Source: Streptomyces sp. TS71-3
Lineage (GTDB): Bacteria > Actinomycetota > Actinomycetes > Streptomycetales > Streptomycetaceae
Assembly: GCF_018327685.1 (NCBI RefSeq)
Contig: NZ_BNEL01000003.1
Location: forward strand, 3,472,001 to 3,536,000
Length of the DNA: 64,000 nt
Direction: 5' to 3'
Positions 1 through 64,000 of the stretch are shown here, piece by piece. How positions within the stretch are numbered: position 1 is the first letter of the stretch; each line of letters begins with the position of its first letter. The translations under genes and the position numbers were made by a program. The notes beneath the pieces are model-generated. The model ran no database searches. It was not told the DNA's origin and was given only the letters and a program-made list of their open reading frames with translations.

Positions 1-90
1 GGTACCGGCCCCCGGCCCGCGCACCGAACGCACCGCCCGGCACGGGGACTGTGCCTCAGCGGTTCCAGCCGTACAGCAGCGGGCGCGGTC

Positions 91-1104
91 TCAGGCGTAC
101 AGCGGCGGGCGCTCCGCCAGCTCGACGGTGACCCGTCCGCCCGTCTCCAGGGCCCGCTCGCCCGCCTCCGCGACGGCGGCCGACGCATAGCCGTCCCAGG
201 CGCCCGGCCCGGTCACCAGGCCCTGCCGGGTCGCGTCCACCCAGGCCTGGACCTCGCGGTCGTAGGCGTCGACGAAGCGGACCAGGTAGTCCTGCGGCAC
301 TTCCTCGCGTGCGCTGCCGTCCGTCTCCACCACCATGGTGCGGCCTTCGCCGATGCGGGCGCTGCCCGACTCGCAGACGGCCTCGCAGCGAACCTGGTAG
401 CCGAAGCCGCAGTTGACGAAGATCTCCACGTCCACGACCGCCCCGCCGGACGTCTCGAAGAGCACCAACTGCGGGTCGAACAGGCCCTCGGGGGCCCCTG
501 CCGAAGGCCGCGGCCGCAGTACTGACACCGCCGTGATCTGCTGGTTCAGCAGCCAGCGGCTGGCGTCGACCTCGTGGGAGACCGAGCTGTTGATCATCAT
601 GGCGCTGGTGAAGCCCGCGGGGGAGGACACGTTGCGGTGCGTGCAGTGCAGCATCAGCGGGCGCCCCAGGCGGCCCGAGTCGAGCAACTCCTTCAGGCGC
701 AGGTACTCGGCGTCGTAGCGCCGCATGAAGCCGATCTGGGCCAGCCGCCGGCCGGCCCCGGCCTCCGCCTCCATCACCCGCAGCGCCCCTGCCGAGCCGG
801 GGGTCATCGGCTTCTCGCAGAGGACCGGCAGACCGCGTGCGAAGGCGGCGAGCAGTGCCTCCTCGTGGTCCGGCCCCGGGGAGGCGATCAGCACCGCGTC
901 GACCCCCGGCGCGTCGAGCGCGCCGAGCGGATCGGCGTGCAGGGTCACGCCCTCGATGCCGGCCGTCGCGGCCTCGGCGCGCGCCGTGTCAGGGTCGGCG
1001 ACCGCCGCGACCCTGGCCCCGCTGACCGCCCGATCGATGCGCCGCACATGGTCGGCGCCCATGTGACCGGCACCCAGCACGGCCACGCCCAACAGGTCAC
1101 TCAC
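91..1104 (-). CDS. Gfo/Idh/MocA oxidoreductase, inositol 2-dehydrogenase-like
   Basis: A 337-residue NAD(P)-dependent sugar or inositol dehydrogenase. The N-terminus has a Rossmann motif (GAGHMG, about residues 11-16), and CEKPMT near residue 96 is the EKP motif of the Gfo/Idh/MocA family. The C-terminal half carries the family's beta-sheet substrate domain, with an SSVSHEVD segment where inositol dehydrogenases keep catalytic Asp and His residues. The start is a GTG at 1104 preceded by AGAGGTG. It is divergent from the PTS genes with 161 bp between them, so it may act on an imported sugar acid. The exact substrate cannot be told from the sequence; other sugar or scyllo-inositol dehydrogenases are possible. 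Confidence 0.85.
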
Positions 1105-1265
1105 CCGTACACCTCTTCCGGTCCTCCGCCGCCCGCCGCCGTCGGCCCACCATCATGCCCGGCGGCCGGGCGGGCAACCGTCCCGCACCGTGTGCGGTAC
1201 GTCGCACCATCCGTCACAGTCCTTCGTCTGGGCCGCATCCACCCACCCGTGCGAAGATCCCCCGC

Positions 1266-2228
1266 ATGGCTGAGCTGACTGAGCTGCTAGCGGCCGAGGC
1301 CATCCGGCTCGACGGCCGGGTGAACGACTGGCGAGAGGCGATCACCGCCGCCGGAGACCTGATGGTGGCGACGGGCGTCTGCGCCGATGCCTACACGGCC
1401 GACATGATCCAGAACGTGGTGGAGAACGGGCCCTATGTCGTCATCGCGCCCGGCTTCGCCTTCGCCCACGCCAGACCTTCGCCCGCCGTGCTGAAGACGG
1501 GCATGTCGTGGCTGCGGCTCGCCGAACCCGTCGAGTTCGGACACGAGAGCAACGACCCGGTGGAACTGGTGGTGGCACTCGCCGCACGGGACGCGGGCGC
1601 GCACACCGCCGCGATGGCCGCCCTGGCGCGGCTCCTCGCGGATCCCGGGCTCGCCCAGGCACTGCGTGACGTCTCGACACCGCAGGCGCTGCTGGCGGTA
1701 CTCGGCGCCGCGAGCCGAGCACAGGCGGCCCCCTCGCCCGCCAAGGAGACGGCCGGTCCGGGAGAGGCACGGGGCGGCGCGGCGACGGACCCGGGAGGCG
1801 ACGGGGCGGCCGCCTCGCTCGCGACAGCCGCATCAGCGCCCGCAGTAGGGGACGAGGAGACGGGCGGCACGGCGGATGGCCGGGCGGCACGCAGCGGCGG
1901 GAACGAGGAGCCTCGGCCCACCGGAACCGGCGGGGGCGGAGCCCCGCACAAGATCCTCACGGTCTGCGGCAACGGCCTGGGCACCAGCCTGTTCCTCAAG
2001 AACACCGTCGAGCAGGTCCTCGACCGCTGGGGCTGGCTGCCGTACGTCACCGTGGAGGCGACCGACACCGTCTCGGCCCGGGGCAAGGCGTCCGAGGCCG
2101 TGGCGATCCTCACCTCGGGGGAGATAGCACGGACGCTCGGCGACATCGGCGTACCCGTCAAGGTCGTCAGCGACTTCACCAGCACCGCAGAGGCCGACCG
2201 CGTCCTTCGGGACACCTACGATGTGTGA
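1266..2228 (+). CDS. PTS ascorbate-type IIA-IIB fusion protein
   Basis: A 320-residue cytoplasmic phosphotransferase subunit. Residues about 1-150 form a fructose/mannitol-type IIA domain with the phospho-His in AFAHARPSP. A stretch of about 80 Ala/Gly/Thr-rich residues follows as a flexible linker. Residues about 230-320 form a lactose/ascorbate-type IIB domain whose phospho-Cys lies in VCGNGLGTS. I chose the ATG at 1266 because an upstream extension would be compositionally unlike the family. In enterobacteria the ascorbate IIA and IIB are separate proteins (UlaC, UlaB), so the fusion is notable. It sits 15 bp upstream of the matching IIC gene. Confidence 0.88.
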   Translation: MAELTELLAAEAIRLDGRVNDWREAITAAGDLMVATGVCADAYTADMIQNVVENGPYVVIAPGFAFAHARPSPAVLKTGMSWLRLAEPVEFGHESNDPVELVVALAARDAGAHTAAMAALARLLADPGLAQALRDVSTPQALLAVLGAASRAQAAPSPAKETAGPGEARGGAATDPGGDGAAASLATAASAPAVGDEETGGTADGRAARSGGNEEPRPTGTGGGGAPHKILTVCGNGLGTSLFLKNTVEQVLDRWGWLPYVTVEATDTVSARGKASEAVAILTSGEIARTLGDIGVPVKVVSDFTSTAEADRVLRDTYDV

Positions 2229-2243
2229 GGAGGCCCAGTCACC

Positions 2244-3815
2244 ATGGCCTGGCTTGTCACCACCGCCCAATTCCTCGTCGACGAGATCCTCAGCCAGCCC
2301 CCGTACCTGGTGGGCCTGATCACCGCGGCGGGTCTGCTCGCGCTGCGCAGGCCCGTGGGGCAGGTCGCCGGAGGCGCGATCAAGGCCACCCTCGGCTTCC
2401 TGCTGATCAACGCCGGGGCGACCCTGGTCACCGGCTCGCTGGGCCCGCTGGGCGAGATGATCCAGGGCGCCACCGGCGCGCACGGTGTCATCCCGACCAA
2501 CGAGGCCATCGTCGGCATCGCCCAGCAGCAGTACGGCTCCCGGGTCGCCTGGCTGATGATCCTGGGCCTCGCCGTCAGCCTGGTGCTGGCACGGTTCACC
2601 CCGCTGCGCTACGTCTTCCTGACGGGCCATCACATGCTGTTCATGGCCACGCTGCTGACGATGGTGCTGGCGAGCGCCGGCCAGCCGTCGTGGCTGGTGG
2701 TGGTCGTCGGGGGCGTGCTGCTCGGCATCATGCTGGTGGCGATGCCGGCCTTCGCGCACCCCTGGACCAGGCGGGTGACCGGCAACGACACCATCGCCAT
2801 CGGCCACTTCGGCAGCGCCGGCTACATCGCCTCGGGGGCCACCGGGCAGCTGGTGGGCGGACGCAGCCGCAGTACCGAGGAGATGAAGCTCCCCGAGGGG
2901 TTGCGGTTCCTGCGGGACTCGATGGTCGCCACCGCCCTGTCCATGGTGGTGCTCTACGTGGTCATGGCGCTGGTCGACCTGGGCAAGGTGGGCGAAACGA
3001 AGGCGTTCAAGGCCTTCGCCGTCGGCGGGGGGACGGCCGCCGACGGCGTCGGCAACTACGTGATGCAGGCCGTCATGCAGGGGCTGGAGTTCGGCGTCTC
3101 GGTGGCCGTGATCCTGTTCGGCGTGCGCACCATCCTCGGTGAGCTGGTGCCGGCCTTCCAGGGCATCGCGGAGCGGCTGGTGCCCGGTGCGGTCCCCGCC
3201 CTGGACGCGCCCATCGTCTTCCCCTACGCCCAGAACGCCGTGCTCATCGGGTTCGTCGCCAGCTTCGCCGGCGGCCTGGTCAGCCTGGGCCTGCTGGGCT
3301 GGGTCCTCCATCCGGCCTTCGGGCTCGCGCTGGTGCTGCCGGGGCTCGTGCCGCACTTCTTCACCGGTGGCGCCGCGGGCGTCTACGGAAATGCGACCGG
3401 AGGCCGCCGAGGGGCCGTCGTGGGCTCCTTCGTCAACGGCGTGCTGATCACCCTCCTGCCCGCGCTGCTGCTGAAGGTGCTCGGCGCCTTCGGCAAGGAG
3501 AACACCACGTTCGGCGACGCCGACTTCGGGTGGTTCGGCTCGGTCGTCGGCTACGCGGCCAAGGCGGGGAGGACGGGCGGCCTGGTGCTGATGCTGCTCA
3601 TCGGTGCCGTGGTGCTGGCGGCCGCGATCGTGGTGCAGAAGCGGGTGGTGCTCACCGGCTGGGACCCGGGTGCGCGCCGCGACACGCTGCTGCCGCCGGG
3701 GGCCACCGGGGCTGCGGCGGTGCCCGCGCCTCGACCGGCGCCCGGCATGGTGGGGCACGCGAAGGTGGCGCCGCCGGCCGGAGCCCCGGCACCGCCGCCC
3801 CCGCCGGCGGGCTGA
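2244..3815 (+). CDS. ulaA: PTS ascorbate-type transporter subunit IIC
   Basis: A 523-residue polytopic membrane permease of the UlaA/SgaT family, translocating and helping phosphorylate its sugar together with the preceding IIA-IIB protein. The segment around residues 128-200 (TGHHMLFMATLL, then GNDTIAIGHFGSAGY) is characteristic of the family. About 10-12 hydrophobic helices are visible. The last 60 residues are a Pro/Ala-rich cytoplasmic tail that enterobacterial UlaA (about 465 residues) lacks. The ATG at 2244 follows GAGGAGGCC. No L-ascorbate 6-phosphate lactonase is adjacent, so the substrate may be another sugar acid. Confidence 0.88.
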   Translation: MAWLVTTAQFLVDEILSQPPYLVGLITAAGLLALRRPVGQVAGGAIKATLGFLLINAGATLVTGSLGPLGEMIQGATGAHGVIPTNEAIVGIAQQQYGSRVAWLMILGLAVSLVLARFTPLRYVFLTGHHMLFMATLLTMVLASAGQPSWLVVVVGGVLLGIMLVAMPAFAHPWTRRVTGNDTIAIGHFGSAGYIASGATGQLVGGRSRSTEEMKLPEGLRFLRDSMVATALSMVVLYVVMALVDLGKVGETKAFKAFAVGGGTAADGVGNYVMQAVMQGLEFGVSVAVILFGVRTILGELVPAFQGIAERLVPGAVPALDAPIVFPYAQNAVLIGFVASFAGGLVSLGLLGWVLHPAFGLALVLPGLVPHFFTGGAAGVYGNATGGRRGAVVGSFVNGVLITLLPALLLKVLGAFGKENTTFGDADFGWFGSVVGYAAKAGRTGGLVLMLLIGAVVLAAAIVVQKRVVLTGWDPGARRDTLLPPGATGAAAVPAPRPAPGMVGHAKVAPPAGAPAPPPPPAG

Positions 3816-4003
3816 GCGGGCCCGCGGCCGCGCGACCAGGCCCCAGGGGCCGGTGGTCCGGATGGCAGCGACCGACCCCTGGGGAACGGGGGGCGACCCG
3901 CACCCCACGGGACCAAGGTCGCGGACCACCCGGCTCGCGTCCGACTCACCGGGGACCGCGCGGCCGTCTCGGGCGCGCGTCCCCGGCCAGCCGGCCGCGG
4001 GTG

Positions 4004-4280
4004 CCTCAGGGGTCCTTGCACTATGAGCGTCCGATCAGGGCGCGTGGTCTGGTGCTGGGGGCACTCCCCCACTGCCCTGAACGGGCGTGGGAGGTACCCC
4101 CACCCACGTCTTTCAGGCTGTGGGGGAGCATCGCAAGGCGCCGGAGAGTCCTTGATGGGGGTCCCCCCGCTCGAGCGAAGCCGAGAGTGGGGGAGGAGCT
4201 ACCAGGGCTTTCCGGCAACGCGGCGAGGTGCGGTGCCAGGCCGCGCGACCCGGGCGGGCATAGTGCAAGGACCCCTCAGG
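4004..4280. repeat. 277-bp MITE-like element with 22-bp terminal inverted repeats
   Basis: Positions 4004-4025 and 4259-4280 are inverted copies of one another with a single mismatch over 22 bp. The interior lacks a credible gene but holds two hairpin-rich modules (4067-4105 and about 4154-4198) of the kind scattered between Streptomyces genes. A related module recurs at 30920-30955. The 233-bp separation of the arms argues against a simple terminator. No clear target-site duplication is visible. The right end supplies the stop codon of the response regulator. Nothing recognisable lies in 3816-4003. Confidence 0.7.
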
Positions 4281-4920
4281 ACTGGAGGTGGCGGATGACC
4301 GCGAGCACCCGGCGGTTGTGATCCTCCGACGGCGGCAGCCCGAGCTTGCCGAAGACCGCCGCGACGTGCTTCTCCACGGTGCCCGGCGACACCGTCAGGG
4401 CCGCCGCGATCGAGCTGTTGGAGCGGCCCTCGGCCATCAGCGACAGCACCTCACGTTCCCGCTGGGTGAGCGCGGTCAGCTCGTCGGTGTGCCGGTTCGC
4501 CCCGGCGAGCTGGGTCACCACCTCCGGATCGAGCGCTGTGCCTCCGCCGCCGACCCGGTGCAGCGCGTCCACGAACTCCGCGACATCGGCCACCCGGTCC
4601 TTGAGCAGGTAGCCCACGCCCGCCGATCCCTGCGCGAGCAGCCTGGTCGCGTACCGCGTCTCCACGTGCTGGGAGAACAGCAGCACACCCGTGCCGGGGT
4701 GGTCCCGGCGGATGCCGATGGCGGCGCGCAGGCCCTCGTCGGTGTGCGTGGGCGGCATCCGGATGTCCACGACGGTGACGTCCGGCCGGTGCTCGGCGAC
4801 CGCCGCGCGCAGCGCCTGCGCGTCGCCCACGGCGGCGCACACCTCGTGCCCGCGCTCGGCCAGCATCTGGGCCATCAGCTCCCGCAGCACGGCCGCGTCC
4901 TCGGCGATCACCACACGCAT
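4276..4920 (-). CDS. LuxR/NarL-family response regulator
   Basis: A 214-residue response regulator. The receiver domain (about 1-120) has the acidic pocket in IAED and phospho-acceptor Asp52 in VVDIRMPP. The C-terminal LuxR-type helix-turn-helix starts at LTQREREVL and includes SPGTVEKH. I placed the start at ATG 4920, where the receiver consensus begins; 4929 is an in-frame alternative. It follows its partner histidine kinase by 13 bp and lies downstream of an ABC exporter, so it probably controls that exporter in response to an envelope signal. The final codons and the TGA at 4276-4278 lie within the terminal repeat of the 4004-4280 element. Confidence 0.92.
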   Translation of the reverse strand: MRVVIAEDAAVLRELMAQMLAERGHEVCAAVGDAQALRAAVAEHRPDVTVVDIRMPPTHTDEGLRAAIGIRRDHPGTGVLLFSQHVETRYATRLLAQGSAGVGYLLKDRVADVAEFVDALHRVGGGGTALDPEVVTQLAGANRHTDELTALTQREREVLSLMAEGRSNSSIAAALTVSPGTVEKHVAAVFGKLGLPPSEDHNRRVLAVIRHLQS

Positions 4921-4933
4921 GGCGCGCATGCTC

Positions 4934-6454
4934 TCACGCGTGCAACGGCAGCTCGACGGTGACCACCGTCGGCCCGCCCGGCGGGCTGTCCACGTCCAGG
5001 GTGCCGTCCACCGGGCGTACCCGCTGCTGGAGGCCGGTGAGGCCGCTGCCCGCGCCCACGTACGCACCGCCCTGCCCGTCGTCGGTGACGGCGAGGCGCA
5101 GCATGCCGTCCCGCTGGACCGCGAGGAGCCGGGCCCGCCGGGCACCGCTGTGCTTGATGACGTTGGTCAGCAGCTCCGCCGCACAGAAGTAGGCGATGGT
5201 CTCGATGGCGGCCGTGGGCCGCACCGGCATGTCCACCGACAGCTCCACCGGCACCGTGCTGCGCGCCGCGAGGGTCGCCAGCGCGTCCGGCAGGCCGTCG
5301 TCGAGCACGGGCGGGTGGATACCGCGGGCCAGGTCGCGCAGCTCCACGATGGCCTCCTTGGCGTTGTGGTGGGCGGTCTCCACCAGGCGGCGCAGCCTCT
5401 CCTGTCCGGGATCCTCCGGCGTGGCGCCGAGCCCGTCCCTGATCATGTCCAGACTCATCGCCAGCGCGACCAGCCTGACCTGGGCGCCGTCGTGCAGATC
5501 GCGCTCCACGCGGCGCAGCAGCGCCGCCGCGTCGTCCACCGCCAGCGCCCGTGTCTCCTCCAGGTCCCTGACCCGCTCGGCGAGCGCCCCGGGGCCGAGC
5601 AGTTCCCGCATCAGACGCCGGTCGACACGGACCACCGCCCGGGCCAGCCACGGCGCGATCAGCAGCGTGGCCAACCCCACCGCCGCGGCGAGCAGCGTGC
5701 CCCAAAACGTGTGGAAGCGGGGCGAGCCACCGAACGGCAGCGGCGTCAGCGTCGGAGCCCCGCGCTCGCCGCCGTGGGCGGGGTACTGCCCGAGCAGGCT
5801 CCACCGCAGCGGCGTGCTCAGGTTGATCAGGCCCGTCGCCCACCACATCACGGCGTACCAGCCGAACGCCGACACCGGCAGCTTGACCAGCACGTAGGCC
5901 ACGCAGCGCCAGGCGGCGCCGTCCCGCAGCCGGGTGTCGACCCGCGAGAAGAGCCCATGAGCCCGGGGGACCGGGGCGGGGGCCGGGATGTGCTCCCCCA
6001 GCAGCCACCGGGCGAGCCCCCGGTGCGCCCGCCCCAGCACCCGCCCGAGCCCGAGTCCCAGCACCAGGAACAGCGCGCCGAGGATGCCGCCGATCAGCGA
6101 GACCAGCAGCCCGGAACCCAGGCAGAGCAGCACGACGACCAGCACGAACCCGGCCAGGGCCAACGGGAGGCCGGCCAGGCAGTACCCGAGCTCGGCCCAC
6201 GCACGGGCCGTCCAGGGTGCGGTCAGGACGACGCGAACTCGGTGAGCCATGTGGCCGGCGCCGGCGCCGGCGCCGGCGCGGCGGGTGGCGGCGTGCCCGC
6301 TGCCTGCCGGGTTGCCGTCCTCGACTGCGGGTGTCTCCGCGTGCGGTGCCTCAGGTGCCCGGGGGCCGCCCGGGGGTGCGGCGCGCTCGTCGGCCATGGG
6401 CACCTGCTTGTCCGCCATGGGCACAGTGTGCTGGTCCACGGCCCGCTCAGGCAT
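4934..6454 (-). CDS. Two-component sensor histidine kinase (HisKA_3 type)
   Basis: A 506-residue membrane sensor kinase. After an Ala/Gly-rich cytoplasmic start there are several hydrophobic helices (about residues 85-140, 185-215 and 255-285), resembling the 'putative sensor' membrane domain of actinobacterial kinases. The phospho-acceptor is in ERDLHDGAQ, followed by an HATPase domain with ELLTNVIKH (N box), DDGQGG and GSGLTGL. The start at 6454 overlaps the ABC permease stop by 8 nt, suggesting translational coupling. It should phosphorylate the regulator encoded immediately downstream. The ligand is unknown; ABC partners of this type often export antimicrobials or lipids. Confidence 0.9.
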   Translation of the reverse strand: MPERAVDQHTVPMADKQVPMADERAAPPGGPRAPEAPHAETPAVEDGNPAGSGHAATRRAGAGAGAGHMAHRVRVVLTAPWTARAWAELGYCLAGLPLALAGFVLVVVLLCLGSGLLVSLIGGILGALFLVLGLGLGRVLGRAHRGLARWLLGEHIPAPAPVPRAHGLFSRVDTRLRDGAAWRCVAYVLVKLPVSAFGWYAVMWWATGLINLSTPLRWSLLGQYPAHGGERGAPTLTPLPFGGSPRFHTFWGTLLAAAVGLATLLIAPWLARAVVRVDRRLMRELLGPGALAERVRDLEETRALAVDDAAALLRRVERDLHDGAQVRLVALAMSLDMIRDGLGATPEDPGQERLRRLVETAHHNAKEAIVELRDLARGIHPPVLDDGLPDALATLAARSTVPVELSVDMPVRPTAAIETIAYFCAAELLTNVIKHSGARRARLLAVQRDGMLRLAVTDDGQGGAYVGAGSGLTGLQQRVRPVDGTLDVDSPPGGPTVVTVELPLHA

Positions 6455-7325
6455 CCCGCCGGACCAGCAACGCGCCGCCGGCCACGAGTATCAGGGCCGC
6501 ATAGAGGCAGAGGACGCCGAACCCGGTCCACGGCGAGAGCATGTCAGGCATCGGCTTGGCCACGGCCAGGGAGTTCCCCGCGATCATGGTGGGGAAGTAC
6601 TTGGCGAACCTGACTCCGGTCAGCCCGGAGAGGATCGCCGGGAGCACGAAGACGACGGCCACGAGGGCGCCGATGGCGCTCGGCGCCTGCCGTGTGACCG
6701 AGCCGAGGCCCACGCCCATGAGGCCGACCAGCGCGAGGTAGGCGCCGGAGAGCAGCACGGCCCGCAGCACACCGGGCTGGTCCAGCGCCGGGTGCGGCAC
6801 CGCCGGGTGCAGCGCGGCCCGACCGGCGAAGAAGGTGACGAGGGCGACGGCCTCGCCGACGGCCAGCGCCAGCAGCCCGAACACACCGGCCTTCGCCGCC
6901 AGCGCCATCGGTCGCCGGGGGACGGTCGCGAGCGTGGACCTGATGGATCCCGACGCGTACTCTCCGGTGACGAGCAGCACCCCGATGACACCGATCACCA
7001 ACTGGCCCACGGCCACACCGGCCATGACGTTGTTGGTGGGGTCGAAGGCGGCGGCCCTGTCCGGGCTGGGCGGCCTGGTGTTGGCCATGGTGATCACGCC
7101 GATGCCGACCATGGCCACGGCCGTGAGCAGCAGCGCCCAGAGCGTCGACCGCAGGGTGCGCAGCTTGATCCACTCCATGCGGGCCACGTGCCGAAGGCCG
7201 TACCGGCCACCCGCATGGGCCGACTTCGGGCGGGACGCGGCGGAGGGTTCCGTCAGGGGACCGGACGGGGCGGAGTGGCCCGGCGCCGGTGACGGGTGGG
7301 GACCGGGGGATGCCGGTGACGTCAT
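6447..7325 (-). CDS. ABC transporter permease (ABC-2 type)
   Basis: A 292-residue integral membrane protein with about six transmembrane helices. A Pro/Ser-rich N-terminus of about 45 residues precedes VARMEWIKLRTLRST, the entry segment common in ABC-2 permeases of antibiotic or multidrug exporters. VTGEYASGSIRSTL is another typical stretch. The ATG at 7325 overlaps the ATPase stop codon (ATGA), so the two are coupled. It forms the membrane half of an exporter with the upstream ATPase. The substrate is unknown, but coupling to a two-component system suggests a stress or self-protection role. Confidence 0.88.
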   Translation of the reverse strand: MTSPASPGPHPSPAPGHSAPSGPLTEPSAASRPKSAHAGGRYGLRHVARMEWIKLRTLRSTLWALLLTAVAMVGIGVITMANTRPPSPDRAAAFDPTNNVMAGVAVGQLVIGVIGVLLVTGEYASGSIRSTLATVPRRPMALAAKAGVFGLLALAVGEAVALVTFFAGRAALHPAVPHPALDQPGVLRAVLLSGAYLALVGLMGVGLGSVTRQAPSAIGALVAVVFVLPAILSGLTGVRFAKYFPTMIAGNSLAVAKPMPDMLSPWTGFGVLCLYAALILVAGGALLVRRDA

Positions 7326-8236
7326 GAGTGCCGCTCCTCGTCCTGTGCGGTGCCCCGGCGGGGCGAGGCCTTCTCCGAGTGCCGGCTGCTCGCCGGCGGA
7401 CTGTGGTGAGGGGCGGGAGCACCACCCGGCAGGGGCCCGGCCGCGTCGCGGGTGGACGTGCCGTCCACGGAACGTGCGGCGCGAAGGCCGGGGTCCGCGC
7501 CCGCCGCGCGCGGAGCGGGGGCCGAGCCGTGGTACTCGGCGCTCTCGCCGGTCAGCCGGAAGAAGGCGTCTTCGAGCGAACCGCCGCCACGGGTCAGCTC
7601 CCGCACCGTGGTGTCGGCGAGCAGCCGGCCCCGGCCGATGACCACCAAGTGGTCGGCCGTCAGCGCCATCTCGCTGATCAGGTGGCTGGAGAGCAGGACC
7701 GTCCGGCCCTCGGCGGCGAGCGACGTCATCAGGTTCCTGATCCAGCGCACGCCCTCCGGATCGAGGCCGTTCACCGGCTCGTCGAAGAGCAGGATCGGCG
7801 GGTCCCCCAGGAGGGCCGCGGCGATGCCCAGCCGCTGGGCCATGCCGAGCGAGAACTTCCCCGCTCGCCGGTGCGCCACCGAGCCCAGGCCGACGGTCCG
7901 CAGCACCTCGCCGACCCTGCCGGGCGGTATGCCGCCGCCCGCGGCCAGCGCCGACAGATGGTGGCGGGCGCTGCGGCCCGGATGGAACGTGCGCGCCTCC
8001 AGCAGGGCCCCCACCTCGCTCAGCGGCCACGCGAGGTCGCGGTACGCGCGCCCGCCGATGCGGGCCTCGCCGGTGTCGGGGGCGTCCAGACCCATGATCA
8101 TCCGCATGGTGGTCGACTTGCCCGAGCCGTTCGGACCGAGGAATCCGGTCACGCGCCCCGGACGCACGTCGAAGCTCAGCCCGTCCACGGCGAGGGTGGA
8201 CCCGTAACTCTTCGTGAGATTCCTGACCTCGATCAT
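7322..8236 (-). CDS. ABC transporter ATP-binding protein
   Basis: A 304-residue ATPase of the BcrA/DrrA exporter type. Walker A is GPNGSGKST (near residue 38), the signature is SLGMAQR (the SLGM variant usual in this subfamily), and Walker B is ILLFDEP. About 85 C-terminal residues after the nucleotide-binding domain are Ala/Pro-rich. The ATG at 8236 is preceded by GGGGAG and begins MIEVRNLTKSYG, the expected family start; the frame upstream lacks the fold. It is the first gene of a four-gene unit with its permease, sensor kinase and response regulator. Confidence 0.93.
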   Translation of the reverse strand: MIEVRNLTKSYGSTLAVDGLSFDVRPGRVTGFLGPNGSGKSTTMRMIMGLDAPDTGEARIGGRAYRDLAWPLSEVGALLEARTFHPGRSARHHLSALAAGGGIPPGRVGEVLRTVGLGSVAHRRAGKFSLGMAQRLGIAAALLGDPPILLFDEPVNGLDPEGVRWIRNLMTSLAAEGRTVLLSSHLISEMALTADHLVVIGRGRLLADTTVRELTRGGGSLEDAFFRLTGESAEYHGSAPAPRAAGADPGLRAARSVDGTSTRDAAGPLPGGAPAPHHSPPASSRHSEKASPRRGTAQDEERHS

Positions 8237-8327
8237 CACCACTCCCCGGCACGCCGGTGCGTGCTCACGGGAAGTCACGCTACGGAGCAGGGCCGTGGTG
8301 GCGTAACGAGGTTTGCCGCAATCTTCT

Positions 8328-8347
8328 TCTGGGGGCATACCCCCAGA
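8328..8347. terminator. Perfect 8-bp stem hairpin
   Basis: TCTGGGGG and CCCCCAGA pair perfectly around a CATA loop. It lies downstream of the SPFH gene and upstream of the ABC operon, both on the minus strand, so it plausibly ends the SPFH transcript. Similar short G/C hairpins recur between Streptomyces genes, so it could also be a repeat-family remnant. Confidence 0.55.
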
Positions 8348-8469
8348 ACCCCGGGTGCTCAGGACCGCAACGCGGGGTGGGGTTTACCACATCGGTGCAG
8401 GTGGAAGACGTGTGAGGGTGCCCGAATACGGCGGGCGGCTCGCGACCGCGCCGATACCGGAAGCGGGGC

Positions 8470-9702
8470 TCACCCCGCCGGGTGCTCGGGCGGCGCCGAC
8501 CGGGAAGCCGGTTCCGATGAGCCGGCACGGTCCGCGGGCCCGCCCGCAGCCGGCTCGTCGGGGGCGGTACCGGGACCGCCGGGGTCGCCGGCCGTCCGCT
8601 CACCGAACGTAGTTCCGCTCCCGGGAACGGGAGCCGACTCGCCGGTTACCGGACCACTGGCCGCCGGAGCATCGGTTTCCGGACCACTGGCCGCCGGAGC
8701 ACCGGTCGCCGGACCGGTCCCAGGAGCACCGGCTGCCGCACCGGTCCCCGGGACACCGGTTGCCGACGGACCCGCTTCGCCGGATACCGGCTCCACGCCA
8801 CCCGTCTCGCCCATCGCCCCAGCGGCGGCCGCGCCCGGGTCCGGTCCCAGGTCGCGGAAGCCCTCGGGGCCCGGAGCGGCTTCCTCCTCGGGACCGCCCG
8901 GCTCCGGAAGCGGGCCCTGGCCGTCGTCGGGCGGGCCGACGGACTCGCGCTGGGCGCGGTCGAGGAACCGCAGCAGCTCCACGGGGAACGGCAGCACCAG
9001 CGTGGAGTTCTTCTCCGCGGCGACCGCCACCATGGTCTGGAGCAGCCGCAGTTGGAGCGCGGCGGGCTGCTTCGACATCTCCCGGGCCGCGTCCGCGAGC
9101 TTCTTCGACGCCTGGAGCTCCGCGTCGGCGTTGATCAGCCTGGCCCGCCGTTCCCGGTCCGCCTCGGCCTGGCGCGCCATCGACCGCTTCATGGTCTCCG
9201 GCAGGGAGACGTCCTTGATCTCCACGCGGTCCACCTGGACGCCCCAGCCGACGGCCGGGCTGTCGATCATCAGCTCCAGGCCCTGGTTGAGCTTCTCCCG
9301 GTTGGAGAGCAGGTCGTCCAGGTCGCTCTTGCCGATGATCGAGCGCAGGGACGTCTGCGCCATCTGGAGGACCGCGAAACGGTAGTCCTCCACCCGCACC
9401 AGCGCATTGGCCGCGTCGACCACCCTGAAGTAGACCACCGCGTCCACGCGCACGGTGACGTTGTCCCGGGTGATGCCCTCCTGCGCGGGCACCGGCAGGG
9501 TGACGATCTGCATGTTCACCTTGTACATGCGGTCCACGACCGGGGCGAGTACGGTCAGGCCCGGATCGCGCACGGTGCCGTGCAGCCGTCCGAGCCGGAA
9601 GACCACCCCGCGCTCGTACTGCTTGACGACCCGGGCGCAGGAGGCCAGGCAGAGCAGCACCAGGACGACCGCCACGATGATCGCTACAACAAGACCCGCC
9701 AT
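8470..9702 (-). CDS. SPFH/band-7 (slipin-like) membrane protein with repetitive tail
   Basis: A 410-residue membrane-associated protein. Residues 1-24 form one hydrophobic helix. About 25-190 are the SPFH/prohibitin domain (QYERGVVFRLGR, DRMYKVNMQIVTLPV, EGITRDNVTVRVDAVVYF), and about 190-260 are a helical segment rich in Ala, Arg and Glu. The last 130 or so residues are Pro, Gly, Ala and Thr-rich with decapeptide repeats, an extension not found in ordinary slipins. Slipins organise membrane microdomains and often pair with an NfeD protease, but none is adjacent here. The ATG at 9702 is the natural family start. Confidence 0.88.
   Translation of the reverse strand: MAGLVVAIIVAVVLVLLCLASCARVVKQYERGVVFRLGRLHGTVRDPGLTVLAPVVDRMYKVNMQIVTLPVPAQEGITRDNVTVRVDAVVYFRVVDAANALVRVEDYRFAVLQMAQTSLRSIIGKSDLDDLLSNREKLNQGLELMIDSPAVGWGVQVDRVEIKDVSLPETMKRSMARQAEADRERRARLINADAELQASKKLADAAREMSKQPAALQLRLLQTMVAVAAEKNSTLVLPFPVELLRFLDRAQRESVGPPDDGQGPLPEPGGPEEEAAPGPEGFRDLGPDPGAAAAGAMGETGGVEPVSGEAGPSATGVPGTGAAAGAPGTGPATGAPAASGPETDAPAASGPVTGESAPVPGSGTTFGERTAGDPGGPGTAPDEPAAGGPADRAGSSEPASRSAPPEHPAG
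8649..8701. repeat. 30-bp period minisatellite in the SPFH tail
   Basis: A 23-bp unit is repeated exactly at 8649-8671 and 8679-8701 (period 30 bp), with diverged copies continuing to about 8760. The period is a multiple of three, so copies add or remove decapeptides containing APAASGP without breaking the frame. Confidence 0.75.
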
Positions 9703-9953
9703 GACGGACCCCTGACATCGGAGAGCTCTCTACGAGAGTCAAGGATATGTCTGTTTTGTCGGATTTCGGAGTCTCGTCTCGCCTCATGGGGGTCCCAGCG
9801 GGCGCGCTGCTGCCGTTCGGCGCCCCCGTGGCTCGGGCGCGCGACCGCGCCGGCTGCCTGGCCTGCCCGGTCGGTCATCCGCCGTCGCCGGCGTCGGACG
9901 GTTGTTCCCGTGCGGCGTTCCCGCGCGCCCTAGCCGCGCGCCGTTCCCGCTCG

Positions 9954-10847
9954 TCAGTCCGTCGTGGAGTCCAGCAGCGACATCAGCACCCGGGCCGCCG
10001 GGCTCGTGGCGGCCTCCTGGGGGAGGACGGCGACGGTCGCGTAGTTGATCCCGGCGGCCACGCCGAGCGGTACCACGGCCAGGCCCGACGCCTGTGACTT
10101 GCGGGAGAAGTGCCGGGGCACCACGGCTATACCGAGGCCCTCCTGCACCAGCTCCAGCAGGCCGTGCACGTCGTTGACCTCCAGCGTCACCGTCCGGTGC
10201 ATCCCGGCCGCGGCGAAGGCGGCGTCCGTGGTCCTGCGTGGACCCCAGTCCGGGTGGAAGTCGACGAAGGCCTCCTCGTCCAGCTTCCCCAGATCGGCCA
10301 CCTCGTCCGTATGGGCGGCCAGGCGGTGCTCCGGGTGGCAGAGCAGCACCATCGGCTCCCGGGCCAGCGGCACCGCCCGCACCGGACCCGCCAGCTCACC
10401 GGAGGTGACCGCGAACGCCAGGTCGAGCCGGCCCGCGGCGACCTCCTCGACCAGCAGCCCCGAGCCCGCCTGCCGCAGCCGGATGTCCACCTCCGGATGC
10501 CGCTCCCGGAATGCCGCCAGCAGCCGTGGCACGCGCACGCCCGCGATGCACTGCTCGGTGCCGAGCGCGAGCCTGCCGCGCAGCACCCCCTGCACCGCGG
10601 CCACCGCCTCCTGCGCGGCGCGGACCCCGGCGAGCACTCGTTCGGCCTCGCCCAGCAGGGCCCGGCCCGCCTCGGTGAGGGTCACATGCCGGGTGGTGCG
10701 CACGAACAAGGGTGCCCCCAGCTCGCGCTCCAGGGCGCGAATGGATGCGGACAAGCCCGATTGCGACACCATCAAGCGCTCCGCAGCACGGGTGAAATGC
10801 TGGTCCTCTGCTACCGCGACGAAGTGCTGAAGGTGGCGTAGTTCCAT
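9954..10847 (-). CDS. LysR-family transcriptional regulator
   Basis: A 297-residue LysR regulator. The N-terminal winged helix-turn-helix reads HFTRAAERLMVSQSGLSASI (about residues 18-37), followed by the linker helix and a periplasmic-binding-like effector domain (about 90-295). It is divergent from an aldo-keto reductase gene whose start lies 119 bp away, the classic LysR arrangement, so that reductase is its likely target. Nothing recognisable lies in the 251 bp between its stop and the SPFH gene except an AT-richer patch with a weak TTGACT. Confidence 0.92.
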   Translation of the reverse strand: MELRHLQHFVAVAEDQHFTRAAERLMVSQSGLSASIRALERELGAPLFVRTTRHVTLTEAGRALLGEAERVLAGVRAAQEAVAAVQGVLRGRLALGTEQCIAGVRVPRLLAAFRERHPEVDIRLRQAGSGLLVEEVAAGRLDLAFAVTSGELAGPVRAVPLAREPMVLLCHPEHRLAAHTDEVADLGKLDEEAFVDFHPDWGPRRTTDAAFAAAGMHRTVTLEVNDVHGLLELVQEGLGIAVVPRHFSRKSQASGLAVVPLGVAAGINYATVAVLPQEAATSPAARVLMSLLDSTTD

Positions 10848-10966
10848 GATTGAGCAGCCTATCCGCTCAATCCCATCGGATTCTCCTGTTGGACCAATGC
10901 CCGGGGTCGGCGGAAGGATGTCCCGGATCCGTGTCCGTCCCCTCCGTCACCTCAGCAGGAGTGCAT

Positions 10967-11962
10967 GTGTACACCGCACACCCCGACCGGTATGCAGCCA
11001 TGCCCTATCGCCGCGTCGGCCGCAGCGGCGTCCGGCTGCCGGCGCTGTCGCTCGGCCTGTGGCACAACTTCGGCCCCGACCGCGCCGCGGGGACCCAGCG
11101 TGAGATCCTCTGCCGCGCGTTCGACCTCGGGGTCACCCACCTCGACCTGGCCAACAACTACGGCCCGCCGCCCGGCGCCGCGGAGGAGGCCCTGGGGCAG
11201 GTGCTCCTGAGCGACCTCGGGAAGTACCGCGACGAGCTGTTCATCTCCACCAAGGCCGGCTATGGGATGTGGCCGGGCCCCTACGGCGAGTACGGCTCCC
11301 GCAAGTCCCTCCTGGCGTCGCTCGACCAGAGCCTCGACAGGATGGGCCTGGAGTACGTCGACGTGTTCTACTCGCACCGCTTCGACCCGGACACCCCGCT
11401 CGAGGAGACCATGGGGGCGCTGCACTCGGCCGTGCAGCAGGGCAAGGCGCTGTACGTGGGCGTGTCCAACCACTCGCCGCAGCAGACCCGCGAGGCGGCC
11501 CGCATCCTCGCGGAGCTGGGCACCCCGCTGCTCATCCACCAGCCGCGGTACTCGATGCTCGACCGCCGCGTCGAGGACGGGCTGCTCGAGACGCTGGACG
11601 AGCTCGGCGTGGGGTCCATCGCCTACTCGCCGCTGGAACAGGGACTGCTCACCAACCGCTACCTCAACGGCGTCCCGGCGGGCTCCCGGGCGGCCGGCGC
11701 CAGCCCCTTCCTCACTGAGGAGAAACTGACCGGCGAGCTCGTCGGCCGGCTGCGGTCGCTCCAGGAGATCGCTGAGGCCCGCGGCCAGAGCCTGGCGCAG
11801 ATGGCCCTCGCGTGGGTGCTGCGCAACGTCACGTCCGCGGTCATCGGGGCCAGCAGCGTCACCCAGCTGGAGGACAGCCTCGCCGCGGTGAACTTCCTGA
11901 AGTTCACTCGGGAGGAGCTGCTCGGGATCGACGCGGTCATCGCCGGCGGTGCGAGCGCCTGA
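10967..11962 (+). CDS. Aldo/keto reductase, L-glyceraldehyde-3-phosphate reductase type
   Basis: A 331-residue NADPH-dependent reductase of the GprA/YghZ-like AKR group. The opening YTAHPDRY then MPYRRVGRSG and LGLWHNFG match that group. The AKR tetrad is visible as Asp in LDLANNYG with its Tyr, Lys in ISTKAG, and His in DVFYSHRF. I chose GTG 10967, six bases after AGGA; an in-frame ATG at 10850 would add 39 residues that do not fit the family. The group reduces aldehydes such as glyceraldehyde 3-phosphate or methylglyoxal. It probably responds to the divergent LysR gene. Confidence 0.88.
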   Translation: MYTAHPDRYAAMPYRRVGRSGVRLPALSLGLWHNFGPDRAAGTQREILCRAFDLGVTHLDLANNYGPPPGAAEEALGQVLLSDLGKYRDELFISTKAGYGMWPGPYGEYGSRKSLLASLDQSLDRMGLEYVDVFYSHRFDPDTPLEETMGALHSAVQQGKALYVGVSNHSPQQTREAARILAELGTPLLIHQPRYSMLDRRVEDGLLETLDELGVGSIAYSPLEQGLLTNRYLNGVPAGSRAAGASPFLTEEKLTGELVGRLRSLQEIAEARGQSLAQMALAWVLRNVTSAVIGASSVTQLEDSLAAVNFLKFTREELLGIDAVIAGGASA

Positions 11963-12031
11963 CGGTGGGACCGTGGCCGCGGCCGATTGGTGACCGGCGG
12001 GTTATGGGCGACAGCGGATGGCACGGCAAGG

Positions 12032-12075
12032 AGGTGAATCGGAATTCACCTACACTGGTGAATTCCGATTCACCT
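12032..12075. promoter_or_regulatory. Double TetR-type operator upstream of the efflux gene
   Basis: A perfect 19-bp inverted repeat (12032-12050 and 12057-12075) around TACACT. Each half is itself a dyad, GGTGAAT-N4-ATTCACC, with spacers CGGA and TCCG. This is the pattern expected for two TetR dimers binding side by side. It lies 56 bp before the MFS gene of an MFS-TetR operon, so the TetR encoded there is the natural ligand. Binding would give autoregulated repression of the pump. Confidence 0.85.
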
Positions 12076-12130
12076 CGCAGGCCGACGCCTCCACGCGCCG
12101 GCCGGTACCCACGCCTGTGCTGGAGCGTTC

Positions 12131-13669
12131 ATGGAGCCCGATCCGACCGCGGCCGACCAAGGGGGCATACGCGCCCGCATGACGGTTCCGGTGCTCGCCT
12201 TCGGCGGCATCCTCATGGCCGTCATGCAGACCGTCGTCGCACCGCTGCTGCCGGACCTTCCGCGGCTCACGGGGGCGTCGGCCGGCAGCGTGTCCTGGAT
12301 GGTCACGGCGACACTGCTCACCGGCGCGGTGCTGACCCCGGTGCTCGGCCGGGCGGGCGACATGTACGGCAAGCGGCGGGTGCTGCTGATCGCGCTGGCG
12401 CTGATGACCGTGGGCTCCGTGCTGTGTGCGATGACCTCCGACATCCGGCTGCTGATCGCCGCGCGCGGGCTCCAGGGCGCCGCCGCCGCGGTCGTGCCGC
12501 TCTCCATCAGCATCCTGCGTGACGAACTGCCTCCGGCGCGCACCGGTTCCGCGGTGGCGCTGATGAGCTCCACGGTCGGCATCGGCGCGGCCCTCGGGCT
12601 GCCGCTCGCCGCGATCATCGTGCAGTACGCGAACTGGCACGTGATGTTCTGGGCCACCAGCGGGCTCGGGGCGCTCGGTCTGGCGCTCGCCTGGTGGGCG
12701 GTGCGCGAGTCGCCCGTGCGCTCGCCGGGCCGCTTCGACACGCCGGGCGCACTGGGGCTCGCCGCCGGGCTCGTCTGCCTGCTGCTCGGCGTCTCGCAGG
12801 GCGGCCAGTGGGGCTGGACCAGCCCAGGCATCCTGGGCCTCTTCGCCGGCTGCGTCCTGATCATGGCCCTGTGGTGGCGCCAGCAGCTCCGCGCCGAGCG
12901 GCCCCTGGTCGATCTGAGGCTCGCATCCCGCCCGGGCGTCGCGCTGCCGCACCTGGCCGCGCTCCTCGCCGGCTTCGCCTTCTACGCGAACTCCCTGGTC
13001 ACCGCCCAGCTCGTGCAGGCTCCCACCGCCACGGGCTACGGGCTCGGCCTGTCCATCGTCGGCAGCGGCCTGTGCCTGCTGCCGAGCGGCATCATCATGC
13101 TGCTCTTCTCACCGGTCTCCGCACGCATCTCCGCGGCCCGCGGCGCCCGGGTCACGCTCGCGCTCGGGGCCCTCGTGATCGCCCTGGGCTACGTGCTGCG
13201 CATCGCCGACAGCCGGGCGCTGTGGGCCGTGATCCTCGGTGCCGCGGTCGTCTCCACCGGCACCACCCTGTGCTACTCGGCGCTGCCGACCCTCATCCTG
13301 CGCGCGGTCCCTGGCGATCAGACCGCCTCGGCCAACGGCGTGAACGTCCTGATGCGCACCATCGGGCAGGCGGTGTGCAGCGCGGCCGTGGCGGCGGTGC
13401 TGGTGCACCACACCATGCCGCTGGGCGGACAGCCGGTGCCGACCCTGCACGGCTACCTGCTGGCCTTCGTGATGGCCGGTACGGTCGCCCTGATCGCGTG
13501 CGCCGTGGCACTCGCGGTCCCCGCGGACCCGGGCAGGCCGGGGACGCGCGCCGGCTCGTCCGCAGACGGCGGGGGCACCCTCGTGGGCGCCTCGGCCGCG
13601 GGTTCCGGCACTTCCGAGAGGACGGACGGCCCGGCCGGGACGGACGGCAAGGCACGGGAAGGAGCATGA
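12131..13669 (+). CDS. MFS drug-efflux transporter (DHA2/EmrB-QacA type)
   Basis: A 512-residue membrane transporter, a proton-driven drug exporter by family. Helix 1 is followed by SWMVTATLLTGAVLTPVLG and the motif-A loop GRAGDMYGKRR (about residues 75-85). About 14 hydrophobic segments fit the DHA2 group, although the Pro/Gly-rich C-terminus is soluble. ATG 12131 has GGAG upstream. Its stop overlaps the start of the tetR gene (ATGA), and the double operator lies just upstream, so it is a substrate-inducible pump. The drug is not predictable. Confidence 0.9.
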   Translation: MEPDPTAADQGGIRARMTVPVLAFGGILMAVMQTVVAPLLPDLPRLTGASAGSVSWMVTATLLTGAVLTPVLGRAGDMYGKRRVLLIALALMTVGSVLCAMTSDIRLLIAARGLQGAAAAVVPLSISILRDELPPARTGSAVALMSSTVGIGAALGLPLAAIIVQYANWHVMFWATSGLGALGLALAWWAVRESPVRSPGRFDTPGALGLAAGLVCLLLGVSQGGQWGWTSPGILGLFAGCVLIMALWWRQQLRAERPLVDLRLASRPGVALPHLAALLAGFAFYANSLVTAQLVQAPTATGYGLGLSIVGSGLCLLPSGIIMLLFSPVSARISAARGARVTLALGALVIALGYVLRIADSRALWAVILGAAVVSTGTTLCYSALPTLILRAVPGDQTASANGVNVLMRTIGQAVCSAAVAAVLVHHTMPLGGQPVPTLHGYLLAFVMAGTVALIACAVALAVPADPGRPGTRAGSSADGGGTLVGASAAGSGTSERTDGPAGTDGKAREGA

Positions 13670-14304
13670 CGCCGATGGCGGTGACGTCCGGGGGACCGCC
13701 GGATCCGCCCGCTCCCGCTCCCGCACCCGCCCCGGGCCGCCGGGATGCCGGGGCGACCAGGTCCGCCATCGTCCGCGCCGCCCGCCACCTGCTGGCCCGG
13801 CACGCGCACGCCGACATCACCCTGAAGGCGGTCGCCGAACGCGCGGGCGTGAGCGCGCCGTTGATCCTCAAGTACTTCGGCAGCAAGGACGCCCTCTTCG
13901 CCCAGGTGATGTCCTTCGAGGCGGACGCCGCCGCGCTGCTGGACGCGCCGCTGCACGGGCTCGGCGCGCACATGGTCCGGCACGTCCTGGTCAGCCAGAT
14001 CGAGCGCGGCGCCGACCCGCTGCTGCGAGTGGTGTTCGCGCCGCTGCACCGCGAGCACGGCGACGTCCTGCGCGCCAACTTCCGCGCCCAGGTCGCCGAA
14101 CGCCTCGCCGCCCGGCTGGCGGGACCCGACACCGGCCTGCGCGCCGAGCTGGCCGTCGGCATGCTGCTCGGCCTCGGCGTGATGTACGGCATCGTGAGCG
14201 GCACCCATCTGCGTGCCGCCGCCGTCTCCGCCATCACCGACCGCTACGGTCCCGCGGTCCAGGCCCAGCTGACCCCGGGGCACGCGGGCGGTGCGCCGGC
14301 GTAG
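13666..14304 (+). CDS. TetR-family transcriptional regulator
   Basis: A 212-residue repressor. After about 25 Pro/Ala-rich residues, the TetR DNA-binding domain spans about 28-75 (ITLKAVAERAGVSAPLILKYFGSK split by helix 2). The remainder is the ligand-binding, dimerising helical domain with a TetR_C-like end (AVGMLLGLGVMYGIV). The ATG at 13666 follows GGAAGGAG and overlaps the MFS stop. It most likely binds the paired dyads at 12032-12075 and is released by the pump's substrate. Confidence 0.92.
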   Translation: MTPMAVTSGGPPDPPAPAPAPAPGRRDAGATRSAIVRAARHLLARHAHADITLKAVAERAGVSAPLILKYFGSKDALFAQVMSFEADAAALLDAPLHGLGAHMVRHVLVSQIERGADPLLRVVFAPLHREHGDVLRANFRAQVAERLAARLAGPDTGLRAELAVGMLLGLGVMYGIVSGTHLRAAAVSAITDRYGPAVQAQLTPGHAGGAPA

Positions 14305-14314
14305 GCGCGGTTCC

Positions 14315-14333
14315 TCCGCCGGCGTCCGGCGGA
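14315..14333 (+). terminator. Terminator hairpin after the MFS-TetR operon
   Basis: TCCGCCGG and CCGGCGGA form a perfect 8-bp stem with a CGT loop, 10 bases after the tetR stop. No T-tract follows, as is usual in Streptomyces. Confidence 0.65.
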
Positions 14334-14526
14334 CGGTGGGCGCCGTCTCCGTGTGCGGCGCCCGCGCGCTGCCCCATTCGGGGCGTACGTCGTCCGGACC
14401 CGCTCCGGCGGCGCCGGTGGTGCGCTGCTCATAGCGTTGCTCGCGACAGGGTGTTTCCGGGGCCCCTCAGGCGGAGGTGCCCGACGGCGGAGCGGCGCAG
14501 CCGGGCGGCGGACAGGGAGCGTGGCC

Positions 14527-15558
14527 ATGCGGACGAGCGCACGGGTTTCTGCCGCAGCCATGGGCGCCGCGGCCGTCGCGATCGGGCTGGCACCGGCCGC
14601 CGTGGCCGGAACGGCGCTGCCGCCGGCGCACGTGAGGAGCGCGCAGCAGCCGACGGGACAGGGTCCGCCGGTTCGCCCGGACACCGGTGCCGGGCGGAGC
14701 CGGAGCGGCGCCGTGAGCCGGCCGGAACGATCGGGGAGCCCGGCAGGGGAGCCCGCCGGACCGTCCGCCCGTTCCCTGCCGGGCACCGCCGCCGCACGGT
14801 CTGAGCGACCGGCATCCGGCGCGGCGGGGAAGCCGGACGGCGTGTCCGGCCCGCCGGCGACTCGGAGCGGAGCCGCCGAGCCCGCCCCGCGACCGGGCAC
14901 CGGGGACCCTCTGGACACCCGCCCGCCGGCCACCGGCGGCCGGACCGGCGCGGCCACCGCGACCCCTCCGGCCACCGGCACCGTGCCGGAGGAGGGTCCG
15001 CTCCAGGACGAGGGGACGAGCCGCGGCGTCGCGGAGGACGCCGGCTCCGCACGGAACGGTGGAACGGCACAGGACGGCGGCACCCCGGCGGACGGATCCG
15101 CACGGGGCGGTGCCGCACGGGACGACCTCTCCGTCTACGACCCCACCCCCACCCCTGCTGCCGAGCCGGCCCGGGGCGGCCGGCCGGACGCCCCGGGCGG
15201 GAGCACCCGCCGCCCGGCCGGAGCACCCGCCGTCGGCACCGGCGCCGCGGGAACATGCCAGGGCACCACGAGCGGTTCGGCGCGGCCATCGGGCGGCGCT
15301 CCCTCACCCACCCGCGATCCGGGCCGTGCCCGGAAGCCCTCCGCCGGCCGCGGCACCGCCCCGGACGGCGTCCCCGCACCGGACCGATCGGGCCGCCCCG
15401 GCCCGGCCGGAGGCGCCGTCGAGGCGGGTGTCGGCGGTTCCGGCATCCCCTGGGGGCCCGCCCAACTCGCCCTGGGCGCTGCCCTGATGCTCGGAGTGCT
15501 CGGCACCGCCGGGTACCACGGCGTCCAGTACGCCCGCGCGACGACCCGGCGAGAGTGA
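14527..15558 (+). CDS. Secreted Pro/Gly/Ala-rich protein with C-terminal membrane anchor
   Basis: I do not recognise a family. The 343-residue product starts with a signal peptide (MRTSARVSAAAMG, hydrophobic core to about residue 28, cleavage near AVAG-T). Some 270 residues follow that are very rich in Gly, Ala, Pro, Arg, Thr and Ser, probably disordered. It ends with one membrane helix (PAQLALGAALMLGVLG) and a short basic tail, ATTRRE. The topology is that of a wall-spanning, membrane-anchored surface protein. The ATG at 14527 is seven bases after AGGGAG. Codon choice and the clear signal and anchor make it a credible gene despite its low complexity. Confidence 0.6.
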   Translation: MRTSARVSAAAMGAAAVAIGLAPAAVAGTALPPAHVRSAQQPTGQGPPVRPDTGAGRSRSGAVSRPERSGSPAGEPAGPSARSLPGTAAARSERPASGAAGKPDGVSGPPATRSGAAEPAPRPGTGDPLDTRPPATGGRTGAATATPPATGTVPEEGPLQDEGTSRGVAEDAGSARNGGTAQDGGTPADGSARGGAARDDLSVYDPTPTPAAEPARGGRPDAPGGSTRRPAGAPAVGTGAAGTCQGTTSGSARPSGGAPSPTRDPGRARKPSAGRGTAPDGVPAPDRSGRPGPAGGAVEAGVGGSGIPWGPAQLALGAALMLGVLGTAGYHGVQYARATTRRE

Positions 15559-15692
15559 TCCGCGCCCTCGCCGAGGGGCATGGGCGCACCCGTCCGGACG
15601 GAGCACCCCGCCGCCGCCACCGGGACCCGCGAAGGCACCGCCCCCGCCGAGCCCATCGCACTCCGCATGAGGAACCGCCCGAACCGCCCCCG

Positions 15693-16712
15693 TCAACGCC
15701 CCCCAGAAGCCCCCGACACCCCGGCCACCGGCGCGGGGAGCGGCGTGGCGGGGCCGACCGGACCGGGGGCCGGGGCCGGGCCGGGCGCCGTGAGGTGGGT
15801 GTGCAGCAGGTCGTCCAGCGCCTCGCGCACCCCGGCCTCCCGTGCCACCGAGAACAGCGCCCGGGTCAGTGCGGGTTCGGGGCCGCGATCGTCGGTGACC
15901 AGGCCCACCCGGGCGCCCTGCACCGGACCGGTCAGCGGCACCACCCGCATGCCCTGCGGCACTCCGAACATGTGCAGCCACGCGTGCGAGATCACGCTCG
16001 ACCAGCGGCCGCCCGCCAGATGCGCGTAGAGCCCCGCCACCGTGTCCGTCTCGATCGCCGGGCGCGCCGTCGCGCCGTCGGCGCCGAAGCACTCGTCCAT
16101 GATCCGGCGGTTGCGCATCCGCTGCGCCAGCAGGCACAGCGGCACCTCAGCCACCTCGGCCCAACGCGCACGCTCCGCCCCGGCGAGCGGCCCGTCCCCC
16201 GGCGTGAGCAGCACGTAGCGCTCCTCGTAGAGCGGGATCCTGTGCACGTGCCGCAGCGTGTCGTCGTCGATGTACGTCATGGCGGCGTCGATGTCGCAGT
16301 TGCTGAGCATGCGGACGATGTCACGCGACGACAGCGACTCGACCAGGCTCACCCGGGCGTGCGGATGGCGGGCGCAGAACGGGGTGGTGAGCAGCGACGC
16401 GACGGTCAGGGCCGTGGGGATGGCGCCCAGGCGCAGCACGCCCGTGAGGCCGCCGCGCAGCTCGGAGAGCTCCTGCCGCATTCCGTCGCACTCGGCCAGG
16501 ATGCGGTGCGCCCAGGACAGCACCCGTTCGCCCTCCGGGGTGAACCCCTCGAAGCGCTGCCCGCGCCGCACGATGGCCACGCCGAGCTCGGCCTCCAGAC
16601 GGCGGATGCCGGCGGACAGGGACGGCTGCGAGACGAAGCACGCCGCGGCGGCACGGGCGAAGTGCCGCTCGCGGGCCAGGGCAGTGAGGTACTCGAGCTG
16701 GCGAAGGAGCAT
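15693..16712 (-). CDS. LysR-family transcriptional regulator
   Basis: A 339-residue LysR regulator. The N-terminal helix-turn-helix is HFARAAAACFVSQPSLSAGI (about 17-36). The effector domain runs from about 90 to 300, with GVLRLGAIPTALTVASLL at its start. A Pro/Ala/Gly-rich extension of about 40 residues follows. The ATG at 16712 starts the standard LRQLEYL motif. It is convergent with the surface-protein gene, and the epimerase gene ends 102 bp from its start on the same strand, so no divergent target identifies its role. Confidence 0.9.
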   Translation of the reverse strand: MLLRQLEYLTALARERHFARAAAACFVSQPSLSAGIRRLEAELGVAIVRRGQRFEGFTPEGERVLSWAHRILAECDGMRQELSELRGGLTGVLRLGAIPTALTVASLLTTPFCARHPHARVSLVESLSSRDIVRMLSNCDIDAAMTYIDDDTLRHVHRIPLYEERYVLLTPGDGPLAGAERARWAEVAEVPLCLLAQRMRNRRIMDECFGADGATARPAIETDTVAGLYAHLAGGRWSSVISHAWLHMFGVPQGMRVVPLTGPVQGARVGLVTDDRGPEPALTRALFSVAREAGVREALDDLLHTHLTAPGPAPAPGPVGPATPLPAPVAGVSGASGGR

Positions 16713-16814
16713 GCCCCACCTTGTGCGCGCCGGGGCACGTCCGTCCAGACACCTGTCACCCCCGGTGTGTGCGGCACCGGGCGGGCACGCGCCGCACGGC
16801 CGCCGCGGAGCACG

Positions 16815-17675
16815 TCACCCCGCGGCGCGCGGCCCCGCTGCCCGTCGCCAGCTGTGCTGGGGCACGAAGCCCAGTAGCCGTTCGCACGCGCTCGTGTCGT
16901 ACAGCGAGGTGTGGTCGGCAAGGGGCAGGAAGGCCGGGACGCCCGGGTAATGGGTGTCCATCAGCTCGGCGGAGGTGAGCGGTGACGAGGTGTCGGGGGC
17001 CGCGACGTTGATCACGTGACAGCCCCGCACGTCCGCCTCCACGGCCCGGCGCACGGCGGCCGCGGCGTCCCTGGTGTCCAGCCACCCCCACAGGTCGTGC
17101 CGGTGGGCGCCCGGGTCCGCGGCCACCGCGGCGAGCTGCCGCTCCAAGCGCTCGCCGCTGCCGGTGAACGGGAAGCGCATGCACACCACGTCCATGCCCC
17201 ACAGGCGGTGAGCGGTCCGCGCCACCTCCTCCAGCACCAGCTTCGAAAGACCGTAGGAGTCCCGCACCAGCGTCGGATGCTCCTCGTCGATCGGCACGTA
17301 GAGCGGCGAGACGGGCACCGGCGACCAGGCCAGGCCGAGTGCCGACAGGCTGGACGCGGCCGCGACCCGTCGCACCCCGGCCCGCCCCGCTTCCTCGAAC
17401 ACCCGGTGTGCGGTATGGCAGTTGTGCGCGAACAGCGCGCTGGGGTCGTCCGGGTCGGGGTGCGGGATGGCGCCGAGGTGCACCACCGCCTCGGCGCCGT
17501 CCATCGCCTTGCGCACGAGCTCCGGGTCCTGGAGGTCGCCGACGTGCACCCGCTCCGGGCGGGAGTCGTCCAGGGGCACCCGGTCGGTCGCCACCACGGT
17601 GTGCCCGGCGGCCAGCAGTTCCGTGAGGACGTGCTGTCCGATGTGGCCCGCGGCGCCGGTGACCAGGATCCGCAT
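16815..17675 (-). CDS. NAD-dependent epimerase/dehydratase, uronate dehydrogenase-like
   Basis: A 286-residue extended short-chain dehydrogenase. It has the Rossmann motif GAAGHIGQ (residues 8-15), the active Tyr-Lys pair in DSYGLSK (about 136-142), and the VHLGAIPHPDPDD stretch seen in uronate dehydrogenases and related NAD-dependent sugar oxidoreductases. Its ATG overlaps the stop of the ABC permease (TGATG). The divergent operon carries a mannonate-dehydratase-like enzyme. Oxidation of an imported uronic acid to its aldarolactone is a reasonable proposal; a UDP-sugar epimerase is less likely. Confidence 0.8.
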   Translation of the reverse strand: MRILVTGAAGHIGQHVLTELLAAGHTVVATDRVPLDDSRPERVHVGDLQDPELVRKAMDGAEAVVHLGAIPHPDPDDPSALFAHNCHTAHRVFEEAGRAGVRRVAAASSLSALGLAWSPVPVSPLYVPIDEEHPTLVRDSYGLSKLVLEEVARTAHRLWGMDVVCMRFPFTGSGERLERQLAAVAADPGAHRHDLWGWLDTRDAAAAVRRAVEADVRGCHVINVAAPDTSSPLTSAELMDTHYPGVPAFLPLADHTSLYDTSACERLLGFVPQHSWRRAAGPRAAG

Positions 17676-18559
17676 CAGCCCTTCACCGCCCCGACCAGAC
17701 CGCTCACGAAGTACCGCTGGAGGCTGACGAAGAGCAGGATCACCGGGATCACCACGATCAGCGCGCCCGCCATCAGGTTGTTGTAGTGCGGCACGCTCTC
17801 CGCGGCCAGCGTCTGGAGGCCGAGCGGCAGCGTGTACGTGGACGGGTCGTTCAGCGACACCCGGGTCAGCAGGTACTCGTTCCAGGTGGGGATGGCCGTC
17901 AGCAGCGCCACCGTGATGAGCGCCGGGCGGGCCAGCGGCAGGTACACCCGGGTGAAGATGCGCAGTTCACCGGCGCCGTCCACCCGCGCGGAGTCCCGCA
18001 GCTCCTTGGGGACGGCGGCGAACGCGCCCGTCATCAGCAGCACCGACAGGGGCGCGGTGCCGTTGACGAACGGCAGCACGAGGCCGATGTGGGTGCCGAG
18101 GATGCCCATCTTGTTCTCCAGCAGCACGATCGGCAGCATCACCGTGATCCCCGGTACGAACAGCAGCGAGACGAACAGCCGGGACAGCGCGGTCCGCCCC
18201 GGGAAGCGCAGCACCGCGAAAGCGTAGCCCGCCGCCGCGTAGATGACGAGGGTGAGCACGGCGGTCAGCAGCATCACCTGGACGCTGTTGAGGAAGTAGT
18301 CGAAGAAGTGCAGCCGGTCCCAGGTGCTCACCAGGGTGTCCCAGGTGGGGTGCTGCGGGATCAGGTGCCCGCCGCGCACCACCTCGTACTGGTCCTTGAA
18401 CGCCGCCGACACCATCCACAGGAACGGATAGATGCTGACGAGCCCGTACAGGGCGAGCAGCACGCCCACGACCAGGCGTGCCAGCCGCCGGCGGGTCCGC
18501 GCGGCGCCGTCCGCGGAGTGGGCGGACGGGGCGGCCGGCGCCGTGGAGATCGTCGTCAT
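17675..18559 (-). CDS. Carbohydrate ABC transporter permease (MalG-like)
   Basis: A 294-residue inner-membrane permease with six predicted helices. The family's cytoplasmic EAA-like loop reads ELRDSARVDGAGELRIFTRV (about 200-219), and the typical C-terminus is YFVSGLVGAVKG. The ATG at 18559 overlaps the stop of the upstream permease. It pairs with that permease and the lipoprotein to import a sugar. No ATPase is encoded here, so a shared MsiK-type ATPase, usual in Streptomyces, probably drives it. Confidence 0.93.
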   Translation of the reverse strand: MTTISTAPAAPSAHSADGAARTRRRLARLVVGVLLALYGLVSIYPFLWMVSAAFKDQYEVVRGGHLIPQHPTWDTLVSTWDRLHFFDYFLNSVQVMLLTAVLTLVIYAAAGYAFAVLRFPGRTALSRLFVSLLFVPGITVMLPIVLLENKMGILGTHIGLVLPFVNGTAPLSVLLMTGAFAAVPKELRDSARVDGAGELRIFTRVYLPLARPALITVALLTAIPTWNEYLLTRVSLNDPSTYTLPLGLQTLAAESVPHYNNLMAGALIVVIPVILLFVSLQRYFVSGLVGAVKG

Positions 18560-19581
18560 GTCTTGCTCCGCAGGGCTCGCAGATTGATCAGTGCCAGGAT
18601 CAGCGCGGCGGCGAACAGCAGCCAGCCGAGCGCGCTCGCCAGGCCCAGGGTCGGCGCCAGGTCCTTCAGGAACGCCAGGCGGTACGCTTCCAGGCCGAGC
18701 ACGTTGGTGTGGTCGCCGGGGCCGCCGTCCGTCATCACCAGGAACGTCTGGAAGCCCTGGAGTGACTCGCGCAGATTGAGCAGGACCACGATGGACGTGA
18801 TCGGGCGGACCAGCGGCCAGACCACGGAGGCCGTCGAGCGCCACCAGCCGGCGCCGTCGAGCTGCGCCGCCTCCAGCAGGCTGCCGTCGATGCCCTGCAA
18901 CCCGGTGAGGTACAGCAGCATCGCCACCGGCACCGCGCCCCAGACCGTCACCACGATCATGGTGGGCAGCGCCGTGTCCGGGTTGCCCAGCCAGCCCTGC
19001 GGCTGCTGGAGCGAGCCCAGGCCGAGCTGCCCGAGCAGGGTGTTGACCGCGCCGTCCGGTTGCAGGATGTACGTCCACGCGAAGAACACGGCGATGCCGC
19101 TGGTGACGTACGGCAGGAAGTAGACCGAGCGGAGGAAGCCCTGCATCCGCTTGGCCTGGTTGAGGAGGACGGCCAGCGGGAACGACACGACGACGGTCAG
19201 CACCGGCACGCCGATCATCACCCAGAGGGTGTTGACCGCGGCGTGCCGCACCCGGGGCGCGTAACGCGGGTCGTGCCAGAGGATGTCGGCGTAGTTGCCG
19301 AGCCCGACCCAGGTCCAGTGCGGCGTGAAGCCGTTCCACTGGGCGAAGCTCAGCGTGAAGCCGTAGCCCACCGTGTACAGGCCCATCACGCAGAACAGCA
19401 CCACGGCCGGGGCGACGAACGCGTAGCCGGCCAGGGCCTCGCGTAGCCGGGCCGAGCGCCCGCCCGAGCTGCCGGAGGACGCCTGGCCGCCGTCCGCCGC
19501 GGGCCCGCCCAGCGGCCCCGGACGGCCGCCGCCCGGGGCCCCGGCCTCGGCCGGGGCGGCGGACCGGAAAGCGGCGCTCAC
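18556..19581 (-). CDS. Sugar ABC transporter permease (MalF-like)
   Basis: A 341-residue permease. Some 50 Gly/Pro/Ser-rich residues precede six membrane helices. GIDGSLLEAAQLDGAGWWR is the EAA-like coupling loop, and LPYVTSGIAVFFAWTYILQP is typical of the family. I chose GTG 19581 because it overlaps the binding-protein stop as GTGA, the pattern shared by the neighbouring junctions. It is the second gene of the binding protein-permease-permease-dehydrogenase unit. Confidence 0.92.
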   Translation of the reverse strand: MSAAFRSAAPAEAGAPGGGRPGPLGGPAADGGQASSGSSGGRSARLREALAGYAFVAPAVVLFCVMGLYTVGYGFTLSFAQWNGFTPHWTWVGLGNYADILWHDPRYAPRVRHAAVNTLWVMIGVPVLTVVVSFPLAVLLNQAKRMQGFLRSVYFLPYVTSGIAVFFAWTYILQPDGAVNTLLGQLGLGSLQQPQGWLGNPDTALPTMIVVTVWGAVPVAMLLYLTGLQGIDGSLLEAAQLDGAGWWRSTASVVWPLVRPITSIVVLLNLRESLQGFQTFLVMTDGGPGDHTNVLGLEAYRLAFLKDLAPTLGLASALGWLLFAAALILALINLRALRSKT

Positions 19582-20960
19582 TTCGACGCCGCCCAGTAGG
19601 AGTCGATCACCTTGCGCATGTCCTGCCCGGTCTTCGCGGGCGTCGACTTCTTCAGCGGGGTGAGGTCGGCCAGCACCTCGCCGACCGGGTCCTGCTCGTA
19701 GCCCGCCGGCCGGAAGTCGTTGAGGCTCGGGTTGTAGGTCTCGCCGGGGGCTCCCTGGAAGCTGTCGATCAGCGAGCCGAGCGTGGGTCCGAGCACCTTC
19801 ACTCCCTCGGTGCCCAGCTCGGTCGCCGGCAGGTCGATGGACTCCTTGGCGAACTGCGCGGCCACCTTCTGGCCGGACAGGAACTCCATCCACTTCCTGG
19901 CGTTGTCCGGCTGGGTGCTGGTGGACGTCAGGGTGAGCCCGGTCAGCGCCAGGGGCCCGAGGCCCCGGTGCGCAATGGCGCCGTCCTTGGGCGCGGGCAG
20001 CCCGAACGCCATCACGTCGTCGGCCTTCATCCCGTTCTGCTGGAGGAACGCGAGCGTGAACGTGCCGCCCACGTCGAAGGCGGACTTGCCCTGCGCGAAG
20101 GCCTGGTCGGCCTCGTCGATGGTGAGCGTCTGCGTGCCGGGCATCCAGTACGGGGTGAGCTGGTCGTACATGCCCAGCACCTTGGTGCCGTCGGGGGACG
20201 CGAAGTTCCGCGCGGGGTCCTCACCGAACAGCGCCTCGTACTTCTCCTTGCCGAGCTGGGCGAAGGCCAGCGGCTGGAGGACCCAGGTCAGGCCGGTCGC
20301 CTTCACCTTCAGGCCCAGGCTGACGCCGCCCTTGGAGGCGTCCTTCGCCTTCGTCTTCTTGACGTCGGCGAGGAACTCCTCCCAGGTCGCCGGGGGTTTG
20401 GTGATGCCGGCGGCGGCCAGGACGGCCTTGTTGGCGTAGACGATGCCGAAGGTGCCGGTGGTGAAGGGGACGCTGAAGCGCTGGCCCTTCTGCACGCCGT
20501 GGAGCTTGGAGTCCTTCGGCACCGACTCGCGGAAGAACTCGTCATTCACCGTGCCCGAGGTCCGTACGGCCTTCTGGAAGCGGTCGGTCCACGAGGCCGG
20601 GACCTGGCCCTTGAGGTCGGCGGCGATGCCCGCCGCCCCCAGCGAGAGGTCCTCACCGTCGGAGTGCGTCTCCAGCACGTCCGGCAGGTCGTGGGTCTTG
20701 GCCGCGCTCTGCACCTTGGTGGTGTACGCGTCGTCCGGCGTGTAGGCCTCGATGCTGACCGAGATGCCGGTCTGCTTCTTGAACTCCTTCGCCGCGGTCC
20801 GCAGCGCCGCCACGTGGGACTGCTTGAAGGTCCACATCTGAAGCGTCTTGGAGTCGCCCGAGCCGGACGAACCCCCGCACGCCGCGAGCGACGTCATCGA
20901 GAGCGCAGCGGCGAGCACGGCGGCCGCACAACGGACCTTTCTGGACACAGGTATACGCAT
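19578..20960 (-). CDS. Sugar ABC transporter substrate-binding lipoprotein
   Basis: A 460-residue lipoprotein. The signal peptide ends in a lipobox (SLAAC, Cys near residue 28) followed by GGSSGSGD. The rest is a family-1 extracellular solute-binding fold beginning LQMWTFKQSH. It captures the sugar and delivers it to the two permeases downstream. Gene order with a uronate-dehydrogenase-like enzyme suggests a uronic acid or uronate-containing oligosaccharide. It is divergent from an IclR gene and has a promoter at 21017-21045. Confidence 0.93.
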   Translation of the reverse strand: MRIPVSRKVRCAAAVLAAALSMTSLAACGGSSGSGDSKTLQMWTFKQSHVAALRTAAKEFKKQTGISVSIEAYTPDDAYTTKVQSAAKTHDLPDVLETHSDGEDLSLGAAGIAADLKGQVPASWTDRFQKAVRTSGTVNDEFFRESVPKDSKLHGVQKGQRFSVPFTTGTFGIVYANKAVLAAAGITKPPATWEEFLADVKKTKAKDASKGGVSLGLKVKATGLTWVLQPLAFAQLGKEKYEALFGEDPARNFASPDGTKVLGMYDQLTPYWMPGTQTLTIDEADQAFAQGKSAFDVGGTFTLAFLQQNGMKADDVMAFGLPAPKDGAIAHRGLGPLALTGLTLTSTSTQPDNARKWMEFLSGQKVAAQFAKESIDLPATELGTEGVKVLGPTLGSLIDSFQGAPGETYNPSLNDFRPAGYEQDPVGEVLADLTPLKKSTPAKTGQDMRKVIDSYWAASK

Positions 20961-21016
20961 GGGCCCCTACCTCGGAGATTGATCGTTCAGAAGGCCGAAT
21001 GGCGTTGGAGTGACTG

Positions 21017-21045
21017 AACTTAGGCTCGTCGTGATATAGCGTCAA
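21017..21045 (-). promoter_or_regulatory. Promoter of the sugar-uptake operon
   Basis: On the minus strand TTGACG (21040-21045) and TAAGTT (21017-21022) are 17 bp apart, a sigma-70/HrdB-like arrangement with a leader of about 50 nt. It lies in the region shared with the divergent IclR gene, so it is a likely IclR target. Confidence 0.55.
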
Positions 21046-21129
21046 GACGCACGCTGCTACTGAGGGCGGCAGTGCATGGGGTGCGTACGGGGTTCCGTCG
21101 GGTGCGCAGGTCCGGGGAGCGGAGGATCA

Positions 21130-21927
21130 GTGGATGCGGTGACAGCGGCAGCGGCCCACGGGCGCAAGGCCGATGAGGTCAAGTCCGCGGCTCGGGTGCT
21201 GGAGGTGCTCGAACTGCTGGGGCAGGACGGCGCCCGCCTCTCGCTCGCCGAGATGGCGAGCGCGATGTCCGTGCCGAAGAGCAGCCTGCACGCGATCCTG
21301 CGCACCATGGAGGCCAGGCGCTGGGTGGACCTCGACCCCTCGGGCACCCGCTACAGCCTCGGCCTGAAGGCCCTGCTCACCGGCACCGCCTACCTGGAGG
21401 GCGACGACGTGGCGAGCCTCGCGGGGCCCGTGCTCGACCTGCTGGCCGAGGAGACCGGCGAGGCCGTCCACCTGGGCAGGCTGGACGGCACGGACGTGGT
21501 CTACCTGGCCAAGCGCGAGTCACGGCACGCGCTGCGGATGTTCTCGGCGGTCGGCCGCAGGCTGCCGGCGCACGCCACGGCCCTCGGCAAGGCGGTGCTC
21601 TGCCAGTACGACGCCGCTCAGGTGCAACGCCGGCTGAGCTGGCCCCTGGAGCGGCTCACTCCGGACACCGTCACCGACCCCGACGAGCTGCTCCAGCAGC
21701 TCGCCGAGGCCCGGCTGCGCGGCTGGGCGCTGGACGACGGCGAGAACTCCGTGGACATCCGGTGCGTGGCCGTCCCGCTCGGCCCCACCTCGTCCGGCGG
21801 CGACGCGCTGAGCTGCTCCGCGCCCAAGAGCCGGATGGACGACGCGCGCCTGGAGGAGGTGGCGGATGCCGTCACCGAGGCGGCGCACTCCCTGCGCACC
21901 CTGCTCAAGCGTATCGGCCAGCACTGA
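21130..21927 (+). CDS. IclR-family transcriptional regulator
   Basis: A 265-residue IclR regulator. The winged helix-turn-helix is SLAEMASAMSVPKSSLHAIL (about 40-59). The GAF-like effector domain (about 95-260) has the usual GRRLPAHATALGKAVL motif. GTG 21130 follows GGAGGA; the ATG at 21076 is less well placed. It sits between the divergent uptake operon and the co-directional mannonate-dehydratase operon, so it probably controls both in response to a uronate or its breakdown product. Confidence 0.9.
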   Translation: MDAVTAAAAHGRKADEVKSAARVLEVLELLGQDGARLSLAEMASAMSVPKSSLHAILRTMEARRWVDLDPSGTRYSLGLKALLTGTAYLEGDDVASLAGPVLDLLAEETGEAVHLGRLDGTDVVYLAKRESRHALRMFSAVGRRLPAHATALGKAVLCQYDAAQVQRRLSWPLERLTPDTVTDPDELLQQLAEARLRGWALDDGENSVDIRCVAVPLGPTSSGGDALSCSAPKSRMDDARLEEVADAVTEAAHSLRTLLKRIGQH

Positions 21928-22088
21928 GACGGCCCGTGACCGGGCATCGAAGAGGGAGAGTCCAGGGGTGCCCCGGACGCTGTCGGGCGCAGGTCATCCG
22001 ATGTATTTTGGTAGGTGCGTTGACAAAATCGAGAGCTATGCGTTCGGATACTAGGACGTCATTCTGATACCTGCATGCGGGAGTTCGC

Positions 22089-23372
22089 ATGGCTCAGCCT
22101 GATGCCTCAGCCGACCTCCTCGCCCCGGCCCCCTGGGTCGAGGAGCGCGGCGCAAAGATCCGCATCACGGCCGTACGCACCTTCCTGACAGCCCCGCACG
22201 GCTGCCCCCACCTCATCGTCCGCATCGAGACCAACGACCCCGGCCTCTACGGCCTCGGCTGCGCCAGCGACCCGCAGCGCACCCTCGCCGTCCGCTCGGT
22301 CCTCGACGACTACGTGGCCCCGATGCTCGCCGGGCGCGACCCCGACGACATCGAGGACATCCACCGGCTCCTGCTCAACAGCGCCTACTGGCGCGGCGGA
22401 TCGGTCACGGGCAACGCCCTCGGCGGTGTCGACGTCGCCCTGTGGGACCTCAAGGCCAAGCGGCTCGGGGCCCCGCTGTACTCGCTGTTCGGCGGCCGGG
22501 TCCGCACCGGCGCCGCTGCCTACACCCACGTCGACGGCGCCGACGCCGAGGAGATCGCCGACAAGGTCGCGGCGGCCCGCGAGCACGGCTTCGACCACGT
22601 CCGCATCCAGGCCGCCGTGCCCGGCGCGGACACCTACGGAAGCCACGGCGCCGCCGTCGACCCGGCCGCCGTCCGTGCCCGCCGGGTGCCCTGGGACTCC
22701 GCCGGCTACCTGCGTACCGTCCCGGCCGTCCTGGCACGCGTGCGCGAGATCGCCGGCGACGGCGTGGAGCTCCTGCACGACGTGCACGAGCGCCTCGACC
22801 CCCGGCAGGCGCGGGAGTTCCTGCGCCGGGTCGCCGACGTCGGCCTGTACTTCGTCGAGGACCTGCTCGCGCCCGAGGACGCCGGGCACTTCGCGCGGCT
22901 GCACGCCGTCTCGCCCGTGCCGCTCGCGGTCGGGGAACTCTTCCACGACACCGCGCAGTTCCTGCCCCTGCTGGACGGCCCCGCCATCGACTTCGCCCGG
23001 ATCCGGATCCCGACGCTCGGCGGCCTCACCCCGGCCCGCAAGATCGCCGCGGTGTGCGAGCTGCGCGGCGTCCGGCTCGCGCCGCACGGCCCCGCCGACG
23101 TCAGCCCCATCGCCCAGGCCGCGACCCTGGCCCTCGACATCAGCAGCCACGCCTTCGGCGTCCAGGAGGCCGCCACCTTCAAGCTCGCCGCCCACGACGT
23201 CTACCCCGGCACGATCGTGCCCCAAGGCGGCTCCCTCGTCCCCCGCGAGACCCCGGGCCACGGCGTCGACTTCGACGAGACCGCGGCCCGCCGCCACCCC
23301 GTGCCCGAGCCCCTCGGGCACGACCGCTGGGCCCTGCTGCGCAACACCGATGGGAGTGTGCAACGACCGTGA
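22089..23372 (+). CDS. Mannonate dehydratase-like enolase-superfamily enzyme
   Basis: A 427-residue member of the mandelate racemase/enolase superfamily close to D-mannonate dehydratase (ManD/RspA). Metal ligands are seen in LLHDVHE, YFVEDLL and LAVGELFHD, and SHAFGVQE and the Trp near the end fit ManD-like enzymes. It would dehydrate a sugar acid to a 2-keto-3-deoxy acid; whether mannonate, gluconate or another acid cannot be told. The ATG at 22089 has GGGAG nearby. A TTGACA box at 22020-22025 followed by AT-rich sequence lies in the 161-bp leader. It starts a three-gene operon. Confidence 0.85.
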   Translation: MAQPDASADLLAPAPWVEERGAKIRITAVRTFLTAPHGCPHLIVRIETNDPGLYGLGCASDPQRTLAVRSVLDDYVAPMLAGRDPDDIEDIHRLLLNSAYWRGGSVTGNALGGVDVALWDLKAKRLGAPLYSLFGGRVRTGAAAYTHVDGADAEEIADKVAAAREHGFDHVRIQAAVPGADTYGSHGAAVDPAAVRARRVPWDSAGYLRTVPAVLARVREIAGDGVELLHDVHERLDPRQAREFLRRVADVGLYFVEDLLAPEDAGHFARLHAVSPVPLAVGELFHDTAQFLPLLDGPAIDFARIRIPTLGGLTPARKIAAVCELRGVRLAPHGPADVSPIAQAATLALDISSHAFGVQEAATFKLAAHDVYPGTIVPQGGSLVPRETPGHGVDFDETAARRHPVPEPLGHDRWALLRNTDGSVQRP

Positions 23373-24028
23373 CGACCGACACCCGACGGGCACTCGTCGT
23401 GCGCGGTGGCTGGGAAGGCCACCAACCCGTGACGATCACCGACCTCTTCGTGCCGTTCCTCAAGGACGAGGGCTTCACCGTCGACGTCTCCGACTCGCTG
23501 TCCGCCTACGAGGACGCGGACCTGCTCGCCGCCACCGACCTCGTCGTGCAGTGCTGGACCATGGGCACCATCACCGCCGAGCAGAGCGCGAACCTGTCCG
23601 CCGCGGTCCGTGCGGGCACCGGCCTGGCCGGCTGGCACGGCGGCATCGTCGACGCTTTCCGCGGCGACGTGCAGTACCAGTTGCTGACCGGCGGGCAGTT
23701 CCTGATGCACCCGCCCGGCTTCCTCGACCACGAGGTGCACATCGCCCCCGAACGCTCGGACCACCCTGTCGTCGCCGGCCTCGGCGACTTCCGGGTGCAC
23801 ACCGAGCAGTACTGGGTGGCCACCGACCCGCTCGTCGACGTGCTGGCCACCAGCACCTTCGAGGCCGACGACGTGCGCGAGCGCGCGACCGTGATGCCCG
23901 CCGTGTGGGCCAGGAGCTGGGGCGCGGGGCGGGTCTTCGTCAACACGATCGGCCACAAGCCGGACGACTTCGACGTGCCCGAGGTGCGGACACTGACCGA
24001 GAGGGGACTGCTGTGGGCGAGCCGGTGA
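23369..24028 (+). CDS. ThuA-domain protein
   Basis: A 219-residue protein with a ThuA-like, glutamine-amidotransferase-fold domain across its length: ALVVRGGWEGHQP at the start, GLAGWHGGIVDAF in the middle, and GRVFVNTIGHKPDDF at the end. ThuA was named for trehalose utilisation in rhizobia, where it acts with a Gfo/Idh oxidoreductase (ThuB) on 3-keto sugars; here too the next gene is a Gfo/Idh/MocA enzyme. GTG 23369 overlaps the preceding stop as GTGA. A role in keto-sugar or glycoside degradation is inferred. Confidence 0.85.
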   Translation: MTTDTRRALVVRGGWEGHQPVTITDLFVPFLKDEGFTVDVSDSLSAYEDADLLAATDLVVQCWTMGTITAEQSANLSAAVRAGTGLAGWHGGIVDAFRGDVQYQLLTGGQFLMHPPGFLDHEVHIAPERSDHPVVAGLGDFRVHTEQYWVATDPLVDVLATSTFEADDVRERATVMPAVWARSWGAGRVFVNTIGHKPDDFDVPEVRTLTERGLLWASR

Positions 24029-25116
24029 AGCCGCTGCGCGTCGGCATGGTGGGCGCGGGGAAGATCAGCGGCGCCTACCTGGACACCCTGGCCCGGCTGG
24101 ACAACGTGCGCCTGACCGCCGTCACGGACCTCGACCCCGGCCGCGCCGAGCAGGCCGCCCTGAAGGCCGGCGGGGAGGTCGCCGTCGCCCCGTCCGTCGT
24201 CGACCTCGCCGGCCGGGACGACGTGGACGCCGTCCTCAACCTCACGATCCCGGCCGCGCACGCCTCGGTCGCGCTCACCGCGCTCTCGGCCGGCAAGCAC
24301 GTCTACGGCGAGAAGCCCCTCACGGCGAACCGCGGCGAGGCCGAGTCCGTGCTGGCCGCCGCCCGCGCCGGCGGCCTGCGGGTCGGCTGCGCCCCGGACA
24401 CCGTCCTCGGCACCGGCACCCAGACCGCCCGCAAGGCCGTCGATGACGGGCTCATCGGCGCGCCCGTCGCCGCCACCGCGTTCATGACGACCCCCGGCCA
24501 CGAGGCCTGGCACCCCGACCCGGAGTTCTACTACCAGCCAGGCGGCGGCCCGCTGCTCGACATGGGCCCCTACTACCTCTCCGCGCTGGTGCACCTGCTC
24601 GGCCCGGTCGCCCGCGTCACCGGCGCCGCGTCCCGGCCGCGTGCGGAGCGGGCGATCGGCAGCGGCCCGCGCGCCGGCGAGGTCTTCCCGGTCGAGGTCG
24701 ACACGCACGTCACGGGCGTCCTCGAGCACGCGGGCGGGGCGCTGTCCACCCTCGTGATGAGCTTCGACATCCACGCCGCACGGCTGCCGAGGATCGAGGT
24801 GCACGGCACGGAGGCCTCCCTCTCGGTCCCCGACCCCAACCGCTTCGACGGCCCCGTGGAGCTGTACCGGCAGGGCGTCTGGCAGGAGTTGCCGGTGTCG
24901 GCCGGCTACCCCGAGGGCGGCCGGGGCACCGGGCTCGCCGACCTCGCCGCGGCCCTGGCCGAGGGCCGCCCGCACCGCGCCTCGGCTGAACTCGCCGGGC
25001 ACGTCCTCGACGTGATGCTCACGCTGCTCGACTCCGCCCACCAGGGCGCCGCACTTGCGGTGCACAGCACCTGCGAGCGCCCCGCGCCCGTGGTGAACGC
25101 CGCGGCGACGCCGTAG
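24013..25116 (+). CDS. Gfo/Idh/MocA oxidoreductase
   Basis: A 367-residue NAD(P)-dependent dehydrogenase with Rossmann motif GAGKISGAY (about residues 13-21), the EKP motif in YGEKPLT (about 99-105), and DMGPYYLSAL holding the usual active-site region. GTG 24013 has GAGGGGA upstream and overlaps the ThuA gene by 16 nt; GTG 24025 would give a GTGA overlap and is an alternative. The pair with ThuA resembles ThuAB-type keto-glycoside systems. It ends the operon before a strong hairpin. Confidence 0.87.
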   Translation: MGEPVKPLRVGMVGAGKISGAYLDTLARLDNVRLTAVTDLDPGRAEQAALKAGGEVAVAPSVVDLAGRDDVDAVLNLTIPAAHASVALTALSAGKHVYGEKPLTANRGEAESVLAAARAGGLRVGCAPDTVLGTGTQTARKAVDDGLIGAPVAATAFMTTPGHEAWHPDPEFYYQPGGGPLLDMGPYYLSALVHLLGPVARVTGAASRPRAERAIGSGPRAGEVFPVEVDTHVTGVLEHAGGALSTLVMSFDIHAARLPRIEVHGTEASLSVPDPNRFDGPVELYRQGVWQELPVSAGYPEGGRGTGLADLAAALAEGRPHRASAELAGHVLDVMLTLLDSAHQGAALAVHSTCERPAPVVNAAATP

Positions 25117-25163
25117 CCGGCGCGGCCCGGACTGGCCGCCCGCGAAAGGCACCGCACAGATAG

Positions 25164-25195
25164 GGCGGCAGGAAGAAGAGGGCCTTCCTGCCGCC
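25164..25195 (+). terminator. Strong terminator after the dehydratase-ThuA-oxidoreductase operon
   Basis: GGCGGCAGGAAG (25164-25175) and CTTCCTGCCGCC (25184-25195) form a perfect 12-bp stem with an 8-nt loop, followed by TTCTGCTG. It lies 47 bases after the oxidoreductase stop and separates this operon from the GH38-like gene. Confidence 0.85.
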
Positions 25196-25320
25196 TTCTG
25201 CTGCCCGGAACACGTCACTTGAATTAATTGACGAACTCGACAGAAAGTGGTCTGCAATTCGGCTGACAATGCATCGGACGCCCCTGACCACCAGCGAGAA
25301 GATGGAAGGCGCGCAAGACG

Positions 25321-25349
25321 TTGACTTGATAACACACTTGGTTTTACAT
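25321..25349 (+). promoter_or_regulatory. Promoter of the GH38-like/ROK operon
   Basis: TTGACT (25321-25326) and TTACAT (25344-25349) are 17 bp apart, 33 bp before the GH38-like start. The surrounding 25205-25350 is much richer in A+T than the genes and holds an AATTAATT palindrome at 25222-25229, a possible regulator site. Confidence 0.5.
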
Positions 25350-25381
25350 GTCGGTGACCCGCTGGACAGGGAGGGCCGCCG

Positions 25382-28300
25382 ATGCACGACCGGAGAGATT
25401 CCGGCGAGGAACGCATCACCGCATTCCTTGCCGAACGACTACGGCCCGCGCTGTATCCGCAGCGGGTGCCCCTGGACGTCAGCGCCTGGCACATCCCGGG
25501 GGAGCCCGTCCCCGCCGGCATCGCCCTGCGGGCCTCGTACGCCCCCTTCGCGGTGGGCGACCCCTGGGGCAGCCCCTGGTCCACCACCTGGTTCCGCGTC
25601 CACGCCGCGGTGCCGGAGCGCTGGGCGGGCCGCCGTGTCGACCTCCTCGTCGACCTCGGCGGCACGGACGGCGCCGCGGGCGGTCCCGCGGCTCTCGTCC
25701 ACGACGCGCACGGCACACCCCTCAACGGCCTGCACCCGGGGGCGGACCCGCTTCCCGTGCGGCTCAGGGCGCGCGGCGGTGAGCAGGTGCGCCTGCTGAT
25801 CGAGGCCGCCGCGGACCCGCCCATCGACCCGGACCGCGGCACCGGGCTCCTTCACGGCGACCCGGCCACCGCGGGCGACACTCCGCTGTACCGGTTGCGC
25901 AGCGCCGACCTCGCCGTCCGCGACGACGGCGTGTGGCGGCTGCTGCACGACATGGCGGCGCTGGCCGACCTGATGCGGGCCCTGCCCGCCGGCAGCGCCC
26001 GGAGGCAGGAGCTGAGCCACGCCCTGGAGCGCGCCATGGACGCCGTCGACCCGGCGGCCGCGGCCCGCACCGCGTCCCGCGCACGCGAACGGCTCGGCCC
26101 GGTGCTCGCCCGCCGCGCCGGCGACTCGGCGGGCAGCCTCGCCGTCGTCGGCCGGGCGCCCGTGGGCATGGGGCTGCGCCCCGCGCACGAGGCCGTACGC
26201 GCCTGCGCGCGGGCCTTCAGCACCCTGGCGACCCTCGCCGCGGAGTATCCCGAACTGGTCGTGGCGGTCCCCGGGGCCCAGCACCACGCCTGGATGAAGG
26301 AGCACCAGCCGCATGTCTTCGAGCGCATCCGCAAGGCGGTCGCCGACGGCAACTGGGCGCCCGTGGGGGGCATGTGGGTACCGGCGGACACCGAGCTCGC
26401 CGGGGGCGAGTCGCTGGTGCGGCAGTTCGTGCACGGCCGCCGCTTCCTCCGCGACGAGCTGGGCGCCGACAGCGACGGCGTCTGGCTGCCCGACGCGATG
26501 GGCGCCTCCCCGGCGCTCCCGCAGCTCGCCCGGCTGGCCGGCGCCACCTGGCTGCTGGCGCGCCGTCCGGCCCCGGACCACGCGCCCGCCCCGCCGCACC
26601 ACACCTTCCGCTGGGAGGGCATCGACGGCACCGCCCTCCTCACCCATCTCGCGCCCGGCGCGCCCGAGGACGGCGCACCCGCCCTCACGGGGGCCGGCGC
26701 GTCCGCTCCCACCCCCGCCGGCCCCGCCACCCGTGCCCTGCTTCCCGCCGGCCGCCCGGCCGCCGGTCCCGACCGCGCCCTGCTGGAGCGCACCCGCCGC
26801 CTCGCCGACCTCGACGGAGCCCCGAAGGTGACGATGCAGCACCCGGCGGCGTTCTTCCGCACCGCCCGCGACGAGCACCCCGACAGCCCCGTCGTGCGCG
26901 GCGCACTCGACCTGGCACCGCACTGCGGCGGCTTCACCAGCCAGGCCCGCACCAAGCGCGCCAACCGGCTGAGCGAGTCACTGCTGCACGAGGCGGAACT
27001 CTGGTCCGCCACCGCGGCGGTGCGCCTCGGCATCGGCTACCCCCACGACGAACTCGACGCGCTGTGGAAGCAGGTGCTGGCCCAGCAGAGCGACGACGTC
27101 CTCTCCGGAGCCGGCATCGCCTGGGTGCACGCCGACGCGGAGGCCGCGCACCGGCTGGCGCAGCGCAGGCTCGAACGGCTGGTACGGCGCGCCGCGGGCG
27201 AGCCGGACGGCACCGCCGTGCTCAACCCCGCCCCGGTGCCGCGCCGCGAGGTCGTCGTGCTGGACGCACCCGCCGGCCCCGTCCCCGGCACCGCGCAGCT
27301 GATGCCCGACGGGCGCCTCGCCGTCCTCGCCGAGGCGCCCGCGCTCGGCGCCGGCCCCGCGGGCATCCCCCTCGGCGGCACGGCCCCCGTCAGCGTCCGC
27401 CCCGCGGCCGGCGGCGGGCACCTGCTCGACAACGCCCTGCTGCGGGTGCACATCGGCCCGGACGGCCTGGTGCGCTCCCTGGTCGACCTCGCCACCGGGC
27501 GCGACGCCATCGCCCCCGGCGCCGCGGGCAACCTCCTCCAGCTCCACCGCGAGGGCACCGGCCGCACCGGAGCCCGCGACCTGGACCCCCGCCCCGGCAC
27601 GATCCGCGATCTGGACGGCGCGGCCCGCGTCGCCGTGTACGCGCACGGCCCGCTGCTGGCCACGGTGCGGGTGTCGCGCGTCACCGGACGGTCCACCGTC
27701 GTGCAGGACCTCACGCTCACCGCCGGCAGCCGCGCCCTGAGCATCGGCACCGACGTCGACTGGCGCGAGCGGGACACCGTCCTCACGTGCGCCTGGCCGC
27801 TGGACGTGCACGCCGAACAGAGCCGCGCCGGCATCCAGTTCGGGCACGTGACCCACCCCGTCCACGAGGACGGCGACGGGGACCCGGCGCGGCACCAGGC
27901 GACCGCGCACGGCTGGATCCACCTCGGCGAGCACGGCTGGGGCGTGGCCCTGGCCACCGACACGGTGCACGGCCACGACGTCGCCCGCCGCACCCGCGCC
28001 GACGGCGGCACCACCACCGTGCTGCGCACCACCCTCCTGCGCGCGCCCGGCCGACCCGACCCGCACGCCGACCGCGGACCCCAGCGGTTCCGGCACGCCC
28101 TGGTGCCCGCCGCGGACACCGCGGACGCCCGCGACGCGGGACAGGTCCTGTGCCATCCCCTGCGCCCCGGCCCGGCCGGCCCGCCCGGCCCGCCCCTGGT
28201 CGCCGTCGACAACCCGGACGTCGTGATCGACACGGTCAAGCTCGCCGACGATCGCAGCGGTGACGTCGTCGTGCGCCTCCATGAGTCGCGCGGCGGCCGG

Positions 28301-28492
28301 GCGGCCGTACGGCTCGCCGTCGGGTGCGCCGCCACGGCCGTGCACGAGACGGACCTGCTGGAGGAGCGGAGCGCCGAGCACCCGCTCAGGGGCGGCGGGG
28401 TGCGGCTCACGCTGCGGCCCTTCCAGATCCTCACGCTGCGTCTGGTGCGCGGCCCCGTCCCCTGCGACGCGCCGGAGGGCCACGGTGCCTGA
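25382..28492 (+). CDS. GH38 alpha-mannosidase homologue with degenerate active site
   Basis: A 1036-residue cytoplasmic protein with the full GH38 layout: N-terminal beta domain, catalytic barrel (about 250-450), three-helix middle domain (about 510-600, QARTKRANRLSES) and C-terminal beta domains. Catalytic-domain landmarks such as AWMKEHQPHVFERI, PVGGMWV, RQFVHGRRF and WLPDAMGAS (Asp371) are kept. However, the family GHAHID motif reads GRAPVG (residues 257-262), the Gly-rich GDGGGGP region reads AGRPAAGPD, and the conserved QFHDILPG reads QSDDVLSG (570-576). From what is known of GH38, three of four zinc ligands are gone while the nucleophile-type Asp371 stays. A catalytically inactive, perhaps sugar-sensing, protein is inferred. 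It overlaps the ROK gene by 8 nt. Confidence 0.8.
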   Translation: MHDRRDSGEERITAFLAERLRPALYPQRVPLDVSAWHIPGEPVPAGIALRASYAPFAVGDPWGSPWSTTWFRVHAAVPERWAGRRVDLLVDLGGTDGAAGGPAALVHDAHGTPLNGLHPGADPLPVRLRARGGEQVRLLIEAAADPPIDPDRGTGLLHGDPATAGDTPLYRLRSADLAVRDDGVWRLLHDMAALADLMRALPAGSARRQELSHALERAMDAVDPAAAARTASRARERLGPVLARRAGDSAGSLAVVGRAPVGMGLRPAHEAVRACARAFSTLATLAAEYPELVVAVPGAQHHAWMKEHQPHVFERIRKAVADGNWAPVGGMWVPADTELAGGESLVRQFVHGRRFLRDELGADSDGVWLPDAMGASPALPQLARLAGATWLLARRPAPDHAPAPPHHTFRWEGIDGTALLTHLAPGAPEDGAPALTGAGASAPTPAGPATRALLPAGRPAAGPDRALLERTRRLADLDGAPKVTMQHPAAFFRTARDEHPDSPVVRGALDLAPHCGGFTSQARTKRANRLSESLLHEAELWSATAAVRLGIGYPHDELDALWKQVLAQQSDDVLSGAGIAWVHADAEAAHRLAQRRLERLVRRAAGEPDGTAVLNPAPVPRREVVVLDAPAGPVPGTAQLMPDGRLAVLAEAPALGAGPAGIPLGGTAPVSVRPAAGGGHLLDNALLRVHIGPDGLVRSLVDLATGRDAIAPGAAGNLLQLHREGTGRTGARDLDPRPGTIRDLDGAARVAVYAHGPLLATVRVSRVTGRSTVVQDLTLTAGSRALSIGTDVDWRERDTVLTCAWPLDVHAEQSRAGIQFGHVTHPVHEDGDGDPARHQATAHGWIHLGEHGWGVALATDTVHGHDVARRTRADGGTTTVLRTTLLRAPGRPDPHADRGPQRFRHALVPAADTADARDAGQVLCHPLRPGPAGPPGPPLVAVDNPDVVIDTVKLADDRSGDVVVRLHESRGGRAAVRLAVGCAATAVHETDLLEERSAEHPLRGGGVRLTLRPFQILTLRLVRGPVPCDAPEGHGA

Positions 28493-30788
28493 CACGCAGC
28501 AGGCCGGCGGCCTTCCGCCCGAGACCTACGCCCGGTTGCGCCGCTGGGCGGAGCAGGACGGGCCCATGACCACCCGGGCGCGCGTCGTCCTGCTCGCCGC
28601 GCAGGGGCTGCGGGACGCCGAGATATCCCGCCGCCTCGGGGTGTCCCGGCAGACCGTGGGCACCTGGCGGCACCGCTGGCAGAGCGCGGGCCTCGCCGGG
28701 CTGCGGCAGCGGCCCCGCACCGGACGCCCCGTCACCGTCGACGAGGCGGAGGTCGTCACCCGCGCCCTTCTCGCACCCGGCGGCAGCGGCGCCAGTCGGG
28801 CCATCGCCCGCGAAGTGGGCCTCTCGCACGCCACGGTCGCCGCCATCCGGCGCCGCTGGCGGCTCGCCGCCGACGAGTTCCCCACGCCGCACGTCCCGAC
28901 CAGGCCCCCGCTGCCAGGCGCCGACATCTGGGTGATGGGCCTCTACGTCGACCAGGACCGCGCCGTGCTGCTCACCGGAACCCGGCCTGGCGCATCGGGC
29001 CCGGCCCCGGCCGCCTCGGTGATCGGCGAGGACCTGCTCGACGGCCTCGACCGCGCCCTGGACGCGGTCCGCGCCGCCGCCCCCGGCACCGCCGCCGCGG
29101 CCGTCGGAGACCAGGCCCTGGCGCGGTACCTCGCCGCGGCCGCCGAGCACCATCCGGACATCGCCCTGCACGCCGTGACTCTGTGGGATGCAGCCCAGGA
29201 CCCGGACGGCGGGCCGCACCGGGGGACCCGCGGCCGGACGAGGACCGCTGGGCCCGCACCGACCGATACGGAGCCGGGGCCCACACGCGCCGCCACCGAA
29301 CCCGAGCCCGCCGCGGTGGGCAAGCTGACCTTCCACGACCTGCCCGCCCGCTCCACCTGGCGCGGCTTCCTGCACGCCATGATCGCCCTCGACAGCACCA
29401 GCCACCCCGAGTCCTCCCGGCGGGTCTACCTCGACCTGCTCAGCGCCCTGGAGCGGCACGGCACGGCGCGCACCACCGGCCCGTTCGCGCCGGTGTGCTG
29501 GCTGCGCGAGAACGTCGCCGAGCACCTGCGCGCGGCCCGCGCGGGCCAGGCCCCGGCGCACCAGGGCTCGTTCAGCGGCGTCAACCAGATCGACCTGGGC
29601 TCGTTCAACGAGTGCGTGGTCATCGAGTCCGTACGGCTGTCCGGGAGCATCACCCGCGGCGAGATCGCCCACCGCACCGGGCTCACCCAGCAGTCGGTCT
29701 CCCGGATCGCCCGTTCGCTGCTGGACCGCGGCATCCTCGTGGAGGACGCGCAGCGCCGCGCCACCTCCGGCAAGCCGCGCACCCCGATGCGGCTGTGCGG
29801 CACCGCCGCCCACGCGCTCGGCCTGCACATCGACCCCGAAGTGCTCACGGCCGTCGTCATCGACCTGGACGGCTCGCTGATCTGCACATGCACCCGGCCG
29901 GTGGGCGCCGGCATCGAACCCGGCGCGTTCGTGGACCAGGCGGTCGCCCTCGCCCGGGAGACCCTGGAGAAGGCCCGCGGCGCGGTGCGCGAGGACGGCT
30001 TCCTCGGCATCGGCGTGGCGGTGCCGGGGCCGGTGGACATCGCCTCGGGCACGGTGCTCGCCCCGCCGCTGCTCTCCGCCTGGGACGACCTGCCGCTGCT
30101 GTACCTCCTCAAGGACCACTTCCCGTGCCCGGTCATCATCGAGAAGGACTCCCTGGCGGCGGCCGCGGGGGAGCGGTGGATCGGCCGGGACCGCAGGGCG
30201 CGCGACTTCGCCTACCTCTACCTCGGCACCGGCGTCGGCTCCGGGCTCTACCTCAACGGCGACCTGTACCGCGGGGTCAGCGCCAACGCGGGGGAGTTCG
30301 GGCAGCTGTGCGCGCTGACGCTGGGCCGGGTGGGCGCGGACGGTCGGCCCGAGATCCTGCCGGAGTGCAATCCGCCGGTCTCGGTCAGCGACCTCGCCGC
30401 CCGCGGCGGGCTGCACACCCCGGAGGCGGCGCTCGGGAGCACGGCCGCCTACCGGGCAGTGGGCCGTGCGGCGGCCGCCGGCGACCCGGCCGCGGTGGCG
30501 GCGCTGCGGGAGGTGGCGGGCGCGGTGGGGCGCGGCGCGCTCGGCCTCGTCGACCTGCTGGACATCGACCTGATCGTGCTCGGCGGGCCGTTCTTCACCG
30601 AGGACGTCGCGGACTTCTACCTGGACGAGATCGGGCGCACCGTCAACGAGTTCCCCACCGCGCGACGCCTGCGGCGGGTGGAGGTGGAGCGCTCCGTCCT
30701 CAGCGCGGAGGCGGCCGCGGTGGGTGCGGCGTCCACGATCTTCCATGCGACGTTCACCCCGCGGCTGAGGGGCCGGGCGCAGGGCTGA
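28485..30788 (+). CDS. Chimeric regulator: transposase-like N-terminus fused to ROK repressor
   Basis: A 767-residue protein. Residues about 35-75 are an IS630-type helix-turn-helix (ISRRLGVSRQTVGTWRHRW), a second HTH follows near 100-115, and about 145-355 resembles an IS630-family DDE region (WVMGLYVDQDRAVLL, then WLRENVAEHL and QGSFSGVNQ) without a readable catalytic triad. About 375-430 is a MarR-like HTH (GEIAHRTGLTQQSVSRIA), and 444-760 is a ROK sugar-kinase-like domain. The ROK zinc motif CxCGxxGCxE is not visible; the region reads GEFGQLCALTLG. GTG 28485 follows GGAGGG. It is translationally coupled to the GH38-like gene and probably regulates this or a neighbouring sugar operon. Confidence 0.78.
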   Translation: MPDTQQAGGLPPETYARLRRWAEQDGPMTTRARVVLLAAQGLRDAEISRRLGVSRQTVGTWRHRWQSAGLAGLRQRPRTGRPVTVDEAEVVTRALLAPGGSGASRAIAREVGLSHATVAAIRRRWRLAADEFPTPHVPTRPPLPGADIWVMGLYVDQDRAVLLTGTRPGASGPAPAASVIGEDLLDGLDRALDAVRAAAPGTAAAAVGDQALARYLAAAAEHHPDIALHAVTLWDAAQDPDGGPHRGTRGRTRTAGPAPTDTEPGPTRAATEPEPAAVGKLTFHDLPARSTWRGFLHAMIALDSTSHPESSRRVYLDLLSALERHGTARTTGPFAPVCWLRENVAEHLRAARAGQAPAHQGSFSGVNQIDLGSFNECVVIESVRLSGSITRGEIAHRTGLTQQSVSRIARSLLDRGILVEDAQRRATSGKPRTPMRLCGTAAHALGLHIDPEVLTAVVIDLDGSLICTCTRPVGAGIEPGAFVDQAVALARETLEKARGAVREDGFLGIGVAVPGPVDIASGTVLAPPLLSAWDDLPLLYLLKDHFPCPVIIEKDSLAAAAGERWIGRDRRARDFAYLYLGTGVGSGLYLNGDLYRGVSANAGEFGQLCALTLGRVGADGRPEILPECNPPVSVSDLAARGGLHTPEAALGSTAAYRAVGRAAAAGDPAAVAALREVAGAVGRGALGLVDLLDIDLIVLGGPFFTEDVADFYLDEIGRTVNEFPTARRLRRVEVERSVLSAEAAAVGAASTIFHATFTPRLRGRAQG

Positions 30789-30817
30789 GCGGGTCACGCG
30801 GTGCGTGGTGCCCCGTT

Positions 30818-31010
30818 CGCGCAGTTCCCCGCGCCCCTGTTCTCGGCGCTTCGCGCCTCTTCCGGGGGTGCCCCTGGCGGCCGGTGGTGACGTGGCGGTT
30901 TCGTCGTGGCTGGTCGCTTCCCCACTGCCTTGAGGGCGTGGGAGGTACCCCCACCCCGCGCCCCTGACAGGGCACGAAGCGCCCTTACAAGGGGCGCGAG
31001 GAACCGCGCG
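30818..31010. repeat. Interspersed Streptomyces-type repeat with 20-bp inverted ends
   Basis: CGCGCAGTTCCCCGCGCCCC at 30818-30837 matches 30991-31010 in inverted orientation with two mismatches. Between them, 30920-30955 is a copy of the module at 4067-4105 (CCCCACTGCC, GGGCGTGGGAGGTACCCC). The 308-bp gap between the ROK gene and the GH71/99-like gene is thus almost wholly repeat material. No coding signal is seen. It may terminate both converging transcripts. Confidence 0.65.
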
Positions 31011-31096
31011 AGCAACCAGCCACCTGGCGACGGTCCGAGCACGGCGCACGTCACCCCTCCGGGTGGCCGTGGGGGAACCACCGGCCGGGGGGCCGC

Positions 31097-32362
31097 CTAC
31101 ACCACGGGCTTCGTGGGCCGGGTCTGCGTCCGCGGGATCTGGCCCTTGAGCATCCGGCCGCCATCCGCGGTGAGCCGCAGGTAGTAGTCGGACGAGCAGG
31201 CCGTACCGTCCTCGTCGAGCGCCCGGTACCCGGAGCCCGCCGGCACGTCCGCGGCGGTGGCCGCGGTCTTGGCGATCTGGTTGCTCTCGTTGTACTCGTC
31301 GAACATCGAGATGTAGAAGCCGGCGACCTTGATGCCCACCAGGTTGTAGAACTGGCGCCACATCAGGTCGCCGTGCCCCCGGTGCCCAGACTGGAGGTCA
31401 CCGGGGATCACGCACGGCTGGTAGTCGATGCCGTGCGCGTCGCAGTCCGCCTTGTCCGGGGTGTTGAGGTCCCGCAGGAACTGGTCGGCCCCGCCCACGT
31501 CGGAGATCCGTCCCACCATCCACGGCGAGATCATGTGGAAGCCGTGGTACACGTCCGAGAAGCCGGGCCGGGAGTCGTCCGTGCCGGCGCGCCAGTGCGT
31601 GGGCACTCCGCCGATCAGGTAGACGCCCTGGCCCTTGAACCAGTTGACGACGTCCAGGCACTGGTCCGGCGTGAAGGGGCGCCCGGGGTCGTTGAACCCG
31701 AAGCCCCAGATGCACACCACCGGCTTGCCGTTCTGCCTCGCGTACGCGCTGGAGGCGGTGTGCGCCTTCATCTTCGACGTCCAGTCGTCCTTGATCTGCG
31801 ACTGCATGTCGGTCCAGCCGGTGACGTCGTACATGATGTAGAACTTCCGGCCGTGCCTCTCCGCGGCCGTGCGCACCTTCTGCGCCATCGCGTCCCGGGT
31901 GGGCCCCTCGGGGCTGAACGGGTTGAAGCGCTGCAGGGCCGCGGTGTCGCAGCCGTTCTCCTGCATCCAGCGGAAGTGGGTGTCCACCGTCTGGTCGTCC
32001 CAGGAGGAGAACAGCGCCGCGCGCCCTCCGCCGTTCAGGTTGCCGTAGTCGGTCGGGTAGACCTTCTGGTACTCGCTGATGTCCGGCCAGGACGTGATGC
32101 CGGAGTTGGACGGCGACGGGGCATGGCTCATGTCCTTGCTCCAGTGCCACCATCCGTTGATCGGGGCGCCGTCACCGCCGCAGGCGAACCAGCCCTGGTA
32201 GCCGACGGTGATCTTCCCGACGACGTCCCCTGCGGGGCTCGCGCCGGGCGATGCGGTGCGCGGCGCGGGAGCCGCGCCGGCCTGGCCGGCGGCCACGGCG
32301 CCGGCGACGCCCGCGGAGGCGCCCAGTGCGGATGCCAGTAAAGTGCGACGATTCATGCTCAT
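31097..32362 (-). CDS. Secreted glycoside hydrolase family 71/99-like protein
   Basis: A 421-residue exported protein. The N-terminus has a Tat-type signal (NRRTLLASALG, then a hydrophobic stretch ending near residue 31, AGA-AP). The mature part, starting GKITVGYQGWFACGGDG and including NGWWHWSKDM and FYISMFDEYNE, matches the GH71/99-like proteins of actinobacteria. GH71 enzymes cleave alpha-1,3-glucan and GH99 enzymes alpha-mannosides, so the target is uncertain. The neighbouring fungal-wall operon favours an alpha-glucan or mannan of fungal walls. It has its own promoter at 32501-32529 and a GGAGG ribosome site. Confidence 0.75.
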   Translation of the reverse strand: MSMNRRTLLASALGASAGVAGAVAAGQAGAAPAPRTASPGASPAGDVVGKITVGYQGWFACGGDGAPINGWWHWSKDMSHAPSPSNSGITSWPDISEYQKVYPTDYGNLNGGGRAALFSSWDDQTVDTHFRWMQENGCDTAALQRFNPFSPEGPTRDAMAQKVRTAAERHGRKFYIMYDVTGWTDMQSQIKDDWTSKMKAHTASSAYARQNGKPVVCIWGFGFNDPGRPFTPDQCLDVVNWFKGQGVYLIGGVPTHWRAGTDDSRPGFSDVYHGFHMISPWMVGRISDVGGADQFLRDLNTPDKADCDAHGIDYQPCVIPGDLQSGHRGHGDLMWRQFYNLVGIKVAGFYISMFDEYNESNQIAKTAATAADVPAGSGYRALDEDGTACSSDYYLRLTADGGRMLKGQIPRTQTRPTKPVV

Positions 32363-32500
32363 GGGGGAATTCCTCCATTGTTTCTGCCGGCATGCGCCGA
32401 AAACTCCCTGAGACGGGAAGCGGCGTCATGGGGACCGGCCCGAAGAGGTGGGGGAACGTCAGGCGGCGGCAGCTCCGCTTACTCCTCCGGGTGTGCTGCG

Positions 32501-32529
32501 AAAATACGTCTCCCGCCCCGGCCTGACAA
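32501..32529 (-). promoter_or_regulatory. Promoter of the GH71/99-like gene
   Basis: On the minus strand TTGTCA (32524-32529) and TATTTT (32501-32506) are exactly 17 bp apart, giving a leader of about 130 nt. It lies in the 411-bp gap after the GH55-like gene; the rest of the gap holds that operon's terminator and no gene. Confidence 0.6.
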
Positions 32530-32697
32530 GACCCCGGGAAATGAGAATTCGGCAGGGAAACCGCCCGTGACCTGCTGTCATGTCAGGCTGCTTTTCTTCC
32601 ACTTTCCGATTGCGCCGCATTGTGGAATTTCTGCGGTGCGGGCCGCCTGCTATTCGTCGGGATGCGGGCCGGTGGGAAAGCGCCCCGGCAGCGGCGC

Positions 32698-32726
32698 GGG
32701 GGTGCGGGCAGAAGGCCCGCACCCCC
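32698..32726 (-). terminator. Terminator of the GH30-GH18-GH55 operon
   Basis: GGGGGTGCGGGC and GCCCGCACCCCC form a perfect 12-bp stem with a 5-nt loop, 47 bases past the GH55-like stop. Confidence 0.8.
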
Positions 32727-32773
32727 TTGGATGCGCTCAGCGTGTCGTGCGGCCGACCGACGGCGCCCGGCGG

Positions 32774-34540
32774 TCAGGGATAGCTGACCACGTTCGCCAC
32801 CGTGCTCGACTTGTCGGCGGGACCGCCGGTGTCGTTGATGACATGGGTGATGCTGCCCGCGCCACCGCCCAGCGAGACGGCGACCAGGTCGTGGAACTTC
32901 ACCCCCGGCACGTCGGGAGCCTCGAAGGCGCGGTCGGCGGAGACCGAGTTGTCGACGTTGAAGAAGCAGTAGCTGCCCACGCCCCAGGCCTCGTGGTGCT
33001 GCACCGAGTCGGCGACCTTGTAGGCCGCGTAGCCCTTGGTGTCACCGTTCATCCAGGAGCCCTGGTCCGGCGGGTCGTACGGCATCTCGTTCTGGAAGAA
33101 GTACGTTCTGCCCCTCTCGCCGTTCCACGTCACCTGGTACTTCTGGTAGTGCTCGACGAACAGGCCGTACATGGTGACGTCGGCGCCGTTGACCACCAGG
33201 CCCTGGTCGGCCGTGTTGGAGTCCCAGCCCACGCCGTCGCCGTGGTCGGCGCGCCAGATCCACAGGTGGTCGCCGATCACGTTCGAGCTGTTCACCGTGA
33301 GGCTGGTGGTCGCCTTGCCGACCCCCGCGCCGCCGACCCGGAAGAACACGTCGTGCAGCGCCGTCGGATCCCCGGAGTGGTCCGCACCCGAGCCCTTCGG
33401 GCCGACCTGCATCAGCTCATCCGAGTTGGTGGTGCCCGCGTCGATGAGCAGCCCGGCGAGCTGCACGCCGTCGACGTCGTCCACGGACACCGCCGTGGCG
33501 CCGCCGTCCGGGATCAGCGTGGCGAGGCCGAGGCCCAGCACCACCGTGTCCGGCTTGGTGACGTGCAGCGTCTGGTCGAGGTGGTAGACACCCGGCGTGA
33601 AGAGCAGGTGCTTGCCCGCGTCCAGTGCCGCGTTCATGTCGGCGGCGCTCGCCCCCGGCTTGGCGATGTAGAAGTCGTCCAGCGGGATCGAGGTGCCCTT
33701 CGGCGTGCCCGACGACCAGGACGTGCCGGACGAGTCGGTGCGCACCGCGGGCACGAACACCTTCCACGCGCCCGAGTCGTCGACGTAGAGGAACGGCTTC
33801 TCGCGTGAGACCGGGGTCTTGTCGACCCTGGTGTAGGGCGGGTTGGGGAAGTCGCCGGCGGGGGCGTTGTCGGACCCGACGAAGACCATGTTCCAGTTGG
33901 CGCCCTTCCAGCCGCCCCACTCGGTGTTCCTGGACAGCCACTGCTGCTGGGAACCCGAGTTCACGGTGCCGTCGACCTTGGTGTCGGCCAGCAGCCCGCC
34001 GCTCGACCAGCCGCCGTCGTCGAGCTGGAGGTCGCCCTTGAGGTGCATGCGGCGGTACGGGGCCGCCTGGGAGACCGCCCAGCGGTCGCCGCCCCCGGGC
34101 GGGTTGACGGCCAGGTTCTCGGCGTCGCGCCAGAAGTTCTGCGTGGCGTTGCCGTCGAACCAGTCGGCCTCGGCATGCACCGCGCCGTTGATGGTGGTGT
34201 CGTCCGGCGACAGGCCGAGGCCGGCGACCTGGGTGTAGAAGCCGACGTTGGCGTCGGCGTCGTAGGTGCCCGGCTTGAAGAGCAGGGCCTGCCGCTGCTC
34301 GCCGAACTGGTTGGTCTCCTGCTGCTTGAAGACGCTGTCGAGCTTGCCCTGGATCTCGTCCTTCGACATCGACGGATCGAAGATCGCGACATTCGGGCCG
34401 AGGTCAGGGTCGCCCTCGGCGGCGTCCGCGCTCTGCATGGTGAGCGCGGCGGCCCCGGCCCCGACCAGCACGGCGAACGCCGCCCCCAGCCGGGCCAGCT
34501 TCCGGCCTCTTCTGTGGTCGCCCTTCACGGAGAGGAACAT
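32774..34540 (-). CDS. Secreted GH55-like beta-helix protein, probable beta-1,3-glucanase
   Basis: A 588-residue secreted protein. The signal peptide covers about residues 1-40 (basic start, then VLVGAGAAALTMQSADA-AE). The mature part looks like the double right-handed beta-helix of GH55 exo-beta-1,3-glucanases. Recognisable segments are LFKPGTYD, TKPDTVVLGLGLATL, VNSSNVIGDHLWIWRADHG and FVEHYQKYQVTWNGERGRTY, the last probably holding the catalytic Glu. Relatives are often labelled 'adenylyl cyclase', which the sequence does not support. The ATG at 34540 is 11 bases after the chitinase stop, in one operon with chitinase and GH30. Confidence 0.75.
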   Translation of the reverse strand: MFLSVKGDHRRGRKLARLGAAFAVLVGAGAAALTMQSADAAEGDPDLGPNVAIFDPSMSKDEIQGKLDSVFKQQETNQFGEQRQALLFKPGTYDADANVGFYTQVAGLGLSPDDTTINGAVHAEADWFDGNATQNFWRDAENLAVNPPGGGDRWAVSQAAPYRRMHLKGDLQLDDGGWSSGGLLADTKVDGTVNSGSQQQWLSRNTEWGGWKGANWNMVFVGSDNAPAGDFPNPPYTRVDKTPVSREKPFLYVDDSGAWKVFVPAVRTDSSGTSWSSGTPKGTSIPLDDFYIAKPGASAADMNAALDAGKHLLFTPGVYHLDQTLHVTKPDTVVLGLGLATLIPDGGATAVSVDDVDGVQLAGLLIDAGTTNSDELMQVGPKGSGADHSGDPTALHDVFFRVGGAGVGKATTSLTVNSSNVIGDHLWIWRADHGDGVGWDSNTADQGLVVNGADVTMYGLFVEHYQKYQVTWNGERGRTYFFQNEMPYDPPDQGSWMNGDTKGYAAYKVADSVQHHEAWGVGSYCFFNVDNSVSADRAFEAPDVPGVKFHDLVAVSLGGGAGSITHVINDTGGPADKSSTVANVVSYP

Positions 34541-34551
34541 CGTGCGCCCTC

Positions 34552-35571
34552 TCAGCCCGTGTACCCGGCGAAGATCTTGGTGAACTGCCAGGCGTCCTGG
34601 TCGACGCCGGAGCAGGTGTCGTCGTTCGGGTAGGCGCCGGAGCACGGCCGGTCGCGGTTGACGGACCAGAACGACAGGCGCGCCAGGTGGTGCTGCTTCG
34701 CGTAGTCCAGGATGGTCTGGAAGTTGTCCGGGGTGACCTTCTCCTGGACGTCCGTGATCCCGTTCATCGACGACAGGCCGCTGTGCGCGTAGGCCTCCTC
34801 GTCGCTGTAGCCGTAGGCGCTCTTGACCCGGTCCTTCAGCCCGTCGGTGGCCTGGATGGTCAGCTGCCCCATGTCCTGGCCGGAGCCCCCGAAGTCGAAC
34901 GGCATGATCGTCCAGCCGTCCACCTCCAGGTCCGAGTCGGCAGCCCTGTTGATCATGCTGTCGTCGGGGCCGTTCTGGTCGCTGGGGAAGGTGACGTACG
35001 TGGTCAGGCCGGAGTTGTCGGCCTTCACCTTCTTCAGCGCGTCGATCGTCTTCGCTTGCGTGTTCGGGTCGTTGTAGGCGTCGCCCTCGATGTCGATGTC
35101 GATCGCCTTCAGCCCGTAGGCGTCGATGACCTTCTGGTAGGCGCCGGCCAGGGCGTCCGCGTCGGAGCAGGACTGCTCCAGCTTGTTGCCGCTCGCTCCG
35201 CCGAAGGACGGCACCACGTCGCCGCCCTTGGCGCGCACCGCGTCGACGGTCTTCTCGTCCTGCCCGCCCTTGAGCGGACGGCTGCCGTCCCACTGCGGGT
35301 CGCAGTTGCCGGCGTCGAGGACGAAGGCCATGGTGAACCAGCTGACCCCGGTGGCGTCCATGACCTCGGCCGGGTCCGGCGGATTGCCCCAGCCGTTGTA
35401 GATGTACGGGGCGACGGCGGCGGGGGCGGCCTTGACGGCGGGCGCGCTGCCGGGCGTGCCGGCCCAGGCGGCCACGGTGGTGCCGGTCGCGGTGGCGGCC
35501 ACGGCCGCGGCCAGGGCGATCCAGCGCCCGCGGCGTGACATGCGGTGTCGTGCAGTGCTCAACGTGCTCAC
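34552..35571 (-). CDS. Secreted GH18 chitinase
   Basis: A 339-residue exported hydrolase. The signal peptide runs from MSRRGRW to about residue 38. The catalytic barrel has the GH18 second-strand motif PSFGG and the DxDxE motif in IDIDIEGDA, whose Glu is the acid. Its length fits a single-domain bacterial chitinase with no separate binding module. GTG 35571 overlaps the GH30 stop (GTGA), so the two are coupled. It would cut chitin, or possibly another GlcNAc glycan, next to beta-glucanases. Confidence 0.88.
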   Translation of the reverse strand: MSTLSTARHRMSRRGRWIALAAAVAATATGTTVAAWAGTPGSAPAVKAAPAAVAPYIYNGWGNPPDPAEVMDATGVSWFTMAFVLDAGNCDPQWDGSRPLKGGQDEKTVDAVRAKGGDVVPSFGGASGNKLEQSCSDADALAGAYQKVIDAYGLKAIDIDIEGDAYNDPNTQAKTIDALKKVKADNSGLTTYVTFPSDQNGPDDSMINRAADSDLEVDGWTIMPFDFGGSGQDMGQLTIQATDGLKDRVKSAYGYSDEEAYAHSGLSSMNGITDVQEKVTPDNFQTILDYAKQHHLARLSFWSVNRDRPCSGAYPNDDTCSGVDQDAWQFTKIFAGYTG

Positions 35572-37148
35572 CTCTTGTTGTGGGGGGAGAGGGCGGCAGC
35601 GGGGGCGACGGCGGCGCCGTGGCCCGCGGGGGCCTTGGCCGGAGCGTGGCCGGCGGCGGAGCCGCCCCAGGTGAAGGTGGCCGAGGCGCCGGCCGGCAGG
35701 TCGTAGGTGAAGTGCTCACCGTTCCAGCCGATGTCGGCGGTCTGGATGGAGCCGGTGTCGTTGTAGGCGATCAGCGCCTTGCTGCCGTCCGGGTTCTGCC
35801 AGGCGACGTTCATCACGGAGGGGTCGGCCGTGGAGTCGATGCGGTGGGCGCCGGGCCTCACGAACTTGGTGAGGTGGCCCATCGTGTAGTACTCGATGGT
35901 GTAGTCCACCTGCCCGGACCTGTCGTCGCCGTTGTGCACCGTGATCAGCCCGGTGCAGGTGCCGCAGCCGCCGTTGTGCGGGCCGCCGTTCTGGTCCACC
36001 GCCAGCGACCACTTCACCCAGCTGCTGCCCCAGTTGCGGGTGTAGTCGATCAGGTTGTGCATGTCGTCGTGCTGCTGGTTGGCGACCCAGGTGCCGCCGG
36101 AGTGCTCGGTGTCGAAGACGCCGATGTCCGGGTAGCGGTCGTGGATCGTGGACTGCTCGCCGACGTCGCCCTCGTAGCCGTGCCAGGCCATGCCGCCGAA
36201 GTTGGGGTTGCCCCTGACGGCCGCGTCGCCCACCGTCTCGGCCGCGTACTCGTCGTAGCGGTTCCAGTTCCAGTCCAGCGCCAGGACCTTGGTGGACAGG
36301 CCGGCCTGCTGGAGGGCGGGCAGCAGGTCCGTCTTGGTGAAGTACGCGAGCCCCGAGCCGTTCCACTGCATGGACGGGTAGCCGGAGCAACAGGTCGGCT
36401 CGTTCTGCACGGAGACGTAGTCGACCGGCACGCCGCCCGCCTTGTACGCCTGGAGGTACTTGACGAAGTACTGGGCGTAGGCGGCGTAGTACTTGGACTG
36501 GAGCCAGCCCTGGTCGAGGCTGTCGTTGTCCTTCATCCAGGCGGGCGCCGACCACGGCGAGCCCATCACCTTGGTGTCCGGGTTGAGCTGCCTGGCCTGC
36601 TTGGTGAGCGGCAGCACGTCGGCCAGGTCGTGGTCGATCGAGAAGTGCGAGAGGCTCTCGTCGGTCTGCCCGGCCGGCATGTCGTCGAAGGTGTACCCGG
36701 TCCTGGCCAGGTCGGAGCCGCCGATGGGATTGCGGATGAAGTCGAGGCCGATGCCCTGCTGCGGGTCGAAGAGCTTCGTCATGGCCTCGTCGCGGGCCGA
36801 CTGGCTGAGCGCCCCGCTGCTGTTCATCAGCCACGCCGCGGTGTCCGTGAAGGAGGCGCCGCCGCCCTCGAACGCCTGGTACTGCTTGGAGTCGTCGACC
36901 TGGATCTTTCCCTGGCCCGCGGCGAACGCCACCGGATCCTGCTTTTCCAGGCCCTTGACGACATGGCGGCCACCGGAGTCGTCGGTGGTGGTCAGGTAGA
37001 CCTGGACCGCCTCGCCCGCCGTCGGGTCCGCGTTCGCCAGTGTGGGGTACAGGGCGGCCGCGCCGAGGGCGGTCAGTGCCGCCGTCCAGAGCACGCCACG
37101 TCTGCCCGCGAGGCGTCGTGGGGTGCTGCGATGTGTGGGGTGTCTCAT
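35568..37148 (-). CDS. Secreted GH30 glycoside hydrolase, probable beta-1,6-glucanase
   Basis: A 526-residue exported GH30 enzyme. The N-terminus is basic with an RR pair and a hydrophobic core to about residue 40 (TLANA-DP). The barrel has FEGGGASFTDTAAW, the acid/base Glu in VSVQNEPT and the nucleophile Glu in FDTEHSGG. GH30 includes beta-1,6-glucanases, glucosylceramidases and xylanases. The layout of this one and its operon partners favours beta-1,6-glucanase. The C-terminus has an Ala/Pro/His-rich tail. It is the first gene of the wall-hydrolase operon. Confidence 0.87.
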   Translation of the reverse strand: MRHPTHRSTPRRLAGRRGVLWTAALTALGAAALYPTLANADPTAGEAVQVYLTTTDDSGGRHVVKGLEKQDPVAFAAGQGKIQVDDSKQYQAFEGGGASFTDTAAWLMNSSGALSQSARDEAMTKLFDPQQGIGLDFIRNPIGGSDLARTGYTFDDMPAGQTDESLSHFSIDHDLADVLPLTKQARQLNPDTKVMGSPWSAPAWMKDNDSLDQGWLQSKYYAAYAQYFVKYLQAYKAGGVPVDYVSVQNEPTCCSGYPSMQWNGSGLAYFTKTDLLPALQQAGLSTKVLALDWNWNRYDEYAAETVGDAAVRGNPNFGGMAWHGYEGDVGEQSTIHDRYPDIGVFDTEHSGGTWVANQQHDDMHNLIDYTRNWGSSWVKWSLAVDQNGGPHNGGCGTCTGLITVHNGDDRSGQVDYTIEYYTMGHLTKFVRPGAHRIDSTADPSVMNVAWQNPDGSKALIAYNDTGSIQTADIGWNGEHFTYDLPAGASATFTWGGSAAGHAPAKAPAGHGAAVAPAAALSPHNKR

Positions 37149-37275
37149 TGTGGGGGGATGCCTTCCTGGTTCGCGGGCGGGCCGCTCGGCGCCCGGATCC
37201 CGGAGGACGGCAGGCGCCGTTCACACCCGCACATGCGGCCCGGCCGGAAGGTCGTGCGGCCGGGTTCTGGGCCAC

Positions 37276-37305
37276 ATGGTTCGGGAGTTGAACATGTCTC
37301 GTCAA
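37276..37305 (-). promoter_or_regulatory. Possible promoter of the GH30 operon
   Basis: On the minus strand TTGACG (37300-37305) is followed after 18 bp by AACCAT (37276-37281), giving a leader of about 120 nt. The rest of the 365-bp gap 37149-37513 shows no gene or clear operator. Confidence 0.35.
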
Positions 37306-37513
37306 TAGGTACGCACCAATGACTGGCTCTTGACCTTCCGGAAACGGGGAGCCTTCAGAAGGTGAAGACGCGGTGTGTCCACCGTGGTACGCGATGTGAC
37401 CTGATGTCAGGGGGCGACGGGGAGGGGGCGATGGGGGCCGCCGGGAACAGGCCGGGGAGCCCCGCGGGCGGCGCCGGCCCGCGGGGTGCTCCGAAGTCCC
37501 TTTCCGTTTGCGG

Positions 37514-38386
37514 TTATCGCGGCTGGTACGCCGCCACCGCAAGCCCCGGCGTGCCGACCCGGGCGGTGAAGACCGCGCCGTCCAGGGGCCCGGGGGAGGC
37601 AAGGCCCGTGCGGGCCGAGGTGACGTACAGGCAGCGGCCGTCGTCGCCGCCCAGGCACACCCCGGCGGGCTGCGAGGCGGGTACCGCCAGCACCCGGTCC
37701 AGCGAACCGTCAGGGAGGTAGCGGTGCACCGCCCCCGCGCCCCAGACCGCGCACCACAGCGCCCCGTCCGCGTCCACCGCCATGCCGTCCGGACTGCCCT
37801 CGCCGACCGTCACGAAGACCTCCGGCGCGCCCAGCTCGCCCGACTCAGGGTCGACGGGGTACCGGCGGATCACCCCGCGCGCGCTGTCCGCGAGGTACAG
37901 GGCCGTGCCGTCCGCGGTGAACGCCGGGCCGTTCGGCACGGTGATGCCCTCCAGCACCCGGTGGACGGACCCGTCGTGGTCCACCCGGAACAGCGCCCCG
38001 GCGTTCGGCACCGCGTCATAGGCCATGCTGCCCGCCCAGAACCGCCCCTGCGGGTCGGCCGTGCCGTCGTTCATCCGGCGGCGCACCTCGCCCCCCTCCA
38101 CGGGCCGTGCCAGCCACTCAGTGCCGCCGTCCGGGCCGAGCAGCGCCACCCCGGTGCCGGCCGCGGCGATCCAGTGGCCGTCCCGGCCGGCGACGGGCGC
38201 CACCGCGCCCAGCGGCTCCGGCAGTTCCGCCAGCACCTCCAGGGCGCCGGACGGGTCGCCGGGGGCGGCCAGCAGCCGGCCGGCGAGGATGTCGGTGAGC
38301 ACGATCCGGCCGGCCACCTGGCGGATGCCCTCGCCCAGTTCGAGACGGTCGGTCCACAGCGGTTCCAGGGTGCTCTGCTCGGTCAC
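37514..38386 (-). CDS. SMP-30/gluconolactonase family lactonase
   Basis: A 290-residue beta-propeller lactonase. Family marks are LGEGIRQV at the start, VRRRMNDGTADPQGRFWAG in the middle (metal ligand Asn), TVPNGPAF, and SPDGMAVDADGALWCAVW (metal ligand Asp). It would hydrolyse an aldonolactone to the aldonate. With a galactose-dehydrogenase-like SDR and galactonate dehydratase in the same operon, galactonolactone is the likely substrate. GTG 38386 overlaps the epimerase-like stop as GTGA; the gene ends with TAA and closes the operon. Confidence 0.88.
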   Translation of the reverse strand: MTEQSTLEPLWTDRLELGEGIRQVAGRIVLTDILAGRLLAAPGDPSGALEVLAELPEPLGAVAPVAGRDGHWIAAAGTGVALLGPDGGTEWLARPVEGGEVRRRMNDGTADPQGRFWAGSMAYDAVPNAGALFRVDHDGSVHRVLEGITVPNGPAFTADGTALYLADSARGVIRRYPVDPESGELGAPEVFVTVGEGSPDGMAVDADGALWCAVWGAGAVHRYLPDGSLDRVLAVPASQPAGVCLGGDDGRCLYVTSARTGLASPGPLDGAVFTARVGTPGLAVAAYQPR

Positions 38387-39381
38387 TGGCTCGGGTTCCT
38401 TCCTGGCGCGTGCGGTGGGGGAGTGGCGGGGCCGGTGGGGCGGGAGGGGGCCGGCCCGGGAGGGCCGGACGGAGCGGTGGCGGATTCGGGGGAGGGGATC
38501 CGCCCGGGAGGGCGCGGGGCCGCCGTGCGGGCCGGCGCCGTCAGCGTCAGCCGCCAGCGCACCTCACCGGAGGCGGGGACCACGGCCGCGTCGCCCTCCC
38601 CGGCGTCGTCCAGCGCGAAGCAGCGGCCGAGCATCGGCTCCACGCCGCAGCTGCGGTACGGCGCCTTGGCCGGGAAGCCGCCCAGGTTGCGCCAGAGCGC
38701 GACCGCGGTCGGCTGGCCCGGCGCGTGCAGAGCCATGCGCAGCACATCGGGGCCGTCGTGCACCTCGGCCGCGTCGGTCAGCAGCACCGCCCCGACCGCG
38801 GTGCCGTCGTCGGGCCCGAAGCGGTCCAGCGGCAGCCCGCACGGCGCGGGCCAGGCGCCGGTGACCCAGGGGTCGCCGGCGGGCCAGGGCGCATCGAGCA
38901 GCGGTGCCGCCTCGGGGTGGAGCCGGACCGGCGTGCCCGCGGGGGCGGCCACCCGGGCCTGCTCCGACAGCTCCAGCAGAGCGTGCGCGGCCCACACGAA
39001 CCGGCGGCCGGGCTCCGCGCGCAGCCGGTAGTCGACGACCGCCGTCGCGCCCCCGGCCCGGATCCGGCGGGTGAGCCGGAAGCCCGGCCAGTCGACGCTC
39101 TCCGTGTCGCCCTCCCGCGTCCACGGCCGCGACCAGGCGTCGCCGTGGTCGGGCGTGCCGCGGACCGTGGGCACGCACTCCTCCAGGCCGCCCGCGTCGG
39201 CGAAGGCGTCCCCTGGGGCGACCCGCGCCCTGCGCGGCTCCGGGCGCTGCCAGAGCCACTCGCGAGCGCCCGTGGTGAGCGACGTCCACCGGCCGCCGTG
39301 GGTCGGGTCGGTCACGATCCGCAGCTCGCGGTCATGGGCGGCAGTGCTCGCCGTGCCGCCTGCCGCGGGGCCGCTCACCAT
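38383..39381 (-). CDS. Aldose 1-epimerase-like protein
   Basis: A 332-residue protein with a galactose-mutarotase-like sandwich. RELRIVTDPTHGGRWTSL, GGLEECVPTV and the closing SCGVEPMLGRCF are typical of distant aldose epimerases. The catalytic His of classic GalM is not clearly placed, so activity is uncertain. The last 40 residues are a Pro/Ser-rich tail. ATG 39381 is used; GTG 39378 overlapping the dehydratase stop is an alternative. Its place between lactonase and dehydratase suggests anomer interconversion of galactose before oxidation. Confidence 0.72.
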   Translation of the reverse strand: MVSGPAAGGTASTAAHDRELRIVTDPTHGGRWTSLTTGAREWLWQRPEPRRARVAPGDAFADAGGLEECVPTVRGTPDHGDAWSRPWTREGDTESVDWPGFRLTRRIRAGGATAVVDYRLRAEPGRRFVWAAHALLELSEQARVAAPAGTPVRLHPEAAPLLDAPWPAGDPWVTGAWPAPCGLPLDRFGPDDGTAVGAVLLTDAAEVHDGPDVLRMALHAPGQPTAVALWRNLGGFPAKAPYRSCGVEPMLGRCFALDDAGEGDAAVVPASGEVRWRLTLTAPARTAAPRPPGRIPSPESATAPSGPPGPAPSRPTGPATPPPHAPGRNPSQ

Positions 39382-40520
39382 TCGGCGAAGGAGCCGTCGG
39401 GGTGCCGCCACACCGGGTTGCGCCAGGCGTGGCCCTTGCGGTCCGCGGCCCGGACGGCGTCCTCGTCGACGGTGACACCGAGGCCCGGCAGGGTGCCGCG
39501 CCGGGCGAGGCCGTCCTCGAAGCGGAACGGCTCGGTGTCCACGACGTACGACAGCAGGTCCGCGTCCTTGTTGTAGTGGATGCCGCGGCTCTGCTCCTGG
39601 ATGAGGAAGTTGGGCGTGGCGAAGCCGACCTGGAGGCTGGCGGCGAGCGCGATCGGGCCGAGCGGGCAGTGCGGGGCGAGCTGGGCGCCGAACGTCTCGG
39701 CCAGCGAGGCGATCCTGTGCACCTCCGAGATGCCGCCCGCGTGCGACAGGTCCGGCTGGGCCACGGCGATGCCCGCGGTGAGCGCCGGCAGGAACTCGCC
39801 GCGGCCGTAGAGCCGTTCACCCGTGGCTATCGGCACGGGGCTGGCGGCCACCAGAGCGGGCAGCAGATGGCCCTGGTCGGGCAGCAGCGGCTCCTCCGCG
39901 AACAGGGGGTGCAGCGGTCCCAGTTCGGCGAGCACGCGGCGGGCGCTCGCGGGGGTGAAGCGGCCGTGGAAGTCCACGGCGACGTCCCGGTGCGGCCCGA
40001 GCACCTCGCGCACCGCGGCGACCCGCTCGACGACCCCCGCGGTCTCCGCGGGCGTGGTCACCGGCGAGGTGCGCCCCGCGGCGTTCATCTTCACGGCCGT
40101 GAAGCCCGCCGCCACCTGCTCGGCCGCCTGCTCGCGCAGCTCACCGGGCTCGTCTCCGCCGATCCACGCGTACACCCGCACGGTGTCCCGCACCGGGCCG
40201 CCCAGCAGGGCGTGCACCGGAGCGCCGTACACCTTGCCCGCGATGTCCCACAGCGCCTGGTCGAGGCCGGCCACGGCGCTGGAGAGCACCGGGCCGCCGC
40301 GGTAGAAGCCGCCCTTGCTGAGCACCTGCCAGTGGTCCTGGATGCGCAGCGGGTCCGTGCCGACGAGGTGGTCGGCGAGCACGTCCACGGCGGCGCGGAC
40401 CACCTCGGCGCGGCCCTCGACGACCGGCTCGCCCCAGCCGACGACGCCGTCGTCGGTCTCCACCCGGCAGAACAGCCAGCGCGGCGGCACCAGGAACGTC
40501 TCGATCCGGGTGACCCTCAC
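39375..40520 (-). CDS. dgoD: D-galactonate dehydratase
   Basis: A 381-residue enolase-superfamily enzyme, about the length of E. coli DgoD. Metal ligands lie in VDFHGR, FAEEPLL and ATGERLYGR, and the catalytic His region is APHCPLGPIALAASLQ, all as in galactonate dehydratases. It converts D-galactonate to 2-keto-3-deoxygalactonate. GTG 40520 overlaps the GntR stop (GTGA). Upstream GH27 and GH36 alpha-galactosidases and a sugar dehydrogenase feed it. The next steps (KDGal kinase and aldolase) are not in the window. Confidence 0.88.
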   Translation of the reverse strand: MRVTRIETFLVPPRWLFCRVETDDGVVGWGEPVVEGRAEVVRAAVDVLADHLVGTDPLRIQDHWQVLSKGGFYRGGPVLSSAVAGLDQALWDIAGKVYGAPVHALLGGPVRDTVRVYAWIGGDEPGELREQAAEQVAAGFTAVKMNAAGRTSPVTTPAETAGVVERVAAVREVLGPHRDVAVDFHGRFTPASARRVLAELGPLHPLFAEEPLLPDQGHLLPALVAASPVPIATGERLYGRGEFLPALTAGIAVAQPDLSHAGGISEVHRIASLAETFGAQLAPHCPLGPIALAASLQVGFATPNFLIQEQSRGIHYNKDADLLSYVVDTEPFRFEDGLARRGTLPGLGVTVDEDAVRAADRKGHAWRNPVWRHPDGSFAEW

Positions 40521-41269
40521 TTCTCCTCACCGGCCGGGCGCTCGCCGTCGGGGGTGTCGACCACGTCCCTGACCCGGTCCACATCGCGCAGTGCCTGGGC
40601 GAGCAGGGCCCGCATGGCGTGCTCGGCGCCCGGCGGGTCGCCGGCGCGCACGGCCTCGAGCACCGCACGGTGGCTGGGCACCGGGTCGTCGGCGCGGCCG
40701 GTGCTGTGCACCAGGCGGTCGCGGTGGGCGAGACCTGACTCGATCACCATCTCCATGCGCTCCAGAAGCTCGTTGTGGGTGGCGGCGAGCAGGGCGCGGT
40801 GGAAGGCGAGGTCGGACTCGACGGCGTGGTGCGCGGTGCCCTCCTCCTCGCCCATCGCCGCGAGCGCCTCGTCCAGGGCCGTCAGGTCCTCCTCGGTGCG
40901 CCGCTCGGCCGCCAGCCGGGCCGCGGCGGGCTCGACGATGCCGCGCACCTCGTCGAGGTTGTGCAGCAGGGGGCCGTTCGGCTCGGAGACCGTGCTCTCG
41001 GCGAACTGCCAGCGCAGCACGTCCGCGTCCAGGAGGTTCCAGTCGGAGCGGGCCCGCACGAAGGTGCCGCGCTTCTGCCGGGCGTCCACCATGCCCTTGG
41101 CGGCCAGCACCTTCAGGGACTCCCTCAGCGCGGTGAGGCTGACGTCCAGCTCGCTCTGGAGCGCCACCAGGTCCAGCGTCGCTCCTTCCGGGAACTCGCC
41201 GCTGAGCACCCGGCGCGCGAGGGTCTCCACGGTCTGGCCGTGCACCCCGCGGCGCGCGTAAGGCGACAT
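40517..41269 (-). CDS. GntR/FadR-family regulator, DgoR-like
   Basis: A 250-residue repressor. The winged helix-turn-helix (about 10-75) includes LDVSLTALRESLKVLAAKGMV and KRGTFV. The all-helical FadR C-terminal domain (FCD, about 95-225) has the usual Asp/His residues in SDLAFHRALLAATHN and PVPSHRAVLEAV. ATG 41269 has CAGGA upstream. It lies inside the galactonate operon and probably represses it until galactonate or a related acid is present. Confidence 0.9.
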   Translation of the reverse strand: MSPYARRGVHGQTVETLARRVLSGEFPEGATLDLVALQSELDVSLTALRESLKVLAAKGMVDARQKRGTFVRARSDWNLLDADVLRWQFAESTVSEPNGPLLHNLDEVRGIVEPAAARLAAERRTEEDLTALDEALAAMGEEEGTAHHAVESDLAFHRALLAATHNELLERMEMVIESGLAHRDRLVHSTGRADDPVPSHRAVLEAVRAGDPPGAEHAMRALLAQALRDVDRVRDVVDTPDGERPAGEEK

Positions 41270-41327
41270 GTCGATTCCTGCCTTTCTCCTGGTGAGGTCT
41301 GCGGCTCTCCTGATGGGACGGGGCGCT

Positions 41328-42101
41328 TCAGGACGAGTCCTTGGCGACGCTCCAGCCGCCGTCGACGAGCAGGCTCGCGCCGGTGATGTACGAGGCGTCA
41401 GGGGAGGCCAGGAAGGCGATCGCGGCTGCCGCCTCCTCGGCACGCCCGAGCCGGCCCAGTGGGGTGGCGGCACCGCTGAGCGAGCGGTCCGCCTCGGAGA
41501 TGCCGTCCCAGGCACTGGTCAGGATCGGGCCCGGCAGCACGGAGTTGACCCGCACCCGCGGCCCGTACTCTACGGCGAGCTGTCCGCTCAGGGACAGCAG
41601 CGCGCCCTTCGACGCGGCGTAGGCGGGACGGCCCGGCAGGCCCATGTGGGCGTGCACGGACGAGGTGAACACCGCCCCGCCGGCCTCCTCGGCGAGGTCG
41701 GGCAGCACCGCCTTGAAACCGAGGAAGGCGCCGGTGAGGTTCACGGAGAGCTGCCGCTCCCAGGAGGCCAGCGTCATCTCGTGCGCCGGCCGCAGCTCCA
41801 CCGTGAACGCGTTGCTGACCAGCACCCCGATGGGGCCGAAGGAGTGCGCCGAGGCGACGACCCGCTCCCAGTGGCCGGCGTCCGCGACGTCCGCGACCAC
41901 GAACAGCGCCTGCCCGCCCGCGCGGCGGATGTCCTCGGCGACCTGCTCGCCGCGGTCGGCGGCGACATCGGCGAGCACCACCGCGGCACCCTCCTCGGCG
42001 AGCCGCTGCGCGGTGGCGGCGCCGATACCCGAGGCCGCTCCGGTGACGACGGCGACGCGGCCGCTGAAGCGGGCGCCGTGCCGTTGTGGGGGTTGGTTCA
42101 T
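41328..42101 (-). CDS. SDR-family sugar dehydrogenase
   Basis: A 257-residue classical short-chain dehydrogenase. It has the cofactor motif TGAASGIG (about 20-27), the catalytic Ser in TSSVHAH and Tyr-Lys in YAASK (about 161-165), and the C-terminal SYITGASLLVDGGW. The context (alpha-galactosidases upstream, galactonate enzymes downstream) suggests NAD(P)-dependent oxidation of galactose to galactonolactone. Other polyol or sugar substrates are possible. It opens the oxidative operon, 58 bp before the GntR gene. Confidence 0.85.
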   Translation of the reverse strand: MNQPPQRHGARFSGRVAVVTGAASGIGAATAQRLAEEGAAVVLADVAADRGEQVAEDIRRAGGQALFVVADVADAGHWERVVASAHSFGPIGVLVSNAFTVELRPAHEMTLASWERQLSVNLTGAFLGFKAVLPDLAEEAGGAVFTSSVHAHMGLPGRPAYAASKGALLSLSGQLAVEYGPRVRVNSVLPGPILTSAWDGISEADRSLSGAATPLGRLGRAEEAAAAIAFLASPDASYITGASLLVDGGWSVAKDSS

Positions 42102-42233
42102 GAGGCGGGTCCACTCCTCGGGGACGGGGCCGGGCCGGCGTGCGGAACGGCCGTGGGGGCGTGCGGTGGGTGCGCCGCACGCGGACGCGGTGCGGCCGGG
42201 CGGCAGCCCGCCCCGGCCATTTTATTTAGGAAG

Positions 42234-44417
42234 TTATGTGTGCCGGTGGCCGTCGTCGCCCTCCTGCCGTACGAGGACGACGAGTTCGGCGTCGTACCGC
42301 GCGGTCCATGCGAACGGCAGGCCCGCGTGGCACAGGTGGGCCCCGCTGTAGACGGTGCCCGTGGCCGGGTCCGCGTACCGTGCGGCGGGGTCGAGCCCGC
42401 GCAGGCGCAACCGCGCGGCGCGGCCGGGCACCAGCGGCGCGCCGTCCAGCCGCCCCGTGCTCCAGGCGGTGACCGCGAGGTGCCCGCCGCCCGCGTCCTC
42501 GTACTGCACCCCGCAGGTCGCGTCCGCGGGGGAGCCCAGCAGGCGCACCTCGCCGTGGTGCAGGACGTCCCGCACCTCCTTGTAGCGGGCCACCCACGCG
42601 GCGGCCTCGGCGCGCTGCGCCGGGGTCCAGGCCCGGATGTCGGCGCCGATGCCGAGGACGCCCGCCATGGCGGTGACGAACCGGAACGCGAGGGAGCGGG
42701 GCCGCGGGTCGAAGACTCCCGGCGCGTCGGTGACCCAGGAGCTCATCACGTGCGGGGCGTGCGCGTGCAGGAAGCCGTACTGGATCCCGAGCCGGTCGAG
42801 CGGCGCGGTGTTGTCGCTGGGCCACACCACGTCGGTGCGGGCGAGGGTGGCGTGCTCGATCCGTCCGCCGCCGCCCGCGCAGCCCTCCACGCTCACCCCG
42901 GGGTGCGCGGCGCGCAGGTGGTCGAGCACCCGCAGGTACCCGGTGACGTGCCCGGCGTCCAGGTCGAGGCGGTCCGCCGGGCCGGCGCCGGGGCGGCCGC
43001 GCTCGGTGGGCGGGCGGTTCATGTCCCACTTGAGGTAGTCGATGTCGTACGTGCCGAGCAGCCGGTCCAGCATGCCGAGCACGAACTCCTGGACGTCCGT
43101 GCGGCCGAGGTCGAGCAGGAGCTGGTTGCGGACCAGCGTCGGCTCGCGGCCCTCGATCCGGTACACCCACTCGGGGTGCTCCGCGTAGAGCCGGGAGGCG
43201 GGGCTGACCGCCTCCGGCTCCACCCACAACCCGAAGCCGAGGCCGAGCGCGCGCACCTCGGAGACGAACGCGCCGAAGCCGCCGGGGAACGAGGCGGGCT
43301 CGGGGTGCCAGTCCCCGAGGCCTCCGGTGTCGTCGTCGCGGCCGGTGAACCAGCCGTCGTCCACCACGAACAGCTCGGCGCCCAGCTCGGCGGCGGCGCG
43401 GGCCAGTTCGAGCTGGCTGCCCGCGTCGACGTCGAACCCGGTCGCCTCCCAGGAGTTGTAGAGCACGGGACGGGTGCGGTGCAGCCGGTCGCCGGCGAGG
43501 GTGCGCTCGTAGCGGTGCCACACACGGGCGAGACCGCCCAGGCCCTCGGAGCTGAAGGCGCAGGCCAGCCGGGGCGTGCTCAGCGTCTGTCCGGGCGTGA
43601 GCGGGACCGTGCCCTCGTGCGGCACCCGGCCCGCCCGCACGCGCACCGCGCCACCGGGTTCCGCGTCGGCCGTGATGTGCCAGTTCCCGGGCCAGGCCAG
43701 TGCGAGGCCGTAGGCGGCGCCCGTGTCGTGGCCGGCGTCCGCGGTGTCCTGCACGGCGAGCCAGGGCGCGTAGGCGTGGCCGGGCGCGCCCTGCGTGGAG
43801 CCGATCTCGAAGCTGCCCCGCGGCAGGTCGACGGGCGTGAGCTGGAACTCCTGCGACCACTGCCCGGTCAGGCAGGTGAGCCGGGCGGTGCCGGTGAGGG
43901 GCACGTTCACGGCGCCGGAGTCGAACCGGGCGAGCTTCAGTTCCTCCTCGCCGGTGCAGGTGAGTTCGGTCCACCGCAGGATCACGTCGGTGCCGGGCAC
44001 CGTCTGGTAGCAGAGCTCTGCCCGCAGGCCGAGCACGGTGTCGGCGAACGCGACGCGCAGCGTGCCGGGCCGGCCCTGACCTGCGGCCTCGAACTCGGCT
44101 CCGTCGAACTCCCACCAGACGCCCCGCTCCCCGCCCGGGCGCTCGGCCACCAGGTCGGCGCCGGTGAAGGGCCGCAGGCCCGCGGGGATGTACTCGGCGG
44201 GGGCCGCGTCCGCGGGGGTGAGGAAGTGGGTGCGCCGCGACCAGTCCAGCGGGTCGGGCCCGTCCTCCACGCCCCGCGGGCCCCACGAGGCCAGCTCGGC
44301 CCAGCGGCCGTGGCCGGGCACCACGACGGTGTACGAGGTGGTGTCGGTGGTCAGGGTCCAGCGGCGGCCGGACCGCCCGGCCGCGCCGGCCCCCGTCCCG
44401 GTTGCGGTGGTGCTCAC
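42234..44417 (-). CDS. Cytoplasmic GH36 alpha-galactosidase
   Basis: A 727-residue enzyme without signal peptide. The N-terminal beta domain is followed by the catalytic barrel from about 330: YNSWEATGFDVD, VDDGWFTGR, LKWDMNRPP (nucleophile Asp), ECAGGGGR-type EGCAGGGGRIE, and WPSDNTAPLDRL (acid Asp). These are standard for GH36. It cleaves alpha-galactosides such as melibiose or raffinose after import. GTG 44417 overlaps the permease stop (GTGA). The stop is TAA, which sits in an AT-rich patch (42219-42238) that probably also holds promoter or operator signals for the SDR operon. Confidence 0.93.
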   Translation of the reverse strand: MSTTATGTGAGAAGRSGRRWTLTTDTTSYTVVVPGHGRWAELASWGPRGVEDGPDPLDWSRRTHFLTPADAAPAEYIPAGLRPFTGADLVAERPGGERGVWWEFDGAEFEAAGQGRPGTLRVAFADTVLGLRAELCYQTVPGTDVILRWTELTCTGEEELKLARFDSGAVNVPLTGTARLTCLTGQWSQEFQLTPVDLPRGSFEIGSTQGAPGHAYAPWLAVQDTADAGHDTGAAYGLALAWPGNWHITADAEPGGAVRVRAGRVPHEGTVPLTPGQTLSTPRLACAFSSEGLGGLARVWHRYERTLAGDRLHRTRPVLYNSWEATGFDVDAGSQLELARAAAELGAELFVVDDGWFTGRDDDTGGLGDWHPEPASFPGGFGAFVSEVRALGLGFGLWVEPEAVSPASRLYAEHPEWVYRIEGREPTLVRNQLLLDLGRTDVQEFVLGMLDRLLGTYDIDYLKWDMNRPPTERGRPGAGPADRLDLDAGHVTGYLRVLDHLRAAHPGVSVEGCAGGGGRIEHATLARTDVVWPSDNTAPLDRLGIQYGFLHAHAPHVMSSWVTDAPGVFDPRPRSLAFRFVTAMAGVLGIGADIRAWTPAQRAEAAAWVARYKEVRDVLHHGEVRLLGSPADATCGVQYEDAGGGHLAVTAWSTGRLDGAPLVPGRAARLRLRGLDPAARYADPATGTVYSGAHLCHAGLPFAWTARYDAELVVLVRQEGDDGHRHT

Positions 44418-45250
44418 TTCACGGCTCCCAGGTTGAGGCCCGCCACGAAGTGCCGTTGGAAGCGCAGGAAGACGATCACTGTGGGGGCCGCGGCGATCAC
44501 GGAGCCCGCGGCGATCACGTTCCACATGGACACGTACTGGCCCTGGAGCCCGATGAGGGCCGCGGTGATGGGCATCTTGGCGTCCGAGCGGAGCACCGTG
44601 ATCGCCCAGAGCAGGTCGTTGAAGACCCAGGTGAACGACAGGGCGCAGAGCGCGGCGAGCGCGGGGCGGGTGAGGGGCAGGATGATCCGCCAGAAGACCT
44701 GCACAGGTGAGGCGCCGTCGATCACGGCGGCCTGCTGTATCTCTGCCGGGATGGCCCGCATGAAGCCGTGCAGCACGAAGACGTAGAACCCGAGGCCGAA
44801 GCCGATCTGGACCAGCACCAGCGCGGTGAGCGAGTCGAACAGGCCGGTCAGCTCGGTCAGCTTGTTCACCGGGATCAGCAGGATCTGCGGGGGCAGCAGG
44901 TTGCCGCCCAGCATCACCAGCAGCAGGGTGCGGCGCAGCGGCATCGCGTAGCGGCTGAGCGCGAAGGCGGCCATCGAGGCCAGGGCGAGCGTGACGAGCA
45001 CGCAGGGCACGGTGACCAGCAGGCTGTTGATCAGAGCGCGCTGCTGGCCGCCGTCCGACCACGCCTGGCCGAAGCCCGACAGCGTGAACGAGTGCGGCAG
45101 GCCGCCGAGACCGTTCGCGGCGATGTCGTCGAAGGACCGCACGCTGGTGACCAGGACCAGCAGGATCGGCAGGAGCCACAGCAGCGACAGGCCGCCGGCG
45201 CCCAGATGGAAGCCCGCGGTGGCCCATTTGTGCCTGCTCGGGGCGTTCAT
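44414..45250 (-). CDS. Carbohydrate ABC transporter permease (MalG-like)
   Basis: A 278-residue permease with six membrane helices, the EAA-type loop EIQQAAVIDGASPVQVFWRI (about 190-209), and the family C-terminus FQRHFVAGLNLGAVK. ATG 45250 overlaps the preceding permease stop (ATGA). It works with the upstream permease and lipoprotein, presumably importing alpha-galactosides for the GH36 enzyme encoded next. The ATPase is not encoded in the operon. Confidence 0.93.
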   Translation of the reverse strand: MNAPSRHKWATAGFHLGAGGLSLLWLLPILLVLVTSVRSFDDIAANGLGGLPHSFTLSGFGQAWSDGGQQRALINSLLVTVPCVLVTLALASMAAFALSRYAMPLRRTLLLVMLGGNLLPPQILLIPVNKLTELTGLFDSLTALVLVQIGFGLGFYVFVLHGFMRAIPAEIQQAAVIDGASPVQVFWRIILPLTRPALAALCALSFTWVFNDLLWAITVLRSDAKMPITAALIGLQGQYVSMWNVIAAGSVIAAAPTVIVFLRFQRHFVAGLNLGAVK

Positions 45251-46179
45251 CAGTCGGCCTCCTTGAAGGCGCGGACGAGGTACGAGGCGATGACCCCGAA
45301 CGCGAGCACGAAGATGACGACGGCGAGCGCGGAGCCGTAGCCGAGCCTCAGCGACTGGAACGCCGTGGAGTACATGTAGGTGCTCAGCAGCTCGGAGGAG
45401 TGGTAGGGGCCGCCGCGGGTGAGGGACCACACCACGTCGAAGGAGCGCAGCGAGTCGATGATGATCACCGAGAGGACGACCGCGTTGACGCTGCGCAGCT
45501 GCGGCAGGGTGACGTTGCGGAACTGCTGCCAGAGGGTGGCGCCGTCCACCTTGGCCGCCTCGTAGAGCACCGGGTCGATGCCCTTGAGGCCCGCGATGTA
45601 CAGCACCATCACATAGCCGATCTGCCGCCACAGCGCCGGCACGATCACCGCGTACAGGGCGGTGTCCTGGTCGGCGAGCCAGGCGTGTTCCAGGCCCCCG
45701 AGGCCGACCCCGCCGAGTACCCGGTTGATCATGCCGTCCGGCTGGTACAGGGCCTGCCAGACCAGCGCGGTGGCCACCAGGGAGAAGACCACCGGCAGGA
45801 AGAGGGCGGCGCGGTAGAAGCCGACGCCGCGGCGCTCCTGCTGGAGCAGCAGCGCCGCGCCGAGGCCGAGCACGGCGGAGAGCCCGCCGAACAGCACCAG
45901 CCAGAGCACCGTGTCGAGCAGCGCGGTGCGGAAGGTGGCGTCGTGCAGCATCTCCTGGAAGTTGCCGAGGCCCACGAAGCGCGGCGCCGAGACGCCGTCC
46001 CAGGAGGTCAGCGAGAGGTAGAACCCCTGGAGCGCCGGCCAGAACACCCAGAACGCCTCGGCGAGCAGCGGGACCAGTACGAAGGCGATGACGACCGGGG
46101 GCACCCGGGTCGCGCGCTTACGGGTGCGGGGGGCCGCGCGGCTGCCGGAGTGCTCCTCTCCGGCGGTGAGCACGGCCAC
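45250..46179 (-). CDS. Sugar ABC transporter permease (MalF-like)
   Basis: A 309-residue permease. About 30 polar, basic residues precede six helices. The coupling loop reads GIDPVLYEAAKVDGATLW, and LYQPDGMINRVLGGVGLG is a typical periplasmic loop. GTG 46179 begins VAVLTAGEE and follows GGGGGAAG and the binding-protein stop at once; longer starts would overlap that gene without a ribosome site. It is the second gene of the alpha-galactoside uptake operon. Confidence 0.92.
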   Translation of the reverse strand: MAVLTAGEEHSGSRAAPRTRKRATRVPPVVIAFVLVPLLAEAFWVFWPALQGFYLSLTSWDGVSAPRFVGLGNFQEMLHDATFRTALLDTVLWLVLFGGLSAVLGLGAALLLQQERRGVGFYRAALFLPVVFSLVATALVWQALYQPDGMINRVLGGVGLGGLEHAWLADQDTALYAVIVPALWRQIGYVMVLYIAGLKGIDPVLYEAAKVDGATLWQQFRNVTLPQLRSVNAVVLSVIIIDSLRSFDVVWSLTRGGPYHSSELLSTYMYSTAFQSLRLGYGSALAVVIFVLAFGVIASYLVRAFKEAD

Positions 46180-46180
46180 G

Positions 46181-47476
46181 TCACTTCCCCCAGACCTTCT
46201 CGGCGTCACGCTGCCAGGAGGTGAGGATCGAGCCGATCTTGGCCGGCTCGGCGAAGAACTTGGTGAGGGCGTTGTCCGCGGCCGGCTGCATCGCGTCGCT
46301 GGAGTCGCGGTTGAAGAACTGGGTGATGTCCGCGGCGGCGGCCACGAGCTCCCGGCCCTTCTTCACGAGCGCCGTGCCGCTGTCCTTGGCGTCAGGGTGG
46401 GTGGGCAGCGCGGTGCCGGAGGAGTTCCTCAGGTAGATCTCCTGGGCCTCGGCCGTCGCGAGGTAGGTCATCAGCTTCTTCACGCCGTCCTTGCGGTGCG
46501 TGTGAGCGCTGGCGAAGTATCCGTCGACGGGCGCCTCCTGCGCGAGCGGCACCTTCGGGTCGATGACGGGGAAGCCGAAGAAGTCGATGTCGTCCAGGGC
46601 GCCCTTCGGGGCCGAGTCGGCGAAGAAGGTGCCCACCAGCATCATGCCGGTCTTGCCCTGGAGGAGCTTGGTGGTGGCGTCCTGGAAGGGGATCGCGGTG
46701 CCGTCCTTGTCGAAGTACGGCAGCGCCTCCTTCCAGCGGTCGAAGACCCTGCGCACCTCGGGGTCGTCGAAGCGGTGCCGGCCGGCGAGCAGGTCGCGGT
46801 GGTAGCCGGCGCCGTTGACCCGGATGTTCAGGTAGTCGAACCAGCCCGAGCCGATCCAGGCGGTGTCGCCGCCCATGCCGTTGCCGATCGGCGCCACCCC
46901 CTTCGACTTCAGCTTGTCGCACACGTCGAGGAAGTCGTCCCAGGTCTTCGGCTCGTCGACGCCCCACTTGGCGAAGTTCGACTTCAGGTAGAACATGCCC
47001 CACCAGTAGTAGCTGGTGGGCACGAAGACCTTCTTGCCGGTCCTGGAGGTGCACAGCTTCTTGTGCGCGGCGGAGTACTTGGCCAGGTCGGGGGAGTCCT
47101 GCCAGACGTCGCCCAGGTCCAGCAGCAGGTTCTTCGAGGCGTAGGCGTCGGCGACCGAGCCGGGGTACCAGGTGTAGACGTCCGGCGGGTTGCCCGAGGT
47201 GAGGTAGGTCGGCAGCTGGGTGCGGAAGGTCTCGGCCGCGATGGTGTTCAGCGAGGCCGTGCCCTTGCCGGTCTTCCCGTACGCTTCGACCAGCTTCTCC
47301 ATCGCGGTCTTCGCCTGAGGGGCCGAGAGGTTCGACTGGAGGGTGACCGGCCCTGAGGACGACGCGCCCTTGCCGGACGACGACGTCGAGGTGACGCAGC
47401 CGGATGCCAGCGCGGCCGTGGAGAGGGCACCGATGCCGGCGAGGAACCGGCGCCGGGACGGGTCGGGTGTGATCAT
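46181..47476 (-). CDS. Sugar ABC transporter substrate-binding lipoprotein
   Basis: A 431-residue Tat-dependent lipoprotein: twin Arg in SRRRFLAGIG and lipobox LASGC near residue 27. The mature protein is a family-1 solute-binding fold (VTLQSNLSAPQAKTAMEKL, NPPDVYTWYPG, FVPTSYYWWGMFYLKS). It is the first gene of an operon ending in a GH36 alpha-galactosidase, so an alpha-galactoside is the probable ligand. A promoter-like region with an AT dyad lies at 47572-47592. Confidence 0.93.
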   Translation of the reverse strand: MITPDPSRRRFLAGIGALSTAALASGCVTSTSSSGKGASSSGPVTLQSNLSAPQAKTAMEKLVEAYGKTGKGTASLNTIAAETFRTQLPTYLTSGNPPDVYTWYPGSVADAYASKNLLLDLGDVWQDSPDLAKYSAAHKKLCTSRTGKKVFVPTSYYWWGMFYLKSNFAKWGVDEPKTWDDFLDVCDKLKSKGVAPIGNGMGGDTAWIGSGWFDYLNIRVNGAGYHRDLLAGRHRFDDPEVRRVFDRWKEALPYFDKDGTAIPFQDATTKLLQGKTGMMLVGTFFADSAPKGALDDIDFFGFPVIDPKVPLAQEAPVDGYFASAHTHRKDGVKKLMTYLATAEAQEIYLRNSSGTALPTHPDAKDSGTALVKKGRELVAAAADITQFFNRDSSDAMQPAADNALTKFFAEPAKIGSILTSWQRDAEKVWGK

Positions 47477-47571
47477 GGGGAACTCCTCTGCGTCCGCCTG
47501 ACGGTGCTCCGGTCCCCTGACGGCCGGGCTTTCGTCTACGGCGGGATCAGAGTGGTGGAGGGGACGGGCAA

Positions 47572-47592
47572 CGTCAAGATTAATTAGTAATT
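47572..47592 (-). promoter_or_regulatory. Promoter/operator region of the alpha-galactoside uptake operon
   Basis: On the minus strand a TTGACG box (47572-47577) is directly preceded by the dyad AATTACTAATT (47582-47592) in an AT-rich island (47578-47602). The -10 is not clear. The layout of AT dyad then TTGAC is shared with the GH27 promoter, suggesting a common regulator. Confidence 0.5.
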
Positions 47593-47638
47593 TATTTTCT
47601 GATGGCGTGTCAGGTCGACCGGCAGGGCCGGCCGGGCC

Positions 47639-47700
47639 GTCACGGCGCCGCGCTCCAGGACGTCACGGCGCCGCGCTCCAGGACGTCACGGTGCCGTTGC
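47639..47700. repeat. 23-bp tandem repeat, 2.7 copies
   Basis: The unit starting GTCACGGCGCCGCGCTCCAG is present at 47639-47661 and 47662-47684 exactly, and in part at 47685-47700. It lies between the GH27 stop and the uptake promoter and may be a slippage product or part of a 3' end signal. Confidence 0.75.
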
Positions 47701-47711
47701 AGCGCGAGACG

Positions 47712-49886
47712 TCACAGCTTCGTCTGGTGGATCCGGCCGTCCACGCCGCGGAACGCCGCGAGGACCCCGGCTGCGCCGGATGCCGCCGCCCCGCCGAGGG
47801 CGCCCGAGAAGGACGCGCTCGGGAACTCGTTCCGCTTGGACCAGTCGCTCCACGTCCCGTCGGCGCCGAGGGTGCGCTGCCACAGGGTGTAGTCGCCGGC
47901 GCGCGCGTACAGGTGCACGCCGTCCCCGGCGGTCACCAGGGTGGGGCTGCCGCCCACCGTGCCGCCCAGCGACGACCAGTCGGACCAGGTGCCCGAGGCG
48001 TCGCGGGTGCGGGTCCACACCGCGTCGTCGGGGGTGCGCACCGCGAGGTGCACCCGGCCCGCGGAGTCGACGGCCGCGGCGGGCCTGCCGTAGAACGGAG
48101 TGTCGGAGGGGGCGCCGAGGGACGTCCAGCCGGACGTCGCGGTCCGCGAGCGGACCAGCCCGTCGGGGCCGCGCCCGAACAGCGTCCAGCCGCCGTCGCC
48201 GTCCGCGACCACGCTCGGGGCGTCGGTGAGGTCGCCGCCGAGCCGCTGCCAGTGCCCCCACCGCCCCTGCGCGTACGTGCGCTGGTAGGCCGCGGAGTCG
48301 GTGCCCCGCACGAAAACGTCGAGCCGGCCGTCCGCCGAGGCGAGGGCCGTGGGCTGCCCCAGGATCCGCCCGCCGGTCGGGCCGCCCAGCGCGGTCGCGG
48401 ACCCGGACCAGGCGCCGTCCTGTCCGCGCTGCTGGTACAGCGCACCGTCCGTGCCGCGCCAGAACGCGGTGAGGCCGGAGCCGTCCCGCACCAGCGCGGG
48501 GCTGGCCGAGGCGCCCCCGGCGAGCGCGGTGCCCGGTGCGGTGTCCCGCCCCGTGAGCTTCAGGAAGGCCGTGCCGTGCGCCGGCACCCGGACGGTGTAC
48601 GAGCCGGTGTGCGCGCCCCGTTCGGCACGGGCCCGCAGGTCCCGCACCCGCACCGGGCCGGCCAGCGCGGTGTCCGCGAAGTCCACCGTCATGTCGGCGG
48701 CCTGAGAGGAGCGGTTCAGCAGCACTACGGCGCGGCTGCCCGTGCCGCTCAGCACCTTGCTGTAGACGTCCCCGGTGGCGTCCGTGGCGATCCGGACGCC
48801 CTGCACGTCGAGCGGGTCCTGGTCGACACCGATGATCTCCGGGTTGCGCAGGGTGTCGAGCATGGACTTCGGCAGGGTGCGCGGGTCGGAGCCGATCACC
48901 AGGGGGGAGGCCATCTCCGCCCACATCACGAGCTGGGTGGTGGACTCCTCCTCCGTCAGCTCGTAGCCGCCGTCCGCGAGCTTGCGCATCGGCAGCAGGT
49001 AGTCCGGGTCGTTGTAGTGCCCCGGCCCGTTCGCCTCCGGGTGCCAGGCGTTGGCGTCCGCGGCCCGCAGCACGTTGGGCCACTCGCCCGCGGTGGGGGT
49101 GCCGAAGGCCATGTCGGTGCCGGTGCGCCAGGAGTCGGCGCTGGTGGGGCCGTAGACGAAGGCGTTGTGCGCGTCCTGCGCCGGGGTGTGCGGCAGGCCC
49201 CAGTCGTCGGTCAGGGGGTTGCAGAGGTTGAGCAGCATCGGCCGCCCGGACCTCGCCACGGCGGCGCTGAACTCCTTGAAGGCGGGGCCCGGGTCGAGCT
49301 TCTCGGATATCCCGCACAGGAAGTCGACCTTGATGGCGTCGATCTTCCAGTCCGCGAACTGCCTGGCGTCCTCGTCGTAGTGGCCGCGGCTGCCGAGCCC
49401 GCAGCTCTTGCCGCCGTCGTAGTCGCCGGCGTCCGTGTAGATGCCCACCCTCAGCCCGCGCTTGTGCAGGTAGGAGACCAGGGAGGGGATGCCGGACGGG
49501 AAACGCTCGGGGTTGGCCGCCAGCCTGCCCTCGGCGTCCCTGGGCTGGTCCGCCTGCCAGCCGCCGTCCAGCCACACGATGTCGTAGCCGGAGTCGCGCA
49601 GCCCCGAGGAGATCAGCTCGTCGGCCACCGCCTTCACCTGGTCCTCGGTGGGCGCGCCGAGGCCGTAGTAGGTGTTCCAGCCCATGTAGGGCGTGGGGGC
49701 GAGGCCGCTGTCGTAGTAGGCGGGCGCGCCCTGGTCGTCGCCGGTCCCGGCGCCCGGGGCCGTACCGGCCGCCTGGGCGGACGGTGCCGGGCCCGCGGCG
49801 ATGGCCAGGGCGGCGGTGACGGCCGCGGTCCAGCTCAGCTGCCGGCTTCTTCGGGTGCGGGCCGAGCCCGCTGTGCGCAAACGCAC
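47712..49886 (-). CDS. Secreted GH27 alpha-galactosidase with lectin-like propeller
   Basis: A 724-residue exported enzyme. The signal peptide is long (basic start, hydrophobic core to APSAQA-AG near residue 40). The GH27 barrel begins APTPYMGWNTYYG and has WLDGGW, IKVDFLCG (nucleophile Asp) and HYNDPDYL (acid Asp), followed by the C-terminal beta domain. From about residue 470 there are five or six repeats (FWRGTDGALYQQR, VFVRGTDSAAYQR, LFGRGPDGLVRSR, LYARAGDYTLWQR) like the PLL/tachylectin propeller, probably a glycan-binding module. GTG 49886 follows GGGAGG. It would release galactose outside the cell from galactomannan or similar. Confidence 0.9.
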   Translation of the reverse strand: MRLRTAGSARTRRSRQLSWTAAVTAALAIAAGPAPSAQAAGTAPGAGTGDDQGAPAYYDSGLAPTPYMGWNTYYGLGAPTEDQVKAVADELISSGLRDSGYDIVWLDGGWQADQPRDAEGRLAANPERFPSGIPSLVSYLHKRGLRVGIYTDAGDYDGGKSCGLGSRGHYDEDARQFADWKIDAIKVDFLCGISEKLDPGPAFKEFSAAVARSGRPMLLNLCNPLTDDWGLPHTPAQDAHNAFVYGPTSADSWRTGTDMAFGTPTAGEWPNVLRAADANAWHPEANGPGHYNDPDYLLPMRKLADGGYELTEEESTTQLVMWAEMASPLVIGSDPRTLPKSMLDTLRNPEIIGVDQDPLDVQGVRIATDATGDVYSKVLSGTGSRAVVLLNRSSQAADMTVDFADTALAGPVRVRDLRARAERGAHTGSYTVRVPAHGTAFLKLTGRDTAPGTALAGGASASPALVRDGSGLTAFWRGTDGALYQQRGQDGAWSGSATALGGPTGGRILGQPTALASADGRLDVFVRGTDSAAYQRTYAQGRWGHWQRLGGDLTDAPSVVADGDGGWTLFGRGPDGLVRSRTATSGWTSLGAPSDTPFYGRPAAAVDSAGRVHLAVRTPDDAVWTRTRDASGTWSDWSSLGGTVGGSPTLVTAGDGVHLYARAGDYTLWQRTLGADGTWSDWSKRNEFPSASFSGALGGAAASGAAGVLAAFRGVDGRIHQTKL

Positions 49887-49972
49887 GGGTGCCTCCCGGT
49901 GGTGGGCATGCGCAGTCAATGGAGTGCGCCGGCGCGGCGGCTCGCCGCGGCGACCGGGCCTGCGCTGCGACG

Positions 49973-50027
49973 ACTTTGGCGACTCGGAGGACACGTGTCA
50001 ACGATTATTCATAATTAACCTTTAATT
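49973..50027 (-). promoter_or_regulatory. GH27 promoter with upstream AT dyads
   Basis: On the minus strand TTGACA (49996-50001) and CAAAGT (49973-49978) are 17 bp apart. Immediately upstream are two dyads, ATTAT-TC-ATAAT (50004-50015) and AATTAA-CCT-TTAATT (50013-50027). They sit in a striking AT island within a G+C-rich background and are likely operators. The rest of 49887-50302 shows only the small repeat at 50263-50292. Confidence 0.6.
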
Positions 50028-50262
50028 CTTTGGTGACGTAAGAGGTGCGGCAGAGTGAAGTGGCTGGCGGGCGCGGGCCGTGCCGTCCCGTCAGGTCCGG
50101 TGGCGGCGCCGGCGGTTGGGGGGAGGACGAGCAGCGGCCCCGCCGGCGAGAGCCCGGCGGGGCCGAAGAGCGGGGGAGCGGTACGAGCAGTGGTGACAGG
50201 CTGGTGAGGCCACGGCCGGGCGGGCCTGACGCCAGGCGCCGGTGAACGGAGCCCGCCCACCG

Positions 50263-50292
50263 GCGCACGGCTACAAGGCGCACGGCTACAAG
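50263..50292. repeat. 15-bp direct duplication
   Basis: GCGCACGGCTACAAG occurs twice in tandem just past the stop of the IclR gene. No function is evident. Confidence 0.6.
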
Positions 50293-50302
50293 GGGCGCGG
50301 CG

Positions 50303-51151
50303 TCACAGCCGGGACGTGATGCCGTCCGCCGCCCGGCGCAGCAGCGGGGCGAGGCCGGCCGCGCGCGCCCGGCCGCCCCGGGTGCTCGGCGCGGAGACGG
50401 TGACCGCGGCCACGCACACCCCGTGGCCGTCGCGCACCGGCATGCCGAAGCCGTGCACGTCGGTCACGCTCTCGTCGATGTTCAGCGCATAGCCGCGCCT
50501 TCGCGCCCGTGCGAGGTCCGCCTCCAGCTCGGCCAGGTCCGCCACGGTGGCCGGGGTGAGCTGGTCCAGGCCGGCCGGGTAGAGCATCCGCACGGCCTCC
50601 ACGGGGAGCTGGGCGAGCTGCGCCTTGCCGCCCGCCGTCGCGTACGCGGGGACCCGGTCGCCGGTGCGCGGTGCGACCCGCAGCACATGGGGGCCGTCCA
50701 CGCCGTCCAGGAACAGCGCGTCGGGCCCGTCGAGCTGGAGCAGGTTGCTGGTCTCCCCGGCCTCGTCCCGCAGCTGCTCCAGGAAGGGGCGTGCGATGCG
50801 GACCAGCTCCGCCGTACCGATCCGGCTGCGCGACTCCACCGCGGCCCGGCTCTCTGCGAGCGCCATCAGCACGGGTCCCAGCCGGTACTGGCGGCCGCCC
50901 GGCACCTGCTCCACGAAGCCGTGCAGCCGCAGCGTGTGCAGCAGCCGGTGCGCCGTGGAGCGGGCCACGCCCAGATGGTCGCTCACATCGGTGACCCGCG
51001 CGGTGTCCCGGCCGCCGAGGTAGGCGAGGGCCCGCAGGGCGTTGGCGACCGAGGCGGCGCCGTACACATCCTCCCCGCCGTTCCCGCGCGCCCCCGAAGC
51101 GCGCCCGCCCGGCCCCGTGCGGCGGGGCGCGGGTCCCTGAAAATTCGACAT
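50303..51151 (-). CDS. IclR-family transcriptional regulator
   Basis: A 282-residue IclR regulator. The first 30 residues are Gly/Arg-rich. The helix-turn-helix is VTDVSDHLGVARSTAHRLL (about 53-71), and the effector domain follows (about 105-280, with DRVPAYATAGGKAQLAQL). It is divergent from the MFS gene that starts the aromatic cluster, 170 bp away, and probably controls it. A good -10 ends only about 8 bases before the ATG, so its mRNA may be leaderless. Confidence 0.9.
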   Translation of the reverse strand: MSNFQGPAPRRTGPGGRASGARGNGGEDVYGAASVANALRALAYLGGRDTARVTDVSDHLGVARSTAHRLLHTLRLHGFVEQVPGGRQYRLGPVLMALAESRAAVESRSRIGTAELVRIARPFLEQLRDEAGETSNLLQLDGPDALFLDGVDGPHVLRVAPRTGDRVPAYATAGGKAQLAQLPVEAVRMLYPAGLDQLTPATVADLAELEADLARARRRGYALNIDESVTDVHGFGMPVRDGHGVCVAAVTVSAPSTRGGRARAAGLAPLLRRAADGITSRL

Positions 51152-51158
51152 AGCAGAA

Positions 51159-51188
51159 ATTCTAGTTTCACCGGTTCCACAGAGTGAA
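51159..51188 (-). promoter_or_regulatory. IclR promoter, possibly leaderless
   Basis: On the minus strand TTCACT (51183-51188) and TAGAAT (51159-51164) are 18 bp apart. A transcript would begin at or next to the ATG at 51151. The dyad GAAA-N6-TTTC overlaps the -10 and may be an IclR autoregulatory site. Confidence 0.5.
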
Positions 51189-51320
51189 TCCCGCTCGTAC
51201 CTTGGCCGCGCCGGAGCCCTTCGTCCCCCTGGGTGCCTCGCCCTTGCCGGAGGTCTTCCCCGCGGTGCGCCACGGCGTCCGCCCGGCCCCGACCCGCCGC
51301 TGTCGAGCGAGGAGTTCCCG

Positions 51321-52838
51321 ATGACGCCTGTACCGGGTGACAACCCGACTCCCCGTCCCGCAGCGGACGCCCCCGGCGCCCCGGCGCCGGGCACCGCGCA
51401 ACCCGCGGCGGCCGGCGGCCCGCTGCGCACCGGACGCCCGAAGCCCTGGCACGTGCTGTGGCTGCTGCTCCTGCTCGGCTGGACCGTCAGCGCCGCCGAC
51501 CGCTCCGTCACGGGCCCCGTCGTCACCTGGATGATCGACAACGGCGTCGGCTTCATGGCGCACGCCGACCATCCGCACGCCCTGGGCGGCCTGATCGGTG
51601 GCCTGTTCTTCGCCGGCTACATGCTCACCCAGTTCCCCGGCGGCTACCTCGGCGACCGGTACGGGCACCGCACCATGGTCGTCGTCAGCCTGCTGTGGGC
51701 GGGGCTCGCCACCATCCTCACCGGCTTCCTCGGCGGCCTCATCGCCTTCATCGTGGTGCGCGTCGCCACCGGTCTGGGCGAGGGCGCCTTCTACTCCAAC
51801 GACCGCACCCTGATCACCGACAACACCCCGCCGAAGGACCGCAGCTTCGGCATGGGCGTGTGCATCTCGGGCCTCGCGATCGGCATCACGATCGCCACCA
51901 TCTTCACCCCGAACTTCATCGACTTCGGCAGGTCCGTGCTGTCCGACATCGAGGCCTGGCGGATGGCGTTCTGGGTGCTCGGTGCCGCCACCCTGGTGGT
52001 GTCCCTCGCGGTCACCTGGTTCTTCCGCACCCACCTCAAGGCGGCCACCGTCGGCAAGGCCGCCCTCCACCTGGGCGCCTACGCGGTCGTCTCGCTCGCC
52101 CTGATCATGGCCGTCTACCTCATCGGGGACAGCACGGGCCTGTCCGACCTGTGGATCGCCGTGCTGGAGGTCGCCCTCGCGGTCGGACTGGTGCTGTTCG
52201 TGCTGGTCCGCAAGGGCGAGGAGGTCGGCCCGGTGCTCAAGGACCGGGACCTGTTCATCATCTACCTCTGCAACATCGCGATCCTGTGGAACCTCTGGTT
52301 CTTCAGCTTCTGGTCGGTCTCCATCGTCGCGGGCGCCGCCCACTCCTCGTTCGCCGCCTCGGCGCTGACGGCCGGCTTCAACGCGGGCGCCGGCATCATC
52401 GGCTTCCCGGCCGGCGGCTGGCTCTCCGACTACGGCCTGCGGCGCGGCTGGGGCCGCAAGGAGATGATGCTGACCTTCACCGGCGTGCAGGCGGTCCTCA
52501 CCGTCGCCTTCGCCTGGTACCTGAGCGCCGCCGACCACCCGTCCCTGTGGGTGATGGGCCTGCTGCTCTTCTTCGCCAGCCTCTTCTTCAACGCCCTCCA
52601 GCCCGTGGGGCACGCCCTCACCGCGGAGCTGGCCCGGCCCGACCTGCGCGGCTCCGCCTTCGGCATGCAGAACCTGATCGGCGAGACCGGCGCGGTGCTC
52701 GCCCCGGCGGTCGGCGGCGCGCTGCGCGACTCCACCGGCGGCTGGACCGCGGCCGTCTGGCTCGACGCCGGGCTGGTCGTGGTGGGCTTCGTGCTGCTGG
52801 CGCAGGTACGGGGCCGGCGGGCGGTAAGCCCGGTCTGA
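51321..52838 (+). CDS. MFS transporter, anion:cation/aromatic acid symporter type
   Basis: A 505-residue transporter with 12 predicted helices. A Pro/Ala-rich N-terminus of about 45 residues precedes WHVLWLLLLLGWTVSAADRSVTG. The motif-A loop is GYLGDRYGHR (near 110), and RVATGLGEGAFYSNDRTL resembles the ACS/hexuronate and aromatic acid carriers. The ATG at 51321 follows GAGGAG. Divergent from the IclR gene and first in the aromatic cluster, it is the likely uptake carrier for the aromatic acid metabolised by the next genes. Confidence 0.88.
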   Translation: MTPVPGDNPTPRPAADAPGAPAPGTAQPAAAGGPLRTGRPKPWHVLWLLLLLGWTVSAADRSVTGPVVTWMIDNGVGFMAHADHPHALGGLIGGLFFAGYMLTQFPGGYLGDRYGHRTMVVVSLLWAGLATILTGFLGGLIAFIVVRVATGLGEGAFYSNDRTLITDNTPPKDRSFGMGVCISGLAIGITIATIFTPNFIDFGRSVLSDIEAWRMAFWVLGAATLVVSLAVTWFFRTHLKAATVGKAALHLGAYAVVSLALIMAVYLIGDSTGLSDLWIAVLEVALAVGLVLFVLVRKGEEVGPVLKDRDLFIIYLCNIAILWNLWFFSFWSVSIVAGAAHSSFAASALTAGFNAGAGIIGFPAGGWLSDYGLRRGWGRKEMMLTFTGVQAVLTVAFAWYLSAADHPSLWVMGLLLFFASLFFNALQPVGHALTAELARPDLRGSAFGMQNLIGETGAVLAPAVGGALRDSTGGWTAAVWLDAGLVVVGFVLLAQVRGRRAVSPV

Positions 52839-52910
52839 TCCGGTGACACCCGGGCCCGGCGCTCCGCTCCCGCCGGGCCCCAAGCTCCCACGGAACGAGG
52901 AACCACCCCG

Positions 52911-54509
52911 ATGCGCACCGTCCGCGACGCCGCCTTCGACGAACTGCGCAGGCACGGCCTGACCACCCTGTTCGCCAATCCCGGCTCCACCGAGATCGCC
53001 CTGCTGTCCGACCTCCCCGGGGACATCCGTTTCGTCCTCGCGCTGCACGAGGGCTCCGTCGTCGGGGCCGCCACCGGCTGGGCCCTGCTGCGCGACGCGC
53101 CGGCGCTGGCCGTACTGCACAGCACCGCGGGCCTCGGCAACGCCGTCGGCGCGCTGGCCACCGCCCGCGCCAACCGCGCCCCGCTGGTGGTGCTCGTCGG
53201 GCAGCAGGACCGCCGCCACCTCGCCCACGAGCCCTTCCTCACCGGTCGGCTGGACTCCCTCGCCGGCGACTACCCCGTACAGGTCGAGACCCCCCTCCGC
53301 GCCCAGGACGTCCCCGGCGCCATCGGGCGCGCCGCGCACGCCGCCCGGACCGGGCGCGGCCCCGCGCTGGTCATCGTCCCCATGAACGACTGGGCCGAGC
53401 CCGCCGAGGACCTGCCCGTCCCGGCCCCCGCCGTGCTCCGCACGGCGACCGCGGCCTCGCCCGAGTCCGTGGCCGAGACGGCGGCGCTGCTCGCGGGCGC
53501 AGGGGCCCCGGCCCTGGTGGTGGGCGCGGCGGCCGACACCCAGGACACCTGGAGCGCGCTGGTGGCGCTCGCGGAGCGGCTCGGCTGCCCCGTCTGGCAG
53601 GAGCCGTTCGGCGCCCGCGCCGGATTCCCGCAGGACCACCGCCTGTTCGCCGGGCACCTGCCCGCGGACCGCGGCCGCCTGCGCGAGGCGCTCGCCCCCC
53701 ACGACCTGGTACTCGTCGTCGGGGCACCGGTACTGCGCCAGTACCCGTACGACGAGGGGCCGCTGGTACGCCCCGGCACCCGGCTCGTGCTGGTCACCGA
53801 CGACCCCGCGGAGGCCCATCGGGCCCCCGCCGAACTCGCCGTCCTCACCCCGCTGCCCGACTTCGTCGCCCGTCTCGCCGCCCAGGTGCCGGGGCGCGAC
53901 GGCGAGGGCGCACGGCCCGCCAGGCGGCCCCGTCCCGCGCCGCCGGCGGCCGGTGAGCCGCTGCGTGCGGCGCACGTGCTGGCCGCGCTCGCCGAGCGGC
54001 TGCCCGCCGACACCGTCCTCATCGAGGAGACCCCGTCCAGCCGGCCGGACCTGCACGCGCTGCTGCCCGCGCGGGGGCCGCTCGGATTCCTCAGCGCGGC
54101 CATGGGGGGCCTCGGCTTCGCGATGCCCGCGGCGGTCGGGGCCCGGATGGCCGCGCCCCGCCGCCCGGTGCTGGCCGTGCTCGGCGACGGCTCCTCGCTG
54201 TACCAGGTGCAGGCGCTGTGGACGGCCGCGCACTACGACGTCGGTGCCGTCTTCGTCGTCCTGTCCAACGGTCGCTACGCGGTCATGGACCGGCTCGCCG
54301 AGAAGGCCGGCGGCAAGGGCCCGTGGCCCGCCTTCGACGGCATCAGCGTCCACGCCCTCGCCACCGCACTGGGCTGCCCCGCCGAGCGGATCACACGGCA
54401 CGACGAGCTGATCGCCGCGCTCGACGCCGTCGTGCCGACGCTCGCCTCGCGTACCCGCCCGCTGCTGCTGGACGTCGCCGTCGAACCCGACCCGACCTTC
54501 GAACCCTGA
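52911..54509 (+). CDS. mdlC: Benzoylformate decarboxylase-like ThDP enzyme
   Basis: A 532-residue thiamine-diphosphate decarboxylase colinear with Pseudomonas putida benzoylformate decarboxylase: Ser26 in NPGSTE, Glu47 in ALHEGS and His70 in VLHSTAG fall at the same numbers as known active-site residues. The ThDP/Mg motif is GDGSSLYQ ending LSNGRYAV. The residue matching the second catalytic His (His281 there) appears to be Tyr278 (RQYPYDEG), so specificity or mechanism may differ. It would decarboxylate an arylglyoxylate to an aromatic aldehyde for the next enzyme. Confidence 0.85.
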   Translation: MRTVRDAAFDELRRHGLTTLFANPGSTEIALLSDLPGDIRFVLALHEGSVVGAATGWALLRDAPALAVLHSTAGLGNAVGALATARANRAPLVVLVGQQDRRHLAHEPFLTGRLDSLAGDYPVQVETPLRAQDVPGAIGRAAHAARTGRGPALVIVPMNDWAEPAEDLPVPAPAVLRTATAASPESVAETAALLAGAGAPALVVGAAADTQDTWSALVALAERLGCPVWQEPFGARAGFPQDHRLFAGHLPADRGRLREALAPHDLVLVVGAPVLRQYPYDEGPLVRPGTRLVLVTDDPAEAHRAPAELAVLTPLPDFVARLAAQVPGRDGEGARPARRPRPAPPAAGEPLRAAHVLAALAERLPADTVLIEETPSSRPDLHALLPARGPLGFLSAAMGGLGFAMPAAVGARMAAPRRPVLAVLGDGSSLYQVQALWTAAHYDVGAVFVVLSNGRYAVMDRLAEKAGGKGPWPAFDGISVHALATALGCPAERITRHDELIAALDAVVPTLASRTRPLLLDVAVEPDPTFEP

Positions 54510-54624
54510 ACCGCCCCGCCCCGCCGCGCCCGAGCCCGCGGCGTCCGCGCCCCCGCGCACCGCGCCGCCGCGCTCCGCACCCGGCACCCCGCACCGCGGA
54601 ACCACTCGAACGAAGGAGCCCATG

Positions 54625-56082
54625 ATGTCCCTGCTCGATACGCACACCTGGTCGGGCAAGATCAACATCGGCGGCTGGACGGCCGCCTCCGGCGGTACCG
54701 CGCCCGTCATGGAGCCGGCCACCGGCCAGGTCCTGGAGCACTTCGGGATCGCCGACGGCGCGGACGTGGTGCGCGCCGCCGAGCATGCCGCGCGGCGGCA
54801 GGGCGCCTGGGCCAGGGTCCCGTACACCGAGCGGGCCGCGGTGCTGCGGCGGGCGGGCGACCTCTTCACCGAGCACGCCGAGGAGATCCAGGGCTGGCTG
54901 GTCAGGGAAGGCGGCAGCATCCCCGGCAAGGCGGCCTTCGAGACGGACACCGCGGCTCAGGAGTGCTACGAGGCGGCCGCGCTCGCCTCCCGGCCGCTGG
55001 GGGAGCTGCTGCCCTCCGCGCAGCCCCGGCTGAGCATGGCGCGCCGGGTGCCGGCCGGAGTCGTCGGCGTGATCGCGCCGTTCAACGTGCCGCTGGTGCT
55101 CGCGATACGGTCCGTGGCGCCGGCTCTCGCGCTCGGCAACGCGGTCGTCCTCAAGCCGGACCCGCGGACCGCGGTCGGCGGCGGGGTGGCCCTCATGCGG
55201 GTCTTCGAGGAGGCGGGCCTGCCCGAGGGGGTGCTCACGCTCGTCCCGGGCGGTGCCGAGGCGGGTGCCGAACTGGTCGCCGCGCCGGAGATCGCGGTGA
55301 TCTCCTTCACCGGTTCCACCGCTGCCGGGCGCAAGGTCGGGGCGGCCGCCGCCGAGCACCTCAAGCGCGCCCACCTGGAACTCGGCGGCAACTCCGCGAT
55401 GATCGTGCTGCCGGACGCGGACCTGGAGCGCGCCGTGTCCACCGCCGCGTGGGGCTCCTTCTTCCACCAGGGCCAGGTCTGCATGACCACCGGCCGGCAC
55501 CTCGTCCACGAGGCCGTCGCGGAGGAGTACGCCGAGCGCCTGGCCGAGCGGGCCGGACACCTGCCCGTCGGCGACCCGAACAAGGAGGAGGTGGCGCTCG
55601 GTCCGGTGATCGACGCGGGCCAGCGCGACAAGATCCACTCCCTGGTCACCGCGAGCGTGGCCGGCGGCGCCCGGCTGGCCGCGGGCGGCACCTTCGAGGA
55701 CCTGTTCTACCGGCCGACCGTGCTCACCGGCGTCGACGAGTCCTCACCGGCCTACACCGAGGAGGTCTTCGGCCCCGTCGCGCCGGTGCGCAGCTTCGCC
55801 ACGGCGGAGGAGGCGGTGGCGCTGGCGGCGGCGACCACGTACGGGCTCTCGCTGGGCATCCTCACCCGGGACGTGATGAAGGCGCTGGACCTCGCCGAGC
55901 GGATCCCCACGGGTCTGGTCCACATCAACGACCAGACCGTCAACGACGAGGCCCCCGTCCCCTTCGGCGGTGTCGGCGCGTCGGGCACCGGTGCACGGTT
56001 CGGCGGTGCCGCCAACATCGAGGCGTTCACGGACACCCGCTGGATCACGGTGCGGGGCGAGGAGGCGACGTACCCGTTCTGA
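54625..56082 (+). CDS. NAD(P)-dependent aromatic aldehyde dehydrogenase
   Basis: A 485-residue aldehyde dehydrogenase of the benzaldehyde/vanillin dehydrogenase group. The catalytic Cys is in GQVCMTTGR, the general base Glu in LELGGNS, and the cofactor motif FTGSTAAGRKVG is present. ATG 54625 is six bases from AAGGAG; ATG 54622 is only three away. It follows the decarboxylase by 115 bp and would oxidise the aldehyde, for example vanillin to vanillate, feeding the VanA-type oxygenase downstream. A terminator-like hairpin at 56122-56147 follows. Confidence 0.9.
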   Translation: MSLLDTHTWSGKINIGGWTAASGGTAPVMEPATGQVLEHFGIADGADVVRAAEHAARRQGAWARVPYTERAAVLRRAGDLFTEHAEEIQGWLVREGGSIPGKAAFETDTAAQECYEAAALASRPLGELLPSAQPRLSMARRVPAGVVGVIAPFNVPLVLAIRSVAPALALGNAVVLKPDPRTAVGGGVALMRVFEEAGLPEGVLTLVPGGAEAGAELVAAPEIAVISFTGSTAAGRKVGAAAAEHLKRAHLELGGNSAMIVLPDADLERAVSTAAWGSFFHQGQVCMTTGRHLVHEAVAEEYAERLAERAGHLPVGDPNKEEVALGPVIDAGQRDKIHSLVTASVAGGARLAAGGTFEDLFYRPTVLTGVDESSPAYTEEVFGPVAPVRSFATAEEAVALAAATTYGLSLGILTRDVMKALDLAERIPTGLVHINDQTVNDEAPVPFGGVGASGTGARFGGAANIEAFTDTRWITVRGEEATYPF

Positions 56083-56121
56083 CCGGCGGCCCGCGCGGCG
56101 GGGCACGGCCCCGAGCAGAGG

Positions 56122-56147
56122 GGGCGCGGGGATGGGGGCCCGCGCCC
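56122..56147 (+). terminator. Hairpin after the aldehyde dehydrogenase gene
   Basis: GGGCGCGGG and CCCGCGCCC form a 9-bp stem with an 8-nt loop, 39 bases past the stop. It suggests that vanA has its own promoter in the 377-bp gap. Confidence 0.6.
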
Positions 56148-56297
56148 TCACGGCAGTAGGGGAGCGACCGGCCACGACGAGACCCGCGCACCGTCACCGC
56201 TGGAAGAGGCCCCTCCCGTCGGAGCCGTCGAAGTCCTGCCCGAGCGGCCCCATGGCGCCGATCCCGAACACGGCGACGTGGCGCTTGTCGAAGCCCC

Positions 56298-56327
56298 CTC
56301 CGACGGGGGGATCCCCTCCCGTCGGAG
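56298..56327. other. Perfect 10-bp inverted repeat in the vanA leader region
   Basis: CTCCGACGGG and CCCGTCGGAG pair across a 10-nt loop that itself contains GGGATCCC. The right part, CCCCTCCCGTCGGAG, is repeated directly at about 56210-56224. It may be a second terminator or a regulatory structure. Confidence 0.55.
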
Positions 56328-56370
56328 ACGGGCCACCGGCCAGACGCGGGACCACGCGGACACCCCCCGC

Positions 56371-56385
56371 TTCCGCTCAGCGGAA
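56371..56385. promoter_or_regulatory. Candidate IclR-type operator upstream of vanA
   Basis: TTCCGCT-C-AGCGGAA is a perfect 15-bp palindrome, 74 bp before the vanA start. Inverted CGGAA half-sites are common for IclR-family proteins, and two IclR genes flank this cluster. No clear -35/-10 is seen. Confidence 0.5.
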
Positions 56386-56459
56386 ACCGGCCTGTTCAGG
56401 CCCCACCGGGCGGAGCACCCTGAACACGGTTCCCGTACGGCAGCCCTGCAGGAGGACCG

Positions 56460-57551
56460 ATGACGTCATTCGTCCGCAACCAGTGGTACGTCGCCGCCTA
56501 CGGCCGGGAGGTGAGCCGCGAACTCTTCTCGCGCACCGTGTGCGGCGAGCCGATCCTGCTGTGGCGCACCGAGTCCGGCGCGGTCACGGCCATGTCCGAC
56601 CGGTGCGTGCACCGCCGCTTCCCGCTCTCCCAGGAGCCCAGCCGACTCGTCGGCGACCAGGTGGTCTGCGGCTACCACGGCTTCACCTACGGCGCCGACG
56701 GCGTCTGCGTGAGCGTGCCCGGGCAGAAGCGGGTGCCGCGCACGGCCCGCCTCACGTCCTACCCGGTCGTCGAGCAGGACTCGTTCGTGTGGGTGTGGAT
56801 CGGCGACCGCGAACTCGCGGACGAGAAGCTCGTGCCGCGCGCGCCCTGGCTCGACCACCCCGGCTACACCACCGTCTCCGGCATGGAGCCGCTGGCCGCC
56901 CGCTACGACCTGCTGGTCGACAACCTGCTCGACCTCTCCCACGAGACGTACCTGCACGGCGGGTACATCGGGACTCCGGAGGTCGCCGAGACGCCGATCA
57001 CCACCGAGGTGGACGACGCGGCCGGGGTGGTCCGGGTCAGCCGGCGCATGGACGACGCGGCGTGCCCCCCGTTCTACGCCAACTCCACCGGTATCGACGG
57101 CCGGATCACCCGCTGGCAGGACATCGAGTACCACGCGCCCTGCCTGTACCTGCTGCACAGCCGGGTCGCCCCGGTCGGCAGCCGGCCCCCGGAGCCGGAC
57201 GGCACGGACCCGGACGGCTTCCACATGGAGGTCGTGTACGCGATCACGCCCGAGACCGAGCACAGCACGCACGACTTCTGGGCGGTGGCCCGCGACTTCG
57301 CCCTGGACGACGCCTCCGTGACCGAGTTCGTCCACGACAACAACCGCACCGTCGTCCTCCAGGACGTGGTGGCCCTCGACGCTCTGGAGAAGGCCATCTC
57401 CGCCGAGCGGGGCGGCTACCAGGAGCTCAGCATCAACATCGACACCGGCGGCCTCGCCGCCCGGCGCATCCTCAAGCGGCTGTCCGACGAAGGCGCTGCA
57501 GGCGCCGCGGGTGCCGCGGGTGACGCTGCCCCGGCGCCGGTCGCCCGATGA
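56460..57551 (+). CDS. vanA: Rieske oxygenase, vanillate O-demethylase-type (VanA)
   Basis: A 363-residue oxygenase component. The N-terminal Rieske domain has C-x-H in RCVHRRFPLS (about 48-50) and C-x2-H in CGYHGF (about 69-72). The mononuclear iron site is in DNLLDLSHETYLH (about 157-169). This is the VanA pattern; relatives demethylate vanillate, syringate or other methoxybenzoates, releasing formaldehyde. The ATG at 56460 follows GGAGGA. The VanB-like reductase lies downstream after a small gene, and formaldehyde-detoxifying enzymes follow. The Ala-rich end is unusual. Confidence 0.87.
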   Translation: MTSFVRNQWYVAAYGREVSRELFSRTVCGEPILLWRTESGAVTAMSDRCVHRRFPLSQEPSRLVGDQVVCGYHGFTYGADGVCVSVPGQKRVPRTARLTSYPVVEQDSFVWVWIGDRELADEKLVPRAPWLDHPGYTTVSGMEPLAARYDLLVDNLLDLSHETYLHGGYIGTPEVAETPITTEVDDAAGVVRVSRRMDDAACPPFYANSTGIDGRITRWQDIEYHAPCLYLLHSRVAPVGSRPPEPDGTDPDGFHMEVVYAITPETEHSTHDFWAVARDFALDDASVTEFVHDNNRTVVLQDVVALDALEKAISAERGGYQELSINIDTGGLAARRILKRLSDEGAAGAAGAAGDAAPAPVAR

Positions 57552-57745
57552 GCGGCCACGATCCCTCGGCGCTGCCCGGCGGAGTCTTCCGCGTCCACTG
57601 GGTGCCCGGGACGGACCGGCTGCTCGGCGTCTGCTACTGCGGTGCCGAGCAGGACTTCGAGGATCCGGTCGACCTGTGGAACTGGCTGCTCGCCCACCCG
57701 GACGCGCCCGCGAGCACCGAAGAGGGACGCATGGCGCGGACCTGA
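57548..57745 (+). CDS. Small conserved-looking protein between VanA and VanB
   Basis: A 65-residue protein of unknown function whose ATG overlaps the vanA stop (ATGA). It has GVCYCGAEQDF (a CxC pair) and DPVDLWNWLLAHPD, which look structured rather than random. Two Cys and one early His could bind metal. Its tight coupling to vanA suggests a role in the oxygenase system, perhaps assembly or stability. I know no named family for it. Confidence 0.6.
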   Translation: MSGHDPSALPGGVFRVHWVPGTDRLLGVCYCGAEQDFEDPVDLWNWLLAHPDAPASTEEGRMART

Positions 57746-57899
57746 GCCCGGCCGCCCGCCCGGCGCCCGCGCCCTTCACGGGACGCCGGGCGGGCGCCCG
57801 ACACCGGTCTCCACCCGGGCCCGGGGCGCCGCCGGGCGATCCGGCACGGCCCGGGCCCCGAGCCAGAGGCGTCACGTCCGCATCCGAGAAAGAGCACCC

Positions 57900-58874
57900 A
57901 TGCCTCCCACGACGTCCCCGCACACCGAGGTCGAGCTGGACCTGACCCTGGTGCGCAAGGAGCCCCTGGCCGACGGTGTCGTCCGGCTGACCCTCGGCCA
58001 TCCGGAGGGCGAGCCGCTGCCCGCCTGGCGGCCCGGCGCGCACATCGACGTCCGGCTCGCGCCGGACCTCGTCCGCCAGTACTCGCTGTGCGGCGACCCG
58101 GACGACCCCTCGGTCCTCCAGGTGGCCGTCCTCCGCGAGCAGGACGGCCGCGGCGGCTCCGCCCATGTGCACGATCACCTGGCCGAGGGCGGCACGGTAC
58201 GGATCCGGGGCCCGCGCAACCACTTCCCGCTGGTCGACGCCGAGCGCTACCTCTTCATCGCCGGCGGCATCGGGATCACGCCGATCCTGCCCATGGTCGC
58301 CGAGGCCGCCCGCCGCGGCGCCGACTGGCGGTTGGTGTACGGCGGCCGCACCCGCGCCTCCATGGCCTTCGCCGACCGACTCGCCGCGGACCACCCGGGC
58401 CGCGTCGAGATCTGTCCCCAGGACGAGACGGGCCTGCTCGACCTTCAGGGCCTGCTGGGCGAGCCCCGCGCGGACACGGAGGTCTACTGCTGCGGCCCCG
58501 CTCCGCTGCTCGGCGCCGTGGAACTGCACTGCCGCGACTGGCCCGCGGGGGCCCTGCACATCGAGCGCTTCACGCCCCGCGAGGACCCCGCACCGGACGG
58601 GACGGGGGAGAGCTTCGAGGTGGAGCTGGCCGGCAGCGGCACCACCCTGACCGTGCCGCCCGACCGCTCCGTGCTGGAGGTCCTGGAGGAGGCCGGGGTG
58701 CCCGTGCTGTCCTCCTGCCGCGAGGGCACCTGCGGCACCTGCGAGACCGGTGTCCTTCAGGGCGAGGTCGAGCACCGTGACTCGCTGCTGACGGACGCGG
58801 AACGGGCCGCCAACGACGTGATGTTCGTGTGCGTCTCGCGGTGCGCGTCCAAGCGGCTGGTCCTGGATCTCTGA
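57900..58874 (+). CDS. vanB: Ferredoxin reductase component, vanillate demethylase-type (VanB)
   Basis: A 324-residue FMN/NADH reductase with C-terminal 2Fe-2S ferredoxin domain. The flavin-binding motif is [11 protein letters not shown] (about 60-70), the NAD-binding region [15 protein letters not shown], and the cluster ligands lie in [14 protein letters not shown] with a final Cys in FVCVSRC. It passes electrons from NADH to the VanA Rieske centre. ATG 57900 starts the frame after a 155-bp gap from the small gene. A strong hairpin follows the stop. Confidence 0.9.
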
Positions 58875-58938
58875 CCCGCCACCGGGCCGGAGCCGGCCGG
58901 CGGCGGGACGCGGCGGGGCCCCTGACCCGCCGGAGGAA

Positions 58939-58965
58939 CGCGGGACCGGGTGGTCCGGTCCCGCG
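58939..58965 (+). terminator. Terminator after vanB
   Basis: CGCGGGACCGG and CCGGTCCCGCG form a perfect 11-bp stem with a 5-nt loop, 64 bases past the stop. The formaldehyde genes downstream are therefore probably a separate transcript. Confidence 0.8.
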
Positions 58966-59137
58966 GCGGCAACGCATACGGTGCACCCATGGCCGGGGCC
59001 GGCGCTGTCCGGCCGCCCCGCCCGAGCCGGATGGACGCGGGCGCGCGGAGGCGCGCGAGAGGCGGCGGCACAGGGTAGGCCTCAGGGGCGGTGCACACCC
59101 GTGGTCGCAAGTTCGGACGAGAGTGAGGTTGGCGGAC

Positions 59138-60226
59138 ATGGCACAGCAGGTGCAGGGCGTGGTCGCGACGCGCAAGGGCGAGCCGGTGCGGGTGGAGACC
59201 ATCACGGTCCCGGACCCCGGGCCCGGGGAGGCGGTCGTCGCGGTGCAGGCGTGCGGGGTCTGCCATACGGACCTCCACTACCGCGAGGGCGGTGTCAACG
59301 ACGACTTCCCCTTCCTGCTGGGGCACGAGGCCGCCGGCGTCGTGGAGTCCGTCGGAGAGGGCGTCACCGAGGTGGCCCCGGGCGACTTCGTCATCCTCAA
59401 CTGGCGTGCCGTGTGCGGCCAGTGCCGTGCCTGCCTGCGCGGCCGCCCCTGGTACTGCTTCAACACCCACAACGCCACGCAGAAGATGACTCTCACCGAG
59501 AGCGGGCGGGAGCTCTCCCCGGCTCTCGGTATCGGCGCGTTCGCCGAGAAGACGCTGGTCGCCGCGGGCCAGTGCACCAAGGTCGACCCGGCGGCCTCGG
59601 CGGCAGCCGCGGGCCTGCTGGGCTGCGGGGTGATGGCGGGCATCGGCGCCGCCGTCAACACCGGCAACGTCGGCCGCGGCGACACCGTCGCGGTGATCGG
59701 CTGCGGCGGCGTGGGCAACGCCGCCATCGCGGGCTCCCGGCTGGCCGGAGCGGCGAAGATCATCGCGGTCGACGTCGACGAGCGTAAGCTCCTCACGGCG
59801 CGGGGGCTTGGCGCCACCCACACCGTCGACTCCCGGGAGACCGACCCCGTCGCGGCGATCCAGGAGCTGACCGGCGGGTTCGGCGCGGACGTCGTGATCG
59901 AGGCGGTGGGGCGCCCCGAGACGTACCGGCAGGCCTTCTACGCGCGCGACCTCGCCGGGACGGTGGTCCTCGTCGGGGTGCCGACCCCCGAGATGAAGCT
60001 CGAACTGCCCCTGATCGACGTCTTCAGCCGCGGCGGCTCCCTGAAGTCGTCGTGGTACGGCGACTGCCTGCCGTCCCGCGACTTCCCCATGCTGATCGAC
60101 CTGTACCAGCAGGGCCGCCTCGACCTGGACGCGTTCGTCAGCGAGACCATCCCGCTCCAGGACGTCGAGAAGGCGTTCGGCCGGATGAGCCAGGGCGACG
60201 TGCTCCGCTCGGTGGTGGTCTTCTGA
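59138..60226 (+). CDS. mscR: S-(hydroxymethyl)mycothiol dehydrogenase
   Basis: A 362-residue zinc alcohol dehydrogenase of the mycothiol-dependent formaldehyde dehydrogenase group. Catalytic zinc ligands are in GVCHTDLHY and GHEAAG, the structural zinc in [15 protein letters not shown], and the NAD motif is GCGGVGN. It oxidises the mycothiol adduct of formaldehyde, which vanillate demethylation produces. ATG 59138 lies in GGCGGACATG. Its stop overlaps the start of a metallo-hydrolase gene (TGATG), a common pairing in actinobacteria. Confidence 0.9.
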
Positions 60227-60855
60227 TGCCGGCGCGCATCGGCCACCTCGTCACCTCGGGCACGTTCTCGCTGGACGGCGGCGTCTGGGACGTCGACAAC
60301 AACGTCTGGATCGTCGGCGACGACACCGAGGCCGTGGTGATCGACGCGGCCCACGACGCGGACGCCATCGCGGACGCGCTGGGCGGCCGGCGGCTCGTCG
60401 CGATCCTGTGCACCCATGCGCACGACGACCACGTCGACGCCGCCCCGGCCCTGTCCGCCCGCACCGGCGCGCCCGTCCTGCTGCACCCCGGCGACCTCCC
60501 CCTCTGGCGGCTCACCCACCCCGAGCGGCCCCCGGACGGCACGCTCGGCGACGGTCAGGAGGTGGCCGTGGCCGGGGCGGTGCTGCGCGTGCTGCACACC
60601 CCGGGCCACAGCCCCGGAGCGGTCAGCCTCCACGCACCCGGGCTCGGCACCGTCTTCACCGGAGACACCCTCTTCGCGGGCGGGCCCGGTGCCACCGGCC
60701 GGTCGTTCAGCGACTTCCCGACGATCGTCGACTCCATCCGGGGCAGGCTGCTGAACCTGCCGCCCGACACCGTGGTGCGCACCGGGCACGGCGAGAACAC
60801 CACGATCGGCGCCGAGGCACCGCACCTGGAGGAGTGGATCGCGCGGGGCCACTGA
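60226..60855 (+). CDS. Metallo-beta-lactamase-fold hydrolase
   Basis: A 209-residue MBL hydrolase with the metal motif THAHDDHVD (about 64-72), further ligands in HTPGHSPG, TGDTLF and GHGE. It is coupled to mscR by TGATG. The position suggests it hydrolyses S-formylmycothiol to formate, the step after MscR, but this is inference. A glyoxalase-II-like role is the alternative. Confidence 0.87.
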   Translation: MPARIGHLVTSGTFSLDGGVWDVDNNVWIVGDDTEAVVIDAAHDADAIADALGGRRLVAILCTHAHDDHVDAAPALSARTGAPVLLHPGDLPLWRLTHPERPPDGTLGDGQEVAVAGAVLRVLHTPGHSPGAVSLHAPGLGTVFTGDTLFAGGPGATGRSFSDFPTIVDSIRGRLLNLPPDTVVRTGHGENTTIGAEAPHLEEWIARGH

Positions 60856-60918
60856 ACGCCGGCCCGAGGGGCGGGGCCCGGCGGCACGGTTGCCGCGGTG
60901 GCCCGGCGCTCCCGCGGC

Positions 60919-61764
60919 TCAGGAGCCGGTGAGGCGGGCGTGCTCGCCCGGCCGGCCCTCGTCATCACCCGCCGGCGGCGGCGCGTCCGCCCCTGCCGCC
61001 GCCGGCAGCGGGGCGCCCAGGGCCCGGGAGATGCCGCGTGCCGCCACCTGCACCAGCGGGATCAGGGCACGCGGCTCGGCCCGCTCGGCATGGGCGACCA
61101 CCGAGACCGCGGCCACCACCTCGCCCCCGGGGCCGTGCACGGGCGCCGCCACGGAGACGCCGTCCGGCGTCACCTGGCGGTGGGCGACGGCGACCCCGCT
61201 GTGCCGCACCTCCGCGAGGATCCTGCGGATGCGGGCCGGGTCGCGGATCGTGTGTTCCGTGTACGCGGCCATGGGCTGGGCGAGCACCCGCTCCTGCACC
61301 TCCAGCGGCGCGTGGGCCAGCAGCACCCGGCCGACCCCTGTCGGCGTCAGCGCGAACCGGCCGCCGACCCGGGTCAGCACCCGTACCGAGCTGCGCCCGG
61401 CGAGCCGCTCCACGTACAGCACGGACAGTTCCTCGCGCACCGCGAGCTGGACGTTCTCCCGGGTCACGTGGCCCAGGTCGGACAGGTACGGCAGGGCGGC
61501 CTCGCGCAGGCCGAGACCGCGCGGCGCCAGGGCCGCGATCTCCCACAGGTGCAGCCCGATACGGTAGCCGCCGCCGGGCTCGCGCTCCAGCACGCGGTGC
61601 GCCGTAAGCTCCTTCACCAGCCGGTACACCGTGGTCAGCGGAAGTTCCGTGTGCCGGGAGATGTCCGTGAGGGTCAGCACGGGCGTGGCGGGCGTGAAGG
61701 CCTCCAGCACGCAGAGCGCGCGGCCGACCACGGAACCGGTTCCGCCGGGGTGCCCGCCGTCCAT
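60919..61764 (-). CDS. IclR-family transcriptional regulator
   Basis: A 281-residue IclR regulator. The helix-turn-helix is LTDISRHTELPLTTVYRLVKEL (about 32-53, shown in part), and the effector domain has RFALTPTGVGRVLLAH. The C-terminal 25 residues are Ala/Pro-rich. It converges on the MBL gene with 63 bp between stops. It has its own promoter at 61798-61826. Together with the IclR at 50303 it flanks the aromatic cluster and may control vanA or the formaldehyde genes. Confidence 0.9.
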   Translation of the reverse strand: MDGGHPGGTGSVVGRALCVLEAFTPATPVLTLTDISRHTELPLTTVYRLVKELTAHRVLEREPGGGYRIGLHLWEIAALAPRGLGLREAALPYLSDLGHVTRENVQLAVREELSVLYVERLAGRSSVRVLTRVGGRFALTPTGVGRVLLAHAPLEVQERVLAQPMAAYTEHTIRDPARIRRILAEVRHSGVAVAHRQVTPDGVSVAAPVHGPGGEVVAAVSVVAHAERAEPRALIPLVQVAARGISRALGAPLPAAAGADAPPPAGDDEGRPGEHARLTGS

Positions 61765-61797
61765 GGACCCTCCCTCGGGTGACCGGCTGTTCCCCGC

Positions 61798-61826
61798 AAG
61801 CTAGACACCCAGGTCATGCGCGTCAA
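61798..61826 (-). promoter_or_regulatory. Promoter of the IclR gene
   Basis: On the minus strand TTGACG (61821-61826) and TAGCTT (61798-61803) are 17 bp apart, giving a leader of about 27 nt. Confidence 0.6.
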
Positions 61827-62031
61827 TGGACGCGCCGGTGGATGGGGGCGGAGCTCGACGCGCCCGCGGCCTCCGCCGGGGGCCAGGCCGGCCACCCTGG
61901 CGTCTTCCGGAAGGGCCCATCAAGGGTGGCCCGCCGTCCGCCACGGGCCCGCCGCGGCCGGCGGAAAGAGCGCGCGGCTCCCCGACCTCGGGGGGCCCGG
62001 GTCGTTGGCCGCCCCGAGGCCGATACCGCTC

Positions 62032-62045
62032 GGAGAGCGCTCTCC
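62032..62045. promoter_or_regulatory. LacI-type operator palindrome
   Basis: GGAGAGCGCTCTCC is a perfect 14-bp palindrome with the central GAGCGCTC typical of actinobacterial LacI-family sugar regulators. It lies in the 435-bp gap 61765-62199, downstream of the beta-glucosidase stop and far from any start codon. No gene was found in the gap. Confidence 0.6.
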
Positions 62046-62199
62046 AAGCGCTGTTTGGGAGTTTCCCCGGACCGCGGGAGCATGTCAAGCGGTGGGGGCC
62101 CGATCACGTCCGGCAACCCCTGCTGAACATGGGGCCGGGCCCCGCTACCGCAGCAGTGGACATGCGGTACGGGGCCCGGGTCGGGGGGAGGAGGGCGCG

Positions 62200-63564
<1,365 letters not shown>

Positions 63565-63584
63565 GGAGGTCCTTTCGGGGTCGG

Positions 63585-64000
63585 TCACTTGACGGCTCCG
63601 GCGGTGAGACCGGTGACCAGGTAGCGCTGGAGGAGGAGGAACCCGGCGACCACGGGCACGCTGACGACCAGCGAGGCGGCCATCACCTGGTTCCAGTAGA
63701 CGTTGTTCTCGGTGGCGTAGCCCTGGAGGCCGACGGCGAGCGTGCGGGTCGTCTCGTTGGTCATCACGGAGGCGAAGAGCACCTCGCCCCACGCGGTCAT
63801 GAACGCGTACACGGCCACCGCCACGATGCCCGGGATCGCGGCCGGCACGATGATCCGGAAGAGCGCGCCGAGCGCCCCGCAGCCGTCCACCAGGGCCGCC
63901 TCGTCCAGGGACTGCGGGACCGAGTCGAAGTACCCGATCAGCATCCAGATGGAGAACGGCAGCGAGAACGTCAGATAGGTGAGGATGAGCCCGCCGCGCG
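63585..64000 (-). CDS. Carbohydrate ABC transporter permease (partial, N-terminus outside window)
   Basis: The C-terminal 138 residues of a MalG-like permease. The EAA-type loop [20 protein letters not shown] and the ending [15 protein letters not shown] are clear. The frame continues past 64000 without a stop ([18 protein letters not shown] precedes the first internal Met). It belongs with the beta-glucosidase gene. Confidence 0.9.

Follow-up and report, generated by a model that had tools for sequence, protein, structure and literature searches.

ROK-family regulators such as Mlc, NagC and Lmo0178, together with CsnR, RokB and Rok7B7 of Streptomyces, have in common a MarR-type winged helix, a ROK domain and a sugar-gene neighborhood. 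A zinc motif, CxCGxxGC, and a nearby GH histidine are common in the family, but not universal. In the relevant passages of PMC4856308, CsnR is called a repressor, and sugar uptake and use are placed under the control of Mlc and NagC. The IS630 transposases (NCBIfam NF033545) combine a helix-turn-helix (HTH) pair with a DDE_3 catalytic domain (PF13358). Transposase capture is a recognized origin of new transcription factors in animals; the vertebrate examples, as outlined in a part of PMC8700633 that cites Cosby et al. 2021, join a transposase part to a host regulator, which is also the arrangement reported here. In bacteria, the published example that we met in the open-access literature, going by a section of PMC13418256 (citing Wiegand 2024), is the RNA-guided TldR. 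These nuclease-dead TnpB repressors, as portrayed in the same section, resemble our case in that a bacterial transposon protein was inactivated and took on a regulatory role tied to a host gene.

The window, by which we mean the whole 64,000-nucleotide stretch of Streptomyces sp. TS71-3 DNA that was analyzed, contains a gene (28485..30788, forward strand) for a 767-residue protein that is part IS630-like transposase and part ROK regulator. The frame is open from a GTG at 28485 to the stop codon ending at 30788 (767 codons). Its start overlaps the end of an upstream GH38 ORF (25382-28492) by 8 bp, and a GGAGG lies a short way 5' of the GTG, which bears out the good ribosome site seen in the original prediction. 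Residues 11-128 (28515..28868, forward) constitute an HTH pair of the IS630/paired type, as supported by Pfam, the NCBIfam IS630 model, AlphaFold helices and dN/dS; residues 129-346 (28869..29522, forward) are a decayed IS630 catalytic (DDE) domain whose triad is gone, as judged from hhalign and the catalytic columns; and residues 364-767 (29574..30785, forward) comprise a MarR-type winged helix (about 373-422; PF12802) and a zinc-less ROK domain (PF00480). The protein shares this pair of domains and a sugar-gene neighborhood with the ROK regulators named above; unlike them, it carries about 360 extra N-terminal transposase residues, has a second candidate operator, and lacks the zinc site and the GH histidine. 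With IS630 transposases it shares the HTH pair and collinear catalytic remains; unlike them, it has lost the DDE triad, is fused to a ROK protein and resides in a fixed gene context, and the stretches after the first and second catalytic strands appear from the profile alignment to be missing. We assign a probability of roughly 0.7 to the reading that a ROK regulator captured a whole IS630 transposase, with the ROK half repressing through a DNA element that we call B and the HTH pair anchoring the protein at another, A.

This fusion is not peculiar to the window. A homologue search with residues 1-365 matched 135 proteins among the 8000 candidates scored (those with the most shared words), and both HTH models and PF00480 were found in 119 of the 120 homologues listed, the window's protein included; the exception, P0053, is without PF00480. 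A GTDB search returned 65 loci, of which 58 (L040-L097) constitute the family and seven (L098-L104) fall outside it, matching through IS630-type HTHs. Both halves are in one frame at 46 of the 58, so the fusion defines a family and not a one-off, as a search of other genomes was expected to decide. The 12 remaining loci comprise eight that end at a contig end, two with a frame break within the ROK part and two without an in-frame ROK. In a sample of the genus, 14 of 121 genomes matched at 1e-60, some of them only to unfused ROKs. We distinguish clade I, the window's own group; clade III, from Catenulispora, Actinospica, Streptacidiphilus and Actinacidiphila oryziradicis; and PARA, a second Streptomyces subfamily. 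The last is typified by a second fused gene of like layout in the window's genome, whose 789-residue product is 48% identical in the ROK part. The fusion appears to have persisted in Streptomyces, Actinacidiphila, Streptacidiphilus, Catenulispora and Actinospica.

An HTH pair of the IS630/paired type is indicated by Pfam, NCBIfam, hhalign and structural matches alike. Pfam HTH_29/28/23 match residues 30-89 (E 3e-16 to 2e-14), and the second HTH is weaker (HTH_32, 31.7 bits against a cut-off of 33.7). The original prediction had likened the N-terminal half to an IS630 transposase, and this likeness holds: NF033545 matches with an E-value of 2.4e-17, over model positions 2-60 of 299 only, and the whole half aligns end to end with 13 IS630 transposases (hhalign local E 1e-35). 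The domain search it proposed was nonetheless only partly favorable, as the IS630 HTH was recovered but the 63.3 bits to NF033545 fall short of that model's cut-off of 100, the threshold for an active IS630 transposase, and no DDE model matched. In a tree with 12 IS630 rows, the fused HTHs form one clade (support 98). AlphaFold models have a mean pLDDT of 82, and Pax (paired domains), Mos1, IstA and sigma region 4 are among the weak hits of the modeled HTH region in structure comparison. In six pairwise comparisons involving five distinct relatives (L021 repeats L040), dN/dS was 0.10-0.27 for the HTH pair, 0.27-0.67 for the middle region and 0.08-0.17 for the ROK half, i.e., below 1 in all segments and pairs computed. 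The HTH pair is under purifying selection, with values near those of the ROK half.

The middle region, taken alone without the HTHs (about 215 residues), matched the IS630 catalytic domain with an hhalign score of 45.5 (E 3.2e-6, probability 88%), in a single comparison based on an alignment of 47 rows, 45 of them used by hhalign. With 11 rows in the alignment, the match was weaker (E 6e-4, probability 29%). Among 300 column shuffles, the maximum score was 20.7. Profiles built from 142 neighboring frames included seven that scored above 330, five of them built on fused genes and the other two on ROK queries, which had probably drawn in fused proteins; the other 135, some of which come from non-coding frames, reached at most 18.6. 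The match is collinear over 179 columns of the IS630 catalytic part, and the framework residues H284, P287, W292 and W339 align with IS630 counterparts. All 13 IS630 rows carry the catalytic D, D and E. In 47 rows of the fused family, the first column is never D (T/E/A/G/Q), the second is always L, W or F, and the third is never E. The first column may be misplaced by a position or two, and it has E in 8 of 47 rows and an adjacent D in one row; a D stands two residues past the aligned second column in 21 of 47 rows, the window's included. No Pfam or NCBIfam model detected a DDE domain in the window's protein or in 46 relatives scanned singly, and the middle-domain model (pLDDT 82) had no fold match in the PDB, probably because the strands after the first aspartate and the helix after the second have been lost, as gaps in the profile alignment suggest. 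The region said to recall a DDE domain is therefore upheld by the profile-profile match and its controls but not by any domain model or fold match. Structure prediction likewise served the HTHs, through their weak matches, and not the middle domain. The profile match, the triad columns and the HTH tree together point to descent from a transposase that has lost its catalytic residues, in a gene that holds a stable host locus (GH38 at 54 of 58 loci) under purifying selection (every dN/dS below 1). With the DDE triad gone and no PDB fold found to match the remnant, the N-terminal half is best described as a probably dead, domesticated IS630-type transposase. This supported interpretation agrees with the domestication originally proposed, given a DDE remnant that scores above controls and has lost its triad. 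The added DNA-binding capacity that was also suggested would be a putative function of the HTH pair.

The C-terminal half is conventional in outline. PF12802 (MarR_2) covers residues 386-419 (E 9e-9, 35.8 bits against a cut-off of 27) directly before PF00480 (ROK) at residues 504-750 (E 8e-30, 104.8 bits against a curated cut-off of 22.9), confirming the MarR-HTH and ROK part in one uninterrupted frame; relatives in the PDB include Lmo0178 and Mlc. The suspected absence of the zinc motif was also correct: CxCGxxGC is missing from the window's ROK domain, where the neighboring GH histidine is Q, and from 57 of 57 other fused-family rows (three truncated on the N-side), in which Q, E or A replaces the histidine alongside an EC[NA]P motif. 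Among other unfused ROK rows, the zinc motif is present in 14 of 23. However, the unfused sister ROKs (about 420 residues, 49-57% identical; from Kribbella, Microbacterium, Glycomyces and others) share the fused-family features, the missing zinc motif among them, in 18 of 18 tabulated cases. The loss is thus not due to fusion. Unfused relatives fall inside the fused set in the ROK tree (support 94 in one tree and 96 in another, where the starred branches require two changes), which implies that the N-terminal half was lost once, after a single fusion, or gained twice. Holding the fused rows together gave an AU p of 0.065, which does not reject one fused clade. We favor a single capture because the decay of the middle domain is shared and because of the HTH tree.

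Directly upstream lies the GH38 alpha-mannosidase-like gene (25382..28492, forward; PF01074, PF09261, PF07748 and PF17677), which is likely the regulator's target and co-transcribed partner. A GH38 gene was found in the flanks examined at 54 of 58 loci, the exceptions being L042, L056, L064 and L075. Seven GH38 genes occur in the window's genome, and its two fused regulators each have one of these as a neighbor; we estimate the chance of meeting one in a random 20-kb stretch at about 1.4%. Domain searches and synteny place two further genes in a conserved cluster, namely an MR_MLE (ManD-like) dehydratase gene (22089..23372, forward; 344.9 bits to the NCBIfam ManD model, below its cut-off of 550) and a Gfo/Idh/MocA oxidoreductase gene (24130..25116, forward). 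Many clade I clusters run in the order ManD-like gene, small ORF, Gfo/Idh/MocA gene, promoter, GH38 gene and regulator. All three unfused ROK loci (L125, L126 and L127) have a ManD-like neighbor and no GH38 match.

The interval 25117-25381, which had been put forward for mapping of DNA binding, holds two strongly conserved DNA elements. Element B (25320..25349, forward; GTTGACTTGATAACACACTTGGTTTTACAT) has, by eye, a promoter core with -35-like and -10-like hexamers, the former being TTGACT, and an imperfect palindrome in the spacer between them. The spacer is conserved nearly as well as the hexamers. The form GTTGAC.TGATAACAC....GGTTTTACAT stands before GH38 in all 29 upstream regions from clade I, that of the window among them, with at most one substitution; it is absent, even with four substitutions allowed, from 32 PARA and clade III GH38 upstream regions. 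Each of 12 genome entries scanned (11 distinct genomes) has one B site, and a reversed-B control had no match in the genomes scanned. The other groups have variants: TTGAC...CAATCCATTGGATTTACAT and similar at 18 PARA sites, and TAACACTCTTGG..TTACAT at 8 of 9 clade III loci, not including L071. With a longer B matrix, L071 and L072 score poorly. B is also found at two of the three unfused ROK loci (L125 and L126), and was not found at L127, an 8.6-kb contig. B, and not A, occurs with unfused ROK relatives, and on this ground we assign it to the ROK half; in the simplest reading of the sequences, it would be the repressor site of a ROK dimer that controls GH38 and the regulator itself (autoregulation).

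Element A (25213..25268, on neither strand in particular) is an inverted pair of arms of about 20 bp, TGTCA(N)4AATT...CC, with an outer span of 56 bp. In the window it lies 113-169 bp 5' of the GH38 start and upstream of the -35-like TTGACT, with its center about 80 bp before B. It is present in 28 of 28 clade I promoters examined, and the outer span is exactly 56 bp in 27 of these and 61 bp in L067. A bare outer TGTCA/TGACA pair occurs in 77 of 5319 200-bp windows from the same loci, promoters included. Five clade I loci have no GH38 in the stretch examined, and there A and B immediately precede the fused gene; A spans 54 bp in L056, L064, L118 and L119, and 56 bp in L042. Both elements thus follow the regulator rather than GH38. 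No A pair lies upstream of the PARA-type B-variant sites (0 of 18), one does at 1 of 8 clade III B sites examined (L077), and no TGTCA/TGACA pair occurs in the 230 bp upstream of B at the unfused L125 and L126. Because the PARA and clade III proteins are fused yet mostly without A, the link between A and the transposase half rests on clade I. The geometry of A would fit a dimeric site, for which the transposase-derived HTH pair is the best candidate reader. If it does read A, then the fused proteins of PARA and clade III must read something else.

We propose the following mechanism. An IS630-family transposase would have been captured whole by a ROK regulator, of which it now forms the N-terminal half. 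Its catalytic residues and some of the RNase H-like core would then have disappeared, and the paired HTHs would have been kept. Most likely, the MarR-type helices of the ROK dimer bind B in the spacer of the GH38/regulator promoter and keep it repressed; a mannoside-related or sugar-acid ligand of the ROK domain would most likely lift this repression. Both arms of A are, again most likely, bound by the transposase-derived HTH pair, which would anchor or loop the repressor there. What the sequences show is the fusion, the homology, the lost triad, the conserved elements and the gene linkage; binding, repression, the ligand and the assignment of each half to an element are inferences.

Several other explanations deserve consideration. 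That two genes were joined by a sequencing or assembly error is vanishingly improbable. The halves do occupy separate ORFs in L066 and in Actinacidiphila yeochonensis (P0128/P0168), but they share one frame at 46 of the 58 loci, drawn from many assemblies, eight further loci run off contig ends, and two divergent subfamilies have the fusion in common; a sequencing error as its source is ruled out on these counts. We also consider it quite unlikely that only the IS630 HTH pair was captured and then followed by an unrelated domain, which would make the protein a DNA-binding fusion rather than a whole domesticated transposase. The want of a DDE model match in 47 members (Pfam, NCBIfam) and of a PDB fold match for the middle domain would agree with such an origin. 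The collinear 179-column match, far above shuffles and other profiles, and the four framework residues that fall on IS630 counterparts argue against it.

The roles of the two elements leave more room for disagreement. Possibly, though we think the odds are against it, A is the site of another regulator, and the task of the transposase half is now oligomerization or protein contacts instead of DNA binding. This idea draws on the absence of A at 18 of 18 PARA B-variant sites and 7 of 8 clade III B sites in groups that are fused, and on the occurrence of B with unfused relatives, for which the N-terminal half is evidently not needed. It has to contend with the strong purifying selection on the HTH residues and with the presence of A and B before the fused gene even where GH38 is absent from the stretch examined. 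A protein that activates, or both activates and represses, by binding A and recruiting RNA polymerase, with B mainly a core promoter, is an unlikely alternative. Such a scheme would suit the position of A upstream of TTGACT, 113-169 bp before the GH38 start, and part of B's conservation may indeed be that of a promoter, since B overlaps promoter-like hexamers. Yet conservation in B's spacer almost equals that of the hexamers, and B's core recurs before unfused ROKs, an arrangement expected of a repressor site. Further, the available passages of PMC4856308 make CsnR a repressor and Mlc and NagC controllers of sugar uptake and use. On balance, we retain the view that the ROK half represses through B and the HTH pair anchors at A.

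On this preferred reading, a DDE transposase of insertion-sequence origin appears to make up half of a classical sugar repressor and to have persisted in five genera. Compared with what is reportedly the case for the vertebrate fusions, the protein is bacterial, is partnered with a ROK sensor and retains the remains of a whole transposase. TldR, as the consulted section of PMC13418256 presents it, is RNA-guided and RuvC-based, whereas the fused regulator would be protein-guided, DDE/HTH-based and joined to a ROK repressor. Our search of the open-access literature found no work on ROK/IS630, and the matches listed included no bacterial DDE-transposase transcription factor. Because each clade I genome scanned has one B site and the neighboring gene is clear, the rewiring of an operator by a dead transposase is directly testable.

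A fuller scenario, in which the inactivated DDE transposase gives a sugar repressor its second DNA-reading head, so that a two-operator switch results, and A derives from transposon ends, seems to us unlikely to hold in its entirety. When terminal repeats were searched around three IS630 relatives, the arms of A were found to begin with TGTC, like the ends of these three elements. The resemblance is weak, being reached by 48 and 296 of 2000 shuffles for two arm consensuses; averaged over all arms, which are not independent, it exceeds 200 of 200 shuffles.

Convergent to the regulator is a gene (31097..32362, reverse strand) for an unclassified protein with a Tat-like signal, as judged by eye, for which Pfam, NCBIfam and PDB searches gave nothing above the thresholds applied. 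A relative of it lies near the fused gene also at the five clade I loci with no GH38 in the stretch examined (L042, L056, L064, L118 and L119).

Among the unfused relatives of the ROK half, the gene adjoins a ManD-like one in all three loci (L125, L126 and L127), and the alpha-mannosidase-like GH38 gene, the usual neighbour of the fused regulator, was not found in any of them. These gene contexts thus suggest that the older target of the ROK regulator was a sugar-acid operon. Streptacidiphilus, Actinacidiphila oryziradicis and two Streptomyces have, in the neighbourhood of GH38 genes, a second ROK gene that is unfused (L072:12171-14546, L077, L078, L079, L082:15453-16646 and L084:13172-14548). 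Its products, at 33-37% identity, lack the CxCGxxGC zinc motif and carry glycine at the histidine position of the GH motif.

At L066:9785-12438, the fused gene is broken into two frames within the middle domain, and its counterparts in Actinacidiphila yeochonensis (proteins P0128 and P0168) are likewise separate; either a sequencing error or a real fission could account for this.

Convergent with the fused regulator, a secreted-looking protein with a Tat-like signal (window 31097-32362, minus strand) had no match in Pfam, NCBIfam or the PDB at the thresholds used. Its relatives occur close to the fused regulator, including in five loci with no GH38 in the examined stretch.

Outside the fused family, L101:8702-10102 joins in one frame an IS630-type HTH half and a domain that, read by eye, resembles the CO-dehydrogenase medium subunit. 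This is possibly another transposase fusion; the Pfam mix of protein cluster P0161 (PF00941 and PF03450; 10 members) agrees with this layout.
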